From NCBI RefSeq assembly GCF_029320955.1, contig NZ_CP119757.1:2480001-2544000 (forward strand): a stretch of 64,000 bases of DNA. The letters run 5' to 3'. Within the stretch, counting starts at the first letter, position 1; each line of letters starts with the position of its first letter. Below, in pieces: positions 1-64,000 of the stretch. The translations under genes were made by a program, and so were the position numbers. This DNA is from Flavobacterium sp. YJ01 (GTDB lineage: Bacteria; Bacteroidota; Bacteroidia; Flavobacteriales; Flavobacteriaceae). A model generated the notes under the pieces. The model saw only the letters and a list, made by a program, of their open reading frames with translations, searched no databases and was not told the DNA's origin.

Positions 1-1
1 A

Positions 2-1063
2 AATCTTCCAGATGTAAAAACTGAAAGTACTCAAAATGTAGAATTGCCTCCTTTTTTAATCGAAAAATGGAAAAAAGAAGGTCGTTACGAAAAAGAAATT
101 GCTTCATTGGACGAGTTCTTTAAAAGAACAGGTTACCCAAGAACTCCAAAATATTACATCATAAAATGGCTTACGGATTATATTACCGAATTCGGAATTG
201 ACGGCTACCGCGCCGACACCGTAAAACATACCGAAGAAGGCGTTTGGGCAGACTTTAAAAAAGAATGTGATTATGCTTTTGAAACTTGGAAAAAACACCA
301 TCCGATGCAGGTTTTAGATCAGAATCCGTTTTATACGATTGCCGAAGTTTACGGTTACGGAATCAGCGGTGGACAGGATTATGATTTTGGAGATCGAAAA
401 GTCAATTATTTCCAAAACGGTTTCAACAGCATGATTAATTTTGAATTTAAATGGAATGCCGCTCAAAACGATTATGAAGGTTTATTTTCTAAATATTCAA
501 ATGCTTTAAACAATGAATTAAAAGGATATTCTGTCCTTAATTATATGTCCTCTCACGACGACGGACAGCCTTTTGATGCCAACCGAGTAAAAGGAATTGA
601 AGCGGGAACTAAACTTTTACTTTCTCCAGGGATGTCTCAAGTTTATTATGGTGATGAATCGAATCGTTCTTTAGTAATTGAAGGCACAAATGGCGATGCA
701 ACATTACGTTCAAACATGAATTGGAACGATATTCAGAATAATCCTGAAACACAGAAAACACTTTTGCATTGGCAGAAATTAGGTCAGTTTAGACGAAATC
801 ACCCTGCAGTTGGAGCGGGCGTTCATAAACTTATTAATTCATATCCTTATACTTTTTCCAGAACATTTACAAAAGGTTCTTTTACAGATAAAGTAGTTAT
901 GGGAGTAGATTTACCAAAAGGCAGAAAAGAACTTCCTGTTGGCGACGTCTTCCCAAACGGAACAAAACTAAAAGACACTTATTCGAATCAAGAAGTGGAA
1001 GTAATTGATGGAAAAGTTATTATTGACAATGATTTTGATATTGTTCTATTAGAAGAGATTTAA
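2..1063 (+). CDS. GH13 alpha-amylase family glycosidase (3' part, partial)
   Basis: This is the C-terminal part (about 353 residues) of a retaining alpha-glucan hydrolase; the reading frame is open to the left edge, so the start lies outside. Visible GH13 landmarks, in order, are LPDV near the edge (region V-like), GIDGYRADTVKH (region II with the nucleophile Asp), IAEVYG (region III with the acid/base Glu) and SHDD (region IV, transition-state His-Asp). About 100 residues follow, fitting the end of the barrel and the C-terminal beta domain. The catalytic triad looks complete, so an active starch or maltodextrin hydrolase is likely. Exact specificity cannot be read from this part. The next gene is separated by a repeat-filled gap, so this is probably the last gene of its transcript. 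Confidence 0.9.
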   Translation, partial: NLPDVKTESTQNVELPPFLIEKWKKEGRYEKEIASLDEFFKRTGYPRTPKYYIIKWLTDYITEFGIDGYRADTVKHTEEGVWADFKKECDYAFETWKKHHPMQVLDQNPFYTIAEVYGYGISGGQDYDFGDRKVNYFQNGFNSMINFEFKWNAAQNDYEGLFSKYSNALNNELKGYSVLNYMSSHDDGQPFDANRVKGIEAGTKLLLSPGMSQVYYGDESNRSLVIEGTNGDATLRSNMNWNDIQNNPETQKTLLHWQKLGQFRRNHPAVGAGVHKLINSYPYTFSRTFTKGSFTDKVVMGVDLPKGRKELPVGDVFPNGTKLKDTYSNQEVEVIDGKVIIDNDFDIVLLEEI

Positions 1064-1066
1064 AAG

Positions 1067-1252
1067 TTTAAGCGCAAAGTTTTACGTAAGGTTCGCAAAG
1101 GTTTTTAGCCACAGATTATTAAGATTAACACAGATTTGTTTGCCACGAATTACACCAATTTTCACAAATTTAAATAGAATAAATTAATTCGTGGAAATTA
1201 GTGTAATTCGTGGCAAAAGAAAAAATCATTTTAATCCTTTAATCTGTGGCTA
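1067..1252. repeat. Dispersed intergenic repeat, long hairpin copy 1
   Basis: A composite inverted repeat. The outer arms are TAGCCACAG at the left and CTGTGGCTA at the right (1106-1252). The inner arms are built from CCACGAATT and AATTCGTGG, with short CACAAATTT-type units between them. A separate short unit with AAAGTTTTACGTAAGG precedes it. A near-identical copy in the same orientation lies at 1994-2138, so the two copies bracket the glycerophosphodiesterase gene. RNA from either strand should fold into a long stem. Confidence 0.8.
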
Positions 1253-1274
1253 TTATTTTTCCTTTGCTACTTTG

Positions 1275-1282
1275 TACCTTTG
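1275..1282 (+). promoter_or_regulatory. Bacteroidota -7 promoter element
   Basis: TACCTTTG matches the TAnnTTTG consensus of the Bacteroidota primary sigma factor exactly and lies 20 bp before the start codon at 1303. No clear -33 TTTG at the usual spacing was found. Confidence 0.5.
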
Positions 1283-1302
1283 CAACTCTGAACCTTTATA
1301 AA

Positions 1303-1986
1303 ATGAATGTTTTAAAGATTGCACATCGAGGCGCCAAAGCCTACGAACCTGAAAATACTTTACAAGCTTTCCAAAAAGCCTTAGATCTAAATTCTGACGG
1401 AATTGAACTTGATGTTCACCTTAGCGCTGACGAATATATTATCGTAATTCACGACGAAACTATCGACAGAACTGCTAACGGAAAAGGTTTAGTAAATGAT
1501 TTTACTTTAGCAGAATTAAAATCATTTTTGATTGATGGAAAATATCAAATCCCAACTTTAAATGAAGTTTTTGATTTAGTTGACAAAAAATGTCTGATCA
1601 ATATTGAATTAAAAGGTTTGGGAACTGCGCCTAAAGTTGTTGCATTAATTGAAAAATACATTGCAGAAAAAAACTGGAAATACGAGGATTTTATTATTTC
1701 AAGTTTTGATTGGAATATGCTGCAAGAAACATCAAATCTAAATTCAAATATCCCGATTGGTGTTCTAACAGAAGAAGATATAGATAATGCTTTGGCTTTC
1801 GTCGAAAAAATAAAAGCAAAAGCCATTCATCCTGATTTTAATTTATTGAATGAAGAAAATGTTCGACAAATTCAGGAAAAAGGATTTTTGGTTTTGCCTT
1901 GGACAGTAAACTCAGAAGAAGACATTCAAAAAGTAAAAAGTTACAAAGTAGACGGAATTATCTCTGATAATCCAGATAAAATATAA
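1303..1986 (+). CDS. Glycerophosphodiester phosphodiesterase family protein
   Basis: A 227-residue GDPD-family TIM barrel that would split glycerophosphodiesters into glycerol 3-phosphate and an alcohol. The N-terminus MNVLKIAHRG carries the conserved His-Arg. ENTLQAF and GIELDVHLS hold the metal-binding Glu/Asp, and VIHDETIDRT supplies the second catalytic His. The C-terminal PWTVNSEED and GIISDNP blocks are also typical. No signal peptide is seen from this start, so it is probably cytoplasmic. The frame is open further upstream to 1246, but that part encodes repeat DNA; the ATG at 1303 gives the normal family N-terminus and lies just behind a promoter element. It stands alone between two copies of the same repeat. 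Confidence 0.9.
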   Translation: MNVLKIAHRGAKAYEPENTLQAFQKALDLNSDGIELDVHLSADEYIIVIHDETIDRTANGKGLVNDFTLAELKSFLIDGKYQIPTLNEVFDLVDKKCLINIELKGLGTAPKVVALIEKYIAEKNWKYEDFIISSFDWNMLQETSNLNSNIPIGVLTEEDIDNALAFVEKIKAKAIHPDFNLLNEENVRQIQEKGFLVLPWTVNSEEDIQKVKSYKVDGIISDNPDKI

Positions 1987-1993
1987 ATTTTCA

Positions 1994-2210
1994 GCCACAG
2001 ATTAAAAGGATTAACACAGATTTGTTTGCCACGAATTGCACGAATTGGCACAAATTTAAATAGAATAAATTAATTCGTGGAAATTTGTGAAATTCGTGGC
2101 AAAAGAAAAAATCCTTTTTAATCTGTATAATCTGTGGCAAATAAAAAAAATTAGTGCCAATTCGTGCAATTGCTACGCCAGTTCGCTATCGCTCGAGTCG
2201 TGGCAAAAAG
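1994..2210. repeat. Dispersed intergenic repeat, long hairpin copy 2 plus secondary unit
   Basis: The same composite hairpin as at 1106-1252, nearly identical and in the same orientation. The outer arms are GCCACAGATT at 1994 and AATCTGTGGC ending at 2138, with CCACGAATT/AATTCGTGG inner arms. A further unit at about 2155-2205 contains GCTATCGCTCGAGTCGTGG. The same unit appears in reverse orientation at about 21040-21075. Confidence 0.8.
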
Positions 2211-2218
2211 ATAAAAGT

Positions 2219-3427
2219 ATGATTAAAAATTTCGATATAATAATTGTTGGCGGAGGCGCTGCTGGTTTTTTTACTGCAATTAACATTGCAGAGAAAAATC
2301 CGAAACTAAAAATCGCCATTTTAGAAAGAGGAAAAGAAGTACTTTCTAAAGTCCGCGTTTCTGGCGGTGGACGCTGTAACGTAACGCACGCTTGTTTTGA
2401 ACCAAACGAGTTGGTAAAATTTTATCCTCGCGGAGAAAAAGAACTTCGAGGACCTTTTCATCAATTTTGTTCGGGAGACACAATTGAATGGTTCGAAAAA
2501 CATGGCGTAGAATTAAAAATCGAAGAAGACGGAAGAATGTTTCCTGTTTCCAATTCATCACAAACTATAATTGATTGTTTTCTAAAAGCAACTGAAAAAT
2601 TAGGCATAAAAGTGCTGACAGGTCAAAGTGTACAATCCATTTTCAAAAAAGAAAATCATTGGAAAATAGATACACAAACCGATAATTATGCTGCCGAAAA
2701 ATTAGTAATGGCAACGGGAAGCAATCCTAAAATCTGGGAAATGCTTCAGGAGCACGGACACGCAATTGTGAGCCCCGTTCCTTCCCTATTCACTTTCAAT
2801 ATCAAAGATTCTCGAATTAAGGAATTGCCGGGCGTAGCGGCACAAGTTACCGTAAAAGTAAAAGATACTAAACTAGAATCTACAGGACCTTTATTAATCA
2901 CGCATTGGGGAATGAGCGGACCTGCAATTTTAAAACTTTCGGCTTGGGGCGCACGCATTCTGCACGATAAAAATTATCAGTTTACCATTTTCGTAAATTG
3001 GTTAAATGATGTTGATTTTGAAGATGCCGAAAAAATCCTAAAAGATTTAAAACAGGAACACGCCAAAAAAGCCGTTTCTAAAAAATCGCCTTTTGACTTT
3101 CCGAATCGTTTATGGGAAAGTTTGGTTCTCGCTTCGGGAATTGATTCTGAAACGAAATGGGCAGATTTATCTAAAATTCAATTGCAAAATCTAACTTCAC
3201 AACTAACGAAAGCCGAATTTAAAGTAAACGGAAAAAGTACTTTTAAAGAAGAATTCGTAACGGCGGGCGGAATCGATTTAAAAGAGATCAACTTCAAAAC
3301 AATGGAAAGCAAAATTCATGAAAATCTTTATTTTGCGGGTGAAATTGTAAATATCGATGCCATAACTGGTGGATTTAATTTTCAGAATGCCTGGACAAGC
3401 GGGTTTATTCTGGCTCAAAATATTTAA
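2219..3427 (+). CDS. YhiN/HI0933-family FAD-dependent oxidoreductase
   Basis: A 402-residue flavoprotein of the HI0933/YhiN (BaiN-like) family. The N-terminal dinucleotide-binding motif VGGGAAG is at residues 10-16, with the acidic end of the second strand at ILERGKE. The family signature KVRVSGGGRCNVTH follows. The C-terminal block FAGEIVNIDAITGGFNFQ, closing the FAD site, is intact. The family fold is known but its physiological substrate is not well established; some relatives reduce bile-acid intermediates or act as NAD(P)H dehydrogenases. The frame extends upstream to 2087 through repeat DNA, so the ATG at 2219 is taken as the start. The HAD phosphatase gene follows after 6 bp, suggesting co-transcription. 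Confidence 0.88.
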   Translation: MIKNFDIIIVGGGAAGFFTAINIAEKNPKLKIAILERGKEVLSKVRVSGGGRCNVTHACFEPNELVKFYPRGEKELRGPFHQFCSGDTIEWFEKHGVELKIEEDGRMFPVSNSSQTIIDCFLKATEKLGIKVLTGQSVQSIFKKENHWKIDTQTDNYAAEKLVMATGSNPKIWEMLQEHGHAIVSPVPSLFTFNIKDSRIKELPGVAAQVTVKVKDTKLESTGPLLITHWGMSGPAILKLSAWGARILHDKNYQFTIFVNWLNDVDFEDAEKILKDLKQEHAKKAVSKKSPFDFPNRLWESLVLASGIDSETKWADLSKIQLQNLTSQLTKAEFKVNGKSTFKEEFVTAGGIDLKEINFKTMESKIHENLYFAGEIVNIDAITGGFNFQNAWTSGFILAQNI

Positions 3428-3433
3428 TACAAA

Positions 3434-4081
3434 ATGAAATTTAAAGGAATTATTTTTGATTTAGACGGAACACTAGTAGATTCATTACACGATATCTCGG
3501 ATGCGATGAATAAAGTGCTTACCGCTCTAAGTTACCCAACACATGATTACGATACTTATCAATATTTTATCGGAAATGGTTTACGAAATTTGGTAAGCAA
3601 AGCATTGCCAGCCACAAACAATTCTGATGATGAAATTGAAAGTTGTTTTGAATGTATGGTCGATGAATACACTAAAATCTGTACGCTCAAAACAAAACCT
3701 TATGAAGGAATTGTTGAACTGTTGGAAAATCTAACTTCGCAAAACATTAAAATGGCGGTTTTCTCTAACAAAGCCGACGAATTGACAAAGAAAATAGCTT
3801 ATGAATTATTTCCAAAACAATTCGATACAGCAGTTGGTTTGAGTACAGAAGAACTTAAAAAACCAAATCCATTTGAAGCTTTAGAAATTAGCAAAAAATG
3901 GAATTTAAAACCAGAAGAAATTCTTTTCGTAGGCGATTCTGACATTGATATGCAAACGGCAGTAAATGCCAATATGTTTCCAGTTGGCGTTACTTGGGGT
4001 TACAGAACCCAAGAAGAACTAAAAACTAGCGGTGCAAAATTGGTTATCAACAATGCTTCGGAATTAATCGAAATATTGTAA
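3434..4081 (+). CDS. HAD-superfamily phosphatase, phosphoglycolate phosphatase-like
   Basis: A 215-residue haloacid dehalogenase subfamily I phosphatase. Motif I is FDLDGTLVDS with nucleophile Asp9 and Asp11. Motif II is the Ser of VFSNKADE, motif III the Lys in LKKPNP, and motif IV VGDSDIDMQTA. The helical cap lies between motifs I and II, as in Gph/PGP enzymes. All catalytic residues are present. Likely substrate is a small phosphate monoester such as phosphoglycolate, but HAD specificity cannot be read from motifs alone. It is packed between the YhiN-type gene (6 bp) and the Crp/Fnr regulator (3 bp), forming a probable operon. Confidence 0.85.
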   Translation: MKFKGIIFDLDGTLVDSLHDISDAMNKVLTALSYPTHDYDTYQYFIGNGLRNLVSKALPATNNSDDEIESCFECMVDEYTKICTLKTKPYEGIVELLENLTSQNIKMAVFSNKADELTKKIAYELFPKQFDTAVGLSTEELKKPNPFEALEISKKWNLKPEEILFVGDSDIDMQTAVNANMFPVGVTWGYRTQEELKTSGAKLVINNASELIEIL

Positions 4082-4084
4082 ATC

Positions 4085-4657
4085 ATGAATCCTTCATTAC
4101 AAAAACAAATCCTATCAATCACTTCGTTTTCTGAAAATGAAATCGAAAGGATTGATTCTTGTTTTGAATATGAAAAGTTTACAGCTAAAGATTTTCTTTC
4201 TTCAATGGGAAAAATCAGCAGTAAAATCTTTTTTATTGTTGAAGGCTTAGCACGAGTTTATTATTTAAAAAATGGAAAAGAAATTACCACTTATTTAAGC
4301 TGCGACGAAGGTTTTATTGCTTCTTATTCTAGTTTTATAAATCAATCGGTTTCTTTTGAAAATATTCAATGTATTGAAGATTGCGAAGTGCTTTCGATAT
4401 CTTACGAGAAAATGCAGTTTTTATACAACCAAATTCCAAATTGGGAACGTGTTGGAAGAATTTTAGCTGAGCAAAATTACCTTTGCATGGCAGATCGTGT
4501 TCTCAAACTGCAAATGATTCCCGCAAAAGAAAAATATCATACTTTTTTAGCATCGGCTCCAGCCAAAATAATTCAGCGAACACCTTTAATTTATATCGCC
4601 TCTTTTCTCGGAATCACTCCAGAATCTTTGAGCAGAATCCGTCAAGATATTTCTTAA
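4085..4657 (+). CDS. Crp/Fnr family transcriptional regulator
   Basis: A 190-residue cyclic-nucleotide-binding-like regulator. The N-terminal beta-roll covers about residues 20-115 (KISSKIFFIVEGLARVYYLKNGKEITTYL contains the typical effector-domain pattern, split here only for description). A dimerisation helix and a short C-terminal DNA-binding end follow; the recognition helix region is LGITPESLSRIRQDIS. This compact form lacking a full winged-helix tail is common in Bacteroidota. No Fe-S cysteine set like that of Fnr is evident, so the effector is unknown. It starts 3 bp after the HAD gene and precedes a metallo-hydrolase gene by 60 bp, which it may regulate. Confidence 0.85.
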   Translation: MNPSLQKQILSITSFSENEIERIDSCFEYEKFTAKDFLSSMGKISSKIFFIVEGLARVYYLKNGKEITTYLSCDEGFIASYSSFINQSVSFENIQCIEDCEVLSISYEKMQFLYNQIPNWERVGRILAEQNYLCMADRVLKLQMIPAKEKYHTFLASAPAKIIQRTPLIYIASFLGITPESLSRIRQDIS

Positions 4658-4717
4658 CATTTATCAAGTGGATTGAAAATCGGAATTCAAATCTTTGTCA
4701 AAATTAAATTTGAAAAG

Positions 4718-5392
4718 ATGAAGAATATTGCCAAAGACGTTTACCAAATTCCGTTATTTCCAAGAAACACAATTAATTGTTTTCTAATTGAAGATGTTTT
4801 AATTGATGCTGGAATTAGAAGTTCAAGCGGAATAATTCTAAAAGCTTTAAAAGACAAAAACATAACCAAACACGCGCTGACTCATGCGCACGCAGACCAT
4901 CAAGGAAGCAGCAAAATAATCTGCGAAACTTTGAACATTCCGCTTTTGTGCAGTGAGCCCGAAAAAGAATTTGCTGAAAACGGAAATGTAATTCTCGAAT
5001 ACCCAAACCCGAATCATATTATTTCGAAATTTCAGAAAAACTTCTGGGCAGGAAAAGGACATTCCGTTTCTCAAACTTTAAAAGAAGGCGATCTAATTGG
5101 CGGATTTACCGTTATTGAAACTCCTGGGCATTCACGAGGACATTTATCTTTTTTCAGAGAAAAAGACGGCGTTTTAATTGTGGGCGACGTTCTAACCAAC
5201 ATGAATCTATTAACCACAAAAGTTGGGCTTCATGAACCTCCCAATTTGTTCACAGCCGACAAAGAAACCAATAGAAAATCGATTTTAAAACTCGCTTTGT
5301 TACAACCTAAAATACTGTGTTTTGGTCATGGTCCGGTTTTATTTGATAATGGTGAATTGGAGCAATTCAAAAACTCAATTAATTTTAATTAA
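4718..5392 (+). CDS. Metallo-beta-lactamase-fold hydrolase
   Basis: A 224-residue MBL-fold protein. The metal-binding motif THAHADHQG (HxHxDH) is at about residues 55-63. TPGHSRGHLS supplies the third His and VGDVL the bridging Asp. FGHGP near the end supplies the last His. The architecture matches the glyoxalase II/quorum-quencher-like branch rather than true beta-lactamases. There is no signal peptide, so it is cytoplasmic. The frame is open upstream from a TTG at 4673, but the ATG at 4718 gives a clean family N-terminus. Its place just after the Crp/Fnr regulator suggests a shared operon; substrate unknown. Confidence 0.87.
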   Translation: MKNIAKDVYQIPLFPRNTINCFLIEDVLIDAGIRSSSGIILKALKDKNITKHALTHAHADHQGSSKIICETLNIPLLCSEPEKEFAENGNVILEYPNPNHIISKFQKNFWAGKGHSVSQTLKEGDLIGGFTVIETPGHSRGHLSFFREKDGVLIVGDVLTNMNLLTTKVGLHEPPNLFTADKETNRKSILKLALLQPKILCFGHGPVLFDNGELEQFKNSINFN

Positions 5393-5465
5393 CAAGAATT
5401 TACAGATTCCGTAAGTTTTCATTAAGACTATTCTAATAATTTTACTCTCAACTAATTAATCCTGT

Positions 5466-6185
5466 ATGAGAGTAAAATTACTTACCACAATTTCTATTTT
5501 CACCTACCAACTTAGCTTTTCTCAAAGCGAAAAAGTATTAAATGGAAAAGTTCTCTCCCAGAATATTCCGCTTAATAAAGCGGAAGTAATTAATAAAACT
5601 GCCAAAACAAGCACAAGAACAAATGAATTGGGAGAGTTTTCAATTTTAGTTCGCCCAAAAGACAGTTTGATTTTTTTCTCTAAAGATTACTTTTTTAAAC
5701 GATTAAAAATTTCTCAACAAAATATAGATCAGAACAATATTATTGTGAATATGATTCTGAAACCTGAAGAACTTGATGAAGTTTTAATTACGGAGATAAA
5801 ATTTCCTAAAGTTAGCCCTGCCGATGAAAATTCTTTGATAGTGCCAAGACCCGCAATATCTAATCCTGGCGTTTATACTGGCGTTACTAACGGAGTGAAT
5901 TTACTGGCTGTTTTCAGTTTGTTTAGAAAAAAGGATAAAAAAATAAAAGCTATTAAATTCAAAGAATTAGATTTTAAACAATTAGCCGAAGCAACAGTTC
6001 CAATAGATTTTTTTACGAATGACTTAAAAATAAATTCTGAAGAAAAAGATTTGTTTTTACAATTCTGTGACGCCGATCCGAATGCCAAAACTCTTGTACA
6101 GCAGAAAAACTTACTTTACACTATGGACTTTTTACACACTAAAAACAAAGAATTCAAGAAACTAAGTTCTGAAATCAAAAACTAA
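5466..6185 (+). CDS. Secreted carboxypeptidase-regulatory-like protein, tandem paralogue 1
   Basis: A 239-residue exported protein with a signal peptide (about residues 1-19, ending SFSQ). A beta-sandwich domain of the CarboxypepD_reg-like type spans about residues 22-105 (VLNGKVLSQNIPLNKAEV, then TNELGEFSI). It is the first of three head-to-tail paralogues. The N-terminal 100 residues and the C-terminal 60 residues (a DFF..LK...EEK..FL.FCDADP pattern) are strongly conserved between them, while the middle (about 110-170) differs. No catalytic motif is seen. The N-terminal domain type is otherwise found on TonB-dependent receptors; here it stands without a barrel. Function unknown. Confidence 0.75.
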   Translation: MRVKLLTTISIFTYQLSFSQSEKVLNGKVLSQNIPLNKAEVINKTAKTSTRTNELGEFSILVRPKDSLIFFSKDYFFKRLKISQQNIDQNNIIVNMILKPEELDEVLITEIKFPKVSPADENSLIVPRPAISNPGVYTGVTNGVNLLAVFSLFRKKDKKIKAIKFKELDFKQLAEATVPIDFFTNDLKINSEEKDLFLQFCDADPNAKTLVQQKNLLYTMDFLHTKNKEFKKLSSEIKN

Positions 6186-6195
6186 AAGCCATTAA

Positions 6196-6906
6196 ATGAA
6201 ATTAAAACTACTTACTACAATTTCTTTTTTCACGTATCAATTAAGTATTTCTCAAACCGAAAAAGTATTGAACGGAAAAGTTCTTTCGCAAAACATTCCG
6301 CTCAACAAAGTCGAAGTAATTAACAAAACTGCCAAAACCAGCACGAGAACAAATGAATTGGGGGAGTTTTCGATTTTAGTAAAAGTGCAGGACAGTCTTA
6401 TTTTTTTCTATAAAGATTCTTTTTTCTCAAGGTTGAAAATTTCTCAGAAGAATATAAATCAGAATAATCTAATTGTGAATACGATACTGAAACCTGAAGA
6501 ATTGAATGAAGTTGTAATAACTAAAGTCGAATTTGATAAAGTGAAGGTTAATGCTGATGCTACCGCAGATGTATTAATCGGTAAAAATGCCAAAGATTTA
6601 TTTTGGAATACAGGAGTTAATGATAATACAATTAGAGAAGGGCTTCGAGTTTCATTTCCTTTAAAAGGCAAGCAGAAGAAAACAATTGAAGTTGCAGACG
6701 ACCGTTTTAAGAAATTGGTAATAGCTTATTGTCCACCCGATTTTTTCATTAAAAATTTAAAACTAAAACCTGAAGAAAAAGAGCTTTTTATTGCTTTTTG
6801 CGACTCAGATCCGAAATCGAAAACGCTTCTGGAAAATCAAAATGTTTTGACTGTTATGGATTTTTTATATGCTAAAAACGAAGAATTTAAGAAGTTAAAA
6901 CAGTAA
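6196..6906 (+). CDS. Secreted carboxypeptidase-regulatory-like protein, tandem paralogue 2
   Basis: A 236-residue member of the tandem trio, starting 10 bp after paralogue 1. It has a signal peptide ending SISQ, then the same beta-sandwich domain (VLNGKVLSQNIPLNKVEV). A divergent middle (ADATADVLIGKNAKDLFW and around) follows, then the conserved C-terminal helix-rich part ending MDFLYAKNEEFKKLKQ. N-terminal identity with paralogues 1 and 3 is very high, also at DNA level, so the duplications look recent or are kept alike by gene conversion. Likely periplasmic or surface-exposed; role unknown. Confidence 0.75.
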   Translation: MKLKLLTTISFFTYQLSISQTEKVLNGKVLSQNIPLNKVEVINKTAKTSTRTNELGEFSILVKVQDSLIFFYKDSFFSRLKISQKNINQNNLIVNTILKPEELNEVVITKVEFDKVKVNADATADVLIGKNAKDLFWNTGVNDNTIREGLRVSFPLKGKQKKTIEVADDRFKKLVIAYCPPDFFIKNLKLKPEEKELFIAFCDSDPKSKTLLENQNVLTVMDFLYAKNEEFKKLKQ

Positions 6907-6926
6907 TTAAAAATAAAAATTCTTTT

Positions 6927-7649
6927 ATGAAAGTAAAATTACTCACAACCATTTCTTTTTTCACGTATCAATTAAGTATTTCTCAAACCGAAAAAGTATT
7001 GAACGGAAAAGTTATTTCGCAAGACATTCCGCTTGACAAAGTTGAAGTAATTAATAAAACTGCCCAAATTAGTGCGAGAACAAATGAATTGGGAGAGTTT
7101 TCAATTTTAGTAAAAGAGAAAGACAGTTTGTTATTTTTCTCAAAGGATTACTTATTTACAAGATTGAAAGTAACGTTGAAAGATTTAGAAAAAAACAATC
7201 TGGTTGTTGAAATGATTGCAAAAGCTGAAGAATTGGATAATGTTGTAGTTTCTAGATCTGTTTTTAATAAAAACGAAATTAAAAATATCGCCAATAATAA
7301 GGAAAAAATAAAGGAGATTAAAAATCGTAAACAATTTGATGAAGTAACTTCAAAAGTGAATGTTTATGACGGTAGAATTAAAAATGGATTAGATTTCAGT
7401 TATCCCATTTTTGATAAACCGAAGAAAAAAATTGAGCCTCGTGATGACCGTTTTAAGAAACTTATCGTCGCTTCTTTTCCTCCAGATTTTTTCATCAAAA
7501 ATTTGAAAATAAAACCCGAAGAAAAAGAAATTTTCTTAAACTTTTGTAATGCCGATCCGAAATCTAAAACCCTTTTAGAGAAATCAAATGATTTCGAAAT
7601 AATGGATTTCCTTTATATTAAAAATGAAGAGTTTAAGAATTTGAAGTAG
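6927..7649 (+). CDS. Secreted carboxypeptidase-regulatory-like protein, tandem paralogue 3
   Basis: The third tandem copy, 240 residues, starting 20 bp after paralogue 2. It has the same signal peptide and N-terminal beta-sandwich (VLNGKVISQDIPLDKVEV), a highly charged divergent middle rich in Asn and Lys (about residues 115-150), and the shared C-terminal part ending DFLYIKNEEFKNLK. The first 30 bases after the start codon are nearly the same in all three genes. The block ends here; the next gene is convergent (tspO). Confidence 0.75.
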   Translation: MKVKLLTTISFFTYQLSISQTEKVLNGKVISQDIPLDKVEVINKTAQISARTNELGEFSILVKEKDSLLFFSKDYLFTRLKVTLKDLEKNNLVVEMIAKAEELDNVVVSRSVFNKNEIKNIANNKEKIKEIKNRKQFDEVTSKVNVYDGRIKNGLDFSYPIFDKPKKKIEPRDDRFKKLIVASFPPDFFIKNLKIKPEEKEIFLNFCNADPKSKTLLEKSNDFEIMDFLYIKNEEFKNLK

Positions 7650-7690
7650 TTTAACTTGAAACAAAGAAAACCTGAAACCTGAAACAAAAC

Positions 7691-8167
7691 TTATTTATTC
7701 AACCACCAAATACTTGCATTTAAAACCGTTGCAAATCCAACCCAAACTAAATACGGAATCAATAAATATCCAGAAATCTTATTTATTTTGGTGAATTTCA
7801 AATACGTTTCGTAAATCATTAGCCATAAAAGCACAATTTCGATTAAAGCCAGCATCGGATTTTTTAAACCGAAGAATAAATAAGACCAAATTGCATTTAA
7901 GATTAGCTGAATTATAAAGAAAAGAAGCGCCGTTTTTACTTTTTCGGTTTGCACTTTAATATTGTCCCAAACTAAAGCCGCCGCAACTGCCATAAAAATA
8001 TAAAGAACAGTCCAAACTGGCATAAAGATCCAATTTGGCGGATTAAAAACTGGTTTTTCTAAATCTACATACCAAGTCTCAATACTTGGTCTTGTCACCA
8101 AACTTGCAGAATATCCAACTGTTAAACAAATAATTAAAGCTATTGCGATTTTTACGAATTTATTCAT
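7691..8167 (-). CDS. tspO: TspO/MBR family protein
   Basis: A 158-residue integral membrane protein with five predicted transmembrane helices, the size and layout of TspO (translocator protein). Typical features are WYVDLEKPVFNPPNW in the first loop (W-x-x-L-x-KP-x-x-x-PP) and PVWTVLYIFMAVA after it. ILNAIWSYLFFGLKNP is in the middle, and the Asn/Trp pair NASIWWLN at the C-terminus. TspO proteins bind porphyrins or sterols, and bacterial forms take part in stress responses. The start at 8167 is an ATG; a TTG seven codons upstream is less likely. A possible -7 element TATTTTTG lies at 8186-8193 on this strand. It stands alone, convergent with the paralogue block. Confidence 0.93.
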   Translation of the reverse strand: MNKFVKIAIALIICLTVGYSASLVTRPSIETWYVDLEKPVFNPPNWIFMPVWTVLYIFMAVAAALVWDNIKVQTEKVKTALLFFIIQLILNAIWSYLFFGLKNPMLALIEIVLLWLMIYETYLKFTKINKISGYLLIPYLVWVGFATVLNASIWWLNK

Positions 8168-8206
8168 TTTGTTAAAATTTGAATTCAAAAATAGTCAAAA
8201 GAAAAA

Positions 8207-8283
8207 TTTAAACCATATAAGTGATGTAAGTTCATTTTTAGCAAAACCAATTTATATTATCTTATATTACTTATATGGTTAAA
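8207..8283. repeat. 24-bp imperfect inverted repeat between tspO and mvaD
   Basis: The left arm (about 8207-8230, containing AACCATATAAGTGATGTAAG) pairs with the right arm (8261-8283, CTTATATTACTTATATGGTT) with only a few mismatches, separated by about 30 bp. It lies in the divergent promoter region of tspO and mvaD. It could be another dispersed repeat unit or a cruciform-forming regulatory site. Confidence 0.6.
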
Positions 8284-8286
8284 AAA

Positions 8287-8294
8287 CTATCTTT
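8287..8294 (+). promoter_or_regulatory. -7 promoter element for mvaD
   Basis: TATCTTTG is an exact TAnnTTTG match, 18 bp before the mvaD start at 8313. It overlaps the outer edge of the upstream inverted repeat by a few bases. Confidence 0.65.
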
Positions 8295-8312
8295 GCCAAA
8301 ATTTTATAATTC

Positions 8313-9413
8313 ATGTTTACAGCAGCTGATTTTATTCCAACATCATATACATCAACAATCGAAAACGGAAACTTTGAGTGGAGTGCTCCAAGCAATATTG
8401 CACTAGTGAAATACTGGGGGAAAAAAGACAACCAGATTCCAGCAAATCCTTCGGTAAGTTTTACTTTGAATAATTGTAAAACGATTACGAAATTAGGCTT
8501 TGAAAAAAGAGACGCTTCGACTCCGCTCAACGTGACAAATGGTTTTTCATTCGATTTGCTTTTTGAAGGAAAACCAAAGGAAGATTTCAAACCGAAAATT
8601 CAGAAATTTTTAGAAAGAGTTGAAGTTTATCTGCCATTTCTAAAAGAGTATCATTTTACGATTGACACTCAAAATACTTTTCCGCACAGTTCTGGAATTG
8701 CTTCTTCGGCATCTGGAATGGCGGCTTTAGCAATGAATTTTATGAGTTTAGAAAGAAAACTAAATCCAGTAATGACGGATGATTATTTCTATCAAAAAGC
8801 ATCATTTTTAGCTCGTTTAGGTTCTGGAAGTGCTTGCAGAAGCGTAAAAGGTAATGTGGTTGTTTGGGGAAATCAGGCAAACATTGAAGGAAGTTCTGAT
8901 TTGTTTGGAGTTGAATATCCGTATACAATTCACGAAAATTTCAAGAATTATCAAGATACTATTTTATTAGTTGATAAAGGAGAAAAACAAGTCTCGAGCA
9001 CCGTTGGGCATGATTTAATGCATAATCATCCATATGCAGAAAGACGTTTTGTACAAGCGCATGAAAATCTGGATCAATTAATTTCCATTTTTGAAAGCGG
9101 AAATTTAGACGAATTCATCAAAGTTGTAGAAAGTGAAGCTTTGACTTTGCATGCCATGATGATGACTTCGATGCCGTACTTTATTTTGATGAAACCAAAC
9201 ACGCTGCAAATCATAAATGCCATCTGGAAATTTAGACAAGAAACACAAATTCCAGTTTGTTTTACACTTGATGCAGGGGCAAATGTGCATGTGCTTTATC
9301 CCGAAAACGTTAGCGAAAAAGTATTACAATTTATTCAGGACGAATTAGTTGTATTTTGTCAGAATAGTCAATACATTTGCGACAAAATTGGAGAAGGTGC
9401 GATTGCATTATAA
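8313..9413 (+). CDS. mvaD: Diphosphomevalonate decarboxylase
   Basis: A 366-residue GHMP-superfamily enzyme converting mevalonate 5-diphosphate to isopentenyl diphosphate with ATP. Visible signatures are SNIALVKYWGKKD near the N-terminus (active-site Lys) and PHSSGIASSASGMAALA, the glycine/serine-rich phosphate loop. SGSACRS and LDAGANVHVLY (catalytic Asp) follow. Residues about 66-77 (RDASTPLNVTNG) look like an insertion: they are encoded by a dispersed-repeat sequence at about 8511-8540 and break an otherwise conserved segment between two beta strands. It begins an isoprenoid cluster with mevalonate kinase and a UbiA prenyltransferase, and has its own promoter element. Confidence 0.95.
   Translation: MFTAADFIPTSYTSTIENGNFEWSAPSNIALVKYWGKKDNQIPANPSVSFTLNNCKTITKLGFEKRDASTPLNVTNGFSFDLLFEGKPKEDFKPKIQKFLERVEVYLPFLKEYHFTIDTQNTFPHSSGIASSASGMAALAMNFMSLERKLNPVMTDDYFYQKASFLARLGSGSACRSVKGNVVVWGNQANIEGSSDLFGVEYPYTIHENFKNYQDTILLVDKGEKQVSSTVGHDLMHNHPYAERRFVQAHENLDQLISIFESGNLDEFIKVVESEALTLHAMMMTSMPYFILMKPNTLQIINAIWKFRQETQIPVCFTLDAGANVHVLYPENVSEKVLQFIQDELVVFCQNSQYICDKIGEGAIAL
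8511..8540 (+). repeat. Dispersed-repeat segment inside mvaD, in frame
   Basis: The segment contains GCTTCGACTCCGCTCAACGT followed by GACAAAT, read as ASTPLNVTN. The same DNA pattern in the same reading frame occurs in the cyclase gene at about 20588-20665. Its composition (CG-rich, TCG codons) differs from the surrounding coding sequence. It is taken as an inserted repeat unit that kept the frame. Confidence 0.6.
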
Positions 9414-9459
9414 TTTTGCGTATCTTTATATTTAGAATGCACTTTATTAAGTAATAATT

Positions 9460-9714
9460 ATGAATACTGCAACTATAAAACTTTACGATTTATTTAGAAA
9501 AGAACTTAATCTTGACGAGAGTAAGGCTAAAGAATTTGTTGAAGCAATCGATCGAACTATTAGCGAAGAAATAAGACAAGACAAAAATGAAATTGCTACT
9601 AAAGATTTTGTAAAAAAAGAAATTATAGATGCAAAAAATGATATGATTAAATGGTTTGTTGGCCTATTTTTCGCATTGGCAATGATGATTATTGGATTAT
9701 ATATTAAAGGCTAA
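9460..9714 (+). CDS. Small coiled-coil membrane-anchored protein
   Basis: An 84-residue protein. The first 60 residues are charged and helical (LNLDESKAKEFVEAIDRTIS, then EIATKDFVKKEI), and one C-terminal transmembrane helix spans about residues 64-82 (WFVGLFFALAMMIIGLYI). The layout resembles DUF1640-like coiled-coil proteins, often tail-anchored and found near mobile genes, but the family assignment is tentative. It sits between the two mevalonate-pathway genes (46 bp after mvaD, 50 bp before the kinase), an unexpected place. A possible weak promoter TATCTTTA lies at about 9420-9428. Function unknown. Confidence 0.65.
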   Translation: MNTATIKLYDLFRKELNLDESKAKEFVEAIDRTISEEIRQDKNEIATKDFVKKEIIDAKNDMIKWFVGLFFALAMMIIGLYIKG

Positions 9715-9764
9715 AAAATTAAAAAAATCTTCTGATTAAAATTAAGAAAGACATAAAATAAATC

Positions 9765-10703
9765 ATGAAAGGACCATTATTTTATTCAAAAATATTGCTT
9801 TTTGGAGAGTACGGAATTATCCGCGATTCAAAAGGACTTGCTATTCCTTATAACTTTTATAATGGCGCTTTGAAAAAATCCGAAGAACCTTCTGATGAAG
9901 CCATTGCATCAAATAAAAGCTTAAGAAGTTTTGTTTCTTACCTTGAAGTTTTACAAACACAGCAGCCAGAATTGGTTACTTTCGATTTAGAAAATCTTAA
10001 AAATGATGTCGAAACCGGAATGTATTTCGATTCTAGTATTCCGCAAGGATACGGTGTTGGAAGCAGCGGTGCTCTTGTAGCGGCTATTTATGATAAATAT
10101 GCTACAAATAAAATTACGGTTTTAGAAAATCTAACAAGAGAAAAATTATTGCATTTAAAAAATGTTTTTTCTCAAATGGAAAGCTTTTTTCACGGAAAAA
10201 GTTCTGGTTTAGATCCATTAAACAGTTATTTGAGCATTCCGATTTTAATCAATTCTAAAGATAATATTCAGACAACAGGTATTCCTACACAAAGTGTTGA
10301 CGGAAAAGGCGCTGTCTTTTTGTTAGATTCTGGAATTGTGGGAGAAACTGCTCCAATGATTAGCATTTTTATGGAAAGCTTAAAAGACAAAGGTTTCCGC
10401 GCAATGCTAAAAAACCAATTTGTAAAATACACAGATGTCTGTATCGACAACTTTTTGCATGGCGACATGAAGTCTTTGATCAGCAATACTAAAAAACTTT
10501 CTAAAGTTGTTTTAAATAACTTTAAACCAATGATTCCAGAGCAATTTCATGCAATCTGGCAGCAAGGAATTGACACTAATGATTATTACCTAAAACTTTG
10601 CGGTTCTGGTGGTGGCGGTTATATTCTTGGTTTTACTGAAGATTTAGAACGTGCAAAAGCCTCTCTGAAAGATTATAAATTAGAAGTAGTTTATCAGTTT
10701 TAA
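9765..10703 (+). CDS. Mevalonate kinase-like GHMP kinase
   Basis: A 312-residue GHMP kinase. N-terminal KILLFGEYGIIRDSKGLAIP is the usual mevalonate/phosphomevalonate kinase start. SIPQGYGVGSSGALVAAIY is the ATP-binding loop, GKSSGLDPLNSYLSIPI holds the catalytic Asp region, and KLCGSGGGGYILGF is the third motif. It phosphorylates mevalonate (or possibly phosphomevalonate) in isopentenyl diphosphate synthesis. The position next to mvaD supports this. Bacteroidota versions diverge from classic enzymes, so mevalonate kinase versus phosphomevalonate kinase is not settled by sequence alone. Confidence 0.88.
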   Translation: MKGPLFYSKILLFGEYGIIRDSKGLAIPYNFYNGALKKSEEPSDEAIASNKSLRSFVSYLEVLQTQQPELVTFDLENLKNDVETGMYFDSSIPQGYGVGSSGALVAAIYDKYATNKITVLENLTREKLLHLKNVFSQMESFFHGKSSGLDPLNSYLSIPILINSKDNIQTTGIPTQSVDGKGAVFLLDSGIVGETAPMISIFMESLKDKGFRAMLKNQFVKYTDVCIDNFLHGDMKSLISNTKKLSKVVLNNFKPMIPEQFHAIWQQGIDTNDYYLKLCGSGGGGYILGFTEDLERAKASLKDYKLEVVYQF

Positions 10704-10877
10704 TACACTTAAAAGCCGAAGTTATACCGATTGGACAAAATATATAGTCTAAAAAAATTGAACTATTATTTTGTTTCATCGGCATTATACCAAAATATAT
10801 ATTGTCCTAAATAACATTTGCATGTGGTATTATTTGAGTAGATTTTTATAAGTTTTCATCCTAAAAAGTTATTTATT
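10704..10877. repeat. Intergenic region with imperfect inverted repeat
   Basis: Between the kinase and DUF502 genes, GGACAAAATATATAG at about 10733-10747 faces ATATATATTGTCC at about 10794-10806 in inverted orientation. Around the arms, GCCGA and TCGGC also pair. This may form a stem at the RNA level, acting as terminator or attenuator, or be a regulatory palindrome. No ORF lies here. Confidence 0.4.
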
Positions 10878-11468
10878 ATGAAAAGCATTTTTAAAATAAT
10901 CAAAGCAACTTTTTTAGGAGGAATTCTTTTTTTAGCACCTTTAGTGGTTCTGCTTGTTATTCTTGAAAAAGGATACGGCATTATTCAAAAAGTTACATTA
11001 CCGCTTGTAAATAATTTACCAAAAGTTAAGGTTTTAGGATTGGCACTTCAAGAACTAATCGGAATTCTAATTATAATAGTAATCTGTTTTTTAGCGGGTT
11101 TGTTAGCAAGAACTGCAAAAGCTAAAGAATTGATTCAAAAATTAGAAGATGGTATTTTAAGCTTTGTTCCTGGTTATTCGTTTATGAAAAGCATGAATGA
11201 AAACATAATTGGAATTGAATCTAAAGAAGACTTGAAAGTAATTTTAGTTCCTACTGATGCTGGCTGGCAATTTGCCTTTTTGATCGAACAAATCGACGAT
11301 AATAATTTTACAGTTTTTGTTCCAGATGCTCCAAATCCGTGGAGTGGATCTGTGGTTTTTGTAGAAAAAAAAGACATTAAAGAAATTGATATGACTCAAA
11401 AGCAAGCTTTGGCATGCATTAGAAAATTAGGATTTGGCTCTAAAGAATTGTTAAAAAACAAACTCTAA
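10878..11468 (+). CDS. DUF502 family membrane protein
   Basis: A 196-residue protein with two N-terminal transmembrane segments (about residues 10-28, FLGGILFLAPLVVLLVILE, and 55-77, LIGILIIIVICFLAGLLA) and a soluble C-terminal domain. Family signatures are FVPGYSFMKSMNE, VLVPTDAGWQFAFLIEQ and FVPDAPNPWSGSVVFV. DUF502 proteins are widespread in bacteria and plants (COV-like), and their biochemical role is not established. The position inside an isoprenoid gene block may hint at a link with prenyl lipids, but this is inference. Full length. Confidence 0.88.
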   Translation: MKSIFKIIKATFLGGILFLAPLVVLLVILEKGYGIIQKVTLPLVNNLPKVKVLGLALQELIGILIIIVICFLAGLLARTAKAKELIQKLEDGILSFVPGYSFMKSMNENIIGIESKEDLKVILVPTDAGWQFAFLIEQIDDNNFTVFVPDAPNPWSGSVVFVEKKDIKEIDMTQKQALACIRKLGFGSKELLKNKL

Positions 11469-11529
11469 ATTTTTAAAACCAAAAATATCCGTTAACTTCC
11501 CATATCTAAACCTCTACAAAATTTAATCT

Positions 11530-12486
11530 ATGTTAAGCAGACAGCACAAACTTTTAATAATGAAAATTGTTAGTCTGTTTTCTGTAGTTAGAGGTTACAA
11601 TATTCCGATTATCGTTTTAGCGCAATATTTATCGGCAATTTTTATATTGGCGCCAGAAATTCGAGCATTGGATATTCTTCTAGATTTTTACTTGTTTCTA
11701 ATTGTTTTCGCTTCGGCCATTACAATTGCTTCGGGTTACATTATCAATAATTTTTACGATAGTCAGAAGGATTTGATAAACAGACCAAACAAGTCAATGT
11801 TGGATCGTTTAATTAGTCAGAAAACCAAATTGACGGTTTATTTCAGTCTGAACTTTTTGGCGGTTTTAATGGCTTCTATTGTTTCTTGGCGCGCTTTTTT
11901 ATTCTTTTCTGCTTACATTTTCTTGATTTGGTTTTATTCTCACAAAATAAAGAAATACCCGATTATCGGAAATTTAATGTCGGCATTGCTCGCTGTGACT
12001 CCATTTTTCGCTATTTTATTATATTTCTACAATAAGATTTCGTTTGAAGATATAGAAAACCATATGAGCCATTTTGTGGTTATTTCTGCTCACGCGGTAT
12101 TCTTATTTTTACTTTTGCTGATTCGAGAAATGATAAAGGATTTAGAAAATCTAAAAGGCGATTTAGTAAACAATTACAGAACAATTCCAGTAATTTATGG
12201 TGAGAAAATATCGAAACAGATTATTACTGCTTTAACGATTTCTACTATATTTCCGGTTTACATTTTGGTTAATGTATATGATGTTGGTTATATGGATATC
12301 TATTTTTATGTCTGCTTTGGGGTTTTACTTTTTTTCCTGATTTTTTTATGGAAATCAGATTCTAAAGAACAATTTTTAAAACTTCATAATCTATTGAAAT
12401 TCTTGATTGTTTCTGGGGTTTTCTGTATTGTTTTGATTAATCCTAGCGTTTTGTGGCACGGAAGAGAATTGATTTCTAATTACTAA
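11530..12486 (+). CDS. UbiA-family prenyltransferase
   Basis: A 318-residue polytopic membrane enzyme of about eight helices. The first Asp-rich motif is NNFYDSQKDLINRPNK (Asp77, Asp81, as in NDxxDxxxD-type sites). The second is KDLENLKGD (about residues 203-211). These bind the Mg-diphosphate of an isoprenoid donor and transfer the prenyl chain to an acceptor. Flavobacterial relatives are often annotated as geranylgeranylglycerol-phosphate transferases, but the acceptor is not certain. An alternative start is the ATG at 11560. Its neighbours make the prenyl precursor, consistent with a functional cluster. Confidence 0.87.
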   Translation: MLSRQHKLLIMKIVSLFSVVRGYNIPIIVLAQYLSAIFILAPEIRALDILLDFYLFLIVFASAITIASGYIINNFYDSQKDLINRPNKSMLDRLISQKTKLTVYFSLNFLAVLMASIVSWRAFLFFSAYIFLIWFYSHKIKKYPIIGNLMSALLAVTPFFAILLYFYNKISFEDIENHMSHFVVISAHAVFLFLLLLIREMIKDLENLKGDLVNNYRTIPVIYGEKISKQIITALTISTIFPVYILVNVYDVGYMDIYFYVCFGVLLFFLIFLWKSDSKEQFLKLHNLLKFLIVSGVFCIVLINPSVLWHGRELISNY

Positions 12487-12594
12487 AGCTTTTTTTTGTT
12501 TCACGCAGATTTGGCAGATTTTTTCTTTGCGAATTGATGCAATTTTTAAATTATATTAATACTAAATATTTAAAAGAAGCCAATTGTTTGAATT

Positions 12595-12675
12595 CTAGCC
12601 CCGATTGAAGTGGAAATCTTTTTATTTTTTTCTTTAAAAAATAAAAAATTGGGAACGGAAAGCGGGAATCCATAT
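12595..12675 (+). ncRNA. Candidate structured RNA element (CTAGCCCCGAT...GCGGGA type)
   Basis: The left side holds CTAGCCCCGATTGAAGTGG and the right side GGAACGGAAAGCGGGAAT. CCCG and CGGG can pair at the base, and the A/T-rich middle (TTTTTTCTTTAAAAAA type) can form an inner hairpin. Similar CCCCGAT...GCGGGA elements are recalled from many Bacteroidota intergenic regions, but no family name is assigned with confidence; Flavo-1 is one possibility not tested. Strand is uncertain. Confidence 0.35.
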
Positions 12676-12771
12676 TTAGAAAAATGCCAATTGTGATGCT
12701 TCAAATTCATCAAAAAGTTATGGCTATCAATCTAAGAACATTGAACTTAAGTTTTATTAGCAGGAAAAACC

Positions 12772-12779
12772 TATCTTTG
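12772..12779 (+). promoter_or_regulatory. -7 promoter element for the RluB-type gene
   Basis: TATCTTTG matches TAnnTTTG exactly, 17 bp before the start codon at 12797. The sequence TTTTATTAG about 15-20 bp upstream is a poor -33 match. Confidence 0.6.
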
Positions 12780-12796
12780 CACAAATTAATGATTTT

Positions 12797-13705
12797 ATGA
12801 ACAACAAGGAAGGCAATAATAAAAGAGGCGGATCGAGACCAAATAGCTCAAGATCAAACTCTAGTAAGCCAAAACCTCCTATGGCAAAACGTGCTCAAGG
12901 GCCTAAAAAAGTGAAACCTGAAGTGAAAGCGGCGCAGGAAGCTGCTGCTGAAAAATTCAGAAAACAAAATACACCCGCAAAGAGACAAAAAGCTTCAGAT
13001 GAAATACGTTTGAACAAATACATCTCTAATTCTGGTGTTTGTTCTCGTCGTGATGCTGATATTTATATTCAGTCTGGAAACGTGAAAGTTAACGGAACTG
13101 TTATTACCGAAATGGGATATTTGGTAAAAATTAATGATGTTGTAAACTTTGATGGTGTAACTCTTACTCCAGAAAAGAAAGAATATATCTTATTGAATAA
13201 ACCTAAAAACTTTACGACTGCTTTTGACGAAGGTCAAGAATTTCGTAACGTTCTAGAACTTGTACGTGGCGCAACAAATGCAAAAATTGCTGCTGTTGGA
13301 AGAATGGATAAAAACACAACTGGATTATTGTTGTTTACAAACGATACTGATATGATTCGTAAGTTTACTTTACCGAATCAGAAATCGTCTAAAATTTATC
13401 AGGTTTCTTTAGACAAAAACTTGAAATTTGAGGATTTAGAAAAAATCAGCAAAGGTTTGGTTCTTGACGGACACCGCGTTTCTGTTGAAGAAGTAAGCTA
13501 TATTGATAATGAACCAAAAAGTGAAGTGGGACTTAAATTACGTACAGCAAACGTAAAAGTGGTTCGTTCTATTTTCGAATCTTTAGAATACAATGTTTTA
13601 CGTATCGACCGCGTTTCTTTTGCAGGATTAACGAAAAAGAATCTTCCAAGAGGAAACTGGCGCTTTTTGACAGATCAAGAAGTTATCAATTTGAAAAACG
13701 TTTAA
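12797..13705 (+). CDS. RluB/RsuA-family rRNA pseudouridine synthase
   Basis: A 302-residue pseudouridine synthase. Residues 1-68 form a basic, low-complexity extension rich in Asn, Ser, Lys and Pro, likely disordered and RNA-binding. An S4 RNA-binding domain lies at about 70-115 (IRLNKYISNSGVCSRRDAD). The catalytic domain follows, with Asp171 in GRMDKNTTGLLLFTND and the basic motif VLRIDRVSFAGL near the C-terminus. It would modify a uridine in 23S rRNA, probably as RluB. The N-terminal extension is usual in Bacteroidota versions. It has its own promoter and a terminator hairpin behind it. Confidence 0.92.
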   Translation: MNNKEGNNKRGGSRPNSSRSNSSKPKPPMAKRAQGPKKVKPEVKAAQEAAAEKFRKQNTPAKRQKASDEIRLNKYISNSGVCSRRDADIYIQSGNVKVNGTVITEMGYLVKINDVVNFDGVTLTPEKKEYILLNKPKNFTTAFDEGQEFRNVLELVRGATNAKIAAVGRMDKNTTGLLLFTNDTDMIRKFTLPNQKSSKIYQVSLDKNLKFEDLEKISKGLVLDGHRVSVEEVSYIDNEPKSEVGLKLRTANVKVVRSIFESLEYNVLRIDRVSFAGLTKKNLPRGNWRFLTDQEVINLKNV

Positions 13706-13763
13706 TACGACGTTTTTCAAATTCAAAATTATATTAAATCCTATTTTCTCTGAAAATGGGATT
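13690..13763 (+). terminator. Hairpins at the end of the pseudouridine synthase gene
   Basis: Two stems in a row. TTTGAAAAACG (13690-13700) pairs with CGTTTTTCAAA (13711-13721), enclosing the stop codon in its loop. Then AAATCC...GGATTT (13736-13763) with an inner ATTTTC/GAAAAT stem is followed by a T run. The second is the likely intrinsic terminator and may serve the convergent DUF937 gene too. Confidence 0.7.
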
Positions 13764-13771
13764 TTTTTATT

Positions 13772-14380
13772 TTAGAAACTAAAGAAGTTATGTCCGAAAA
13801 GTGTAAATATTGATCTTCCGATAGATTGGTTCTTTTCTTCTACTGTTTCGTAACTTGAAAAACCTAGGATAATTTTGATTCCTGGCGGAATACTGTTTAG
13901 TATATCTCTTTTTTGGTCTTCTAAAAGAAGTTTTAAGCTCTCTAATAACTGAAGATTAGATCTTAAATATGAGATGACAAGAAGTGCAGAAAAGTTAAGT
14001 ATTTCTCTGGCTGTTTCGCTTTTGATTCCTACTTCGTTTGAAACCATTTCCGAAATTCTTCCTTTTTTGTTTGAGAACAATTCTTTAAGCAAATCGTTGC
14101 CTTCCAATCGATAACAATCGTCTACTGATAAAATTCTGCCTGCATTAAAATCGACTTCTTGATAAAAAGTAGAATCTTCTTCTACCATTGCAACTATTTC
14201 GGAGTAAAAATCAGGTTGATCGGCTTTGTTGTAGAGTCCCATTAAAATTGTTCCTATTGAAACGTCAATTCCTTTTATTAAAAGTGCATCGTTCTCGAAA
14301 TAAAACTTGTTTAACTTGGAGACCACATTTGAAGAAATAAAGCGTCTAAGTTCAATCTGTAGGTTGGGGGTCATACTCAT
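13772..14380 (-). CDS. DUF937 domain-containing protein
   Basis: A 202-residue protein with the helix-rich DUF937 domain. The pattern is ALLIKGIDVSIGTILMGLYNKA, then a SEMVSNEVGIKSETAREILNFSALLVISYL segment (described across two blocks) and LEDQKRDILNSIPPGI. DUF937 proteins (YidB-like) are small helical bundle proteins of unknown biochemical role. No signal peptide. It is transcribed convergently with the pseudouridine synthase gene and has a long AT-rich upstream region up to 14639 with no recognised regulatory site. Confidence 0.75.
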   Translation of the reverse strand: MSMTPNLQIELRRFISSNVVSKLNKFYFENDALLIKGIDVSIGTILMGLYNKADQPDFYSEIVAMVEEDSTFYQEVDFNAGRILSVDDCYRLEGNDLLKELFSNKKGRISEMVSNEVGIKSETAREILNFSALLVISYLRSNLQLLESLKLLLEDQKRDILNSIPPGIKIILGFSSYETVEEKNQSIGRSIFTLFGHNFFSF

Positions 14381-14639
14381 AACTTAAAAAAATGATTATT
14401 TATACTCGTTTAAAATAATCGACAAAGTGAGGCTTTTTATCGTTTATCGTGATAAAAATATAAAAAATTTTAACATTTCCAAAAATTAAGTTAAAAAATT
14501 AGTGCCTTAATAACCAATTGTTAACAGAAAAAACCTGTGAGCACCTGTAAAGACAACACTTTCATTATCAAATTAAAATATAAAAAAAATCATAATTTTT
14601 TCTTTAAGACAATAATCTCGATAAAAATTTGTTACATAA

Positions 14640-15140
14640 TTAAAATAAAATGTTTCGATATTCCCACAAAACATTTAAAAAAATACCTAGATAAACAATT
14701 GAAAACAGAAAATTGATAAAGCTAGAAGCTAGAAATCCGAGTACCGATCCTGTGGCTGCTTTTAGAGCTCTTTTATGATTTTTTGAATCGTATAATAATT
14801 CGCCGAAAAACGCTCCTACAAATGGTCCTATTATTACTCCAAACGGAAGCGGAGATAAAATCCCGATAATTAATCCGATGTTTGTTCCCCAAATTCCATA
14901 AGAACTTCCGCCAAATCGTTTAGTTCCTTGAGACGGAATAACATAATCTAAAATGGTGATAATTACCATTAGAACAAAAGTGATTCCCAGAACCCAATAA
15001 TTATTTTCTACTGCTTTAGTCAAATACAGTAAAAGTAAACCTACCCAACAGCTTGACAAACCAGGCAAAACAGGAAGAAAACTTCCAAAAACTCCAACAA
15101 TCATGCAGATAAATCCGAGCAAAACTAGTAGTAAATCCAT
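14640..15140 (-). CDS. DUF456 family membrane protein
   Basis: A 166-residue hydrophobic protein with about four to five transmembrane segments, starting MDLLLVLLGFICMIVGVFGS. Family features are LPVLPG after the first helix, YVIPSQGTKRFGGS in the middle and GIWGTNIGLIIG, then PFVGAFFGELL. DUF456 members contain glycine-zipper-like helices and no function is established. The frame runs upstream to 15281, but the ATG at 15140 gives the family N-terminus. It is divergent from the lipoprotein gene at 15296. Confidence 0.85.
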   Translation of the reverse strand: MDLLLVLLGFICMIVGVFGSFLPVLPGLSSCWVGLLLLYLTKAVENNYWVLGITFVLMVIITILDYVIPSQGTKRFGGSSYGIWGTNIGLIIGILSPLPFGVIIGPFVGAFFGELLYDSKNHKRALKAATGSVLGFLASSFINFLFSIVYLGIFLNVLWEYRNILF

Positions 15141-15264
15141 ATAAATTTTGATAAATTTGTTATTCCAAATTAGCATTTTAATCTCTATTGCGCAAATTTT
15201 CAAAAATGTGGTCTTGAAAATGAGAAGATTCAAGGCAATAGAAAGTTTCCCAAAAAAATAATTG

Positions 15265-15272
15265 TATTTTTG
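15265..15272 (+). promoter_or_regulatory. -7 promoter element for the lipoprotein gene at 15296
   Basis: TATTTTTG is an exact TAnnTTTG match, 23 bp upstream of the proposed TTG start. GTTTC about 20 bp before it is a near match to the -33 element. Confidence 0.5.
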
Positions 15273-15295
15273 TTTATTCATTCAACATTAAAACT

Positions 15296-15781
15296 TTGAG
15301 GCAGTTTTTCCCTTTTTTCATTTGCATCCTTTTCAATTCTTGTCAATATTTTGAGAAGCAAGTTCCGTCTGAAAAAGAATTACTTCAAAAGGAATTAAAA
15401 TCAATCAACTGGAAAGAAGTTGACGAATATCCGTCGTTACCTAATTGCGAAAAGATCGCCGATAAAAAACTGCGCCAGCAATGTTTTTTTGAAGTAATGT
15501 CGACTCTTATAGAAGAAAAACTAAACGTTGATACTTTATCGATTTTATATCCTGAATTGGACACGATCGAAGTTAAAGTAACTGTATTTCCGAATGCTAC
15601 AATGAAATTTGAACCTCAGTTTCCTAAAGATTCTGTGGCTTACGATACCATAAAAATTGATAGTATTTTGCATGCGCGTCTGGTTGATTTTCCGAAAATT
15701 AATCCTGCCATCAAACGCGGAATTCCAGTTAAGACGCAATTTATTCTTCCGGTTATTCTTAAAGCTAAAGACGAAAAGTAG
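15296..15781 (+). CDS. Small lipoprotein with TonB-C-like end, TTG start
   Basis: A 161-residue protein. The N-terminus (L/M)RQFFPFFICILFNSC is a lipoprotein signal with the lipobox ending at Cys16, so it would be anchored in a membrane facing the periplasm. No ATG exists in the frame before the lipobox, so TTG at 15296 is proposed as start; it follows a good promoter element. The C-terminal NPAIKRGIPVKTQFILPVIL resembles the last strands of a TonB C-terminal domain, but the rest is too divergent to be sure. It ends 2 bp before the convergent GT2 gene. Function unknown. Confidence 0.7.
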   Translation: MRQFFPFFICILFNSCQYFEKQVPSEKELLQKELKSINWKEVDEYPSLPNCEKIADKKLRQQCFFEVMSTLIEEKLNVDTLSILYPELDTIEVKVTVFPNATMKFEPQFPKDSVAYDTIKIDSILHARLVDFPKINPAIKRGIPVKTQFILPVILKAKDEK

Positions 15782-15783
15782 TT

Positions 15784-16887
15784 TTATTTCTTAAACTGGC
15801 GATCTTTCCATTTATAAGAACCAAATAAACTGTACAAAGCCACCGTAGAACTAAAAAACGGATATAGTAAACTACTCAGCAAAAGACTTTTAATTTTACT
15901 TTGAGTTAAAAATTTATTGGTAAAATAAAGCAAAACATAATCAACTAAAAATTTAGAAAAAGCAAAAATTACAAAAATCGGATAAGACCAAATTCCGAAA
16001 AGAAGAAATAAAAATCCGAGTACAAAACTCAAATTTCCGAAGAAAACAATTAATCCTAAAAACTTTCCGAAAGTACTTTTGTACGAACTTGTTTTTGCCG
16101 CCCAACGCACTCTTTGGTAAAATAAACCGCTCCAGTTTTCTGTGGGTTTTGTAATTACAATTGCGTCATCTGCTTTTAAATAATGAACTTCATTTGGGAA
16201 TTTTTCAATTGCTTTTTGAAGTAAGAAAACATCGTCTCCGCTGGCAATTTTATCATTTCCTTCAAAACCGTTTAGACTTTCAAAAAGTGATTTTTTGTAT
16301 GCAAAATTAGCTCCGTTGCACATAAAACCTTTCTGAATTCCAAAACTTCCAATTGTGGCGCCTTGCAAACTTGTTAAATCTAATTGCTGAAAATGATTTA
16401 AAAAAGAGTTTTTACACTCATAAGTTACTGCACTGGCAAGCATCGAAACTTTATTCTCTTGATTGTAATTATCAAAAGCTAAAAGCCAATTTTCTGGAAC
16501 TATGCAATCGGCATCTGTTGTAATTACCCAATCGGTTTTTACATGCTGCATTGCGGTTGTAATGGCATCTTTTTTTGGAGATTTTGAAAGACGAATATTG
16601 TCTATAATGGACAATTGAAAATTAACAATTGATAATGAAAACTTTTCACTTGAAGCATCATCGACCAGAATTACTTTAAACAAATGAGTTGGATAGTTTA
16701 GTTTTAAAAAACTTTCTAAAAGTATCGGAAGATTTTCTTTTTCATTTCGAAATGGAACTATAATTGTAAAACTTGTCTTTGGATCTAACCCTTTATTCTG
16801 ATAGTTTTTTACTTTGAAAAATCCATAAATAAGCAAACTAATGCTAGACATGTAAATTCCTAATATGGAAAATAATCCAAAAATCAT
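15784..16887 (-). CDS. Family 2 glycosyltransferase, membrane-associated
   Basis: A 367-residue GT2 enzyme. An N-terminal transmembrane helix (about 1-25) leads into the GT-A domain: FTIIVPFRNEKENL, ILVDDAS, the metal-binding TTDADC (Asp125, Asp127), SGDDVFLL and the QRVRWAAK motif that resembles the (Q/R)xxRW signature of processive enzymes. Three or so C-terminal helices follow. Residues about 83-97 (FSLSIVNFQLSIIDN) are encoded by a dispersed-repeat sequence at 16597-16642. Its start overlaps the stop of the flippase-like gene by 4 bp (shared ATGA), so the two are translated together. Likely acts on a lipid or envelope glycan; substrate unknown. Confidence 0.87.
   Translation of the reverse strand: MIFGLFSILGIYMSSISLLIYGFFKVKNYQNKGLDPKTSFTIIVPFRNEKENLPILLESFLKLNYPTHLFKVILVDDASSEKFSLSIVNFQLSIIDNIRLSKSPKKDAITTAMQHVKTDWVITTDADCIVPENWLLAFDNYNQENKVSMLASAVTYECKNSFLNHFQQLDLTSLQGATIGSFGIQKGFMCNGANFAYKKSLFESLNGFEGNDKIASGDDVFLLQKAIEKFPNEVHYLKADDAIVITKPTENWSGLFYQRVRWAAKTSSYKSTFGKFLGLIVFFGNLSFVLGFLFLLFGIWSYPIFVIFAFSKFLVDYVLLYFTNKFLTQSKIKSLLLSSLLYPFFSSTVALYSLFGSYKWKDRQFKK
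16597..16642 (-). repeat. AT-rich dispersed repeat inside the GT2 gene, in frame
   Basis: On the plus strand the segment reads ATTGTCTATAATGGACAATT and continues with GAAAATTAACAATTGATAAT. It is built of CAATTG-centred short inverted units of the kind seen in intergenic DNA (for example around ruvC at 17845-17905 and 18470-18558). It stays in frame and adds about 15 residues right after the VDDAS strand, near the nucleotide-sugar site. Confidence 0.55.
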
Positions 16888-17828
16888 TCTGCTATTTTGG
16901 TTTTAAAATTCAGCACAAAATAACTTCCTAAAACTACGGGTAAAACAACATTTAAAAACCACATTAAAGTGCTTATAAAAATGACAATCCATTCGTTTAC
17001 GCCAATAATTCCGAAGAAATAAATAGCTACGCTTCCTTTTACTGCAAAATCTAAAAATTGAAAAGTTGGCAATGAAGAAGCCAGAAAATAAACAGAAGTT
17101 ATAGCCGCCATTAAAGTTAAATAAGGCAAATCGACATCAAAGCCTAAAAACAAAAAGTAATATTGATGCGAAAAAACCAAATAACGGCAGATTCCTAAAA
17201 AAATGTTTTTCTGGTGAACCGATTTTGGAATTTCATTGATTTTATGAATCAGTTTTTCAATCGAATATCCTTTAACTTTTATTTTTTTGATTGAAAATAA
17301 AACAATCAGAATGAGTAAAAAACCGCCAAATAATAGTAAAACTGTTTTTGTTGTGATGACATTAAATTGGGCATTAAAATAAAGTAATCCGAAAATTCCG
17401 AAAATAACGGTTAAAATCATTTGGATTCCGTTGCAGATTAAGTTTAGAAAAACGACTTTTTTAGCTTCCGATTTCGGATAATACAAAGCTTTTCCTGCGT
17501 ACTCTCCTACTCCATTTGGCGTAAAGATTCCAGCCGTTAACGCCGCTAAAACTTGCTTTGTAGCTTCGTAAACCGATATTTTATGAATTACTTTAGCCAA
17601 ATTCTGCCACTTTAAAATCTCGAAATAGCGATTCAAAACACTCAAAAGCAGAATAAAGCCAACTCCTAAAACCGATTGATTTTTTTGAAATAAAACAATG
17701 AACTTATTCCAGTCCAACTTATCGTTATTTGCCAGCTGATTGTAAATAAAATAAAATGCACCTGCAACAATCAAAAGTTTGACCAGAAGAACAAGGAATT
17801 GCTTAGCTTTGTGAGGAATTGAAATCAT
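16884..17828 (-). CDS. Flippase-like (LPG synthase TM-type, UPF0104) membrane protein
   Basis: A 314-residue protein with about eight transmembrane helices and the layout of the lysylphosphatidylglycerol synthetase N-terminal/UPF0104 domain. Visible blocks are NRYFEILKWQNLAKVI, then ALTAGIFTPNGVGEYAGKAL (a family hallmark) and SSLPTFQFLDFAVKGSVA near the end. The C-terminal aminoacyl-transferase domain of MprF is absent. It overlaps the GT2 gene by 4 bp. The pair may build and move a lipid-linked sugar, but this is inference. A -7-like element TACTTTTG at 17833-17840 is only 4-5 bp from the start codon. Confidence 0.82.
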   Translation of the reverse strand: MISIPHKAKQFLVLLVKLLIVAGAFYFIYNQLANNDKLDWNKFIVLFQKNQSVLGVGFILLLSVLNRYFEILKWQNLAKVIHKISVYEATKQVLAALTAGIFTPNGVGEYAGKALYYPKSEAKKVVFLNLICNGIQMILTVIFGIFGLLYFNAQFNVITTKTVLLLFGGFLLILIVLFSIKKIKVKGYSIEKLIHKINEIPKSVHQKNIFLGICRYLVFSHQYYFLFLGFDVDLPYLTLMAAITSVYFLASSLPTFQFLDFAVKGSVAIYFFGIIGVNEWIVIFISTLMWFLNVVLPVVLGSYFVLNFKTKIAE

Positions 17829-17844
17829 GCCGCAAAAGTAATCA

Positions 17845-17905
17845 AATGTGGCAATTAGATAATTAGAAAATGAGTCAATTTTCTAAACTTGAAACATTAA
17901 ACTAG
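17845..17905. repeat. AT-rich dispersed repeat before ruvC
   Basis: GTGGCAATTAGATAATTAG followed by GAGTCAATTTTCTAAAC. Related units with GTGCCAATTTGATAATTAG and AATTATCTAATTGACACATT are at 18470-18558 on the other side of ruvC. The two stretches bracket the gene. Confidence 0.55.
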
Positions 17906-17916
17906 AAACAAAAATC

Positions 17917-18471
17917 TTGACACAAGAACGCATCATATTAGGTATTGATCCTGGAACCACAATTATGGGTTTTGGTTTGATTAAAGTAACCAATAAAAAA
18001 ATGGAATTTCTGCAATTGAACGAATTGCAATTGTCCAAATACGATAATCATTACCAAAAACTAAGAATCATTTTTGAAAGAACCATCGAATTAATCGAAA
18101 CGCATTGTCCAGACGAAATCGCGATTGAAGCGCCTTTCTTTGGCAAAAACGTACAATCGATGTTGAAATTAGGACGCGCTCAAGGTGTAGCAATGGCTGC
18201 GGGACTTTCTAGAGGAATTCCGATTACTGAATACGAACCTAAAAAAATAAAAATGGCAATTACCGGAAACGGAAATGCCAGTAAAGAACAGGTTGCTAAA
18301 ATGCTGCAACAGCTTTTAGGTTTGAAAGAATTACCAAAAAATCTGGATTCTACAGATGGCTTGGCTGCTGCGGTTTGTCATCACTTTAATTCAGGGAAAA
18401 TTGTTGCAGGAAAAAGTTATTCTGGTTGGGATGCTTTTGTGAAACAGAACGAAGATCGAGTTAAAAAATGA
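17917..18471 (+). CDS. ruvC: Crossover junction endodeoxyribonuclease RuvC
   Basis: A 184-residue Holliday-junction resolvase with an RNase H-like fold. Catalytic acids visible are Asp11 in GIDPGTTIMGFG, Glu71 in IAIEAPFFG, and Asp144 and Asp147 in NLDSTDGLAAAVCHH, a complete set. Residues GKNVQSMLKLGRAQGVAM are the conserved DNA-binding part. It cuts four-way junctions together with RuvAB in recombination repair. The start is TTG at 17917; the frame contains no upstream ATG giving a better N-terminus, and the conserved family start follows directly. Not next to ruvA or ruvB here; hemW lies behind it. Confidence 0.95.
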   Translation: MTQERIILGIDPGTTIMGFGLIKVTNKKMEFLQLNELQLSKYDNHYQKLRIIFERTIELIETHCPDEIAIEAPFFGKNVQSMLKLGRAQGVAMAAGLSRGIPITEYEPKKIKMAITGNGNASKEQVAKMLQQLLGLKELPKNLDSTDGLAAAVCHHFNSGKIVAGKSYSGWDAFVKQNEDRVKK

Positions 18472-18558
18472 GTCAATGTGCCAATTTGATAATTAGATAA
18501 TTCCATAGACAACGAAATAAATTATCTAATTGACACATTCTCTAATTATCTAATTAAA
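18470..18558. repeat. AT-rich dispersed repeat between ruvC and hemW
   Basis: Inverted units: GATAATTAGATAATT near 18492 and AATTATCTAATTGACACATT near 18520, followed by CTCTAATTATCTAATT. They can fold back on each other. The same family is seen upstream of ruvC and inside the GT2 gene. Confidence 0.6.
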
Positions 18559-18559
18559 A

Positions 18560-19696
18560 ATGTCGGGGATTTACATTCACATACCGTTTTGCAAGCAGGC
18601 TTGTCATTATTGCGACTTTCATTTTTCTACTTCGATGAAGAAAAAGGATGAAATGGTTTTGGCTTTGGCTAAAGAAATCGCCGTTCGTAAAACTGAGTTT
18701 ACAAATGAGGTTGTAGAAACCATTTATTTTGGTGGCGGAACTCCTTCGGTATTATCAAATGAAGAAATAAACTTTTTAATTTCCGAAGTTTATAAAAATT
18801 ATAAAGTTGTAGAAAACCCAGAAATTACACTTGAAGCCAATCCTGATGATTTGTCTGCTGAACGAATTCTGGAATTATCTAAAAGTCCGATAAACAGATT
18901 AAGTATCGGAATTCAGTCTTTTTATGAAGAAGATTTGAAGATGATGAATCGCGCTCATAATTCGACAGAAGCCAAAAAATGTTTAGAAGAAGCGACAAAG
19001 TATTTTGATAATATTTCGCTCGATTTGATTTACGGAATTCCTGGAATGAGCGATGAAATGTGGAAACAAAACATTCAGACTGCTTTAGATTTTGGCATTC
19101 CGCATATTTCGAGTTATGCTTTGACGGTTGAACCAAAAACGGCTTTAAGCAAATTAATTCAGACAGGGAAAATTGCTGAACCTCAAGACGAAGTCGCTTC
19201 AAATCATTTTATGATTTTGGTTGAAATGCTTCAAAAAAACGGTTTTATTCACTACGAATTATCCAATTTTGGAAAGGAGAATTATTTCTCTAAAAACAAT
19301 TCGGCTTATTGGTTAGGCAAAAAATATATAGGAATCGGACCTTCTGCTCATAGTTATGACGGCGAAAAAAGAGGCTGGAATATTGCGAATAACTCTTTGT
19401 ATTTAAAAGCGATTCAAAACGATGAACTTCCTATTGAAACGGAAACTCTAACTATTTCAGATCGTTACAATGAATATATTATGACAGGTTTACGAACGAT
19501 TTGGGGTGTTTCTTTAGAAAGAATTGAAAAAGAATTTGGTTCAGAATATTTGAATTATTTATTAGAACAATCTCAAAAATTCTTAACCGACGATTTGCTT
19601 TCGATAGAAAACAACATTCTAAAACCAACTCCAAAAGGAAAATTTTTAACGGATGGAATTGCTTCAGATTTATTTTATTTAGATTCTGAGGTTTAA
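18560..19696 (+). CDS. hemW: Radical SAM heme chaperone HemW
   Basis: A 378-residue radical SAM protein of the HemN/HemW family. The [4Fe-4S] motif CKQACHYCDF uses Cys11, Cys15 and Cys18, and the tyrosine before it is the Y of YIHIPFC. The substrate-binding block YFGGGTPSVLS follows, then EANPDDL and RLSIGIQSF. The C-terminal winged-helix HemN_C domain covers about 290-375. HemW proteins carry heme to target enzymes rather than oxidising coproporphyrinogen; the single Cys set without the extra N-terminal part of HemN supports HemW. It is separated from ruvC by repeat DNA. Confidence 0.93.
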   Translation: MSGIYIHIPFCKQACHYCDFHFSTSMKKKDEMVLALAKEIAVRKTEFTNEVVETIYFGGGTPSVLSNEEINFLISEVYKNYKVVENPEITLEANPDDLSAERILELSKSPINRLSIGIQSFYEEDLKMMNRAHNSTEAKKCLEEATKYFDNISLDLIYGIPGMSDEMWKQNIQTALDFGIPHISSYALTVEPKTALSKLIQTGKIAEPQDEVASNHFMILVEMLQKNGFIHYELSNFGKENYFSKNNSAYWLGKKYIGIGPSAHSYDGEKRGWNIANNSLYLKAIQNDELPIETETLTISDRYNEYIMTGLRTIWGVSLERIEKEFGSEYLNYLLEQSQKFLTDDLLSIENNILKPTPKGKFLTDGIASDLFYLDSEV

Positions 19697-19732
19697 CCGC
19701 AAAGTTCGCTAAGGTTTACGCAAAGAACGCTA
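19694..19732. repeat. Inverted repeat arm left of the GxxExxY gene
   Basis: AACCGCAAAGTTCGCTAAGG followed by TTTACGCAAAGAACGC. The reverse complement of this unit is found at 20196-20235. The arms are about 36 bp each and enclose 460 bp holding one gene. Confidence 0.85.
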
Positions 19733-19806
19733 TTTGTTTTTTTTTGTAGGAATAAAATTATATTTTAAATTTTCAAATATTATATTTGAATTTTAATATT
19801 GATTTT

Positions 19807-20184
19807 ATGACAGAGAATGATTTATCTCGAATTGTATTTAATTCTGCTTTGAAAGTTCATCAAACTTTAGGTCCAGGACTTTTAGAAAGCGCTTATGAAG
19901 AATGTTTATTTTATGAGTTAAAGAAACTTAACTTAATAGTTGAAAAACAAAAGGCTTTACCTCTAATTTACGAAGAAGTAAAATTAGATGTTGGTTATCG
20001 ATTAGATATTTTAGTAGAAAATAAACTAATTTTGGAAATAAAAGCAGTCGATTGTTTAAATGAAGTTCACCTTGCACAACTATTGACTTATTTAAAATTA
20101 ACAAATTGCAAATTAGGTTTATTAATAAATTTCAATGTTTCTCTAATAAAAAACGAAATTAAAAGAGTGGCAAATAATCTTTAA
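19807..20184 (+). CDS. GxxExxY protein (PD-(D/E)XK nuclease-like fold)
   Basis: A 125-residue protein of the GxxExxY family. The name motif is visible as GPGLLESAYEECL at about residues 20-32. Then comes a nuclease-like core: GYRLDILVENKLILEIKAV carries the Asp and the E-x-K of a PD-(D/E)XK site. Family members are widespread in Bacteroidota and other phyla, but no biochemical function is known to be established. The ATG at 19807 is chosen over an upstream TTG. The gene sits exactly between two inverted copies of a dispersed repeat, which suggests co-mobilisation or shared history. It may be a solitary gene under its own promoter. Confidence 0.88.
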   Translation: MTENDLSRIVFNSALKVHQTLGPGLLESAYEECLFYELKKLNLIVEKQKALPLIYEEVKLDVGYRLDILVENKLILEIKAVDCLNEVHLAQLLTYLKLTNCKLGLLINFNVSLIKNEIKRVANNL

Positions 20185-20195
20185 AAAAAAATCCT

Positions 20196-20235
20196 AGCGC
20201 CCTTTGCGTAAACCTTAGCGAACCTTGCGGTTAAA
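20196..20235. repeat. Inverted repeat arm right of the GxxExxY gene
   Basis: GCCCTTTGCGTAAACCTTAG followed by CGAACCTTGCGGTT, the reverse complement (with few changes) of the unit at 19694-19732. The right end touches the start of the cyclase gene at 20238. Confidence 0.85.
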
Positions 20236-20237
20236 TT

Positions 20238-21035
20238 ATGATAGCAAAAATCAACAACTTCGAAATCGACTTATCAAAACCCATTGATATCTCTATTCCA
20301 TTAACCAATACAGACGAAAACCCAATTGCTTGGTATATCGAAAAACCAGTTATTGAACCGGTAGTTTTTGGCGATTGGATTGGGAAAGTTTCAGAAGGAA
20401 AATCGTCTACAAATTTTAATAATATTTTCTTCAATCCGCATGGGCATGGAACGCATACGGAATGTTTGGGGCATATTACGAATGATTTTTACAGCATTAA
20501 TCAATCGTTGAAACAGTTTTTCTTTTTTGCTAAATTGATTACGGTTGAACCTGAGAAAATTGGAGATGATTTTGTGATTACGAAAGAAAGCATTTCGACT
20601 TCGCTCAATGTGACATCGCCTGAGGGCGCTTCTCCTGAGGCTTCGGGATCGCTCAGCGTGACAAACGAAGCCTTAATAATTCGGACTCTTCCAAACCAAA
20701 ACGAAAAAAAATCAAGAAAATATTCCAATACCAATCCACCATATTTGTCTGAAGAAGCTGCGATTTTCATCCGCGAAAGCGAAATTCAGCATCTGCTAAT
20801 CGATCTTCCAAGTGTTGACAAAGAACATGACGAAGGAAAATTATTGGCGCATAAGGCATTTTGGAATGTAAAAGACACGCATAATCTAAATTCTGACGCA
20901 AGATTAAATGCCACAATTACCGAAATGATTTATGTTTCAGACGAAATTGAAGATGGAAATTATATACTAAATATTCAAATCGCTTCGTTTGAAAATGACG
21001 CAAGTCCGAGCAAACCAATTTTATATAAGATTTAA
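20238..21035 (+). CDS. Cyclase-family hydrolase (kynurenine formamidase-like)
   Basis: A 265-residue protein of the metal-dependent cyclase superfamily, which includes kynurenine formamidase. The metal motif is HGHGTHTECLGH (residues 68-79; HGxHxDxPxH with Glu/Cys variation). IDLPSVDKEHDEG and AKDTH-like downstream blocks follow (KDTHNLNSDARLNATITEMI). Residues about 118-143 come from a dispersed repeat inserted in frame (20588-20665), encoding STSLNVT and SGSLSVT. The insertion lies between the metal motif and the next conserved strand. The start is 3 bp after a repeat arm. Substrate cannot be told. Confidence 0.85.
   Translation: MIAKINNFEIDLSKPIDISIPLTNTDENPIAWYIEKPVIEPVVFGDWIGKVSEGKSSTNFNNIFFNPHGHGTHTECLGHITNDFYSINQSLKQFFFFAKLITVEPEKIGDDFVITKESISTSLNVTSPEGASPEASGSLSVTNEALIIRTLPNQNEKKSRKYSNTNPPYLSEEAAIFIRESEIQHLLIDLPSVDKEHDEGKLLAHKAFWNVKDTHNLNSDARLNATITEMIYVSDEIEDGNYILNIQIASFENDASPSKPILYKI
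20588..20665 (+). repeat. Dispersed repeat inside the cyclase gene, in frame
   Basis: Two related units in a row: ATTTCGACTTCGCTCAATGT then GACATCGCCTGAGGGC, and GAGGCTTCGGGATCGCTCAG then CGTGACAAA. Both are read in the same frame, giving STSLNVTS and SGSLSVTN. The unit inside mvaD (8511-8540) is read in the same frame too. The segment is richer in G and C than the gene around it. Confidence 0.7.
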
Positions 21036-21039
21036 AGGT

Positions 21040-21205
21040 TTGCCACGACCCGAGCGATAGCGAACAGGCGAAGCAATTTCACTAATTTGCACTAATTTCT
21101 TTTTTCATTCTGCCACAGATTAAAAAGATTTACACAGATTTAATCATTTTAATCCTTTAATCTGTGGCAAAAAATTAATTCGTGCAAATTCGTGAAATTC
21201 CTGGC
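21040..21205. repeat. Composite dispersed repeat before the GNAT gene
   Basis: The left part has GCCACGACCCGAGCGATAGC (reverse orientation of the 2155-2205 unit) and GCGAAGCAATTTCACTAATT. The right part has GCCACAGATTAAAAAGATTT, AATCCTTTAATCTGTGGC and AATTCGTGAAATTCCTGGC. It is another nested inverted repeat of the CCACAGATT/CCACGAATT type. Confidence 0.75.
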
Positions 21206-21245
21206 AAAAAAATCTAAAATCTACACTCTAAAATCTAAAATTAAA

Positions 21246-21647
21246 ATGATTAGTGTTTCTATAGATAAAACAAAACTTGACGTTCCGTTTATACAAAACT
21301 TCCTTAAAGACATTTATTGGGCTGCGGGACGAACTATTGAAGAAGTTCAACGCACTATTGATGCTTCGGTTTGCTTTGGCATTTATTTGGATGACAAACA
21401 AATTGGATTTGCGCGCGTTATAACCGATTATGTTGTTTTTGCTTATTTAATGGATGTTTTAATTGATGAAGAATATCGCGGAAAAGGTTATTCATCGATT
21501 TTAATTGATGCCATGATGAACGAGCCCCAATTACAAGAAGTAAAAATTTGGAGATTGGCCACAACTGATGCTCACTTTTTATATGAGAAATTTGGATTTA
21601 CAAAACTGAATCATCCTGAAAAGATGATGGAAAAAATAATCAAATGA
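21246..21647 (+). CDS. GNAT family N-acetyltransferase
   Basis: A 133-residue GNAT acetyltransferase. The acetyl-CoA-binding motif A is in LMDVLIDEEYRGKGYSSILIDAMM (R/Q-x-x-G-x-G/A as RGKGYS), with the strand ARVITDYVVFAYLMDV before it and TTDAHFLYEKFGFTKL (motif B) after it. Full length for the family. Substrate unknown. The frame runs upstream to 21192 through repeat DNA; the ATG at 21246 is chosen. Its stop overlaps the next start (ATGA), so it is co-translated with DUF4260. Confidence 0.9.
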   Translation: MISVSIDKTKLDVPFIQNFLKDIYWAAGRTIEEVQRTIDASVCFGIYLDDKQIGFARVITDYVVFAYLMDVLIDEEYRGKGYSSILIDAMMNEPQLQEVKIWRLATTDAHFLYEKFGFTKLNHPEKMMEKIIK

Positions 21648-21994
21648 AAACTGTCTTAAAACTTGAGGAAGTCGCTTTATTTATTCTCGGAATATTTCTT
21701 TTTAACCGTTTAAATTATGATTGGTGGTGGTTTTTAGCTTTAATTTTAGCTCCAGATTTATCTATGATTGGATATGCTTTTGGCAATAAAACTGGTGCAT
21801 TCTTATACAATATATTTCATCATAAAGGAATCGCACTTTTAATTTATGCAATTGGATGTTATTTAAGCATTGAAAGCATTCAATTAGCTGGAATTATTTT
21901 ATTTTCACATTCGGCAATGGATCGTATTTTTGGATACGGTCTTAAATATGAAAAAGGTTTTAAATACACGCATTTAGGTGAAATTGGTAAATAA
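21644..21994 (+). CDS. DUF4260 family membrane protein
   Basis: A 116-residue hydrophobic protein with three to four transmembrane helices. Typical DUF4260 traits are WWWFLALILAPDLSMIGYAFG, YNIFHHKGIAL and HSAMDRIFGYGLKY. The conserved His-x-x-Lys and Asp-Arg residues sit at helix ends. No function is known for the family. The gene overlaps the GNAT gene by 4 bp and is 6 bp before the MmcQ/YjbR gene. Confidence 0.88.
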   Translation: MKTVLKLEEVALFILGIFLFNRLNYDWWWFLALILAPDLSMIGYAFGNKTGAFLYNIFHHKGIALLIYAIGCYLSIESIQLAGIILFSHSAMDRIFGYGLKYEKGFKYTHLGEIGK

Positions 21995-22000
21995 AAAGTT

Positions 22001-22372
22001 ATGAATTTAGAAACGTTTTACGAATATTGTCTTTCTAAAAAAGGTGTTAGCGAACATTTCCCTTTTGATGAAGATACTTTAGTTTTTAAAGTGGGCGGCA
22101 AAATGTTTGCTTTATCTTCTCTATCGCAATGGGAAAAAAACGAACAATCGGTGAACTTAAAATGCGATCCAGAGCGCGCACAAGAACTGAGAGCAGAATA
22201 TGACGAAATTCAACCCGGATTTCATATGAGCAAAGTGCATTGGAATACGGTTGCATTAAACGGAAATTTACCTGCGAAATTTGTCAAAGAATTGATAGAT
22301 CATTCTTATGAATTGGTTTTCAAAAGTTTGACAAAGAAAATTCAGAATGAAATTATCGAAATAGAAAATTAG
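22001..22372 (+). CDS. MmcQ/YjbR family protein
   Basis: A 123-residue protein of the MmcQ/YjbR family (CyaY-like double-wing fold). Visible blocks are KGVSEHFPFDEDTLVFKVGGKMFAL, LKCDPERAQELR and PGFHMSKVHWNTVAL. All the usual conserved residues are present and length is normal. The family is thought to bind DNA by fold similarity, but its role is not established. It is the third gene of the GNAT-DUF4260-MmcQ run. Confidence 0.9.
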   Translation: MNLETFYEYCLSKKGVSEHFPFDEDTLVFKVGGKMFALSSLSQWEKNEQSVNLKCDPERAQELRAEYDEIQPGFHMSKVHWNTVALNGNLPAKFVKELIDHSYELVFKSLTKKIQNEIIEIEN

Positions 22373-22441
22373 GCATTACATTTGTAGCGTCAGTAAAAAA
22401 ACTCAGCGACTTAGTAGCTTAGTAACTTAGAACCTTAAAAA

Positions 22442-23143
22442 ATGAAAGAACAATTTAAAAAATTTCTGAACGAAGAACAAGATCCAAAAGCGATTGAAAA
22501 AATCACTTCGAAACTAAACGATTTATTGATGAAAGGTGAAGAAGTTGGGTACATCGCAGTTCAAAAAAAACCTGCAATTACTGTTTTTCCAGACAGCATT
22601 GTATTAACAAACAAACGTATTATTATCTGTAAACCTAAAAATTTAGGTCTTTCGATGGATTTCACAGATTATACTTGGGATGATATTGCGAGCACTTTTG
22701 TAAAAGAGAATATTTTAGGTTCTGAATTTTCATTTGGAACAAAAACTGATTTAGCTGTTTCTATCGATTATATTCCGAAAATTCAGGCTAGAAAAATCTA
22801 TACTTACGCTAAAGAACAATTAGATTTATTAAAAAATCCTGTTCAAACTGCAACACCGATTCAGGAAATTGTTGAAGAAGCAGAACCAGAATTTGAAGAA
22901 GAAATCGAAGAAGTTGAAACAGAAGAAGTAACAAGCTTTGCTGAAATTTTGCCAGCTGCGCCAGCTGTTACAGAAACTTACGAACCGCTTCCGACTCAAC
23001 CAACTGGAGAGCGTAAATTAAGTGATTTATCTAAAGAAGAACTTTTTGATAAATTACAGAATTACAAAAAACTTCTTGACAATGGTTTAATCATGCAAGG
23101 AGAATATGATGCTTACAAAAAAGAGATTTTAAGCTACATGTAG
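22442..23143 (+). CDS. PH domain (bPH) protein with SHOCT-like C-terminus
   Basis: A 233-residue cytoplasmic protein. Residues about 30-135 form a bacterial PH domain (VFPDSIVLTNKRIIICKPK, DYTWDDI). An acidic, low-complexity linker rich in Glu and Val/Ala follows (about 140-185). The C-terminal 45 residues (KLSDLSKEELFDKLQNYKKL, then GLIMQGEYDAYKKEIL) form a SHOCT-type oligomerisation helix pair. No enzyme motif. Function unknown. A strong bidirectional terminator lies behind it. Confidence 0.82.
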   Translation: MKEQFKKFLNEEQDPKAIEKITSKLNDLLMKGEEVGYIAVQKKPAITVFPDSIVLTNKRIIICKPKNLGLSMDFTDYTWDDIASTFVKENILGSEFSFGTKTDLAVSIDYIPKIQARKIYTYAKEQLDLLKNPVQTATPIQEIVEEAEPEFEEEIEEVETEEVTSFAEILPAAPAVTETYEPLPTQPTGERKLSDLSKEELFDKLQNYKKLLDNGLIMQGEYDAYKKEILSYM

Positions 23144-23149
23144 GTTAGT

Positions 23150-23287
23150 CTTAAAGTCACAAGTCGAAAGTCTTAAAGTTTTTGACTTTGTCTAAATAAT
23201 AAAAGCCAGAAATAGAAATTCTATTTCTGGCTTTATCTTTTTAAGTCTGCAATTCGACTTTGAGACTTTCGACTTGTGACTTTCAGA
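23150..23287. terminator. Bidirectional terminator in nested inverted repeats
   Basis: The core stem AGCCAGAAATAG/CTATTTCTGGCT with a 5-nt loop (about 23203-23233) is preceded by A and followed by T runs, so it can terminate in both directions. It serves the PH-domain gene and the convergent DUF4407 gene. Around it, AAGTCACAAGTCGAAAGTCT and AGACTTTCGACTTGTGACTT form outer arms (about 23153-23172 and 23265-23285). Confidence 0.85.
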
Positions 23288-24388
23288 CTAAAGCGTCGCT
23301 TTTTGTTTTTCTACAAATTTATGAGATTGCAACTCCAATAATTCTTTTGCATTCTTTCGCTGTAAATCGAATAAACCTTTATCTTCTGCAATATCTGCGT
23401 AGACTTTATCGTGCATTTCGGCGCTGGTTTTAATCAATAACTCGCGTTGGTATTTATTTTGCGATAAAGTAGCTTTCATTGCCGTTTCAGCTTCTTCTTG
23501 TTTGAAATCGAATTCACCTTTTGGAGCTAATAATTTGGCAATAATTGGCGAAGTTTCAATTGCAAGAAACAAAAGCATAATGAAAAATGAAGGCAACCAA
23601 GGCAATTTGTTTAACGCATTGATACGCGCCATTAATCCGTCAAAACCTTCGATGATTGGTTGGGTTTGCGAAACTTTTTTGTCTAAATCGGCTTGAAGCT
23701 GTACGCCTGCTTTTTCTTTTTCGGCAATTTTGGCTTCGTTGGCTTTTTTTAGCGTTTCGAATTCTTTTAAAGCTGCGTCGTGTTTCTCGCGTTTTTCTTT
23801 ATAAACTGGACCTTTTCCAAGTTTTTTGGTTCCAGCAGTTCCTTCGGCTTCAGTAATATAAACAGAATACAAATCGTTTACTTCTTTTTCTTTCTTTACA
23901 ATATCAGCTTTTAAAGCGGCAATTTCGGCTTTATTTTTATCTAAATCTGTTTTGAAATACGTTCCGATTTGCTTTTTATTCGCCAATTCCATTTCGTTTT
24001 TCTCTTTCAACAAAACAGTATTGATTTCTTTTTCGAAAATTTTAATCTCTAAAGGTTTAGAAATTACAATCGCAATAATAACCGCCAATATAATACGAGG
24101 TGTTGCTTGCAGAAATTCGTCCATAAAACGATCTCTTTTCTTAATCGTAGAAACGATAAAACGGTCTAGATTAAAAATTAGCAAACTCCAAACAAATCCG
24201 AAAATTAGAGCGGGATAAATAGAATCGAAAACGGTAAAAAGCGCATAAGCACTGGCTAAGAAAGCCATAACTGCTGTAAAAAATACTGTGGCTCCAATAC
24301 CAACATATTTGGTTTGTTCGCCTTCTGAGCAGTCTTTTAGGAGATCACGGTCGACTCCCGAACATAGGATAAAAAATTGTTTTAACAT
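23288..24388 (-). CDS. DUF4407 domain-containing membrane protein
   Basis: A 366-residue protein. It has two N-terminal transmembrane helices (about 28-50 and 55-75) with LIFNLDRFIVST after them, a third at about 92-108 (IILAVIIAIVISKPLEIKIF) and a fourth near 275-292 (SFFIMLLFLAIETSPIIAKLL). Between the third and fourth lies a long charged coiled coil (about 115-265) on the outside, with Lys/Glu repeats. A cytoplasmic tail follows. The KRRxxG-like FDRF and ETSPIIAKL blocks mark DUF4407. Possible -7 element TAAATTTG at 24420-24427 with TTG 19 bp upstream. Function unknown. Confidence 0.87.
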   Translation of the reverse strand: MLKQFFILCSGVDRDLLKDCSEGEQTKYVGIGATVFFTAVMAFLASAYALFTVFDSIYPALIFGFVWSLLIFNLDRFIVSTIKKRDRFMDEFLQATPRIILAVIIAIVISKPLEIKIFEKEINTVLLKEKNEMELANKKQIGTYFKTDLDKNKAEIAALKADIVKKEKEVNDLYSVYITEAEGTAGTKKLGKGPVYKEKREKHDAALKEFETLKKANEAKIAEKEKAGVQLQADLDKKVSQTQPIIEGFDGLMARINALNKLPWLPSFFIMLLFLAIETSPIIAKLLAPKGEFDFKQEEAETAMKATLSQNKYQRELLIKTSAEMHDKVYADIAEDKGLFDLQRKNAKELLELQSHKFVEKQKATL

Positions 24389-24419
24389 GATTGATGATTT
24401 TTGATTGTGATTGATACGG

Positions 24420-24449
24420 CAAATTTAACTCCAAATTTTCAATTACAAT
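24420..24449 (-). promoter_or_regulatory. Promoter of the DUF4407 gene
   Basis: On the minus strand TTG (24449-24447), a 19-bp spacer and TAAATTTG (24427-24420) fit the Bacteroidota -33/-7 consensus, 32 bp before the start codon. Confidence 0.55.
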
Positions 24450-24627
24450 CATAATATTATTTTTCTTTTCGTTGGGAATCAATTATTTGGTGCTTTTGAT
24501 GTTATTTAAAGATTAATAAATATTAACATGAAGCGACTAATCATAACACTATGTTAATTTTTTTTCAAGAGTTTAGTAATAATAGGATTCTAGCTTCGCA
24601 AACGAAAAATCAAACTAAACACACACA

Positions 24628-27438
24628 ATGAAAAAATTTTATTTATTAACCGCATTCTTTTTATTCGCCTTTACAGGTTTTGCTCAAAAAGGGATTATAT
24701 CTGGAAAGATATTAGATGCCGATGACAAACTTCCTCTGCCTGGAGCTATGGTTCAAATTGTAGGAGAAAAAAAATATACCGTTTCTGACTATAACGGTCG
24801 TTTTGAATTATTAAATATTAATGAAGGAACTTACAAAGTTGAAGTAAAATATATTGGATATACTACTTTAACTCAAGAAATAAAAGTTGAACAGGGAAAA
24901 AACAACGTAATTGATTTTGCCTTGAAAGCTTCTGAAAATGAATTGAAAGAAGTTGTTGTTGGAGACATCTTAAAAGGTCAAGCAAAAGCTTTGAATCAGC
25001 AAAAAAACAATAAAAATATCGGAAACGTAATCTCTTCTGATCAAATGGGACGTTTTCCCGATGCGAACGTGGGAGATGCTTTGAAACGTGTTCCTGGTAT
25101 TACAATGCAGAACGACCAAGGTGAAGCTCGTAACATTATTATTAGAGGTTTGGCTCCGTCTTTAAACTCTGTTACTTTAAATGGTGACAGAATTCCGTCT
25201 GCGGAAGGAGATAACAGAAACGTACAAATGGATTTAATTCCGTCTGATATGATTTCTACAATCGAAGTAAACAAAACACTTACTTCTGACATGGATGCTG
25301 ATGCGATTGGAGGTTCTGTAAACTTGATTACAAGAGCAACTCCAAACGGAGAAAGAATTTCTGCAACTCTTGCTGGAGGATATTTGCCAATTCGCGATCA
25401 CGCTTCTTATACAGCTGGCTTTGTTTATGGTAATCGTTTTATTGACAACAAACTTGGAGTTGTTGTGAGTGGTTCTTATAATAATGTAGATTACGGTTCT
25501 GATAACATCGAAAACGAATGGGTAAAAGATGATTTCGGAAATGAATATTTACAAGCTTCAGAAATTAGAAAATATGATGTACAGCGTATTCGTCGAAGCG
25601 GATCTATTGCTTTAGATTATAAATTCAATGAAAACAATACGATTTTTGCTAATGCCATCTACAATTGGAGAGATGATAGAGAAAATCGTTTCAGAACGAC
25701 TTACGATGATATCGAGCCTATTTACAATGGTGAAGAAATCACAGGTTTTGAAGGTCGTGTAAAACGTCAGACAAAAGGTGGTTTGGATAACAACAGAAAC
25801 AAAAACAGAAGATTAGAAGATCAAAGAGTTCAGAATTATTCTCTTCGCGGTGAGCACTTAATCAACTCTACTTTAGATTTAGATTGGTCTGCAAACTATG
25901 CAAAAGCTAGAGAATACCGTCCAGGTGAACGTTATATCGAATACCGTCAAAAAGGTCTTGATGTTTTTGAAAACTTAACAGATCCAAGATTTCCATTAGT
26001 TACTACAACTGGAGAAGCTCTTGATCAATTCGAATTTGATTCAGTTACAGAAAACACAGACGAAACTAGCGAAAGTGAATTTGGAGCTAAAGTAAACATC
26101 CGTTTCCCATTTTCAGTTATTGCTGGAGAAAAAGGAAGATTGAGAACTGGTCTTAGACTTCGTTTGAAAGAAAAAGAAAGAAACAACATGTTTTATTCTT
26201 ATACTCCATTAAACAATGATATGGAATTGTTATCACAAGTTCCAACAAGTTATTTTGACGGACAAGGTTTTAACCCGGGAAGCCAATATGTACCGGGAAC
26301 TTTTGCTTCGGCAAATTATTTAGGAGGTTTAGATTTAAACAACGCTTCTTTATTTGAAAAAGAAACAGATCCAGCTGAATATTTAGCAGTAAACTACAAT
26401 GCTAAAGAAAGAATTTCTGCTGCTTATGTAAGATGGGATCAAGATTTTAATGACAAACTTTCAATGGTAATGGGAGTTCGTGTTGAGAATACGCATATTG
26501 ATTATACAGGAAACCGTGTATTAGACGAGGAAGAATTAGAAAGCAAAATCAACAATACAAACTCATACACAAATGTATTGCCAAGTATTTCATTCCAATA
26601 CAACGCTACAAAGGATTTAATTTTAAGAGCTGCAGCAACAACAGCTTTGGCTAGACCAAACTATTATGCACTTGCGCCTTATGTAAACAATATTGCTGCA
26701 GATAAAGAAATTACAGCTGGAAATCCAGGCCTTAAAGCTACATACGCATACAACTACGATTTTATGGCAGAGAACTATTTCAAATCTGTTGGTTTAATTT
26801 CTGGAGGTGTTTTCTACAAAAGATTAAATGATTTCATTTACAACTACAGCGACAATCAATATACTGATGCAAAATTTGCCGCAGATTTTCCAAACCAATC
26901 AAATCCAATTCCAGCGGGAGAAAACTGGTCTTTCTTACAATCAAGAAACGGAGACAATGTAAATGTTTACGGATTTGAGGTTGCTTTACAACGTCAGTTA
27001 GATTTCTTGCCTGGTAAATTCTTAAAAGGTTTTGGTATCTACTTGAACTATACTTACACAAAATCTAAAGCAAGCGGAATTGCCGATGAAGATGGAAATG
27101 AAAGAAACAACATTAGTCTTCCAGGTACTGCACCACACATGTTTAACGGATCTTTATCTTGGGAAAACAAACGTTTTTCTGCAAGAATCTCTACAAACTT
27201 TACATCTGATTACTTAGATGAATTAGGTTCTGAATCTTATAAAGATAGTTTTTATGACAAGCAATTTTTCTTAGATGCAAATGCTTCTTATAAAATTACA
27301 AAACAATTACGAGTTTTTGCTGAAGCTAACAACTTAACAAACCAACCGTTACGTTATTACCAAGGAGTTGCAGCACATACAAAACAAGCTGAATATTACC
27401 AAGCTCGTTACAACTTAGGATTGAAATTAGACTTGTAA
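24628..27438 (+). CDS. TonB-dependent receptor, phytase-linked
   Basis: A 936-residue outer-membrane receptor. A signal peptide (1-19, ending GFAQ) is followed by a CarboxypepD_reg-like domain at about 23-105 (ISGKILDADDKLPLPGAMVQ). The plug follows at about 130-235 (GRFPDANVGDALKRVPGIT, NIIIRGL, MDADAIGGSVNLITR). A 22-strand barrel then runs to the C-terminal aromatic-poor LGLKLDL. The N-terminal domain is not the N-terminal signalling type (no STN), so trans-envelope sigma regulation is not suggested. The next gene encodes a phytase, so the imported ligand may be inositol phosphate or a related phosphate ester; this is inferred from context. Confidence 0.92.
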   Translation: MKKFYLLTAFFLFAFTGFAQKGIISGKILDADDKLPLPGAMVQIVGEKKYTVSDYNGRFELLNINEGTYKVEVKYIGYTTLTQEIKVEQGKNNVIDFALKASENELKEVVVGDILKGQAKALNQQKNNKNIGNVISSDQMGRFPDANVGDALKRVPGITMQNDQGEARNIIIRGLAPSLNSVTLNGDRIPSAEGDNRNVQMDLIPSDMISTIEVNKTLTSDMDADAIGGSVNLITRATPNGERISATLAGGYLPIRDHASYTAGFVYGNRFIDNKLGVVVSGSYNNVDYGSDNIENEWVKDDFGNEYLQASEIRKYDVQRIRRSGSIALDYKFNENNTIFANAIYNWRDDRENRFRTTYDDIEPIYNGEEITGFEGRVKRQTKGGLDNNRNKNRRLEDQRVQNYSLRGEHLINSTLDLDWSANYAKAREYRPGERYIEYRQKGLDVFENLTDPRFPLVTTTGEALDQFEFDSVTENTDETSESEFGAKVNIRFPFSVIAGEKGRLRTGLRLRLKEKERNNMFYSYTPLNNDMELLSQVPTSYFDGQGFNPGSQYVPGTFASANYLGGLDLNNASLFEKETDPAEYLAVNYNAKERISAAYVRWDQDFNDKLSMVMGVRVENTHIDYTGNRVLDEEELESKINNTNSYTNVLPSISFQYNATKDLILRAAATTALARPNYYALAPYVNNIAADKEITAGNPGLKATYAYNYDFMAENYFKSVGLISGGVFYKRLNDFIYNYSDNQYTDAKFAADFPNQSNPIPAGENWSFLQSRNGDNVNVYGFEVALQRQLDFLPGKFLKGFGIYLNYTYTKSKASGIADEDGNERNNISLPGTAPHMFNGSLSWENKRFSARISTNFTSDYLDELGSESYKDSFYDKQFFLDANASYKITKQLRVFAEANNLTNQPLRYYQGVAAHTKQAEYYQARYNLGLKLDL

Positions 27439-27462
27439 CATACTACTTTTAAAAATTCTTAA

Positions 27463-27492
27463 ATTAGACAGAGTTTAACCGCTCTGTCTAAT
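27463..27492 (+). promoter_or_regulatory. Intercistronic hairpin between receptor and phytase genes
   Basis: ATTAGACAGAG and CTCTGTCTAAT form an 11-bp perfect stem with an 8-nt loop. No T run follows directly, so it is more likely a processing or mRNA-stabilising stem, or a partial attenuator, than a full terminator. It could explain unequal levels of the two proteins. Confidence 0.6.
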
Positions 27493-27514
27493 TGCATTAA
27501 AATATATAACACAA

Positions 27515-28573
27515 ATGAAAAATAAATCATTAGTTGCTCTTTTACTTTTAAGTATTTCTTTTACAGCTTGTAAAGATGATAAATTAGCGCCAATTCAGCC
27601 AAATGCAGTTAAACCAACAGCTGTTACAGAAGCTTTACCTCACGATACAGACGATCCTTCAATTTGGATTAACCCAACTGATGCTACAAAAAGCATAATT
27701 GTTGGAACAGACAAAGACACAGACGGCGGTTTGTATGCTTTTGATTTGAATGGAAAAATCCTTAAAAAATCAATTACCTTAAAACGTCCAAACAATGTTG
27801 ATATCGCTTATGGATTGATTATTGACGGAAAAAAAGTAGACGTTGCGGTAACTACAGAACGTGAAGAAAATAAAATCAGAATTTTTAGTTTACCTGATTT
27901 AGAACCAATTGATAACGGCGGAATTCCTGTTTTTGAAGGAGAAGCACAACGCGATCCAATGGGAATTGCCTTGTATACGCGTAAAACTGACGGAAAGATT
28001 TTTGCTATTGTTGGAAGAAAAACTGGGCCTTCTGGAAGTTATTTATGGCAATATGAACTTTCTGGAAACGGAAAATTTGCTGCAGCAAAAGTCGTTCGTA
28101 AATTCGGTAATTACAGCGGTAAAAAAGAAATCGAAGCCATTGCCGTGGACAACGAATTAGGAACTGTTTTATATTGCGACGAACAATTTGGAATTAGAAA
28201 ATACAATGCAGATCCAGCTTTAAACGATAATAAAGAATTGGCTCTTTTCGGGCAAAAAGATTTTAAAGCAGATAATGAAGGAATTGCAATCTACAAGAAA
28301 ACAGATTCTACAGGATATATTTTAGTATCAAATCAGCAGGCAAATACTTTTATGGTTTACCCGAGAGAAGGCGCAAAAGGAAATCCAAACAGTTATCCTT
28401 TATTGGCTGAAATTCCAACTTCTACTATCGAATGTGACGGTGCAGATGTAACAAGTCTAAACTTAGGCGGAGCTTATAAAAACGGGCTTTTCGTAGCGAT
28501 GAGCAACGGAATGACATTCCATTATTATGCTTGGGATTTAATACAAAAACGTATTGACGAAGCGAAAAAGTAA
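27515..28573 (+). CDS. Beta-propeller phytase lipoprotein
   Basis: A 352-residue phytase of the calcium-dependent beta-propeller type, which releases phosphate from inositol hexakisphosphate. The N-terminus MKNKSLVALLLLSISFTAC is a lipoprotein signal with Cys19 as anchor, so it sits in the outer or inner membrane facing out. Family motifs seen are DTDDPSIWINPTDATKSIIV, KRPNNVDIAYG, DPMGIALYTR, and DNEGIAIYK with the Ca-binding acidic residues. The C-terminal half ends with ECDGADVTSLNLGG. It lies 76 bp after the receptor gene on the same strand, forming a pair for phosphate scavenging; expression under phosphate limitation is plausible, but no Pho box was verified. Confidence 0.93.
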   Translation: MKNKSLVALLLLSISFTACKDDKLAPIQPNAVKPTAVTEALPHDTDDPSIWINPTDATKSIIVGTDKDTDGGLYAFDLNGKILKKSITLKRPNNVDIAYGLIIDGKKVDVAVTTEREENKIRIFSLPDLEPIDNGGIPVFEGEAQRDPMGIALYTRKTDGKIFAIVGRKTGPSGSYLWQYELSGNGKFAAAKVVRKFGNYSGKKEIEAIAVDNELGTVLYCDEQFGIRKYNADPALNDNKELALFGQKDFKADNEGIAIYKKTDSTGYILVSNQQANTFMVYPREGAKGNPNSYPLLAEIPTSTIECDGADVTSLNLGGAYKNGLFVAMSNGMTFHYYAWDLIQKRIDEAKK

Positions 28574-28660
28574 TTTATTTTTTGAGGTTTTTCAGTCGCA
28601 GTTTTTCAGTGTTCTATTTATTTTTTTTTATTTTTTTTACTGCGATTGGAAACCAAACAA

Positions 28661-28690
28661 AAAAGCTGTTCATTAACTGAACAGCTTTTT
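28661..28690. terminator. Bidirectional terminator between phytase and pckA
   Basis: AAAAGCTGTTCA pairs with TGAACAGCTTTT around a 5-nt loop, with A and T runs on the sides. It ends the phytase transcript and the convergent pckA transcript. Confidence 0.85.
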
Positions 28691-28713
28691 TTATTTGAAT
28701 TAATGAATTCCTT

Positions 28714-30318
28714 TTATTCTGTAATCGGTGCTCCTGCTAAGATTTCAGCATTTGCAAACTCTTCAAATTTCGCAAAATTAGCTTTGAATTTTCCAGCCAA
28801 TTCTAACGCTTTTTTATCGTATAAATCTTTGTCTTCCCAAGTATTTCTAGGATTTAAAATTTCCTCTGGAACATTCGGGCAAGATTGTGGTTTTGCAATT
28901 CCAAAAACAGAATGGTTAACGTATTCTACATTATCCAATTCGCCTTTTAAGGCTGCGGTAATCATTGCACGAGTATATTTCAATTTCATACGGCTTCCTG
29001 TTCCGTAAGGTCCGCCAGTCCATCCTGTGTTGATTAACCAAACTTTTACACCCGCATCTTTCATTTTTTTGCTTAACATTTCAGCATAACGCGTTGGGTG
29101 CAAAGGCATAAATGGCGCTCCAAAACAAGCAGAGAAATTAGGTTGCGGTTCTGTTACACCTGCTTCTGTTCCAGCCACTTTTGCTGTATATCCAGAAATA
29201 AAGTGATACGCCGCCTGACCTGGTGTCAATTTTGAAATTGGAGGCAGAATTCCGAAAGAATCAGCCGTTAAGAAAAATATATTTTTAGGATTATGTCCAA
29301 CCAAACCTGGCTGTACATTATCAATATGTGTTATTGGGTAACTTACACGAGTATTTTGAGTAATTGAAACATCATCGTAATCTACTTCGTTTGTTCCAGC
29401 TTTAAAAACCACATTTTCTAAAAGCGCTCCTTTTTTGATTGCTCTAAAAATGTCTGGTTCATTTTCTTCAGTTAAGTTAATTACTTTCGCGTAACATCCA
29501 CCTTCGAAATTGAAAACCGTATTTTCGTTTGTCCATCCGTGTTCATCGTCTCCGATTAATTTACGTTCTGGATCTGCTGATAAAGTTGTTTTTCCTGTTC
29601 CAGATAAACCAAAGAAAATGGCTGTATCTCCGTCTTCTCCAACATTTGCACTACAGTGCATTGGAAGCGTATTTTTAAAAACTGGAAGAATAAAGTTCAA
29701 TGCAGAAAAAATTCCTTTTTTCATTTCTCCTGTATAACCAGTTCCGCCAATTAAAGCGATTTTTCTAGTAAAATTTAAAATAGCAAAATTAGACTGACGC
29801 GTTCCATCTACTGCAGGATCTGCCATAAAACTTGGAGCACAAACTACTGTCCATTCTGGAGAAAAATTAGCCAATTCAGATTCTTCTGGACGTAAAAACA
29901 TATTGTAGCAAAACAAATTTGACCAAGCTGTTTCTGTTACAACACGTACATTTAATCTATAATTTGCATCAGAACATACATAAGAATCACGAACAAAAAC
30001 TTCTTTGTCTGATAAAAATGCTGTTACCTTGTTATAAAGCTTATCAAAAGCTTGAGGTTCAAACGGGATATTTACATTTCCCCACCAAACTTCGTCTTTG
30101 GTTACTTCGTCTTTTACGATAAAACGATCCTGTGGAGAACGACCTGTAAATTCACCTGTATTAATTGCTAACGCTCCGGTAGAATTCTCAACACCTTGTC
30201 CTGATTGCAACGTAATAGCATGTAATTCATCTGCTGATAGTTGATAACGAACTTTTGCATTTTCAATTCCTAAGTCTTTTAACGAAATCGATTGCGCGAA
30301 AACTGTGTTAGTGTCCAT
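28714..30318 (-). CDS. pckA: Phosphoenolpyruvate carboxykinase (ATP)
   Basis: A 534-residue ATP-type PEPCK, which makes PEP from oxaloacetate in gluconeogenesis. Motifs in order are GEFTGRSPQDRF at 55-66 (substrate Arg), YTGEMKKG with the active-site Lys near 200, FGLSGTGKTTL at 236-246 (P-loop) and LIGDDEHGW at 254-262 (kinase-2, Mn/Mg). Near the end come TGWTGGPYGTG and RMKLKYTRAMI. Length and motifs are full. It is single, with its own promoter (30353-30384) and terminator; in a Flavobacterium it supports growth on amino acids and organic acids. Confidence 0.97.
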   Translation of the reverse strand: MDTNTVFAQSISLKDLGIENAKVRYQLSADELHAITLQSGQGVENSTGALAINTGEFTGRSPQDRFIVKDEVTKDEVWWGNVNIPFEPQAFDKLYNKVTAFLSDKEVFVRDSYVCSDANYRLNVRVVTETAWSNLFCYNMFLRPEESELANFSPEWTVVCAPSFMADPAVDGTRQSNFAILNFTRKIALIGGTGYTGEMKKGIFSALNFILPVFKNTLPMHCSANVGEDGDTAIFFGLSGTGKTTLSADPERKLIGDDEHGWTNENTVFNFEGGCYAKVINLTEENEPDIFRAIKKGALLENVVFKAGTNEVDYDDVSITQNTRVSYPITHIDNVQPGLVGHNPKNIFFLTADSFGILPPISKLTPGQAAYHFISGYTAKVAGTEAGVTEPQPNFSACFGAPFMPLHPTRYAEMLSKKMKDAGVKVWLINTGWTGGPYGTGSRMKLKYTRAMITAALKGELDNVEYVNHSVFGIAKPQSCPNVPEEILNPRNTWEDKDLYDKKALELAGKFKANFAKFEEFANAEILAGAPITE

Positions 30319-30352
30319 AAATTTAAGTTATGTTGTGGTTTTTTGTTTAAAG

Positions 30353-30384
30353 CAAAATTACAGATTAATTTTTATTTGACTCAA
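30353..30384 (-). promoter_or_regulatory. Promoter of pckA
   Basis: Minus strand TTTTG (30386-30382 region), 21-bp spacer and TAATTTTG (30360-30353) fit the -33/-7 pattern, with the -7 element 34 bp before the ATG. Confidence 0.6.
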
Positions 30385-30541
30385 AATACTCAAATTTCAC
30401 TCTGATTTATATCAAAAAAGTAAAATTTCACTTTAAAAAAAATAAAAACAAAAAAATAAGCGCCTTTAATTTGTTTATTGTCAGCCTTATAAGTAATTTT
30501 TGTTATATTATTTTTGTTTAAAAACATAAAACAACAAAAAA

Positions 30542-30574
30542 TCACATAAATAAAGCCATATGTTATTTATGTGA
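30542..30574. repeat. Perfect 12-bp inverted repeat
   Basis: TCACATAAATAA and TTATTTATGTGA face each other with a 9-nt loop (AGCCATATG). It is located between the DUF423 end and pckA; terminator of DUF423 or regulatory palindrome. Confidence 0.65.
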
Positions 30575-30619
30575 CAAAATTAAAGATTAATTCTTAGACA
30601 GAATTTTTTTTTCGGGATT

Positions 30620-31006
30620 TTATGATTTTCGCTTCAAAATCGTAAAGAATAATAGCGCCCAACCTATAATTAATAGAAAACCACCGATTGGAGTTGCGAA
30701 TACGATAATTTTAGAATAAAACAAAGTATAGTCTTTTGTGGCAACTAAATAGATTGAACCGCTAAATAGAACAACACCAGCAACTATAAAATTATAGATC
30801 GTTTTTAGTGTTTTTTCTGCAAGGTCTTTTTGCGTAGCTAAAAAAAGCAGAAAAAGAGCGTGATACATTTGGTAACGAACACCAACTTCAAAAGTATTTA
30901 ATTGATCAACCGAAAGATATTTCTTTAATAAATGAGCACCAAAAGCACCCAAAATAATTGCTAACATACCTATAAAAGCTCCAGTAAGAACAAGTTTTCT
31001 TTTCAT
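30620..31006 (-). CDS. DUF423 family membrane protein
   Basis: A 128-residue membrane protein with four transmembrane helices. The N-terminal block GAFIGMLAIILGAFGAHLLK with GAFGAH is the family hallmark, followed by FEVGVRYQMYHALFLL and a C-terminal GGFLLIIGWALLFF. The family includes YgdD; its role is unknown. Full length. A possible -7 element TATTTTTG lies at 31032-31039 on this strand, 26 bp before the start. Monocistronic. Confidence 0.9.
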   Translation of the reverse strand: MKRKLVLTGAFIGMLAIILGAFGAHLLKKYLSVDQLNTFEVGVRYQMYHALFLLFLATQKDLAEKTLKTIYNFIVAGVVLFSGSIYLVATKDYTLFYSKIIVFATPIGGFLLIIGWALLFFTILKRKS

Positions 31007-31145
31007 GATTTATATCTTTTGAAATTTGACACAAAAATACTTCAAACCAACCAAAAAACCGCTTCTCATTCGATATTATTTAGAACAAAATCAAATTATT
31101 TTTTCTCTTAATTTTAAAAATAAATTATCTTTTATTTAATTTATA

Positions 31146-31176
31146 TTGTTACATTTATAACATTTAAATATATTTG
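31146..31176 (+). promoter_or_regulatory. Promoter of the saccharopine dehydrogenase-like gene
   Basis: TTG (31146-31148), 20-bp spacer and TATATTTG (31169-31176) fit the Bacteroidota consensus very well; the start codon is 18 bp downstream. Confidence 0.75.
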
Positions 31177-31193
31177 TGTTAAATATTTAAAAC

Positions 31194-32558
31194 ATGAGAA
31201 ACGTTTTAATAATTGGAGCAGGAAGATCTGCATCGTCTTTGATTCGGTATTTATTATCTAAATCTACTGAACAGCAACTGCATTTAACTGTAGCCGATCT
31301 TTCTTTGCCTTTAGCGAAAGCCAAAACGCAAGAACATCCTAATGCCACTCCCCTTGCTTTAGATATTTTTAATTCTGTAGAAAGAAAAAAAGCGATTGCA
31401 AATGCTTCAATCGTAATTTCGATGCTTCCGGCGCATCTTCATATCGAAATTGCAAAAGATTGTCTAGAATTCAAAAAACATTTGGTTACGGCTTCCTATA
31501 TAAGTGATCCGATGCAGGCTTTAAACGAAGAAGCAATAAAGAACAATTTGATTTTTATGAACGAAATTGGTCTTGATCCCGGAATCGATCATATAAGCGC
31601 CATGAAAGTTATTGACGAAATTCGCGCAAAAGGAGGTAAAATGCTTTTGTTTGAATCTTTTTGTGGCGGACTTGTAGCCCCAGAATCTGACAATAATCTT
31701 TGGAATTATAAATTTACTTGGGCGCCTCGAAATGTTGTTTTGGCGGGACAAGGTGGCGCGGCAAAATTTATTCAAGAAGGAACTTATAAATATATTCCGT
31801 ACAGCGCTTTATTTCGCAGAACAGAATTTCTGGAAGTTGAAGGTTACGGAAAATTTGAAGCGTATTCAAACCGTGATTCGCTCAAATACAGATCTATTTA
31901 TGGTTTGGATGATATTCTGACTTTATATAGAGGAACAATCAGAAGAGTTGGTTATTCTCGGGCTTGGAATATGTTTGTGCAACTCGGAATGACCGATGAC
32001 AGCTATATTATAGAAGGTTCCGAAGATATGAGTTATCGCCAGTTTATCAATTCTTTTCTGCCTTATCATCCGACAGATTCTGTGGAAATTAAAACACGTT
32101 TGATTTTAAAAATCGATCAAGACGATATTATGTGGGATAAACTTTTAGAACTAGATTTATTCAATCCGAACAAAAAAGTAAATCTTCCGCATGCAACACC
32201 AGCGCAGATTTTAGAAAAAATCTTAACCGATAGCTGGGCTTTAGAACCAGACGATAAAGATATGATTGTGATGTATCACAAATTTGGTTACGAATTGAAT
32301 GGAGAAAAAAAACAAATCGATTCGAAAATGGTTTGCATTGGCGACGATCAAATCTATACCGCAATGGCAAAAACTGTCGGACTTCCCGTTGCAATTGCTA
32401 CTTTATTGATTTTAAACGGAAAAATCACAACTCCAGGCGTTCAGCTTCCGATTAAAAAAGAAGTTTATGAACCTATTTTGAAAGAATTAGAAGAATACGG
32501 CGTCATTTTTAACGAACAAAAAGTACCGTATTTTGGATATAATCCAGACTTATTTTAG
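31194..32558 (+). CDS. Saccharopine dehydrogenase family protein
   Basis: A 454-residue oxidoreductase. The N-terminal Rossmann motif is VLIIGAGRSASSLIRYL, followed by DLSLPLAKA and SMLPAHLHIEIAKDCL. The C-terminal saccharopine dehydrogenase domain covers about 125-440, with EIGLDPGIDHISAMKVID and ESFCGGLVAPESDNNLWNYK split by a short link. This is the glutamate-forming (NADP) saccharopine dehydrogenase/reductase type. It may work in lysine degradation, or in an aspartate-semialdehyde-type reaction. No lysine-catabolism partner is adjacent. It stands alone with a strong promoter and a terminator. Confidence 0.88.
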   Translation: MRNVLIIGAGRSASSLIRYLLSKSTEQQLHLTVADLSLPLAKAKTQEHPNATPLALDIFNSVERKKAIANASIVISMLPAHLHIEIAKDCLEFKKHLVTASYISDPMQALNEEAIKNNLIFMNEIGLDPGIDHISAMKVIDEIRAKGGKMLLFESFCGGLVAPESDNNLWNYKFTWAPRNVVLAGQGGAAKFIQEGTYKYIPYSALFRRTEFLEVEGYGKFEAYSNRDSLKYRSIYGLDDILTLYRGTIRRVGYSRAWNMFVQLGMTDDSYIIEGSEDMSYRQFINSFLPYHPTDSVEIKTRLILKIDQDDIMWDKLLELDLFNPNKKVNLPHATPAQILEKILTDSWALEPDDKDMIVMYHKFGYELNGEKKQIDSKMVCIGDDQIYTAMAKTVGLPVAIATLLILNGKITTPGVQLPIKKEVYEPILKELEEYGVIFNEQKVPYFGYNPDLF

Positions 32559-32613
32559 GCTGGATTTGCATTTTTTTATTTTTAGAATTTTTTTTTAATT
32601 AGTTTTTAATTTT

Positions 32614-32641
32614 ATCCGCTTCCAGAATCCTGAAAGCGGAT
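32614..32641. terminator. Bidirectional terminator
   Basis: ATCCGCTTCCAG and CTGAAAGCGGAT form a stem with a short loop; A/T runs flank it. It ends the saccharopine dehydrogenase-like gene and the convergent TonB-C gene. Confidence 0.8.
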
Positions 32642-32645
32642 TTTT

Positions 32646-33086
32646 TTAATTTATAGTGATAGGCAAATCATATTTTACACGAACAGCTTTTCCATCTACA
32701 GCGCCTGCAATCCATTTTGGAGAAAGCTTCAAAACCCGAATCGCTTCGTCTCCAAGGCCAAAACCCAAATCTTTAACAACCTTAAAGCTGGATAAGCTTC
32801 CGTCTTTTTCAATTACAAATTGCACAAATGCTTTTCCTATTACTTTATTTTTCTTTGCTTCTGCAGAAACTTTAAACGTTCTTCCAATAAATTTATAAAA
32901 CTCAGATTGTCCGCCAGGAAATTCGGGTTTTTCTTCCACTTCATCAAACGTTGCATAAATATCGCTTTCTTTAAACTCAGCTTTGTTATGAACTCCTTGC
33001 GCCCAGTTGTCGGTACAAAAAACACAAAACATTAAAATGAATACAACCTCTTTCCACTTTCTTAATAAAACCAGTTTTGCTGCCAT
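32646..33086 (-). CDS. TonB C-terminal domain protein
   Basis: A 146-residue protein with a hydrophobic N-terminal segment (about residues 12-29, WKEVVFILMFCVFCTDNWAQ, likely signal peptide) and a TonB C-terminal domain at about 50-145 (PEFPGGQSEFYKFIGRTF, VIEKDGSLSSFKVVKDLG). There is no proline-rich spanning region, so it cannot be a classical TonB. Its domain is very similar to the C-terminus of the neighbouring M56 protease, so it looks like a partial duplication of that gene. Gap to the protease gene is 28 bp; probably the last gene of a BlaI-M56 operon. Confidence 0.82.
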   Translation of the reverse strand: MAAKLVLLRKWKEVVFILMFCVFCTDNWAQGVHNKAEFKESDIYATFDEVEEKPEFPGGQSEFYKFIGRTFKVSAEAKKNKVIGKAFVQFVIEKDGSLSSFKVVKDLGFGLGDEAIRVLKLSPKWIAGAVDGKAVRVKYDLPITIN

Positions 33087-33114
33087 AATATTTGTATTAA
33101 AGATTAGCTTTAAT

Positions 33115-34338
33115 TTATTTTTCTGATTGAATTGTAATTGGTAGAGTATACATTACACGAACAGCTTCTCCATTTTCAGAAGCAGGAATCCATTTTGGAG
33201 AAAGTTTTAATACTCGAATTGCTTCATCGCCTAAACCATATCCTAAATCTTTTACCACTTTAAACTCAGATAAACTTCCATCTTTCTCAATCATAAACTC
33301 CATAAAAATTTTTCCATCTATCTTTAGCTTATCAAATTCTGCAGGAATTTTAAAATTCTGACCAATGAACTTGTAGAATTTTTCTATTCCACCTGGAAAT
33401 TGCGGTTCTTTTACGCTTGTTGTATCGTAAATGACTTTATGAACTTTTTGATTTTTTGAATTTATACTTGATTGCGCAATTGTTTCTGTACTAAAAACAA
33501 ACAGCAACATAACAAAAACAACTGTTGTAAATACAACTTTCAAAATCATTTTTATTGGAGAAACTTCTTTAGTCATCATAAGTAAACGTTTTTTAGTAAT
33601 TAAATAATTAATATTACTTGCAAGAGAAACTGTATTTTTATGAGAGGCAAAATCCAACAGAAGATTTTGATAATTTCGAACTTCTCCAAATTGCTTATTT
33701 ACTGCTTCATCTGCTAAAAATTCGTGATTGAGTTTAATCGCTTTTTCATAAAGCTTAAACATCGGATTAAACCAAAACGCGATTTGAATAACTTTAACAA
33801 ATAGAACATCCAAAGTATGTTTTTGCTCTAAATGCGCTTTTTCGTGCGCTATTAATTCTGATGGAATTTTACCGTTTTTAAAATCTTCTTGATTGATAAA
33901 AATCGCATTCCAAAACGAATGTGGCAAAACATGTTCTTGTGTCAAAACAACTTTTTGTCCTTTAATGATTTCAACTTTATTCTTTTTCATTCTGATATAA
34001 AAAGAAAATACATTTCGTATAAAACGAACAATTAAAATCGTCGCAATTACAACATAAACAACACTCAAAAAGTATATAAAAATCTCGCCGTAATTTATTT
34101 TGTTTAATACTGATCTATCAGCCAAAATCATCATTCCATCCAATTGAATAGTCGTGATTTTTCTTGAAAAAGAGGAATCAATCGAAAAAAGTTGCAACGG
34201 AATTGTCAAACTAAAAACAATGCTTGCGAGCAAATAAGCACGATTAAAACGAAACATTTTTTCGTTCTCCAACAGTATTTTGTACACTGCAAAAAACACA
34301 ATAAGAAGGAAACCTGATTTTAAAAGATACGTTATCAT
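33115..34338 (-). CDS. M56 (BlaR1-type) metallopeptidase with TonB-C domain
   Basis: A 407-residue membrane protease-sensor. N-terminal transmembrane helices (about 1-25, 33-52, 85-108) surround the peptidase domain, with zinc motif HEKAH at 165-169 and NHEFLADE at about 204-211. A further helix at about 265-286 is followed by a periplasmic TonB C-terminal domain (about 305-405). In place of the penicillin-binding sensor of BlaR1 it has TonB-C, a common layout in Bacteroidota. It should cleave the BlaI-type repressor encoded just upstream (4-bp overlap). The signal sensed is unknown. Confidence 0.92.
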   Translation of the reverse strand: MITYLLKSGFLLIVFFAVYKILLENEKMFRFNRAYLLASIVFSLTIPLQLFSIDSSFSRKITTIQLDGMMILADRSVLNKINYGEIFIYFLSVVYVVIATILIVRFIRNVFSFYIRMKKNKVEIIKGQKVVLTQEHVLPHSFWNAIFINQEDFKNGKIPSELIAHEKAHLEQKHTLDVLFVKVIQIAFWFNPMFKLYEKAIKLNHEFLADEAVNKQFGEVRNYQNLLLDFASHKNTVSLASNINYLITKKRLLMMTKEVSPIKMILKVVFTTVVFVMLLFVFSTETIAQSSINSKNQKVHKVIYDTTSVKEPQFPGGIEKFYKFIGQNFKIPAEFDKLKIDGKIFMEFMIEKDGSLSEFKVVKDLGYGLGDEAIRVLKLSPKWIPASENGEAVRVMYTLPITIQSEK

Positions 34339-34706
34339 TTTTTCTTTTTTTGAATTTCTGAATCAATTATTTTCTTAAGATCTTCCAATTCTGCGGCCGA
34401 TAAATTAGTTTCGGTTGTAAAAAAAGAAGCAAATTGTGAAGCCGAATTATTAAAGAAACTACTAATCAGTCCTTTTACATGTTTGGAGAAATAATCTGTT
34501 TTTTTTACCAAAGGATAATATTCTCTCGAATTTCCGAATTCGTTGTACGCTACAAAATTCTTTCCGATCATTCGTTTCAATAAAGTCGCGACCGTCGTCG
34601 TTGCAGGTTTAGGTTCTGGATATGCTTCTAGCAAATCTTTCATAAAAGCCTTTTCAAGCTTCCATAAATATTCCATTAATTGTTCTTCTGAGTTTGATAA
34701 TTGCAT
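34335..34706 (-). CDS. BlaI/MecI/CopY family transcriptional repressor
   Basis: A 123-residue winged-helix regulator. The HTH region is MQLSNSEEQLMEYLWKLEKA, then ATTTVATLLKRMIGKNFVAYN, followed by the dimerisation and cleavage part ending in a lysine-rich tail. In the family, the partner M56 protease cuts the repressor and releases the operon. The stop overlaps the protease start by 4 bp. It is the first gene of the set, so the operon is probably autorepressed; no operator was confirmed. Confidence 0.93.
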   Translation of the reverse strand: MQLSNSEEQLMEYLWKLEKAFMKDLLEAYPEPKPATTTVATLLKRMIGKNFVAYNEFGNSREYYPLVKKTDYFSKHVKGLISSFFNNSASQFASFFTTETNLSAAELEDLKKIIDSEIQKKKK

Positions 34707-34744
34707 GTTTTTGAAGTTGCTAAGTTTCTAAGATGCTAAGTTTT

Positions 34745-35176
34745 TTAGCCTTTAATATTTATTTTTTGTTCTGAAATTAATTCTCCTTTTTCATATTTTC
34801 TAATCTGAAATAATTTTCCTTTATCGGAGTAAAATTTCCATTCTCCAAAATAAAACCAATGCGATTCTGTCTCGCTTATTTCTAATTTGGTTTTCCCTTT
34901 CGATTCCAGTTTCCCGTTTTCGTAATAACTTTTTACAATACAGATTCCGTTTTTATATTTTTCTAATTTGTAAAGTTTCCCGTTTATAAAAGTTTTCCAT
35001 TTTTTAACAGGCAGATCATTTTTATAAAATTCAACAGATTTATATTCTGTACTATCCTGAACATAAATATCAACCCATTTCCCTTCTCTCTTTTTATCAA
35101 TTCTCTGATTAATAAGCTTCGATTTACATCCAAAAAATGATACTAAGATTATAGCAAAAAGTATTTTTCTAATCAT
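34745..35176 (-). CDS. Lipoprotein with MORN-like repeats
   Basis: A 143-residue lipoprotein: MIRKILFAIILVSFFGC has the lipobox at Cys17. The rest contains repeats of the type Y-x-N-G-x-(L/I)-x-x-x-x-x-Y (KNDLPVKKWKTF, INGKLYKLEKY, ENGKLESKGK, DKGKLFQIRKY), as in MORN_2/YwqK-like proteins. These form beta hairpins and are found in surface or toxin-immunity proteins, but no such neighbour is seen here. Function unknown. It is 38 bp before the BlaI gene on the same strand. Confidence 0.75.
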   Translation of the reverse strand: MIRKILFAIILVSFFGCKSKLINQRIDKKREGKWVDIYVQDSTEYKSVEFYKNDLPVKKWKTFINGKLYKLEKYKNGICIVKSYYENGKLESKGKTKLEISETESHWFYFGEWKFYSDKGKLFQIRKYEKGELISEQKINIKG

Positions 35177-35394
35177 TCTACCTCTACAATTATAGATTCA
35201 ACTCTACAAATGTAGAATTAAATTTCAAAAAAGCAAGAAAAAGTTTTCTTTTTAACTTTAAAAATCAAATTATCAACAAAATAGGAAGTATTTCTTATTG
35301 ATTAAAACCAATAAAATCAAAGATAAATAGATATAAAAAATCCTTCAAAACAAACAAACCTTTGTTACTTTGTCTCTCTGTCACTTTGAACCTC

Positions 35395-36492
35395 TTAAAA
35401 CGGAAGCAGCTCTAAAGTTCTCTCCACTTCATCCAAATCGATATAGAAATTTTCTTCTTTCTGAATTCCAACAACAAAACTATAATTGATATTTTCCATG
35501 TCTGTTGTATTTTTAATAACCGCACTAAAACGAGTTGGCGGTTGCAGAACCAAAACAGAAGAACCAGATTCCAGCATCATTAAACCATGAAACAAATGGC
35601 TTCCTTCTATGCCAATGAGAACTTTGGCGCCCGAACAAGCCAACAGTATTTCTGATGCAGTATTTTGAGTTACGTCTACGATTTTAAAACCGTATTTTTC
35701 GCGGAGTTTTTCTGCAATTTCGATTTCGTTTAACATAACGCGCGATATTCCAGAGTTTCGTCTTAAAATAAAAACGCCAGGATGAGAATTTGCTGGAAAT
35801 CGTGCTAATAGTTTTGTTCTGTTTGCCGCAAATCTGAGATGTTTGCTTTCATTATTTCCCCAATTATCATCGAAGAAAATCGCATTTTTAAGATATGCCG
35901 AATTCGTTCGAAACGGATTCATTTCTAAGAACGATTCGTATTCCGCCATGTGAGAATACGGAATAATATTGGAAGTTACAGGTGTTCCTTCGGCAGCAGC
36001 CAAAGCATAATTAGCGCAATCATCTGTAAGCCAAAGCCCAAAATATTGATTGCCTTCAGAAGTACTGTAAAGTGCTGCATGATCAATTTCCGTATTCATT
36101 AAAACCTTCGGAAAATAATTCATTTTATTAGAAAGCTGAAAAGTCGGATGAAGCCTAAAATTATGAAGTCCTTTATAAATAAAACCATTAATCATCCAGA
36201 TATCTTTAAGCTTGTACGCTCGCGTTTCTTGATGTTCAACTTCAAAACCTCCGTGCATAGCCTTAAACGGATCATCGGTGTATGCTGTACCTGTAATACG
36301 CTCTAATTGTCCTTCTAGAAAAAAAGCTTTTGGCGAAATAGTAGTATTTCCGGGAGCAATCTGCCATGATTTTACAGCGAGGTAATCTAAAATTTCTCCC
36401 TCGCGAAACATAGCATGTGATTTTTTTATTCCTCTAAGATATCTTGTATATGCTATCGGCGAAAATCTAATTTTTTTTTGAATTATGTCCAT
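35395..36492 (-). CDS. Glycosyltransferase family 61-like protein
   Basis: A 365-residue protein of the GT61 (DUF563) type. The C-terminal part has FILRRNSGISRVMLNEIEIA, EILLACSGAKVLIGIEGSHLFHGLMML (the family signature with GxHGAxLxN-like pattern as GIEGSHLFHGL) and VLVLQPPTRF. The N-terminal part is less conserved. GT61 enzymes transfer pentose or other sugars to glycans; no polysaccharide gene cluster is nearby. No signal peptide is evident, so cytoplasmic. It stands alone with long AT-rich upstream DNA. Confidence 0.8.
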   Translation of the reverse strand: MDIIQKKIRFSPIAYTRYLRGIKKSHAMFREGEILDYLAVKSWQIAPGNTTISPKAFFLEGQLERITGTAYTDDPFKAMHGGFEVEHQETRAYKLKDIWMINGFIYKGLHNFRLHPTFQLSNKMNYFPKVLMNTEIDHAALYSTSEGNQYFGLWLTDDCANYALAAAEGTPVTSNIIPYSHMAEYESFLEMNPFRTNSAYLKNAIFFDDNWGNNESKHLRFAANRTKLLARFPANSHPGVFILRRNSGISRVMLNEIEIAEKLREKYGFKIVDVTQNTASEILLACSGAKVLIGIEGSHLFHGLMMLESGSSVLVLQPPTRFSAVIKNTTDMENINYSFVVGIQKEENFYIDLDEVERTLELLPF

Positions 36493-36851
36493 TGGCTAAT
36501 ATTAAAATCAACATTAAAATAACATTAGAAAAATTTGTAAAAACAAAACTATATTTAATATCAAAACACAATCGATGATAATAAAATCAAATTTAACTTA
36601 AATTATTAAACAAAACACAAACACAACATTAAAATTTTAATATTAAAAAGATAAAATTTGAAACCATTAAAAACAAAAAATTTAACCGCAAAGAGCGCAA
36701 GGTTTTTCTAAGAAAAAGTATATAAACGAAAAGTTCGCAAAGCTTTATCATATAGCTTTGCGAACTTTTATAAATCTTACTTAAAAAAATCTTAGCTCCC
36801 GATAGCTATCGGGATTGCGTAAATTCTTAGCGCTCTTTGCGGTTAAAAAAA
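36493..36851. other. 359-bp intergenic region, AT-rich with a long repeat hairpin
   Basis: The left 190 bp are very AT-rich (homopolymer-like AAAATTTAATATT runs) and hold no recognised site besides possible GT61 promoter DNA. The right half is the repeat described at 36683-36845. Confidence 0.6.
36683..36845. repeat. Nested inverted dispersed repeat with perfect palindrome
   Basis: Outer arms: AACCGCAAAGAGCGCAAGG and AGCGCTCTTTGCGGTT. Inner arms: AAAGTTCGCAAAGCTTTATC and TAGCTTTGCGAACTTTTATA. A side unit contains the perfect palindrome CCCGATAGCTATCGGG. It is the same family as the arms around the GxxExxY gene (19694, 20196) and the unit at 51015-51136. Confidence 0.85.
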
Positions 36852-38240
36852 CTACTTAGAAAGCTCCACAAAATACTTGTAAAACAAAGGAATAGTTTCA
36901 ATTCCTTTCAAGTAATTAAAAATTCCGAAATGTTCATTTGGCGAATGAATGGCATCAGAATCCAAACCAAATCCCATTAAGATAGTTTTGCTTTTTAATT
37001 CTTTTTCAAACAAAGCCACAATCGGAATACTTCCGCCAGAACGAACAGGAATTGCAGGAACTCCAAACGTTTCTGTATACGCTTTATTTGCCGCCTGATA
37101 ACCAATGCTATCAATTGGCGTTACATAACCTTGACCACCGTGATGCGGCGTTACTTTTACCGTAACTCCAGCTGGCGCAATGCTTGTAAAATGTTTGGTA
37201 AAAAGTTCTGTAATCTCTTCCCATTCCTGATTTGGAACCAAACGCATCGAGATTTTAGCAAAAGCTTTACTCGCAATAACCGTTTTTGCACCTTCGCCAG
37301 TATAACCGCCCCAGATTCCGTTTACGTCTAATGTCGGACGGATTGAGTTGCGCTCGTTTGTTACATAACCTTTTTCGCCGTAAACATCGGCAATGTTTAA
37401 AGCATTTTTATATTTTTCTAAACTAAAAGGCGCTTTTGCCATTTCAGCTCTTTCTTCTGCAGATAATTCCTGAACTTTATCGTAGAATCCTGGAATCGTG
37501 ATATGATTGTTTTCGTCATGAAGAGAAGCAATCATTTTTGCTAAAATATTAATCGGATTCGCTACTGCTCCACCGTATAAGCCTGAATGCAAATCGCGGT
37601 TCGGACCTGTAACTTCTACTTCAACATAACTCAAACCTCTTAAACCTGTTGTGATAGACGGTTGTTGGTTAGAGATCATTCCTGTATCTGAAATCAAGAT
37701 AACATCGTTTTTCAGTTTTTCCTGATTACGTTCTACAAACCAAGCCAAACTTGCTGAACCTACTTCTTCTTCACCTTCGATCATGAATTTTACGTTGCAA
37801 GGCAAATTATTGTTTTGCACCATATATTCAAGCGCTTTTACGTGCATGTACATTTGCCCTTTGTCGTCACATGCTCCACGCGCGAAGATGGCGCCTTCTG
37901 GGTGAATATCTGTAGTTTTTATAACGGGTTCAAAAGGTGGTGAAGTCCATAATTCTAATGGATCTGGCGGTTGTACGTCGTAGTGTCCGTAAACTAAAAC
38001 CGTTGGAAGATTTGGATCTATAATTTTTTCTCCGTAGATAATTGGGTAACCTGGAGTGTCGCAAGTTTCGACATAATCGCATCCTGCTTTTGATAAACTT
38101 TCTTTTACAGCCTCTGCTGTGTCAATAACATCTTGAGAATATGCAGTGTCGGCACTTACCGACGGAATTTTTAATAATTCGATCAATTCGTTGATAAACC
38201 GATCTTTATGTTGTTGAACGTAGGACTTAATATTTTCCAT
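36852..38240 (-). CDS. M20-family dipeptidase
   Basis: A 462-residue metallopeptidase of the M20 (carnosinase-like/ArgE) family. Motifs are VLVYGHYDVQPPDP (first zinc His and catalytic Asp), GACDDKGQMYMHV (bridging Asp), MIEGEEEVGSASL (catalytic Glu-Glu) and the dimerisation part with DLHSGLYGGAVANP. The last zinc His is in DSDAIHSPNE. All metal ligands are present. It hydrolyses di- or short peptides in the cytoplasm. A -7 element TACATTTG lies at 38263-38270 (minus). Monocistronic. Confidence 0.93.
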   Translation of the reverse strand: MENIKSYVQQHKDRFINELIELLKIPSVSADTAYSQDVIDTAEAVKESLSKAGCDYVETCDTPGYPIIYGEKIIDPNLPTVLVYGHYDVQPPDPLELWTSPPFEPVIKTTDIHPEGAIFARGACDDKGQMYMHVKALEYMVQNNNLPCNVKFMIEGEEEVGSASLAWFVERNQEKLKNDVILISDTGMISNQQPSITTGLRGLSYVEVEVTGPNRDLHSGLYGGAVANPINILAKMIASLHDENNHITIPGFYDKVQELSAEERAEMAKAPFSLEKYKNALNIADVYGEKGYVTNERNSIRPTLDVNGIWGGYTGEGAKTVIASKAFAKISMRLVPNQEWEEITELFTKHFTSIAPAGVTVKVTPHHGGQGYVTPIDSIGYQAANKAYTETFGVPAIPVRSGGSIPIVALFEKELKSKTILMGFGLDSDAIHSPNEHFGIFNYLKGIETIPLFYKYFVELSK

Positions 38241-38262
38241 TTAAATTATTTTTATAGAAAAC

Positions 38263-38270
38263 CAAATGTA
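38263..38270 (-). promoter_or_regulatory. -7 promoter element for the M20 dipeptidase
   Basis: TACATTTG on the minus strand matches TAnnTTTG, 22 bp upstream of the start codon at 38240. Confidence 0.5.
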
Positions 38271-38306
38271 CAAAAAAGAGAATTAAAAAAAATTTTGAAA
38301 AAAGTC

Positions 38307-38336
38307 TTTGATAATTGGAAACTATGCTTATCTTTG
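38307..38336 (+). promoter_or_regulatory. Promoter of tRNA-Leu
   Basis: TTTG (38307-38310), 18-bp spacer and TATCTTTG (38329-38336) fit the consensus; the tRNA begins 13 bp further on. Confidence 0.75.
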
Positions 38337-38349
38337 CACCCACAATTCC

Positions 38350-38431
38350 GCGGATATGGTGAAATTGGTAGACATGCCAGACTTAGGATCTGGTGCCGCA
38401 AGGCGTGTAGGTTCGAGTCCTATTATCCGCA
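38350..38431 (+). tRNA. tRNA-Leu (UAG)
   Basis: The acceptor stem is GCGGATA/TATCCGC with discriminator A. The D-arm is GGTGAAATTGG. The anticodon stem CCAGA/TCTGG encloses the loop CTTAGGA, so the anticodon is TAG. It has the long class II variable arm (TGCCGCAAGGCG) and the T-arm GGTTCGAGTCC. The 3' CCA is not encoded. A promoter precedes it and a terminator follows. Confidence 0.95.
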
Positions 38432-38433
38432 CT

Positions 38434-38468
38434 AAAAAAGCTTCTGAATATTTTTTCAGAAGCTTTTT
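38434..38468 (+). terminator. Terminator of tRNA-Leu
   Basis: AAAAAGCTTCTGA pairs with TCAGAAGCTTTTT around a short loop; T run at the end. Confidence 0.8.
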
Positions 38469-38613
38469 GTTTTTACTTCATTTTGCCTTTTGTTATTAAA
38501 ATTGTTGATAAGCAATTTACTACAATAACTAATTGTTGTTTTCTATTTTTATTTTTGAAAATCTATTCTTTTATTGATTCTTTAAATTAGGCAACAATAA
38601 ACTTTAAAAATAA

Positions 38614-39432
38614 ATGATAAGTTTTATAAATAAATACACAGCATTAATCACAGGAAGTCTGATCTTTTTAGGTTATTGTCGCTATCATTTTTATTATAAT
38701 GAATTTGATATTGTAATATATAATTACATTACTACTTCGGAATTACTCCTCTCATTTTTTCCCATAATAGTCCAATATTTTATACCAATTGGCCTAATTA
38801 TTTATCTTGCTATTTTACGTCCTAAGGAGCAACCTCTTATAAGTAATGGAAAGAACTATACCAAAAGAGCACAAACGAAAGAAGATAGAAGAACAAGAAT
38901 ATATTTATTAGATTTTGTTTTAAATAAAAGATTAAAAATAAATACAAGATTTAAAATATTTTTAAGCATACTAACTCATCCTTTCTCTTTATGTTTTTTA
39001 TTCTTATTATGGGGAACAATAAAATTTTGGATAGCTGTAAATGAAAATCAAAAAATTGAAGAAGTAGAAGGGCTTTTTTACGGCTTAACTTTTACATGGC
39101 TGGTGTTCATTCTAGAACCAATTTTTTCAAACTCTTTTTCAGGAAATAAGTTTTTAATCATAAAAATGTCAAATTACTTTTTGATATTAACATTATTCAT
39201 TTATTTATCTCAAAAAATAGGAGCAATAAAGAAAATGGAAAACGTAGATAATTCATTAGTTACAATAATAACAAACTCAAAAGAATTAATAAAAAGTAAT
39301 AGCAATTTTATTTTTATAGGCAGAACGAATGAATATACATTTTTTAGGTTTAAAAAAGAAAAAACCAATTTTATAATACGCAATTCTGACATCTACACTT
39401 TTAAAAAAAGCGAACCAAAAAGCAAAATGTAA
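38614..39432 (+). CDS. Unrecognised membrane protein A (accessory)
   Basis: A 272-residue protein not assigned to a family. About five transmembrane helices are visible (near residues 10-25, 44-66, 115-137, 150-170 and 183-200). A charged cytoplasmic loop follows the second helix (TKEDRRTRIYLLDFVLNKRL). The last 70 residues are soluble and beta-rich (NSNFIFIGRTNEYTFFRFKK, IRNSDIYTFKK). Codon use is very A/T-rich, more than in housekeeping neighbours. It is followed after 41 bp by another membrane protein of the same outline (39474), and lies right behind tRNA-Leu. Both points suggest accessory DNA. Function unknown. Confidence 0.65.
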   Translation: MISFINKYTALITGSLIFLGYCRYHFYYNEFDIVIYNYITTSELLLSFFPIIVQYFIPIGLIIYLAILRPKEQPLISNGKNYTKRAQTKEDRRTRIYLLDFVLNKRLKINTRFKIFLSILTHPFSLCFLFLLWGTIKFWIAVNENQKIEEVEGLFYGLTFTWLVFILEPIFSNSFSGNKFLIIKMSNYFLILTLFIYLSQKIGAIKKMENVDNSLVTIITNSKELIKSNSNFIFIGRTNEYTFFRFKKEKTNFIIRNSDIYTFKKSEPKSKM

Positions 39433-39473
39433 ACCAACTTTTCTATCTAATTTTAAAATAAAAACTATTAAAA

Positions 39474-40277
39474 ATGATCCAAACAGGTATTACCTTAACT
39501 GATATAATTAAATTTATTCAAAAGTATCTTAATATATTAATTATAGTACCCGCATTTATTGGAGGCTTATGGCAATTAATAGAACTATCAAATATATCAA
39601 TATCTTTTATTAGATTTTTTTCATTAAGCCAAATTGTGTCAGACGGCTTACTAATTTTAATATTTATGCTGATTGCTAGTTTTACTTATATGCTTGGCTG
39701 GTTTGGTGATAGATTGTTTTTTATTAACAAACAATCTGCTGATTCTGAATTATTAAATTCGGATGATTATGAGAAACACAGAAAGAAGGAATTATCAAAA
39801 TGGATGGTTATATTTTTAATGTCATATTCATTTTCATTGTTTTATTTTTTAAAATTCATGTACAAAACACCAAACTTCACTGATTTAAAATCTTCAGTTA
39901 GTATAACACTTATATTTATTATAACATTAAATCGCACCTTGAATGCATGCTACAATTTTGCACAAGACAAACATAAGAAGATTTTTAAACTTTGTAATTT
40001 TTTCCTTTTAATACTGTATGTTATAATTGCAATTTTTCTTAGCAAACGTATTCATTCCGTTTTTATAAATACCAACAATATTATTAATATTGAAAATATA
40101 AAAAAAGATGTTTCTTTAAAGTACCCTAATACAAAACAGGAATTACTTTACTTTAACGATAAATATTTATTCATTAAACTTATTAATATTCCTCAAAAAG
40201 CTTCAAAAGATAAAAAAAAAATGAAGAAAGAAGATAAAGTTTATATAATGGAACTAAACAAATTATTTACAAAGTAA
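39474..40277 (+). CDS. Unrecognised membrane protein B (accessory)
   Basis: A 267-residue protein with about five transmembrane helices (near 17-33, 58-80, 110-128, 140-155, 172-192) and a soluble C-terminal 65 residues (KQELLYFNDKYLFIKLIN, KVYIMELNKLF). The order of helices and the beta-rich tail resemble membrane protein A, although sequence similarity is weak, so they may be distant relatives or partners. No signal peptide, no catalytic motif. The two genes probably form an operon. A hairpin repeat lies downstream at 40331-40447. Confidence 0.65.
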   Translation: MIQTGITLTDIIKFIQKYLNILIIVPAFIGGLWQLIELSNISISFIRFFSLSQIVSDGLLILIFMLIASFTYMLGWFGDRLFFINKQSADSELLNSDDYEKHRKKELSKWMVIFLMSYSFSLFYFLKFMYKTPNFTDLKSSVSITLIFIITLNRTLNACYNFAQDKHKKIFKLCNFFLLILYVIIAIFLSKRIHSVFINTNNIINIENIKKDVSLKYPNTKQELLYFNDKYLFIKLINIPQKASKDKKKMKKEDKVYIMELNKLFTK

Positions 40278-40330
40278 AAAAAGGATGTTTTCATTCTTAT
40301 AAATTCTACATCCTTCAAAATAGCAAACCT

Positions 40331-40447
40331 CATCTTGACGAAAGGAGCTTTTCCAGCAAAACCAACAGTTTGTACGCCATAAAAATTTGCGGAAATCACT
40401 CTCAATTTTTTGTTGGTTTGCTTTTACTTTCTCCTTTCGTCGAGATG
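40331..40447. repeat. Inverted dispersed repeat behind membrane protein B
   Basis: CATCTTGACGAAAGGAG (40331-40347) and CTCCTTTCGTCGAGATG (about 40431-40447) form the outer arms; GCAAAACCAACA and TGTTGGTTTGC form inner arms. It resembles the GACGAAGGAG repeat at 45567-45664. Confidence 0.8.
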
Positions 40448-40462
40448 AAGATTTTATTTGTA

Positions 40463-40696
40463 TTAATTAGCATCCAAATAAGGATCGAGCACTTCTGCCA
40501 ATCTGTTCAGCCAATAAAAATTATCCCCAATTCGAGGCAATTCTGCATTAACACTTTCACGACCTCGCATAGAACTTAGCGAAAGGGAATAATTTACCTG
40601 TCTAAGCATCTTCGCCATATCTTTTACATCAACAACATCACTAAAAAAATCTTTTAATCTCGTTTCGAGTTCTTTCGATACACTTTCTGTAATCAT
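40463..40696 (-). CDS. Small protein of unknown function, divergent from XRE regulator
   Basis: A 77-residue soluble protein, helical and charged (VSKELETRLKDFFSDVVDVK, MAKMLRQVNYSLSLSSMRG, NFYWLNRLAEVLDPYLDAN). No known domain is recognised. It is divergent from a 76-residue XRE regulator with an 82-bp gap holding a perfect 24-bp palindrome. The pairing is like phage-type or toxin-antitoxin-like regulator modules, but nothing in this protein marks a toxin. Confidence that it is a real gene is good because the region has a normal divergent promoter layout. Confidence 0.6.
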   Translation of the reverse strand: MITESVSKELETRLKDFFSDVVDVKDMAKMLRQVNYSLSLSSMRGRESVNAELPRIGDNFYWLNRLAEVLDPYLDAN

Positions 40697-40725
40697 TATC
40701 TTATTTTTCGGTCAAATATAACATT

Positions 40726-40749
40726 TTTTGACACAAATTTGTGTCAAAA
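40726..40749. promoter_or_regulatory. Perfect 24-bp palindrome, likely XRE operator
   Basis: TTTTGACACAAA and TTTGTGTCAAAA, perfect dyad with no spacer, in the 82-bp divergent gap between the 77-residue gene and the XRE gene. It is the size of an operator for a dimeric or tetrameric helix-turn-helix protein. Confidence 0.7.
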
Positions 40750-40778
40750 CAAAAAATATTTGTTATGACTTTTGAAAT

Positions 40779-41009
40779 ATGAATATTTCAGAAGAAACTT
40801 TTATCTCAAATCTAGGCATTCACATTAGACAACTACGTGAAAAGAAAGGCTTATCACAACAAGCTTTAGCCGAAGATTGCGACATTCCAAGAAATCAAAT
40901 TGGCAGAATTGAAAGAGCTGAAATAAATACAGGTATAAAAACCCTTATACGAATAGCGAATGCTTTAGATATTGATCTTAAAGAATTGCTTGATTTTCCT
41001 TTGAAATAA
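40779..41009 (+). CDS. XRE family helix-turn-helix regulator (76 aa)
   Basis: A 76-residue single-domain Cro/CI-type regulator. HTH pattern: GIHIRQLREKKGLSQQALAE, DIPRNQIGRIERAEINTG, ANALDIDLKELLDFP. It has no extra dimer or protease domain. It most likely binds the palindrome just upstream (40726-40749) and controls itself and the divergent small gene. Families like this accompany mobile elements, toxin-antitoxin loci and restriction systems; none is found beside it here. Confidence 0.88.
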   Translation: MNISEETFISNLGIHIRQLREKKGLSQQALAEDCDIPRNQIGRIERAEINTGIKTLIRIANALDIDLKELLDFPLK

Positions 41010-41017
41010 TAATTCAG

Positions 41018-41073
41018 CTAAAGCCTTTCACTTTCAAACAAAAAAACCTCCAGCTAAAGCAGGAGGCAATTCA
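41018..41073. repeat. Short dispersed repeat, hairpin copy 1
   Basis: CAGCTAAAGCCTTTCACTTT followed by CCTCCAGCTAAAGCAGGAGG, with CCTCC/GGAGG pairing. A related copy occurs at 43560-43621. Confidence 0.6.
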
Positions 41074-41113
41074 TTTATTCTTTAATGAAGTTTAAAGATT
41101 GTCTTTTATATTT

Positions 41114-41686
41114 TTATTTCTCCGATTTAAACAAAACCTTTCCATAAAACAATACACCAAAATAGATTAAAATACAGGGAAAAATCCATGTTCTAAATCC
41201 AATACCAAGCGCACCACGAAAACCTTGTGCATATAGTAAAGTCGAAAGATATATTATCCAGCAAATTCCAAACTTAAAAATACGTTCAGTAGCATTCATA
41301 TGCTGCGTATAATAAAAGATGGTAAATGGCATAAAAAAACTCAAAAGAACTGCTCCAAATTTACTGTTCGCACTAGCTTCTATGGGTGTCACCATATAAC
41401 TAAAAGTAAGTGTTATGGCAAGATTTAAAAGAATCAAAAAGATTGCATTGACAACGAAAGCTCCAATTTTATTATTTTCTGATACTTTATTTAAATCTTG
41501 TAATTCTGCTTTATCAATTTGAAGGACTTCGCAAATTAATTCCAGCGTTTTGCCTCGCGGTTCATTATTACTGTTTTCGATTCTTTGAATTGTCCTCAAA
41601 TTAACTTTCGACAATTCTGCAAGTTCTTCTTGCGTAAAGCCTTTTTGCTTTCTCGTTTCACTAATTTTTTTTCCTATAAAACTCAT
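41114..41686 (-). CDS. XRE regulator with C-terminal membrane domain
   Basis: A 190-residue membrane-bound regulator. HTH: IGKKISETRKQKGFTQEELA, VNLRTIQRIENSNNEPRG, LICEVLQIDKAELQDL at residues 3-65. Then come about four transmembrane helices in the C-terminal half (AFVVNAIFLILLNLAITLTF, FGAVLLSFFMPFTIFYY, and two more), so it is a membrane-anchored DNA-binding protein. The frame runs on to 41773 but ATG 41686 gives the HTH start. The membrane part is of the DUF4870-like kind by appearance. Target unknown. Confidence 0.8.
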   Translation of the reverse strand: MSFIGKKISETRKQKGFTQEELAELSKVNLRTIQRIENSNNEPRGKTLELICEVLQIDKAELQDLNKVSENNKIGAFVVNAIFLILLNLAITLTFSYMVTPIEASANSKFGAVLLSFFMPFTIFYYTQHMNATERIFKFGICWIIYLSTLLYAQGFRGALGIGFRTWIFPCILIYFGVLFYGKVLFKSEK

Positions 41687-42259
41687 GGTTCGTATTTTTA
41701 ATTTTATCCCAAAATTATTTCGAAAAGCATTTTTTGATAACGGTTTTCTTACGGCATTTCTACGACATTTCATAATGTCGCTAATATATAATTAATTTTA
41801 ATGCACAAGAATTGAACTATATAAAGTATTCCGAACACACGAACGATAACGAACTGGCGAAGCAAATCTCCGCGAGAAGCTCGGCAAAGATTGGCGAATT
41901 TACTTTGCGGAATTACTTGTGATTCTTCGTTCCTCAGAATGACAAAAAATGCGAAAAAACTTTGCGACTCTGCGACTTTGCGAGATTAAAATCAGCAGAG
42001 AAAAGATGACAAATATTTTCTCGCTACAATGAAAAAAAATCCTTTAATCCTAATAATCTGTGGCTGAAAAAAAACTTTGCATCTCTGCTCCCGATAGCTA
42101 TCGGGATTGAGAGATTAAAACCAACAAAAGATTATAAACTCAGAAATTTCTCAAATTATTTCATGTTTTAATCTCAAAATATTCTTATTTTTAAAATACC
42201 AAAAACCTAAATCTGCATATTTTATTTTGTTTTTAAATCTCTAAAATCATTTAGAACAC
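41687..42259. other. 573-bp intergenic region made of repeat fragments
   Basis: No gene. It is a mosaic: GAACGATAACGAACTGGCG and GATTCTTCGTTCCTCAGAAT near 41834-41945, TTTGCGACTCTGCGACTTTG at about 41962, AATCCTTTAATCCTAATAAT with CTGTGGCTG near 42040-42066, and the palindrome CCCGATAGCTATCGGG near 42090-42110. Each piece also occurs elsewhere in the window. Confidence 0.75.
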
Positions 42260-43051
42260 ATGAAGAAATACAGATTATTAGTCATTCTTTTAGGAATTAT
42301 TGCCCTTTTTTACTTTGCGAGAGCGGCTCGAAGCTTTACGGTTAAACAAGAAACTCGAACGCTTCAATCGGAACATTTTATTGTTTCTTACAGCGGAATT
42401 TATAAAAGCGAAGCCGAAAAAGTCAGCAAACATCTCGAAGACAATTATGCTACAATAAGAGAAAATCTAAAAGATGTAAAACACGACATCATAAAGGTTT
42501 TTATTTACGGTTCGCAATTTAAGTTTATGAATGCTACGGGTTTAAAAGAAAAAGCAAAAGGCACAAGTCGCGGTCCGAACGAATTTCATTTTATATATAC
42601 CAATTGGTTTAATTCTATTTTTCCCGATGATCCGCTAAAAACGGCTTTGCATGAATTTACGCATTGCGTTCAACTCAACATATTAATTCACAAAGCAAAA
42701 GACACGATTATTACCCAAGACAGACGAACTTTTGAAAAGGAATTCGATAAAAAATTTGCTGCCGAATATCCGCGCTGGCTTTGGGAATCGATTAGTATTT
42801 TTGAAGCTAAAGAAGTAAATACTTTAAGTGTAAAATACGCCAAAAGCAAAAATTTGACTTTAGAAGATTTAAACAAAAGCAATCAGATTTACAATATTGG
42901 CTATACAATTATAGAATATCTTACTCAAAAATGGGGAAAAGATATTTTGCCAAAATTAATTGCTTCGTTTGGCAATATTCAGAAAACATTAAACGTTACT
43001 TCTGAAGAATTTGAGAAAGGCTGGATTGCTTTTTTGAATGAGAAGTATTGA
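42260..43051 (+). CDS. Membrane-anchored zinc-protease-like protein (peptidase MA-like)
   Basis: A 263-residue protein with one N-terminal membrane helix or signal anchor (about 4-20, RLLVILLGIIALFYFA) and an extracytoplasmic domain. The zinc motif HEFTH is at 131-135. A possible third ligand or catalytic Glu lies in WLWESISIFEAKE (about 174-184). This matches the gluzincin/peptidase MA-like layout, in which a short motif plus a downstream Glu is typical. Substrate unknown. It is flanked by repeat DNA and lies in the accessory patch; it may work in the envelope. Confidence 0.7.
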   Translation: MKKYRLLVILLGIIALFYFARAARSFTVKQETRTLQSEHFIVSYSGIYKSEAEKVSKHLEDNYATIRENLKDVKHDIIKVFIYGSQFKFMNATGLKEKAKGTSRGPNEFHFIYTNWFNSIFPDDPLKTALHEFTHCVQLNILIHKAKDTIITQDRRTFEKEFDKKFAAEYPRWLWESISIFEAKEVNTLSVKYAKSKNLTLEDLNKSNQIYNIGYTIIEYLTQKWGKDILPKLIASFGNIQKTLNVTSEEFEKGWIAFLNEKY

Positions 43052-43184
43052 AAGTTTTTCTATTTAGAAAACCTTGAATTTCGCAGATTAACAAAAATGA
43101 TGATTATGATTTCGAAAATGGATTTTTAATCTGTTAAGAACGACAATAATTTCTAGTTATTTGTTAAAGAAATATTAAAAAATC

Positions 43185-43240
43185 TTCGTAACTTCACGCA
43201 ACCATCCTGATATTCAGATATCTAAACAAAAAGAGGCGTT
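43185..43240 (+). promoter_or_regulatory. Duplicated leader copy 1 with possible ECF-type promoter
   Basis: CGCAACC (about 43197-43203), then a 16-bp spacer and ATCT before the gene at 43241, giving the pattern GCAACC-N16-ATCT. The sequence around it (CACGCAACC, TGATATTCAGATATCT) is nearly repeated at 43717-43760. ECF sigma promoters of Bacteroidota with GCAAC-like -35 boxes are recalled, but this is a suggestion only. Confidence 0.4.
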
Positions 43241-43549
43241 ATGAAAAGATTTTTTTACTTTTTGATTCTGACTTTAGGAATTCTTGGTTGTACTTCTGAC
43301 GATGATAAACCAACCAAAAATTTTAAATTCACCGCTCCGTACACCACAACTATAACTGTTGGCGGCGTGGTTGGCACGCGCGAACGAACTTTTAAAGTCG
43401 GAGAAACCTTTAAAGGTCTTGACGACGAAAAAGAAACCATCAGAATCAGAATCGCTGAACATTCTGAAATGAATGAAAATTGTCCGAATAGCTGGTGTTA
43501 TCAAGAATTTTTAAATGTTCCGCGTGAGTATTTGAAGTTGGAAGAATAA
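43241..43549 (+). CDS. Small lipoprotein
   Basis: A 102-residue lipoprotein: MKRFFYFLILTLGILGC has the lipobox at Cys17, followed by TSDDDKPTKNF. The mature part is small and beta-rich (TTITVGGVVGTRERTFKVGE), with two Cys near the end (NCPNSWCYQEF), which may form a disulfide. No family is recognised. Its leader (upstream DNA and signal peptide) is similar to that of the lipoprotein gene at 43767, so the two were probably made by duplication of a promoter-signal unit. Surface-exposed or periplasmic. Confidence 0.75.
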   Translation: MKRFFYFLILTLGILGCTSDDDKPTKNFKFTAPYTTTITVGGVVGTRERTFKVGETFKGLDDEKETIRIRIAEHSEMNENCPNSWCYQEFLNVPREYLKLEE

Positions 43550-43559
43550 AGAAAAAACT

Positions 43560-43621
43560 TCGGTTAAAGCCTTTTTATTAAAACCGTAAAATACTTCTAG
43601 CTAAAACAGGAGGCAATTCAA
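43560..43621. repeat. Short dispersed repeat, copy 2
   Basis: TTCGGTTAAAGCCTTTTTAT and AATACTTCTAGCTAAAACAG followed by GAGGCAATTCA. Shares CTAAAGC...AGCTAAA.CAGGAGGCAATTC with the copy at 41018-41073. Confidence 0.55.
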
Positions 43622-43716
43622 CTAATTTTATTTTCATTCTTGTTTGTCATTTCGAGAAATGACAATATCTTGCGACTACAGGATTTCAAAAAAAAAGACA
43701 CAAAAAACTTACTAAA

Positions 43717-43766
43717 TTCACGCAACCATTTTGATATTCAAATATCTATATAAAAAAAAGATACTT
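43717..43766 (+). promoter_or_regulatory. Duplicated leader copy 2
   Basis: CACGCAACC then a 16-bp spacer and ATCT, followed by the start of the BNR-like lipoprotein gene at 43767. Near-identical to the leader of the lipoprotein gene at 43241 (TTCACGCAACCAT, TGATATTCA, ATATCT). Confidence 0.4.
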
Positions 43767-44696
43767 ATGAAAAAAATGATTGGTTTCCTGTTTTTATCTT
43801 TAGTAATTCTCGGCTGCACTTCTGATGCAGATAATAGTGCAAATGCATTTGAGAAAATGAATACCAATACTACGCAAAGCTTAACTGATATTTCCTTTAT
43901 CAATAAAAATCAAGGAATAATTTGCGGTTCTCTTGGTTTTTTGTCCAAAACAAATAACGGCGGAAAAACATGGACGCATTTAAATGTGGGAGATAATCAA
44001 ACCTTTATGAGCGCTTTTATGGTAAATGCACAAAATTTCTATACCGCAAGACTTGACCTGTTTGCTACTTCAAATTCTGGTGCTACGTTTAAAAAAAATG
44101 AAAATCTTCCTGTTACTTCAACTATTTTTGCAATCAAATTTTTTAATCCAACTAAAGGATTACTAATAAGAAGTGGTTCTATTTTTAGATCTACCGATTC
44201 TGGAAATAATTGGAAGGAAACTTATAATCTTAGCAATTCCAGTAATTTAGAAATAACTTCAGATTTAGTTGCTTACGCTTACGGCGGATATACTTCAGAC
44301 GCGGTAGATAATGGTCAAATTCTTAAAACAACTGACAGCGGTCAAACTTGGGTTACTACCTTAAATTCAGATTCAAATATTATTTCAGTATCTTTTATTT
44401 CAGATAATATTGGCTATTATGTTAATACTAAAATGGAATTGCAGAAAACTATAAACGGCTCTACTACTTGGGTAAAAATAACGACTTTGCCTTTTTATCC
44501 ATCATCTGTTTGTTTTATTAATGAAAAGATAGGATACATTTCAACATACGAGGGAAAAATTTTAGAAACAAAAGACGCAGGTTTAAATTGGAAAATAGTT
44601 CATAACGAACCTGCCGAACGAATCTTTAAAATTATTACTAAAGATAATGCCGTATTTGCAATAGGAGACAACGGATTGTTTCTTAGAAAAAGATAA
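43767..44696 (+). CDS. BNR-repeat (Ycf48-like) lipoprotein
   Basis: A 309-residue lipoprotein: the signal peptide MKKMIGFLFLSLVILGC ends at Cys17, followed by TSDADNS. Several BNR/Asp-box repeats follow, each of the type S/T-x-D-x-G-x-x-W: NNGGKTWTHLN, DSGNNWKETY, DSGQTWVTTL, DAGLNWKIVH. These form a beta-propeller as in Ycf48-like proteins. In Flavobacterium such proteins are often surface or secreted. The upstream frame to 43731 is not needed. A strong terminator hairpin follows. Function unknown. Confidence 0.82.
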   Translation: MKKMIGFLFLSLVILGCTSDADNSANAFEKMNTNTTQSLTDISFINKNQGIICGSLGFLSKTNNGGKTWTHLNVGDNQTFMSAFMVNAQNFYTARLDLFATSNSGATFKKNENLPVTSTIFAIKFFNPTKGLLIRSGSIFRSTDSGNNWKETYNLSNSSNLEITSDLVAYAYGGYTSDAVDNGQILKTTDSGQTWVTTLNSDSNIISVSFISDNIGYYVNTKMELQKTINGSTTWVKITTLPFYPSSVCFINEKIGYISTYEGKILETKDAGLNWKIVHNEPAERIFKIITKDNAVFAIGDNGLFLRKR

Positions 44697-44700
44697 AAAA

Positions 44701-44733
44701 ACCTTTGTCAAAGTTTTAAACTTTGACAAAGGT
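44701..44733. terminator. 16-bp perfect hairpin terminator
   Basis: ACCTTTGTCAAAGTTT and AAACTTTGACAAAGGT pair perfectly with a one-base centre, after an A run. It ends the BNR lipoprotein gene and, on the other strand, the HAD gene. Confidence 0.75.
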
Positions 44734-44756
44734 CTGTAATATCGCTAGAAATCTAA

Positions 44757-45425
44757 TTATTGGATTTTATTTCCCAACAACTCAATTATCTTATCTACAT
44801 TCACTTCGCTGTAATCATTAATATAAAAATCGCATGGCGGAAGTTCTTCTTTGGTATGCGTGCTCAAAACACCAACGACTTTCATTCCTGCATTTAATCC
44901 AGCTGTAACGCCAGAAAATGAATCTTCAAAAACCACACAGTCAGAAGGAGAAACACCAACGCGTTCTGCTGATTTTAGATACACTTCGGGATTTGGTTTG
45001 TGGTAGGTAACGTCTTCACTAGACATCATCGAATCCATTTTTTCGTCCAGTTTTAGGAAATTAGCAATCAGATCCAAGTTAGCACGCGGCGCCGATGTGG
45101 CAACTGCGGTTTTAAATCCGCGCGATTTTAATTCATTTAAAAAATCCATATAATTCGGAATTGTTTCGACTTTGTCTTTGTAAATCTCGCGAAACATTCC
45201 TTCTTTTTCATCTTCCAGTTTTATCAATTCGTCTCCAGTAATTGGACGCTTGAAGAAAAGCGTCATGATATAACTATTATGTTTTCCGTACATATGCTCT
45301 TCGAATTCTTCCTGCGTGTACGGAATTTTATATTTATTGAAAAATTCCTCAAAAGCGACTACATGATGCGGATTAGTGTGGCAAATCACGCCATCCATAT
45401 CAAAAATTACACATTGCTGGCTCAT
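44757..45425 (-). CDS. HAD-superfamily phosphatase, beta-phosphoglucomutase-like
   Basis: A 222-residue HAD protein. Motif I is FDMDGVI with Asp9 and Asp11, with a cap domain at about 20-75. Motif II is ATSAPRANLDLI. The Lys is in YHKPNPEVYL and motif IV is VVFEDSFSGVTAGLNAGM. The ED-S-G pattern is typical of the beta-phosphoglucomutase/sugar-phosphatase branch. Likely substrate is a hexose phosphate, but this cannot be fixed. It is single, convergent to the BNR gene, with repeat DNA upstream. A TATCTTGC-type weak -7 is visible upstream. Confidence 0.86.
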   Translation of the reverse strand: MSQQCVIFDMDGVICHTNPHHVVAFEEFFNKYKIPYTQEEFEEHMYGKHNSYIMTLFFKRPITGDELIKLEDEKEGMFREIYKDKVETIPNYMDFLNELKSRGFKTAVATSAPRANLDLIANFLKLDEKMDSMMSSEDVTYHKPNPEVYLKSAERVGVSPSDCVVFEDSFSGVTAGLNAGMKVVGVLSTHTKEELPPCDFYINDYSEVNVDKIIELLGNKIQ

Positions 45426-45756
45426 AATTTTATTTGTTTTTTAACGGTTGCAAGATAGGGTAATAAAGCGGTTATTACATAGAGATTCGCTAAGAGTTTT
45501 TTTGAATCTCGCAAAGTCGCAGAGTCGCAAAGACTTTTTATTTAAGCAATCTACATCGTACAGTTTGTCATTTCGACGAAGGAGAAATCTCCACGAGTAG
45601 CTATACAAAGATTGGACTTTAGTTACGGAGTTACTTGCGAAGATTTCTCCTTCGTCGAAATGACATAAAATGAGAAAAAAAATCCTTTAAATCTTATTAA
45701 TCTGTGGCTTTAAAAATAAAACCTTTGCGACTCTGCGACTTTGCGAGATTAAATCT
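45426..45756. other. 331-bp intergenic region with dispersed repeats
   Basis: No gene. It contains CTCGCAAAGTCGCAGAGTCG (about 45509) and its inverted partner CGACTCTGCGACTTTGCGAG (about 45729), which enclose the hairpin of 45567-45664 and an AATCTTATTAATCTGTGGC unit. Confidence 0.75.
45567..45664. repeat. Dispersed inverted repeat with GACGAAGGAGAAAT arms
   Basis: TCATTTCGACGAAGGAGAAA at the left and TTTCTCCTTCGTCGAAATGA at the right are perfect inverted arms of about 20 bp around 60 bp of loop. The same element is recalled from many flavobacterial intergenic regions; here it lies between two minus-strand genes. Confidence 0.85.
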
Positions 45757-47340
45757 TTAGCCAATCCAAATCTTACTTTTTACCAAAGTCATTGTTTGTC
45801 TTAAATGCTGGTTACAAGCAATCAGAATAATCAAAACCACCAAACCGTAGCCAACGACTGTATAAATTTCCATATCAGCCAATAAAGTTGCTTGTTTACT
45901 AATGGTTCCGAAGACTTTTTTCATGGCTAAAACATTGGCATTATCTGCCGAATATCCTTTGGCAATAAAACTCTGCGTTGTTGAAGCAATAGTCTGTTGT
46001 GCTTCGGAATTTTCAGCTGTTACAAACTGACTTAATTTTAAAAAGTGTTTTTTATTTAAGAAAACCATCGCATTCTGCATGACACAAAAACCAATCGTAC
46101 TTCCCCAAAAACGTCCCGAAACCCCTACAATTCCAGAAGAAACAGCCATTTTGGACGGAACTGAAGATGTGGTAAATAAAATTAATGGAACAAATAAAAA
46201 TCCGACACCAATTCCTTGCAAAATATAAGGAACAATAATATCGCTCAATGCAACATCAGGCACAAAAAGAAAAGTAAACCAGAAATGAAAAATGGCAATC
46301 AGCGTAAAACCAATCATAAAAATGATTTTAGTAGAAACCGATTTCATCAGAAAAAAAGCGGCTAGAATAAGTCCGATTACATTTCCTAAACCATTTAGAT
46401 ATTGCACGCCCGCAACACGTGACGGATCCCAATTCCAAATAGAAAACATCGCAGAATGGCATAAACTCAGCGTTGCTCTGCTGATGTAAAAAAGGAAAAA
46501 CAATAAAAATCCGATGCGCAGATTGGCATATTTTATCACTTCAAAATCAAAACTTGGTCTTTTTACGAGACGTTCTTTAAAAATGAATAATCCGCCTGTT
46601 ATCAGCGAAATCATTAGCATTAAAACCATTTCTGAAGATTCGAACCAATATTTTTTTTCAGCATAAACAAAAAAATAGGCACCGCAAAGAATCGAAATTA
46701 AAACCAAAAAATAACTCATCCAGTCGATCTGATACAACGGAATCTTCTTTGTAATTCGGTGCCCTCTGAAAGTAACTAAGATTAAAAACACATTGAGAAC
46801 CTGAAGCCCTCCCGATACATACAGCATGTATTTCCAGTCGTAATGATCTAGAAACCAAACGGCAATATTCATAATAAAGGGCGTGGACAACAACAACGAG
46901 CCATAGTAAAATGAAAACCCGATGATAATGGCATTTTTAGAATTAAACTGCTCGATGAGCAACTGTCTGATTGTAATTACCGGAAGCGCCATCAGAATTC
47001 CCTCCGCAACTCTCATCAATAAAAAAACCGAAAAATTGGTTATATATGCCGATGTAACAATCGTAATTCCGATTAAGGAATAAACTGCCATCAGGTAATT
47101 TTTTGCAGGGAAAAAACTCGAAAATCGGCTTTCTATTAAAATGGTTGCCAGTAAAGTTCCGTACGTAACGCACATCGCAAACTGCAAATCTTCGGGCTCA
47201 ATATCGAGAAAACTTGCCGCATATGTTACGTTGGACGTATAAACTCCTAATAAAATCATGGAATGCAATAAACAAACGAACAAAATAATAATGATCGCCC
47301 ATTTTGGAACCCACGATTTAAATATACTTTTATCTTCCAT
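45757..47340 (-). CDS. MFS efflux transporter (DHA2-like)
   Basis: A 527-residue major facilitator protein with about 14 transmembrane helices, the DHA2/EmrB-type length. The N-terminal region has VTYGTLLATILIESRF and LMRVAEGILMALPVITIRQL, typical for the group. The last helices are around 480-505. Together with HlyD-type and TolC-type genes just upstream it forms a tripartite pump spanning the envelope. The ATG at 47340 is used; it begins one base after the HlyD stop. An earlier TTG start is less likely. Exported substrate unknown. Confidence 0.9.
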   Translation of the reverse strand: MEDKSIFKSWVPKWAIIIILFVCLLHSMILLGVYTSNVTYAASFLDIEPEDLQFAMCVTYGTLLATILIESRFSSFFPAKNYLMAVYSLIGITIVTSAYITNFSVFLLMRVAEGILMALPVITIRQLLIEQFNSKNAIIIGFSFYYGSLLLSTPFIMNIAVWFLDHYDWKYMLYVSGGLQVLNVFLILVTFRGHRITKKIPLYQIDWMSYFLVLISILCGAYFFVYAEKKYWFESSEMVLMLMISLITGGLFIFKERLVKRPSFDFEVIKYANLRIGFLLFFLFYISRATLSLCHSAMFSIWNWDPSRVAGVQYLNGLGNVIGLILAAFFLMKSVSTKIIFMIGFTLIAIFHFWFTFLFVPDVALSDIIVPYILQGIGVGFLFVPLILFTTSSVPSKMAVSSGIVGVSGRFWGSTIGFCVMQNAMVFLNKKHFLKLSQFVTAENSEAQQTIASTTQSFIAKGYSADNANVLAMKKVFGTISKQATLLADMEIYTVVGYGLVVLIILIACNQHLRQTMTLVKSKIWIG

Positions 47341-47341
47341 T

Positions 47342-48394
47342 TTATTTGTGTGCAGCAACAACCGTAATGTTCATTCCTGCTCTTAAAAAATCGGTTTGTT
47401 TGTCTTGTTCTTTTAATTGAATTCGAACTGGAATTCTCTGTTCTATTTTCACGAAGTTTCCAGTCGCATTATCTGGAGGAAGCAAAGAAAACCTCGCTCC
47501 ACTCGCTGGAGATAAAGAAGCAATTGTTCCCATAAAGGTTTTGTCGCTTACGGCATCGGCTTTTATTTCTACTTCTTGACCAACCGTTAAATACTGCAGT
47601 TGTGTTTCTTTAAAATTTGCGGTAATCCATTTTTCTTTACTAACAATAGAAAGCAAAGACTGTCCTTCTTTTACCAATTGTCCAGGCTGTAAAGTTCGTT
47701 TTCCAACCCAACCGTCGTAAGGCGCAGTAATGATGGTGTACGAAAGAAACAATGCCGCATTATCAGCAACAGCTTGTTTTGATGCAATATTGGTTTGCGT
47801 AGTCGGAACATTTGCTTCAGCAACAGAAGTACTTAAAGTAGCCGAATGAATTCTGTTTTTTATTTCTTGAAAATGCGCCTGTGCCGATTCGTAATCGGCG
47901 CGGACTTTTTCTAATTGCTGAGTAGTTGCCGCTTCGTCTTTTACCAAAGCTTTATATCTTTCGTATTCTAGTTTTGTTTTCCAAAGATTCGATTTTGCAG
48001 CTTCTAATTGCGATTCATTAATTGCCGTTGCACTTGCCGTATTAATAGCATTTTTTTGAGCGACAACACTATTTTGCTGCGCGTTTTGAACATCGGCAAG
48101 AGCCACATTCAATTTCGATTGATATTCTCTGTTATCAATAATCACCAAAGTATCGCCTTTATGCACAAACTGATTTTCCTCAAAACGAACTTCCTGAACG
48201 TAGCCCGTAATTCTCGACATAATTGGTGTTACATATTGCTCTACCTGAGCATCATTTGTTTCTTCGTGATTTCGGTTAAACACATAAAACCAAATTCCTA
48301 AAATAACTCCGCTTACTACAAGCACACTCGCAATTACTGTTATTAGTATATGAAACGTTCTATTTCTGCTAGTTTCATTTTTTATCTTAACCAT
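47342..48394 (-). CDS. HlyD-family membrane fusion protein
   Basis: A 350-residue periplasmic adaptor. One N-terminal membrane helix (about 12-32) is followed by a lipoyl-like half-motif (YVTPIMSRITGYVQEVRFEE, HKGDTLVIID). A coiled coil spans about 85-200 with alternating Ala, Gln and Glu. The second half-motif (ITAPYDGWVGKRTLQPGQLV) and the beta-barrel domain follow. This is the EmrA/HlyD type. It links the MFS transporter with the outer-membrane channel. Gene order TolC-HlyD-MFS on the minus strand, with 66 bp to TolC and 1 bp to MFS, supports an operon. Confidence 0.92.
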   Translation of the reverse strand: MVKIKNETSRNRTFHILITVIASVLVVSGVILGIWFYVFNRNHEETNDAQVEQYVTPIMSRITGYVQEVRFEENQFVHKGDTLVIIDNREYQSKLNVALADVQNAQQNSVVAQKNAINTASATAINESQLEAAKSNLWKTKLEYERYKALVKDEAATTQQLEKVRADYESAQAHFQEIKNRIHSATLSTSVAEANVPTTQTNIASKQAVADNAALFLSYTIITAPYDGWVGKRTLQPGQLVKEGQSLLSIVSKEKWITANFKETQLQYLTVGQEVEIKADAVSDKTFMGTIASLSPASGARFSLLPPDNATGNFVKIEQRIPVRIQLKEQDKQTDFLRAGMNITVVAAHK

Positions 48395-48460
48395 ATCTTT
48401 TCTATTCTCTATATTCTATTTTCTAAGTCTTGTCTCTTGCTTCTTTCTTCTAAAAAACTT

Positions 48461-49816
48461 CTAACTCTGAGGCATAATTCCCGCTGTATGAAGCAACTCG
48501 TAATGTTTAAGGATTGCATCCAATCGAATAGAAATTTTATTGTATTTCGCTTGAAGCAAAGCATTATCAGCATCGACCATTTCCGTAATCAAAACCAATT
48601 GGTTCAAGTATTTCAGCTTCACGATTCGGTAATTTTCAGTTGCTAAATCCAAGGCTTTATCTACCACAACAAATTTTTCAAGGATTTCCTGATATTGTGT
48701 ATGTTCTGTATACAGCTTATCTTGAATTTCGTCTTTTATAATTTCAGACTGCATTTCTTGCCATTTGATTTTAGTGTTTGCCTGATCCATCTTGGTTTTG
48801 TTTTTATACAAAGAAGAAAGATCAAAAGAAGCTTCAATTCCGACTTGCCCTAAAGTGTACAAATACGGGTTTGGCGGAAAGAATTTATAGTTTGGATAAT
48901 AAAATCCGTAATTACCAAAAAAATGTACGCTTGGCAGGTAATTCCCTTTTACCACTTTCAATTCGGTCTTACTAATATCCAATTCTTGGCTTGCAACACG
49001 CATTTCTTCATTCTGAAGCGCTTTAGTCATATAAAAATCATACGGATCTAAACCGTTCATTTCGTCAAGACTACTTGTTGTATCAATCGCGATTTCTTCG
49101 TTTTCTGGAAGCTGAATTAAAGTCTTCAGATCGTGAAGTGCGATTTTAATGTTTTTGGAGTTAGTTAACGCATTCAATTCGCGATCTGAGAGCTGTAATT
49201 CGGCACGTATAACTTCATTTTTAGTTACCGTTCCGTGTTTCTGGAGAGATTGTACTTCTCTCAATCGGCTTTTTTCTTCCTTGATGTTTTCTTTAAAAAT
49301 TTTCTGAAGTTCCATCATTTTATAAATCGCCAGATAATTTGCAACTACTTCCAGTTCAATATCATTTTCTGTCTTTTCCGATTTTATTTTGGCAATTTCG
49401 TTTTCCTGATTCGCAATTTTAATTGCGTTGTTGATTTTGTTTCCAACGTAAATTGGCATTTTAAAGGTAGAATTGACCTCGTAAATCTCAGGAATTGCTT
49501 TTGTAACTTCTTTTCCGTTCAAAAAACCATTTCCCTTAAATTCGGTAATATTGGTAATTCTAGAATACATGCCGTTTAATTCTACATCTGGCAATCTAAG
49601 TTCTTTTCTTTCTTTGATGTTTTGCTCAGCGAGCGCAATCTCAAGTTGAGATTTTAGGACTTTTTTATTGTTTTCCTTTGCCAGCTTCATTGCTTCTTGT
49701 AAAGAAACCGAATGAACTTCCTGAGCTTGTAAACTATTGAATGCTAATAGGATTAGAAATATCAATACGTTTTTGAGAAAACAATCTTCTTTAGAGTTTG
49801 TTGTTTTAAGGAACAT
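48461..49816 (-). CDS. TolC-family outer-membrane efflux protein
   Basis: A 451-residue outer-membrane channel. A signal peptide (about 13-31, KNVLIFLILLAFNSLQAQE) follows a short N-terminal part; the start could also be a little later. The OEP repeats are VSLQEAMKLAKENNKKVLKS and the ELDISKTELKVVKGNYLPSV region. Alternating long helices form the periplasmic tunnel. It is the first gene of the efflux operon after a 307-bp gap to the AraC gene. The three genes would make a complete tripartite pump. Confidence 0.9.
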   Translation of the reverse strand: MFLKTTNSKEDCFLKNVLIFLILLAFNSLQAQEVHSVSLQEAMKLAKENNKKVLKSQLEIALAEQNIKERKELRLPDVELNGMYSRITNITEFKGNGFLNGKEVTKAIPEIYEVNSTFKMPIYVGNKINNAIKIANQENEIAKIKSEKTENDIELEVVANYLAIYKMMELQKIFKENIKEEKSRLREVQSLQKHGTVTKNEVIRAELQLSDRELNALTNSKNIKIALHDLKTLIQLPENEEIAIDTTSSLDEMNGLDPYDFYMTKALQNEEMRVASQELDISKTELKVVKGNYLPSVHFFGNYGFYYPNYKFFPPNPYLYTLGQVGIEASFDLSSLYKNKTKMDQANTKIKWQEMQSEIIKDEIQDKLYTEHTQYQEILEKFVVVDKALDLATENYRIVKLKYLNQLVLITEMVDADNALLQAKYNKISIRLDAILKHYELLHTAGIMPQS

Positions 49817-50123
49817 GAATAAATAAATATTTTTATGCTGTAAAGTTCCTTCATTTTTTCTATGGCTGATGATTCTAAAAAGTCAATAACATATTCATTT
49901 CGGACAAATGTTAAAATGCCATTTCCCGAAAACGTTATATTAAAACACTGGAAAACAATTTATTACAAAATAGATTTTGATTGTGATATTTCACGCAGAT
50001 TTAATAGATTTTAGCAGATGTGCACAGATTTTTCTTTTACTCTCACAGATTTGGCAGATCATGCAGATTATAAAGCATTTAAAAAATCTCTCAAATCTGC
50101 GGAATCTGCGTGAAACAAAATAT
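49817..50123. other. 307-bp intergenic region before the TolC gene
   Basis: It holds the inverted repeat TTTCACGCAGATTTAATAG (49989) ... AATCTGCGTGAAAC (about 50102-50115), with CACAGATTTGGCAGATCATG inside, and AT-rich DNA near the TolC start where the efflux promoter should be. No operator for the AraC regulator was found by eye. Confidence 0.65.
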
Positions 50124-50948
50124 CTATTTACCTCGTTCTAAAATTTCTTCTCCGTTTAAGTAATCAGAAGGTCTTTGTCCTAAAATTTTGAAGAATGTGT
50201 TGCTAAAAGTCGGAACACTATTATAACCAACTTCTTGAGCTACCTCTTTTACAGAAAGTTTCCTTTCTAACAAAAGTTCAATTGCTTTTAAAATTCTTCG
50301 AATGGTATAATACTGAATAAATGACATTTTGAGGTCTTTTTGAAATAAACGATACAAAGAGCGTTCGCTGTAACCAAATTCATGCGCCACATCAGCAAAC
50401 AGAATTGTTTCTCCAAGATTGTTTTCTACATGACGCAAAATTTTACCCAAACGCGCATCTTTTGGCTGTGGAAGTTCTAAAGGTAAATTAGTATGACAGA
50501 TTTGAGGAAGAATCGCTTTTATCGCTTTTGCAATGGTAAAGTTTGGAGAACCTTTTTTCAAATCCCCATTCCACTGATTGGTAAAAAGCATCATCTGCAA
50601 GAGTAGATTATTGACAGGATAAATGCCTTCCTTTTTATAAAACTCATTTTCATCTTTTTCAACCGGAAAATAGAGATTTCGCATCATTACATGTTCCGAT
50701 TTTGGTTCGATGCTGTGTTCCAATCCAGCCGGAATCCAAATAAAATGTCTTGCAGGCAAAAAATAAGATTTCGTTTCAGTTGTTAAAAAAACCACATCGC
50801 CTTCCGCATATAACATTTGTGCTTTGTCGTGTTTATGCGTCGGAACAAGCAGTTCTCCCATTATATCATGATGACAGTAAATGCTTTTTTTATCAGCATC
50901 TACTTTCTTGATGTAATATTTGTCTACTTTAAAAGTTCCTGGTTCCAT
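50124..50948 (-). CDS. AraC family transcriptional regulator
   Basis: A 274-residue AraC-type activator. The N-terminal cupin domain (about 25-110) has YLPARHFIWIPAGLEHSIEP. The C-terminal double helix-turn-helix covers about 165-270: DVAHEFGYSERSLYRLFQKD and VKEVAQEVGYNSVPTFSNTF, with the conserved PSDY-like end QRPSDYLNG. It is upstream of and co-oriented with the TolC-HlyD-MFS operon, so it most likely controls that pump. Ligand unknown. Confidence 0.9.
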   Translation of the reverse strand: MEPGTFKVDKYYIKKVDADKKSIYCHHDIMGELLVPTHKHDKAQMLYAEGDVVFLTTETKSYFLPARHFIWIPAGLEHSIEPKSEHVMMRNLYFPVEKDENEFYKKEGIYPVNNLLLQMMLFTNQWNGDLKKGSPNFTIAKAIKAILPQICHTNLPLELPQPKDARLGKILRHVENNLGETILFADVAHEFGYSERSLYRLFQKDLKMSFIQYYTIRRILKAIELLLERKLSVKEVAQEVGYNSVPTFSNTFFKILGQRPSDYLNGEEILERGK

Positions 50949-51014
50949 AATATAAAGATAGGAAAGAAATAAGTTCCAAATTTTTCAAATTCCAAAACCG
51001 GAATCTAAAAATAT

Positions 51015-51136
51015 TTAACCGCAAAGCGCGCAAGGATTTTTTTCCAGGATTACGCTTATAAACGCAAAGTTCGCAAAGCTATATGGATATAAAACTTTGC
51101 GAACTTTGCGTAAATCTAAGCGTTCTTTGCGGTTAA
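51015..51136. repeat. Dispersed inverted repeat (CCGCAAAG type)
   Basis: TTAACCGCAAAGCGCGCAAG at the left and CGTTCTTTGCGGTTAA at the right, with AACGCAAAGTTCGCAAAGCT / AACTTTGCGAACTTTGCG inner arms. Same family as 19694/20196 and 36683-36845. Confidence 0.85.
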
Positions 51137-51162
51137 ACTTTATATTACCATATAAAAACAAA

Positions 51163-51189
51163 AAAGTCTTTCCGTTAAGAAAGGCTTTT
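51163..51189 (-). terminator. Terminator behind the tRNA-Asp-like remnant
   Basis: AAAGTCTTTCC and GAAAGGCTTTT form a stem in the minus direction of the tRNA remnant. It resembles the terminator of tRNA-Asp copy at 52363 (AAGCCTTTC...GAAAGGCTT), which suggests the remnant derives from a duplicate of that tRNA unit. Confidence 0.6.
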
Positions 51190-51224
51190 AACAACTTAGG
51201 CGGTCTGGACGGGACTCGAACCCG
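51190..51224. repeat. 35-bp direct repeat, copy 1 (tRNA-Asp 3' end)
   Basis: Starts AACAACTTAGGCGGTCTGG and ends CTCGAACCCG. The identical sequence is at 51567-51601. It includes a few bases of tRNA-flanking DNA (AACAACTTAGG) as well as the tRNA 3' half, so the duplication took place beyond the tRNA itself. It bounds the GIY-YIG gene. Confidence 0.85.
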
Positions 51225-51265
51225 TCTCGTCCCTAGACGAGATGACAGCCATGTCTTTCAACCTT
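51190..51265 (-). pseudogene. Broken tRNA-Asp-like copy (3' end kept)
   Basis: The acceptor/T-arm half is intact: CGGTCTGGACGGGACTCGAA then CCCG (51201-51224) equals that of the two real tRNA-Asp genes. From 51225 on the rest is different: TCTCGTC and GACGAGA form an extra 7-bp stem, and the anticodon arm cannot pair. CTGTCA of the original loop is still visible near 51243-51248 (reverse strand). A functional cloverleaf is not possible without the missing 5' half. Confidence 0.65.
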
Positions 51266-51267
51266 TA

Positions 51268-51513
51268 TTATTTTTGATCCTTAATTAAAGCTTCGAGTGA
51301 TTTTCTATTCAACTTTTTCAATCTCAATTCTTCAATCAAAGCTTCTTTTTTATTTTCAAATGCTTTCGAATAAACCAACTCCCATGGTCCTTTGTTCGAA
51401 GTATATCTGCTTCTATTTTCATTATGATACAATAACCTTTGAGTAATATCTTCACTAAACCCATTGTAATAAACATCAAAAGTTTTAGAATAAATGATGT
51501 AAACGTAAAACAT
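51268..51513 (-). CDS. Single-domain GIY-YIG nuclease
   Basis: An 81-residue protein. The GIY-YIG (URI) domain fills it: FYVYIIYS (GIY replaced by YII) and the second strand DVYYNGFSEDITQRLLYHN (YIG as YNG), with the catalytic Arg in ITQRL. The conserved Glu is likely in KEALIEELRLKKL near the end. Such small UvrC-like nucleases are common in Bacteroidota and often near tRNAs; their activity is not well known. The gene lies between two 35-bp direct repeats of a tRNA-Asp 3' end. It starts at ATG 51513, 65 bp behind the tRNA-Asp gene. Confidence 0.88.
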   Translation of the reverse strand: MFYVYIIYSKTFDVYYNGFSEDITQRLLYHNENRSRYTSNKGPWELVYSKAFENKKEALIEELRLKKLNRKSLEALIKDQK

Positions 51514-51535
51514 AAATCAAAACTTAATGGCAAAA

Positions 51536-51565
51536 AAAAATACCTATCATTACGATAGGTATTTT
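51536..51565 (-). terminator. Terminator of tRNA-Asp copy 1
   Basis: AAATACCTATC and GATAGGTATTT form a perfect 11-bp stem with a short loop between the tRNA gene and the GIY-YIG start, so the two are not expected to be one transcript. Confidence 0.8.
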
Positions 51566-51566
51566 A

Positions 51567-51601
51567 AACAACTTAGGCGGTCTGGACGGGACTCGAACCC
51601 G
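51567..51601. repeat. 35-bp direct repeat, copy 2 (inside tRNA-Asp)
   Basis: Identical to 51190-51224; it covers the 3' half of the tRNA-Asp gene at 51578-51651. Spacing between copies is 377 bp. Confidence 0.85.
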
Positions 51602-51651
51602 CGACCCCATGCGTGACAGGCATGTATTCTAACCAACTGAACTACCAAACC
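51578..51651 (-). tRNA. tRNA-Asp (GUC), copy 1
   Basis: Read on the minus strand: acceptor GGTTTGG/CCAGACC with a G-U pair, D-arm with AGTTCAGTTGGTTAGA, anticodon stem CATGC/GCATG with loop CTGTCAC (anticodon GTC), T-arm CGGGTTCGAGTCCCG. 74 nt with discriminator G; CCA is not encoded. Confidence 0.95.
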
Positions 51652-51872
51652 CTGCGTTATTGCGAGTGCAAAAATACAACAGAATTTCGTTTCTGCAAGC
51701 GTTTTTACGAATAAAATTTGAGAATTTTTTAATTGGTTAAATTCCAATATTTTAAAAATCGGTTAGGAAATCAAAAAAGAAGAAGTTTCTTTCTTTTTTA
51801 ACTACAAAGGGTGCAAAGCTTAATTAAACTTTGCGCCTTTAGAACGAAAACATCTATTATTCTTATTAAACA

Positions 51873-51942
51873 TAGCCCGTGGTTTTAACCGCGGGTACAC
51901 AATGTAAATCAATACGTTTCCCGTGGTTGAAACCACGGGCTA
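51873..51942. repeat. Inverted repeat with CCCGTGGTT arms
   Basis: TAGCCCGTGGTTTTAACC at the left and GGTTGAAACCACGGGCTA at the right. Each arm contains its own smaller palindrome (CCCGTGGTTTTAACCGCGGG and CCCGTGGTTGAAACCACGGG), so several alternative stems are possible. Confidence 0.85.
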
Positions 51943-52324
51943 TATTTTAATATATAAATGGAAAATCTTTGTGGACTTACTTGCGGAGATTCTTCGTTCC
52001 TCAGAATAACAAACTGTTCGTTTAAATCATAATTACACAAAAAAAAAAATCGCAAAGCTTAAAATTGATTAAGCTTTGCGACTTTGCATTCTTTAAAAAA
52101 TATCTTTGCTCCCGATAGCTATCGGGATTGCGTATCCCGAGGCTTCGGGATAGCGCTCTTTGCGGTAAAATTTCTTCGGATTTAAACAAAACAAAAGTGT
52201 TATAAATCAAAAAAGCCATCCACAAAAGTGGAAAGCTTTTCATTGGTCTAACTACTAAACCAGCTACGAGTTACAAAGTCGTAGCAAAACAACACAACTA
52301 ATCTTAGATACCGTATTTGGGCAA

Positions 52325-52350
52325 AAAAGCCTTTCTGTTAAGAAAGGCTT
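52325..52350 (-). terminator. Terminator of tRNA-Asp copy 2
   Basis: AAGCCTTTC and GAAAGGCTT form the stem; T run follows in the minus direction. Confidence 0.75.
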
Positions 52351-52362
52351 CTCCCAATATTG

Positions 52363-52436
52363 CGGTCTGGACGGGACTCGAACCCGCGACCCCATGCGTG
52401 ACAGGCATGTATTCTAACCAACTGAACTACCAAACC
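52363..52436 (-). tRNA. tRNA-Asp (GUC), copy 2
   Basis: The same 74-nt sequence as copy 1, with acceptor GGTTTGG/CCAGACC, anticodon loop CTGTCAC and T-arm CGGGTTCGAGTCCCG. CCA is not encoded. Upstream flanking DNA TCTGCGTTATTGCGGTTGC is like that of copy 1 (CTGCGTTATTGCGAGTGC), so the copies are duplicated units. Confidence 0.95.
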
Positions 52437-52522
52437 TCTGCGTTATTGCGGTTGCAAAGATATAACAGAATTTCGTTTCTGCAAGTATTTTTGTAAAAAA
52501 AATGAAATAAATTTTAAAATAT

Positions 52523-53449
52523 TTATCCAAAGTTTTGTTTTTCAACTAAATATGTAGTCAATATTTTTTCAAAATTATCGCCAACATTTACCGAAACGTA
52601 CTTAATTTGGTTCTTTGCGCAGGTTAAAGCCAGATTTTTAAAATAAGCTTCTACCCTTTTTTCATATTCTTGTTTTACATTATCGGCAAAAATTGAAACT
52701 TCTTCTCCCGATTCTAAATCGATAAACTTTCTTGGCGCGTTGTCAAAATCAAATTTCATTTCTGTTTGATTATCAACAACATGAAATAAAACAACTTTAT
52801 GTTTATTATGTTTTAAATGCTGTAAAGCGTTAAAAAGTTTTTCATCATCTTCGGTTTGAAACATATCTGTAAACAGAATAATCATCGAACGGCGATGCAT
52901 TTTCTCGGCTATTTGATGCAAATACGTAATTGTATCGGTCGTTTTTTTGACTTTTGGCTGCACTAATAATTCTTCCAGCTTATTCAAAAGCATTCTGTGG
53001 TGGCGATCGCTTCCTTTTTCTGGCGCATAATATTCGTATTTATCAGAGAAAACGCTTAAACCAACGGCATCGCGCTGTTTCTTCAAAATATTCATTAAAA
53101 CTGCCGAAGCCAAAACCGCAAAACCAATCTTCTTTTCGTAAAAAGGCTGATTTGATTTTAGTTCTGGATAATGCATTGATGATGAATTATCGACAATCAA
53201 ATGGCAACGCAGATTGGTTTCTTCCTCAAAACGCTTCGTATATAAACGGTCTGTTTTGGCAAACAATTTCCAGTCGATATGTTTGGTGCTTTCGCCCGCA
53301 TTGTAAACCTTGTGTTCCGCAAATTCGGCAGAAAATCCAAGAAATGGACTCTTATGCATTCCCGATATAAAACCTTCCACAACCTGATTCGCCAGCATTT
53401 CTAGGTGCTGAAAACTCGAGACTTTTTCTATTTCCGATTCGATTTTCAT
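52523..53449 (-). CDS. DUF58 domain protein (von Willebrand factor A-like)
   Basis: A 308-residue cytoplasmic protein with the DUF58 domain. FLGFSAEFAEHKVYNAGEST and HIDWKLFAKTDRLYTKRFEE are the family signature. A vWA-like core with the metal site LIVDNSSSMHYP (DxSxS) and later ILFTDMFQT follow. DUF58 proteins usually act with MoxR AAA ATPases; none is adjacent here. It overlaps the upstream aminopeptidase gene by 4 bp (shared ATGA), so the two are translated together, which is unusual. Confidence 0.9.
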   Translation of the reverse strand: MKIESEIEKVSSFQHLEMLANQVVEGFISGMHKSPFLGFSAEFAEHKVYNAGESTKHIDWKLFAKTDRLYTKRFEEETNLRCHLIVDNSSSMHYPELKSNQPFYEKKIGFAVLASAVLMNILKKQRDAVGLSVFSDKYEYYAPEKGSDRHHRMLLNKLEELLVQPKVKKTTDTITYLHQIAEKMHRRSMIILFTDMFQTEDDEKLFNALQHLKHNKHKVVLFHVVDNQTEMKFDFDNAPRKFIDLESGEEVSIFADNVKQEYEKRVEAYFKNLALTCAKNQIKYVSVNVGDNFEKILTTYLVEKQNFG

Positions 53450-56019
53450 TCGGTTTCTTTTTTAATATTTTGCGCTTTAAAAAGCAAATCTGTCGCCATA
53501 AATAATTTACGCTTCAAGATTGGACTAAAATTAGGGTTTTCTTTTAAGAATCGCTGCACTTCATCAAAAGCATATTTAGACGAATATTTCCCGATAGTAT
53601 TGTCAAGCCAATCTTTTGGAAAGAAAATATCTCCCGTGCGCTGAATTTCGTCTACCAAATCTAATGAAAATCTAATATATTTCTGTGCACTTTCCTGGCG
53701 AAGCGGATGATTTACATTTGCCAAACCTACAGAAACCCAAGCTTCTTTTTCTCGATTTGAATCATCTTTTAATGATTCTATAAAAGCATTTCGAACCGAT
53801 TCATCTTTGGATAAAGACGGAAGCAGAAATTCAAATCGCTTCTTTTTGTCAGGATTTGATATTGAAGTTCTTGTCTTTTCCAAAATTTCATCTGCTTTTT
53901 CATGTTTGAAAATAGCTAAATTCATCGCCATATTAGTATAATCGTCTTCATTTAATTTCAATCCAGAAATAGAAACTTCTCTATTCCAAATCTTGTACAA
54001 ACTCGCTTTTCCTGAATCTGAATAAGCAACTGAACTGAACAATCCGAATAAAGTCTTTTTGATATTTGCTGACAAATTAGCTTGCAAACGCTCATATAAA
54101 ATACCTAAAAGCTGTTTTTGGACTTTATTTTGCTGTTCTTCGGTAAAAAATCTCCAATAAATTGTATTCAAACTGTTTGATGCAATTCTCAAAACCAACT
54201 CATTTTCTTCCGATTGAATTCCTTTTAAAAAACAATCGAACGCTTTTTCAGGAGAAACATTTCCAATTAATGTATTTTCAAAAAAATTGCTGTAACTCGA
54301 CGCTCTTGCAACCTCATCTTTTAAACTTGAAATATAATTTAAATTATTGCCGTCAAGCGGAAAAACTCCGTACCCGAAACCATTATAGTTGTAAACAACG
54401 GCAAGCGGTTTTTCAAGTCCTTCAGCTTCTTTTACAACTGTATTTTTATCATTAATATTAGTTGCTAAAACCTTCACATCTTCTGCATAAATCAACCCAA
54501 TTTGAAAAACCTGAGGCCAGATATTTCCTGATTTATCTTCTGCTTGTTGTGCAATTTCAAATTTTTTAATTTTATTTTTAGAATCGTATTCTATTTTATC
54601 TGTAAAAATGGTTCTTCCGGATTTATTTACCCAGACTTCGCTCCATTTCTTCATATCCAAAGGCGTTTCTGCATCTAGAATTTCTACAAGATTATTCCAA
54701 TCAGCATTGTCGTTAGCGTATTTTTGAATGTATTTTTGAATTCCTTTCTGAAAAGCTTCTTTTCCCATCGAAGCTTCTAATTGACGCATCATAATTGGCG
54801 CTTTGTTGTAAATCATGGCTCCGTAAAGCGAGCCAGCATCTTTCAAATTTTCCAAATGCTGTCTGATCGGATGCGTGCCCAAAGATCGGTCTTCCGCGTA
54901 AGCGCTGGAATAATGCGCAGTGAAAAATTGTAGATTATGATTGACTTTCGGAAAAATTGGATTCATGATTTTGTCTGCCATGAAATTGGCAAATACTTCT
55001 TTCATCCAAACGTCGTCAAACCATTTCATTGTAACCAAATCGCCAAACCACATGTGCGAAGTTTCGTGTGCGATGAGTTTTGCTCGGTTTAATTTTTCGC
55101 TGTCAGTTGCGCTGTTATCCAAAAATAAAGTCGATTCTCTGTATTGAATTGCACCAACATGTTCCATTCCGCCATACTGAAAAACCGGAATTGAGGCAAA
55201 ATCCAATTTCTGAAATGGAAATTTATAATTGGTATATTTTTCTAAAAAGTCTAACGATTGCTGATGTAAACTGAAAATAGTATCGGTGCTGCTTTCTATT
55301 TTGTTTTTATCATTTTCACGATAAAGAAACGTCATTTCTAAACCTGGTTTCTTTGTAATGCTATTGAATTTTCCAGCGACAAATGAAAACAAATACGTGC
55401 TCATTTTATCAGATTCTCCAAAAGTATATAATGTAAAATCGCCTTTTTCAACTTTCTCTTTTACATCGGCTCCAGCCAAAACCGACCATTCTTTTGGCAC
55501 AGAAAGACTTAATTTGTAAGTTGCTTTAATATCTGGCTGATCAAAACAAGGAAATAAAGTGCTTGCACGATCTGGAACTAATAATGTGTAGAGAAAATCC
55601 TCGTTTCTGTTTAAAGATAAATTCCCTGCAATGAATGAAATTTCGATTGTATTTTTTCCTGAAATTAAACTTCTTGCTGGAATCGCAATATGTCCTTTTT
55701 CATGAACTATTGCAATTTGTTTTCCATTTGCTGAAACCGATTTTATATTTTGAGATTTCTCTTTAAAATCAAGATAAACAGACTGACTTAAATCGGATAA
55801 AGTAAGAATCAACGCCAATTGAGCATTAATGTTTTGACTTTTCTGTTTCGGAATTTCGAATGAAAGATTATAAGTCACGTTTGAGATTTGGCGCTTTCTA
55901 AATTGAGCCAGTTGCTCTGAAACACCATTTTCTAAAATAAGATTTCCTTTTGTTTTTGATTGGGAAAATCCGATTGTAATTGTCATTAAAAAAAGAAGAA
56001 AGCTGTAGAAAATTTTCAT
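53446..56019 (-). CDS. M1-family aminopeptidase, secreted
   Basis: An 857-residue zinc aminopeptidase. Signal peptide 1-19 (ending GFSQ). N-terminal beta domain, then GGMEH at 283-287 (GAMEN-type exopeptidase motif with substitutions) and zinc motif HETSHMW at 318-324 with the second Glu at 341 (KEVFANFMADK). The catalytic set is complete. The C-terminal half is the helical ERAP1-like domain. It should act in the periplasm or outside on peptides. It is first in a two-gene unit with DUF58. A hairpin with GGCTTGACAATCGTCAAACC lies upstream of its start. Confidence 0.92.
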   Translation of the reverse strand: MKIFYSFLLFLMTITIGFSQSKTKGNLILENGVSEQLAQFRKRQISNVTYNLSFEIPKQKSQNINAQLALILTLSDLSQSVYLDFKEKSQNIKSVSANGKQIAIVHEKGHIAIPARSLISGKNTIEISFIAGNLSLNRNEDFLYTLLVPDRASTLFPCFDQPDIKATYKLSLSVPKEWSVLAGADVKEKVEKGDFTLYTFGESDKMSTYLFSFVAGKFNSITKKPGLEMTFLYRENDKNKIESSTDTIFSLHQQSLDFLEKYTNYKFPFQKLDFASIPVFQYGGMEHVGAIQYRESTLFLDNSATDSEKLNRAKLIAHETSHMWFGDLVTMKWFDDVWMKEVFANFMADKIMNPIFPKVNHNLQFFTAHYSSAYAEDRSLGTHPIRQHLENLKDAGSLYGAMIYNKAPIMMRQLEASMGKEAFQKGIQKYIQKYANDNADWNNLVEILDAETPLDMKKWSEVWVNKSGRTIFTDKIEYDSKNKIKKFEIAQQAEDKSGNIWPQVFQIGLIYAEDVKVLATNINDKNTVVKEAEGLEKPLAVVYNYNGFGYGVFPLDGNNLNYISSLKDEVARASSYSNFFENTLIGNVSPEKAFDCFLKGIQSEENELVLRIASNSLNTIYWRFFTEEQQNKVQKQLLGILYERLQANLSANIKKTLFGLFSSVAYSDSGKASLYKIWNREVSISGLKLNEDDYTNMAMNLAIFKHEKADEILEKTRTSISNPDKKKRFEFLLPSLSKDESVRNAFIESLKDDSNREKEAWVSVGLANVNHPLRQESAQKYIRFSLDLVDEIQRTGDIFFPKDWLDNTIGKYSSKYAFDEVQRFLKENPNFSPILKRKLFMATDLLFKAQNIKKETE

Positions 56020-56094
56020 TTTTGAGAGGGATATAAGATTCGTTAAAAATAAAAAAAAGCAACGACATTAAAACTTTCGATTCGACAGAAAACG

Positions 56095-56127
56095 AAAAAG
56101 GCTTGACAATCGTCAAACCTTTTCCTT
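56095..56127. terminator. Hairpin between aminopeptidase and lipoprotein genes
   Basis: AAAAGGCTTGAC and GTCAAACCTTTTC pair around AATC. In minus direction it can end the DUF4082-like lipoprotein gene transcript; a similar hairpin lies at 60516-60548. Confidence 0.7.
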
Positions 56128-56156
56128 TACTAATTCAAAGCTATCCAAAAAAAGAA

Positions 56157-56735
56157 TTATTCAGTTTGTTGAAAATCAAAGCTTAAATCTCCTGCATTGT
56201 AATTTGCCGAAACATTTGTTGGGAAAATTTGTGCAGTTCCAGAAATCCATCTGTATTCGTTAAATGTGATGTTTCCTGCAACAATTGGGTAAGTAACATT
56301 TGTAAGATCTGCTTTGTTCTTTTTGTACCAATCATTTGAGTTCATGGTAATCATATATTTTTTGTCTTTATCTAAAGCCAGTTCGCTAATTTCTTTAGCA
56401 ACCTGTACATCTGCAGTGGCAACGTTTAAGGTTTCAGAACGCAATACAGATTTCGCTGTATAGTCCCAAATCGTAACACGAACAGAAGGGTTTGTTGCTG
56501 GAAGTTTTAAAGTAATGGCTTTAATTTTACCTTTAACTGTTGGCGTAAATACCAATCCGAATTCGTAATCTCCAGAATTAATAAAATTAGTTACTGTAGT
56601 AAAACCTGTTGCAGTGTAGTAAACTTCTAACGGATTTTCAGTTTTATATGTTGGTTTATCGTCTTTATCGCTGCTGCAAGAAATTGCTAAAATGGCAGTT
56701 ACTAAAATGGTTATAATGGTTTTAAACTTTTTCAT
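56157..56735 (-). CDS. Lipoprotein with DUF4082-like domain
   Basis: A 192-residue lipoprotein: MKKFKTIITILVTAILAISC has its lipobox at Cys20. The mature part has a beta-sandwich that looks like DUF4082: EFGLVFTPTVKGKIKAITLK, ITLKLPATNPSVRVTIWDY, and SETLNVATADVQ. DUF4082 domains occur in surface and carbohydrate-related proteins. Function unknown. It is 51 bp behind the collagen-like lipoprotein gene on the same strand, so an operon is likely. Confidence 0.75.
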   Translation of the reverse strand: MKKFKTIITILVTAILAISCSSDKDDKPTYKTENPLEVYYTATGFTTVTNFINSGDYEFGLVFTPTVKGKIKAITLKLPATNPSVRVTIWDYTAKSVLRSETLNVATADVQVAKEISELALDKDKKYMITMNSNDWYKKNKADLTNVTYPIVAGNITFNEYRWISGTAQIFPTNVSANYNAGDLSFDFQQTE

Positions 56736-56786
56736 GATATAAAATTTTGATAGTTTTTGTTTGGTTGAAATTGGTTGTTTTAGAAA

Positions 56787-57335
56787 TTAAGGCTGAATAT
56801 TTAAACGCGCACAAACTTCTTCGTAACTCATTTTAGCATAATCCAGTTTTGCAGTCTTTGCAGTTGCTGCCGCTTTTCCGCCTGGAATTAAAATGTATCT
56901 CCAGTTTAGAGAAGTTGGCAAAGAAACAGTTGTTCCGTCTGCAGCATGTTTAAATCTAAAAAGCTTAATTTTTTGCACAGTTGAAATCGCCGTAATCGTA
57001 TTTACCGATCCTCCAGCTGTTGATGTGTAAGGCAAAGTGTAAATTGAGCTTCCAAAAGACATATAAACAAGTATTGTTCCTTTTGCCAAAATATCAGATG
57101 ATAGTTCTGGAGCATTAATCGTAGTCGATAATCCTGAAGTTCCGTCTATTGTTTCGGCAACCGCTGCTGGGGCAGTCATCCAAGCACTATAAATAACATT
57201 TGCTGTTCCTGTTGCTCCTGGCGCACCATCAACTCCATTGGTTCCATCGATTCCGTTAGCTCCATCATCGCCACTGCATGAAATGGTACTAATTGCAAGT
57301 AAAAAAATTGAAAAAAGGGCTTTAAAAGTTTTCAT
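56787..57335 (-). CDS. Lipoprotein with short collagen-like region
   Basis: A 182-residue lipoprotein: MKTFKALFSIFLLAISTISC with Cys20 as anchor. Right after it is a collagen-like stretch of about eight Gly-x-y triplets (GDDGANGIDGTNGVDGAPGA). The rest (about 50-180) is a beta-rich domain ending with a helix (AKTAKLDYAKMSYEEVCARL). The short collagen part is common in Bacteroidota surface proteins and is thought to act as a spacer, although this is inference. The frame runs up to 57365; ATG 57335 gives the signal peptide. Function unknown. Confidence 0.78.
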   Translation of the reverse strand: MKTFKALFSIFLLAISTISCSGDDGANGIDGTNGVDGAPGATGTANVIYSAWMTAPAAVAETIDGTSGLSTTINAPELSSDILAKGTILVYMSFGSSIYTLPYTSTAGGSVNTITAISTVQKIKLFRFKHAADGTTVSLPTSLNWRYILIPGGKAAATAKTAKLDYAKMSYEEVCARLNIQP

Positions 57336-57553
57336 AATAATTCTAGTCTTTAAAAAATTGGTCAAATGGTTCTTATTTAATTCAATAACATTATTTTTGC
57401 AATTATCATAAAGGCAGTTTCTTTCCTTTTGATTTAATTACATGACAAAGTTGTCGGAATAAATTCTAGCAAAAAATCGCTAATAGACGAACAGCATTTT
57501 AAATAGACAGACAACCATTTTTATGCTTTTTATTTTTTAAAAATCATTTTTGG

Positions 57554-58258
57554 ATGAAGAAATACACGTGTATTATAATTGATGATGATGAAATAGATAG
57601 GCTGACTGCGGTTTCTTATGCCAAGAAATTTCCTGTTTTAGATATTCTAGGCATTTTTGAATCGGCTGAGGATGCTGTTCCTTTTTTAGAAAAAGAAAAA
57701 ATTGACATTTTGTTTTTGGATATTGATATGCCGGGTTTAAACGGAATCGAATTTAGAAAACAAGCTTTAGATATTCCCGTTTGTGTTTTTATAACCGCAC
57801 ATCCTGAACATGCGGTAGAAAGTTTTCAAATCGAAACATTAGATTTTATTGTAAAACCCTTAAAATTAGATCGTTTTACACAGACCATAAATCGTATTGA
57901 AGAATTTATGGAAATTAAACTTAAAGCCTCTTTGTTTGAAGCGAGTATTGGCGGCGATACGATTTATATTAAAGAAGGTCACGAACAGACAAAAGTAAAA
58001 CTGCATGAAATTTTATATCTCGAAGCTTTAAAAGATTATACTTTGGTAGTTACAGACCGAAAAAGGCATTGTGTACTTTCGAGTATTGGAAATTTATTGA
58101 AAGAAGATCATTTTCAGTCCTTTATTCGCATTCACAGAAGTTATGCCGTGCAAAAACAGTACGTTCAAAAGATTAATTCGAGCGAAATAATTTTGAATAA
58201 TAATACCGTCATTCCGATTGGAAGAAGTTATAAAGAAAACTTAAACCTGATGGCATGA
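57554..58258 (+). CDS. LytTR-family response regulator
   Basis: A 234-residue response regulator. The receiver domain (1-120) has IIIDDDEIDR with the acidic pair and phospho-acceptor Asp56 in FLDIDMPG, Thr in VFITAHPEHAVESF, and Lys in DFIVKPLKLDR. The LytTR DNA-binding domain covers about 135-234 (GDTIYIKEGHEQTKVKLHEI, SFIRIHRSYAVQKQYVQKIN). Its stop overlaps the histidine-kinase start by 4 bp (ATGA), so they form a two-component pair. Confidence 0.94.
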   Translation: MKKYTCIIIDDDEIDRLTAVSYAKKFPVLDILGIFESAEDAVPFLEKEKIDILFLDIDMPGLNGIEFRKQALDIPVCVFITAHPEHAVESFQIETLDFIVKPLKLDRFTQTINRIEEFMEIKLKASLFEASIGGDTIYIKEGHEQTKVKLHEILYLEALKDYTLVVTDRKRHCVLSSIGNLLKEDHFQSFIRIHRSYAVQKQYVQKINSSEIILNNNTVIPIGRSYKENLNLMA

Positions 58259-60339
58259 AAAATCTAAAGTTCCTGCTCTTACTTCTAATTAGTTGCAATG
58301 CTTTTGCACAGCAGGAACCCAATTTGGCGCGTTACAAAACAGTAGACGAAAAACTCAAAGTCTGGCTGAAATATTGTAACGAACTTCTAAGTGCAGATGA
58401 ATACATCAAACTCATCAATGCTTCAGATAAAGGAATTTCGATTGCTAAAAACAAACTTTCATACGTTTCAAAATTCTATTTTTTAAAAGGTTTCGGTTAC
58501 GAATTCAATAACAACCAATATCAAAAGGCAGTAAAAAATTACGAAACTTCTCTGACTTACGCTCAAAAAGCAAAACACCTCAAAAATATTACCTCAAATT
58601 GCATGAGGTTGAATTATATGTATTATTCGCTAAACGAAATTAAAAAGCGTGATAATCTTATTATTTACATTAAACAAATTCTCGATACTACTAAAAATAA
58701 TTACACGCAATCTATTCTTAACGGAAGTCTTGGCGAATACTATTTAGATCACGCTGATTATGAAACATTTATTGATTATCAATTAACAGCCATCAATTAC
58801 AAAAAACAGCTTCCGAAAGATATTGCTAATGTTGAAAATATAGGGATTTCATACTGCCAAATTGGATCTGCTTACGCAAAAATGAAGCAATACAACAAAG
58901 CAATCGAATATCTCAATTACGCCAAGCCACATGTAAAAACTTCGCCTTATGTAAGTGCTTTTTTGTGCAATTATTATTTACAATGTTTTGTTCCTTTACG
59001 AAATTTGGACAGTATCAGGAAATATTACAAACTGGTTTATACGTATCCTTCAAAAAAAGATTCTTTGTTTTTAAATTTAAGTTTTGCCAACCGAAGTTTG
59101 TCCGAATACTACATTAATCAGAACCAAACCGACAAAGCGTTTTCTTATGCTCAAAAAGCCGTTTCGCTAGGAAAAAAATCGACTGATGACGAGATTTTAA
59201 TGGAAGCCCAAACAGCAATGGGAAAAGTTTTATATCAAAAAGGAGAATATAAAAAAGCTATTGAAACCCTTAAAAAAGCCTCTCTTAATGCTTTAACTTA
59301 CGATAAGGAATCTTTTGTAACCATAAATAAAAAACTTTCTCAAAGTTATGCCGCGCTTGGCCAATGGAAAGAAGCTTATCATTATAACGAAATTTACAGC
59401 GAACATAATGACGAAGTAATGGAGCAATCTGCTAATCAAAGTATTGCAAATGCAGAAGCTCGTTATCAGAATAAGACTAAACAACAGGAAATCAAGAATC
59501 TTTCGACCGAAAATGCCATTAAAAATATTCAGATTGAAGAAGCTAAACAACAGCGTATTTTCTTAATTTCTGGAATTGCTTTGGTTTGCATTATCGGATT
59601 ATTATTGATGAAACAAAGCCAAAACAGAAAGAAAACCAATTTGAAACTTCAGGCTTTGAATCAAGAATTGGACGAAGCGAATAAAATTAAAGCGCAATTT
59701 TTTAGTATTTTAAATCATGATTTAAGAAGTCCGATTTCAAATCTCATTCATTTTCTGCATCTTCAAAAAGAAAATCCCGAACTTATTGATGAAGAAACGG
59801 CGATCAGAATGCAAAATAAAATTACAACTGGAGCTGAAAATTTATTATCATCGATGGAAGATATTTTGCTTTGGAGCAAAGGACAAATGGAAAATTTCAC
59901 TCCTCAGTTTAGAAAAACAGCAATTGAAGTTTTGTTTGAAGAAACTGAAAAGCATTTTTCTAACATTGAAAACATCGAAATTGTTTTTGAAAATCCTGAA
60001 AGCATCATTTTAGAAACAGACGAAAATTATCTAAAAACGATTATGCGAAACCTTACCGGAAACGCGATAAAAGCTTTAGACAAAACTTCAAATGCCAAAA
60101 TTATATGGAAAGCTTGGCAGGAAAATGGCAATAATTATCTTTCGATAACCGACAATGGCCCAGGCGGAACTCAGGAAAAATTTAAAGCTTTATACGACGA
60201 ATCTCAAGTTATAGGAATCAAATCTGGTTTAGGATTGCATCTAATTCGTGATTTGGCGACTGCAATTAATTGTAAAATACAAGTTTGCTCAAAACCAGAT
60301 GCAGGCGCTACATTTACCATTATTTTTTTAAACACATAG
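58255..60339 (+). CDS. TPR-containing sensor histidine kinase
   Basis: A 694-residue sensor kinase. Signal peptide (about 1-19, ending NAFAQ). TPR-like repeats from about 30 to 400, periplasmic (YQKAVKNYETSLTYAQKAKH, YNKAIEYLNYAKPHVK, YKKAIETLKKASLNAL). A coiled coil leads to one transmembrane helix at about 435-452. HisKA follows with phospho-His488 in LNHDLRSPISNL, then HATPase_c with NLTGNAIKALD (N box), DNGPG (G1) and GLGLHLIRDL. The pair with a LytTR regulator is unusual, since LytTR partners normally have the 5TM/HisK (PF06580-like) kinase form rather than HisKA. Confidence 0.9.
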   Translation: MKNLKFLLLLLISCNAFAQQEPNLARYKTVDEKLKVWLKYCNELLSADEYIKLINASDKGISIAKNKLSYVSKFYFLKGFGYEFNNNQYQKAVKNYETSLTYAQKAKHLKNITSNCMRLNYMYYSLNEIKKRDNLIIYIKQILDTTKNNYTQSILNGSLGEYYLDHADYETFIDYQLTAINYKKQLPKDIANVENIGISYCQIGSAYAKMKQYNKAIEYLNYAKPHVKTSPYVSAFLCNYYLQCFVPLRNLDSIRKYYKLVYTYPSKKDSLFLNLSFANRSLSEYYINQNQTDKAFSYAQKAVSLGKKSTDDEILMEAQTAMGKVLYQKGEYKKAIETLKKASLNALTYDKESFVTINKKLSQSYAALGQWKEAYHYNEIYSEHNDEVMEQSANQSIANAEARYQNKTKQQEIKNLSTENAIKNIQIEEAKQQRIFLISGIALVCIIGLLLMKQSQNRKKTNLKLQALNQELDEANKIKAQFFSILNHDLRSPISNLIHFLHLQKENPELIDEETAIRMQNKITTGAENLLSSMEDILLWSKGQMENFTPQFRKTAIEVLFEETEKHFSNIENIEIVFENPESIILETDENYLKTIMRNLTGNAIKALDKTSNAKIIWKAWQENGNNYLSITDNGPGGTQEKFKALYDESQVIGIKSGLGLHLIRDLATAINCKIQVCSKPDAGATFTIIFLNT

Positions 60340-60515
60340 AATCATAGTTTTTCTTTGTGGATAAAGACGTTTCACTTGTTTAAATAAACATAGTTTCAGT
60401 GTCAAAATGCCTTTAAACATTCTATGTTTGTTTTAAATAAATGAAATGCCTTTTATTAAGCTTACAAAATCTATGATTCTATGTGTTTAAAAACTAATCT
60501 CATTTTATTCCAATA

Positions 60516-60548
60516 AAAAAGGCTTGACTTTCGCCAAACCTTTTTTAT
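60516..60548. terminator. Terminator between histidine kinase and trxA
   Basis: AAAAAGGCTTGA and CCAAACCTTTTT form an imperfect stem with T run; it serves trxA on the minus strand. Confidence 0.6.
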
Positions 60549-60566
60549 ATCAATCGTAATCTAAGA

Positions 60567-60884
60567 TTACAATAAAGCGTCTAAGCTATCTGCGTAGGCT
60601 TGTTTCGGAGCTACTCCTACTTGTTTTCCTACTACTTCACCATTTTGGAATACCAAAACAGTTGGTATGTTACGCACACCATATTTTGCAGCAAATTCTT
60701 GGTTAGCATCTACATCTACTTTACCAACAACTACTTTACCAGCGTACTCTTCGCTTAATTGGTCAATGATTGGACCAACCATTCTACAAGGACCACACCA
60801 TGCTGCCCAAAAATCTACCATTACTGGTTTATCTGATTTTAAAACTACTTCATCAAAAGTAGCATCTGTTATTGCTAATGCCAT
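60567..60884 (-). CDS. trxA: Thioredoxin
   Basis: A 105-residue thioredoxin. Redox motif WCGPC with Cys30 and Cys33 in [15 protein letters not shown]; cis-Pro in [11 protein letters not shown]; length normal. It reduces disulfides in the cytoplasm, with thioredoxin reductase. A -7-like element TAAATTTG is at 60937-60944 (minus), with TTTG upstream at 60961-60964 at a somewhat short spacing. Monocistronic. Confidence 0.97.
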
Positions 60885-60936
60885 AATATATTAAGATTAA
60901 AATTATGTTTGAATTTTTAACTTTCAAACTACAGTA

Positions 60937-60964
60937 CAAATTTAAAAATTTAAAACAAATCAAA
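60937..60964 (-). promoter_or_regulatory. Possible promoter of trxA
   Basis: TTTG, 16-bp spacer and TAAATTTG on the minus strand; the -7 box is a consensus match, the spacer a little short. Confidence 0.45.
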
Positions 60965-61127
60965 CACGATTACTAAATTAGTTTTCATTATAAATGTATT
61001 GTCATTAATTATCAACTGTATAAAACTTTTTTAGATTTCAATTTACGATATATTCCACTGAAAACCAACCTAATAAAATGTTAATCTTTTTTGTAGTATC
61101 TTTAGTACTCCAAAGATTTAATTTAAA

Positions 61128-63602
61128 ATGCAGCAAACTTTACTTCAAATAAAAACCTTTCTTCAATCTGATCCGTTTAAAAAATATGCAAAACGGTTTG
61201 GATTTTTTATTCTAGGATTAATTGCCTTGCTTCTGATTGCGTGTGGCGCTTTGTCTATCTATTTTAATCAGAATAAAGCAGAAATTATTGCGAAAGTCAA
61301 TCATAAAATCAACGAAAATATAAATGGTAAATTTCATGTAAACGATTTTCATTATAAGTTTTTAACTGGTTTTCCGAACTTCACTTTGGCATTAAATGAT
61401 GTAGAAATAAAAGATAATCAATGGCAAAACCACAAACATACTTTATTAAGAGCCAAAGAAATAGAAGCTCGTTTAAACATTTTAAGTTTATTAAAGAAAG
61501 AAATCAGCATTCATAAAATCTTAATTAATGATGCTCAGATTTACATTTACAAAGCAGAGAACGGTTATTCGAATGTAAATATCTTTAAACCGAAAAAGAA
61601 AAAAACAGAATCTAACAAAGAAAAAACCGAAACGACCATTGACGAAGTAAACCTCAACAATGTTCATGTAATTATTGACAATCATTTAGGACACAAATTA
61701 TTCGATTTTGATGTGGCTTCTCTAGATTCAAAAGTGAATTATGATGATGAAAACTGGCAGACAAATTTGTTTTTGAAAACCAAAATTAATAGTCTGGCTT
61801 TTAATACCGTTCACGGAAGTTTTGCCAAAGAAAAAATACTGCAAGGCAATTTTGATGTTTCGTATTCTGAAGCATCTCAAAAAATTGATATTAAAACCCA
61901 AAAACTTAAAATTGGTTCCGATGCTTTTGATATTAAAGCTTTCTTTAATATCGGAAAAGAGAATTCACTTTTCGGCATTAACATCGAAACCAATATTTTA
62001 TGGCGAAATGCATCCAATTTATTATCGGGAAATATCAGTTCGAAACTAAATCAATTTGATTTAAAGAAACCGATTGAAGTCAATTGCGATATAAAAGGCG
62101 ATTTGAATGTTGAAGGCGATCCGAAAATTGTAGTTCAGGCCGATATTCGAAATAACGAATTGACGATTCCAGATGGTTTGTTTACCAATTGCAGTTTCAA
62201 AGGTATTTTTACAAATAATTTTAAACCCGAAAAAGGTTTTAATGATCCGAATTCTGCTATAATTCTAACACATTTTAAAGCTGAATATGAAACGATTCCG
62301 CTTACGATTTCACAAGCTGTTATTAATAATCTCGAAAAACCAATTGCTACTGGAATCGTAAATGCCGATTTTGATATTTCGAAACTTAACAAGATGAGCA
62401 ACGAAAAAATTCTTCATTTTGAAAGCGGACATGCCAAAGCCAATTTAAGATTTCAGTTTGATATTGTCGATTTATACATCAACAAACCGCGTATAACGGG
62501 CGAAGTCGATATTGATAATGCTACGTTTGATTATCTTCCGAAAAGCATTCATGCCGAAAAAACCGCTGTACAATTATCGTTTACAGAGCAGGCGCTTTAC
62601 ATCAAAAAAATAGCTTATAAACACAAAAACAACATTATTCGCATTGACGGGAAAATTGATAATTTCTTGAATCTGTATTACGACGCACCCGAAAAAATGG
62701 TTGTAAACTGGAATATTTACTGCCCTAGTATTGATGTAAAACAGTTTTTAGGTGTTTTAAAAAATTCGCCAACTCAAAAAATAGCGCAACAAAAACAAAC
62801 TAAAAAGAAGAACGTCAATTTTACAAATCAGCTGAAATCGGTTATTGAGAAATGTACCGCTGTAATCAATCTCAAGGCCGATAAAATCACTTACGGTTCG
62901 CTTACAGCAACGAATACCAAAGCGACTTTGCAAATGCTGAATTCGAAATTACTACTCAAAAACGGAACTTTGCAAACTTCTGGCGGAAGCATTGCGTTTA
63001 ACGGCGCCATTCTGCCTAGCGGAAACCAATATATTTTTAGTTCGACCGCACAAGTAAACCGCGTAGATATTGCGAGCTTTTTAAGATCTTTCAATAATTT
63101 CGGCATTAAATCTTTCAGTCCGAAAAACATTAAAGGACGATTAAGCAGCAACGCCAATGTTACGGGTTTAATGAGCAGCAAAGGCGATTTGATTGTGAAT
63201 TCGATGCGAGGTAAATTAGATTTTAATGTGAATCAAGGCGCTTTACTCAACTTTGAACCGATTATGAAAATAGGCAAATTTGCTTTTCCGTTTCGCGATG
63301 TAGAAAATATAACTTTTAGCGATTTATCGGGTTCGCTTAATCTTCGTGGAGAACAAGTTGACATTCATAAATTAACCATTAGTTCCAGCGTCTTAAACTT
63401 CGACATAGACGGAATTTACTCTTTTGGCCGAGGTACAAATCTCGCGCTTACAGTTCCGCTAAGAAATTCTAAGAATGACTCGAGCCTTGCCACTAAAGAA
63501 GAGCGCAAAGCTGTTAGAGAACGTGGCATTGTGCTGCATTTGATTGCTTATGATAATGAGGGGAAGATTAAGATTAAGTGGGGGAAGAGGGATAAAGAAT
63601 AG
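61128..63602 (+). CDS. AsmA-like (AsmA/YhdP-type) envelope protein
   Basis: An 824-residue protein. One N-terminal membrane helix (about 25-48, FGFFILGLIALLLIACGALSIYF) is followed by a long periplasmic part of repeating beta strands. AsmA features are INGKFHVNDFHYKFLTGFPN near the start and the C-terminal AsmA domain with GLMSSKGDLIVNSMRGKLDF and SDLSGSLNLRGEQVDIHKLT. The AsmA family helps lipid transport between the membranes and outer-membrane assembly. Full length; the only later gene is a new ORF after 97 bp. A weak TATCTTTA at about 61096-61103 may be its -7 box. Confidence 0.88.
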   Translation: MQQTLLQIKTFLQSDPFKKYAKRFGFFILGLIALLLIACGALSIYFNQNKAEIIAKVNHKINENINGKFHVNDFHYKFLTGFPNFTLALNDVEIKDNQWQNHKHTLLRAKEIEARLNILSLLKKEISIHKILINDAQIYIYKAENGYSNVNIFKPKKKKTESNKEKTETTIDEVNLNNVHVIIDNHLGHKLFDFDVASLDSKVNYDDENWQTNLFLKTKINSLAFNTVHGSFAKEKILQGNFDVSYSEASQKIDIKTQKLKIGSDAFDIKAFFNIGKENSLFGINIETNILWRNASNLLSGNISSKLNQFDLKKPIEVNCDIKGDLNVEGDPKIVVQADIRNNELTIPDGLFTNCSFKGIFTNNFKPEKGFNDPNSAIILTHFKAEYETIPLTISQAVINNLEKPIATGIVNADFDISKLNKMSNEKILHFESGHAKANLRFQFDIVDLYINKPRITGEVDIDNATFDYLPKSIHAEKTAVQLSFTEQALYIKKIAYKHKNNIIRIDGKIDNFLNLYYDAPEKMVVNWNIYCPSIDVKQFLGVLKNSPTQKIAQQKQTKKKNVNFTNQLKSVIEKCTAVINLKADKITYGSLTATNTKATLQMLNSKLLLKNGTLQTSGGSIAFNGAILPSGNQYIFSSTAQVNRVDIASFLRSFNNFGIKSFSPKNIKGRLSSNANVTGLMSSKGDLIVNSMRGKLDFNVNQGALLNFEPIMKIGKFAFPFRDVENITFSDLSGSLNLRGEQVDIHKLTISSSVLNFDIDGIYSFGRGTNLALTVPLRNSKNDSSLATKEERKAVRERGIVLHLIAYDNEGKIKIKWGKRDKE

Positions 63603-63699
63603 ATAAATATCTACTATATATCAAGCCTAGTTTGTGGAAAAGTTAATTCCTAATTTTGGATTATTATTCATAAATTGCACCTTTAATTTTAGCGAAAAA

Positions 63700-64000
63700 A
63701 TGACGGGAGAAGAAAAGATCAACATTGACGAATTTGATGGTAAAAAATTTAAAAATCGCTTTGTAGAAGAAGACGATAATAGAAAGGCCGTTGTTACGCA
63801 TTATCTACATAATTATCACAATGGCGTTAAAGATCATTTTGAAGAAGAAGCTGCTGAATACATAAAACAAATTGTTGAATACAAAAATGAAGAAGAGAAA
63901 CTAAATATCGTTTCCGATTCTGCATTACAACAATTACTTTTTGAAGTCGAAGATGTTCCATTTCCAACTCCTGAAAATTATACTTTTAAATTTATTGATC
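63700..64000 (+). CDS. Unrecognised protein, 5' part at window edge
   Basis: A frame opens at ATG 63700 and stays open to the right edge (about 100 codons): MTGEEKINIDEFDGKKFKN, then RFVEEDDNRKAVVTHYLHN and HNGVKDHFEEEAAEYIKQIV. It is charged, without signal peptide. Codon use and lack of stops fit coding DNA. No family recognised. The rest lies outside the window. Confidence 0.6.
   Translation, partial: MTGEEKINIDEFDGKKFKNRFVEEDDNRKAVVTHYLHNYHNGVKDHFEEEAAEYIKQIVEYKNEEEKLNIVSDSALQQLLFEVEDVPFPTPENYTFKFID

What the first reader, a model, noticed from the sequence alone, without database searches (positions are those of the whole stretch)
20588..20665. Dispersed repeat read in frame: shared peptide S-x-x-L-(N/S)-V-T in two unrelated genes
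The cyclase-family gene carries two repeat units coding for STSLNVTS and SGSLSVTN. The unrelated mvaD gene carries STPLNVTN from the same DNA pattern and in the same reading frame. That one DNA element codes for the same peptide in two proteins, each time as an extra loop, recalls the Rickettsia palindromic elements. It suggests repeats in this genome can invade genes and survive when frame and orientation are right.
Basis: partly seen in the sequence, partly recalled or inferred. Interest (0 to 1): 0.7.

Follow-up and report, generated by a model that had tools for sequence, protein, structure and literature searches.

The report
Spacer repeats turned into protein loops
Short hairpin-like DNA repeats that normally sit between genes in Flavobacterium have repeatedly ended up inside ordinary enzyme genes, where they are read as short stretches of protein that differ from one related species to the next.

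Summary
mvaD carries one repeat unit and the cyclase two, all read in one frame. The repeat is a REP-like family (TGTCA tag plus a short stem whose ends covary): 116 pattern matches and 128 model matches in the genome. Six of the 128 lie in five real genes: mvaD, the cyclase (two), gltX, purL and a radical SAM gene; hemW and a pabB-like gene carry units in relatives. The shared frame is not general: four reading frames and both orientations are used. Sites are not always extra loops: in gltX the unit takes the place of equal-length sequence. And orthologous sites turn over, holding different unit types or none among close species. In 18 cyclases with the same unit peptide, unit codons are 97% identical against 65.5% for the same residues elsewhere, so the sameness is at DNA level. 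REPs inside genes, Rickettsia ones included, are already described (Di Nocera 2013). New here are a well-resolved Flavobacterium case, same-site swapping of unit types, and length-neutral replacement. How units get in is inferred, not shown.

The parts
8313..9413 (+). mvaD-like gene (diphosphomevalonate decarboxylase family), host of one unit
   Evidence: ORF; Pfam; 30 genes of the genus aligned, own included
8513..8537 (+). REP unit, type A, ends CG/CG, read as A-STPLNVT
   Evidence: CM hit 8512-8537 E 2.7e-8
20238..21035 (+). cyclase-family gene (PF04199), host of two units
   Evidence: ORF; Pfam; 80 named orthologues
20591..20615 (+). REP unit 1, type A, ends CA/TG, read as I-STSLNVT
   Evidence: CM hit 20590-20615 E 2.6e-9
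20627..20663 (+). REP unit 2, type B (tip replaced by a CTCCTGAGGCTTCGGGA palindrome), read as ASPEASGSLSVT
   Evidence: CM hit 20638-20663 E 2.9e-5
18695..18715 (+). empty site in own hemW, where 34 of 78 named relatives carry units or unit-like palindromes
18560..19696 (+). hemW-like radical SAM gene (PF04055, HemN_C)
   Evidence: closest solved chain by sequence 1olt

Best explanation
The peptides are translated REP units. A family of short palindromic repeats (5' TGTCA, then a short stem with covarying ends around a GAGCGAAGTCGA-like core) fills spacers of this Flavobacterium genome, mostly as inverted pairs. Now and then one unit is copied into a gene. Copies survive where they keep the frame open and fall in a tolerant, variable stretch, and then they are translated. 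At such sites later copies replace earlier ones (type A, B or C; one, two or more units; or none). Shown: identity with the intergenic family, covarying ends, open in-frame reading, empty and filled orthologues, DNA-level sameness of the unit, different unit types at one site in close species. Inferred: that entry and swapping run by template switching or ectopic gene conversion between REP copies (my best guess, about 45%), and that the protein changes are near-neutral.
For: 116 pattern copies, control 0. Ends covary: position -3 with 16 complementary in 91 of 107 and -2 with 15 in 95 of 107 intergenic units, shuffled means 39.9 and 35.9; covariation score 0.448 against 0.111, 0 of 500 shuffles. 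Spacer layout: of 63 sites 41 co-directional, 19 convergent, 3 divergent. The mvaD and cyclase units carry matching CG/CG or CA/TG ends. Of 128 model matches all were held and placed: 6 in ORFs of 200 aa or more (5 genes), 2 in one 108-aa ORF and 29 in ORFs of 60-104 aa that I take for spurious, 91 in none. Placed at random in sequence 83.8% coding, about 107 would be genic. Empty and filled orthologues. DNA-level sameness: ISTSLNVT codons identical 1190 of 1224 against 8665 of 13221 for the same residues elsewhere; 120 of 153 species pairs share the exact 24-mer against 1641 of 21260 same-peptide windows. Different types at one site: mvaD A in G000, B in G015 (97% identical proteins); pabB A in 4, B in 3 of 30. 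The in-gene subtype tends to follow the genome's own subtype.
Against: No mobilising enzyme is tied to the units: 3 Y1_Tnp genes, none with a close type-A match in the about 3.2 kb held round each (one 14-mer at up to 2 mismatches in L092). Single units fold weakly as RNA and not better than shuffles. Subtype matching has exceptions: G068 has 13 S1 and 1 S2 although its cyclase holds S2, and G012 has 1 and 0. In gltX the difference between filled and native alleles could come from allelic recombination rather than new copying, since some synonymous changes 3' of the unit travel with it (my reading). The model was built from intergenic units and its first look scored 150 of 1621 candidates, so the genic share is a lower bound. 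Structure models are of low confidence (mean pLDDT 42.9 and 50.6), so 'loop' rests mainly on variability between species. Translation is inferred from open frames; no protein data were seen.
Confidence: 0.85

Rival explanations
1. One old insertion per gene, kept by descent and passed around by ordinary homologous recombination between congeners; no fresh supply from spacer REPs.
For: The same sites recur across the genus. In gltX some 3' synonymous changes travel with the filled allele. Genic type-A units of the own genome have the TCC tip in 4 of 5 against 6 of 107 intergenic (post hoc Fisher p 1.6e-4), as if of an older generation.
Against: Types A, B and C at one site with constant arms, another subtype (TCTCGACTGCGCTCGA) at the same cyclase site in species whose genomes carry it elsewhere, and near-identity of unit DNA while flanks diverged.
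Confidence: 0.2
2. Site-specific transposition: a Y1/RAYT-type transposase cuts single-stranded units and re-inserts them at the same points.
For: Three PF01797 genes in the genome; REP mobilisation by RAYTs is proposed for GTAG REPs (passages of PMC3733652).
Against: No good unit match near the three genes; Di Nocera et al. found no transposase gene flanked by CGTC repeats; equal length of filled and native gltX is not what simple insertion gives.
Confidence: 0.12
3. The peptide S-x-x-L-x-V-T is selected as a protein motif (for example a modification or binding site) and the DNA likeness follows from that.
For: Same peptide in unrelated proteins and again in gltX (FSTPLEVT).
Against: Synonymous codons are held nearly constant; other genes show other peptides from other frames of the same DNA; CTC is a rare leucine codon in 20 window genes, 4.2%.
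Confidence: 0.02
4. The units act in the mRNA (stability, termination or a protein-binding hairpin) and are kept in these genes for that.
For: Spacer units lie mostly between co-directional or convergent genes (60 of 63); ends covary.
Against: Single units fold weakly; many congeners lack them in the same genes; genes are depleted of units.
Confidence: 0.05

Closest known systems
CGTC-tagged REP super-family (Di Nocera, De Gregorio, Rocco 2013, PMC3733652; abstract, passages and section 15 seen)
   Same: Short tagged palindromes, tag CGTC often changed to TGTC, reported in Bacteroidetes among five phyla, no dedicated transposase, mostly in spacers, mostly dimers, and intragenic copies listed for several species; REPs in X. 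campestris and X. oryzae recB lie at about the same site.
   Different: Described stems are 8-9 bp with A and T in the first two positions; the common unit here has four outer pairs plus one inner pair and no such rule. 'Flavobacter' does not occur in its main text. Different subtypes at one site across many species, length-neutral replacement and four-frame use are shown here.
Rickettsia palindromic elements (RPE; as described in PMC3733652, otherwise recalled)
   Same: Palindromic repeats in frame inside unrelated genes; RPE-4 and RPE-6 are assigned to CGTC families in that paper.
   Different: RPE-1 is called longer in that paper. Here single 22-39 nt units, direct 27-nt multiples in one species, and equal length of filled and native alleles in gltX.
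REPIN/RAYT systems (GTAG REPs; partly recalled)
   Same: Short palindromes in inverted pairs.
   Different: Tag is TGTC, not GTAG; no unit cluster at the Y1_Tnp genes.

Membership tests
CGTC-tagged REPs (Di Nocera 2013) | terminal CGTC, or its variants TGTC/CCTC | tested here: met
   TGTC at 90% or more per column in 36 aligned units
CGTC-tagged REPs (Di Nocera 2013) | 8-9 bp stem with complementary A/T in first and second position, 4-5 nt loop | tested here: not met
   common unit: four outer pairs plus one inner pair, first two pairs variable (GC, CG, UA, AU)
CGTC-tagged REPs (Di Nocera 2013) | mostly dimers of inverted units | tested here: met
   40 (-,+), 3 (+,-), 1 same-strand neighbours within 130 bp among 107 units
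CGTC-tagged REPs (Di Nocera 2013) | spacers between co-directional and convergent genes | tested here: met
   41 and 19 of 63 sites, 3 divergent
CGTC-tagged REPs (Di Nocera 2013) | not flanking a transposase gene | tested here: met
   3 Y1_Tnp loci of about 3.2 kb, one weak 14-mer match only; other transposases not tested
Rickettsia palindromic elements | in-frame copies in unrelated genes | tested here: met
   5 genes in own genome, 2 more in congeners
Rickettsia palindromic elements | sequence homology to described RPE consensus | not tested
   no RPE sequence was fetched
GTAG REP / REPIN-RAYT | GTAG tag and RAYT flanked by units | tested here: not met
   tag TGTC; no unit cluster at Y1_Tnp genes

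The most novel reading that the evidence does not exclude
Spacer REPs act as a continuing source of protein change in this genus: single units are written over coding DNA by frame-blind, often length-neutral templated replacement, and variable segments of conserved enzymes (GltX, MvaD, HemW, PabB, PurL, a radical SAM enzyme, a cyclase) are standing landing pads where units of the resident subtype keep replacing one another.
Probability: 0.35. Interest if true: 0.78.

Novelty: new variant of a known kind. Interest (0 to 1): 0.6.

Why it matters
How non-coding repeats become protein has few well-resolved natural cases. Here one DNA family is found in seven genes and four frames, with dozens of related species showing empty, filled, swapped and decayed states of the same site, including a tRNA synthetase gene. 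That makes entry rate, direction, subtype tracking and cost to the enzyme measurable in a genus with harmless laboratory strains.

Tried and rejected
Considered and rejected: chance (control 0); protein-motif selection; Rfam-known RNA (only Flavo-1 and three tRNAs in the window); a RAYT tied to the units.

Led nowhere or weak: AlphaFold models of the cyclase and mvaD on shallow alignments came out at mean pLDDT 42.9 and 50.6; I used only the local pattern and ran no fold search. The third subtype count was badly posed: the pattern began with T where the in-gene copy in G080 has G, so 0 of 32 says nothing. RNA folding of 7 single units was not better than shuffles. Tree test: fewest state changes 34 for the cyclase site (shuffled mean 37.5, lowest 31) and 24 for hemW (30.7, lowest 23) on 78 of 80 loci; this means fast turnover or a poor tree, and the two are not separated. 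Scripts redone: one search classed states crudely, one search stopped with an error, one search is the one used; the radical SAM parse missed 87 of 120 and 10 of 120. The mvaD and cyclase protein parses missed 7 of 120 and 4 of 120. The early count '2 of 109 pattern hits in genes' was low: the model search added three genes, all with CTCG-type units that the first pattern missed. The first look scored 150 of 1621 candidates, so more degenerate genic copies may exist.

Ascertainment: the survey of 1.64 Mb (156 units, 88 inside ORFs of 120 aa or more) is centred on the cyclase; the 88 include five in a spurious 158-aa ORF (L281) and a few likely chance matches. pabB was found through a pattern biased to certain ends; of the places listed there I read the 30 loci returned and 40 fetched regions, not all. 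Counts of filled, unclear and empty sites are by eye.

Full report
What is there. The window is G000:C1:2480001-2544000 of a 5.48 Mb single-contig genome; named relatives are nearly all Flavobacterium. The cyclase-family gene at 20238-21035 holds two repeat units (20591-20615 and 20627-20663) and the mvaD gene at 8313-9413 one (8513-8537), all on the coding strand and in one phase.

What the repeat is. TTCGACTNCGCTCANNNTGACA with up to 2 mismatches occurs 116 times in the genome (61 forward, 55 reverse; reversed control 0). I recovered 109 of the 116 in fetched stretches. Read on the other strand a unit is TGTCA, two variable bases, CTGAGCGAAGTCGAAG, two variable bases. The variable ends covary: complementary in 91 and 95 of 107 intergenic units against shuffled means of 39.9 and 35.9; on 36 units the covariation score is 0.448 against 0.111 shuffled and at most 0.192 when slid. 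Units sit in spacers, mostly as inverted pairs (40 against 3 and 1), at 41 co-directional, 19 convergent and 3 divergent of 63 sites. These are traits of REPs.

Units inside genes. A covariance model of intergenic units finds 128 matches in the own genome at E up to 1. All 128 lie in stretches I hold: 6 fall in ORFs of 200 aa or more, 2 (one inverted pair) in a 108-aa ORF, 29 in ORFs of 60-104 aa and 91 in none; I take the ORFs of 60-108 aa for spurious, unproven case by case. The six are in five genes: mvaD (STPLNVT); the cyclase (STSLNVT, and type B SPEASGSLSVT); glutamyl-tRNA synthetase gltX (FSTPLEVT, same frame as mvaD); purL (VISSGVER, other strand); and a radical SAM gene whose relatives are named B12-binding (LSSRAESRD, other strand and another frame). 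With 83.8% of the window coding, about 107 of 128 would be genic by chance, so genes are strongly depleted; the model, built from spacer units, adds some bias. The four exact matches of the CTCG subtype are three genic copies and one spacer copy.

More genes in relatives. In hemW, 34 of 78 named loci carry units or unit-like palindromes at one site: LDSARSDN/FDSAQ forms 20, PFDSAQGDN type 7, type B 2, and a bare DPEFS palindrome 5. The own hemW lacks them. A pabB-like gene carries type A in four (G109, G077, G042, G049) and type B in three (G057, G015, G096) of 30 orthologues, on the antisense strand, and three more look like decayed units (G102, G052, G075). The radical SAM site holds two different frames of the repeat in different proteins (NLSSRAESRDEK; NAVTSSEVEK), both together in two (VTSRVSSRAESREEK, VTSSVSSRAESRDEK), or neither (LENPDSDS); 110 of 120 listed proteins were parsed. 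The DNA of those proteins was not read, save the own one.

Empty and filled orthologues. By eye, of 30 mvaD genes (own included) 21 carry a unit, some of them decayed, 2 are unclear, 7 lack it. Of 30 cyclases (own included) 20 carry, 3 are unclear, 7 lack it. Among 20 more distant mvaD genes 5 carry a whole or partial unit, 2 are unclear and 13 lack it; among 20 more distant cyclases 7 carry and 13 lack it. One named genome (L291, Flavobacterium sp. UGB4466) has seven direct in-frame units at 27-nt spacing and a decayed eighth in the cyclase.

Length. The mvaD units lengthen the protein by several residues relative to short alleles. In gltX, all 25 segments measured are 39 residues, whether the middle reads IDVSKYDLT or FSTPLEVTT; the closest solved relative, 6brl, aligns without a gap there. 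Counting rows read, 11 of 30 gltX genes carry the unit, 1 is unclear, 18 do not. Cyclase unit 1 and pabB type A also fit without added length in some pairs (F. defluvii L278 against F. resistens L283; G109 against G006).

DNA-level sameness. Among 18 of 79 named cyclases with exactly ISTSLNVT, unit codons agree in 1190 of 1224 comparisons while the same residues elsewhere agree in 8665 of 13221; 120 of 153 pairs share the whole 24-mer against 1641 of 21260 same-peptide windows. Protein-level selection does not explain this. Pairs are not independent, so I give no p value.

Turnover and source. At the mvaD site G000 has type A and G015, 97% identical in protein, type B, with the arms nearly unchanged. 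The cyclase site shows A, B, C (a CCCGATAGCTATCGGGAT tip, L247), AA, AB, BA and none. The subtype TCTCGACTGCGCTCGA is absent from the 10 nearer genomes tested (own included), which have 6-146 copies of the own subtype. It is present in G029 (36), G007 (10) and G010 (5, one of them the cyclase copy), whose cyclases hold that subtype, exactly in G010 and with one mismatch in G029 and G007. G119 has 1 (the cyclase copy itself) and 2 of the own subtype; G068 and G012 do not fit (7 against 6 genomes, p 0.0055, relatedness not controlled). Resident repeats are thus a likely source, with exceptions. Minimum state changes on a 78-locus tree are close to shuffled values: turnover is fast, or the tree is poor.

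How it may work. My best guess is template switching or ectopic conversion between a gene stretch and a REP elsewhere. It accounts for constant arms with swapped tips, single units rather than inverted pairs in genes, and replacement without length change. Insertion by a transposase fits less well and no candidate enzyme is tied to the units. Allelic recombination among species probably adds. None of these steps was observed.

Where in the protein. In the mvaD model the unit (69-75) is a low-confidence stretch between strands 47-65 and 79-82, and in the cyclase model 126-143 is low-confidence before strand 145-149; both models are poor throughout. The purL unit lies just before the GATase_5 domain match that begins at residue 499.

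What is known. Di Nocera et al. 2013 (PMC3733652; abstract, passages and section 15 seen) describe GTAG and CGTC REPs, list intragenic REPs, assign RPE-4 and RPE-6 to CGTC families, and note REPs at about one site in two Xanthomonas recB genes. Searches of the held library for Rickettsia palindromic elements, Flavobacterium with REP, CGTC-tagged repeats, in-frame palindromes, intragenic REPs, Bacteroidetes, and the core sequences listed no paper that, by title and abstract start, describes this case; the library lacks most subscription journals. In RepRanger (PMC12306157, passages) the two mentions of Flavobacterium are species rows of a table.

Verdict. Real, and broader than reported. A new variant of a known kind: intragenic REPs with different subtypes at one site and some length-neutral replacement. 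The unit meets the tag, dimer and location traits of CGTC REPs but not the described stem, so I do not file it in those four families.

Noticed in passing
window 19692-20235: A GxxExxY/PDDEXK_3 ORF (19786-20184) lies inside a 53-nt inverted repeat between hemW and the cyclase. Of 79 named loci measured the gap is 23-105 bp in 49 and 536-611 bp in 24, such an ORF being recognised in 23 of the 24: it looks like a presence/absence cassette framed by a dispersed repeat.
   Followed up: partly
L213 (own pabB-like gene); window 23145-23179 and 23257-23291: The own pabB site holds another repeated word, AGTCGAAAGTC, read in frame as ESRKSKVES; a 35-nt inverted repeat in the window carries a like word. 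A second repeat family may also enter genes.
   Followed up: no
own genome, genic against intergenic units: Genic type-A units have the TCC tip in 4 of 5, intergenic in 6 of 107 (post hoc p 1.6e-4): genes may keep an older repeat generation.
   Followed up: partly
L291 261-1196: Seven direct in-frame units at 27-nt spacing and a decayed eighth in one cyclase: tandem growth of a REP inside a gene.
   Followed up: no
G057:C1:4894685-4894908 and 5065993-5066414; G091:C6:251413-252741: Same-strand arrays of units spaced about 80-230 bp in relatives.
   Followed up: no
window 41922-41944 and 51989-52011: Related palindromes TGTCATTCTGAGGAACGAAGAAT and a one-base variant of it, weaker hits of the same model.
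   Followed up: no
window 12593-12673: Flavo-1 RNA (RF01705), 75.3 bits.
   Followed up: no
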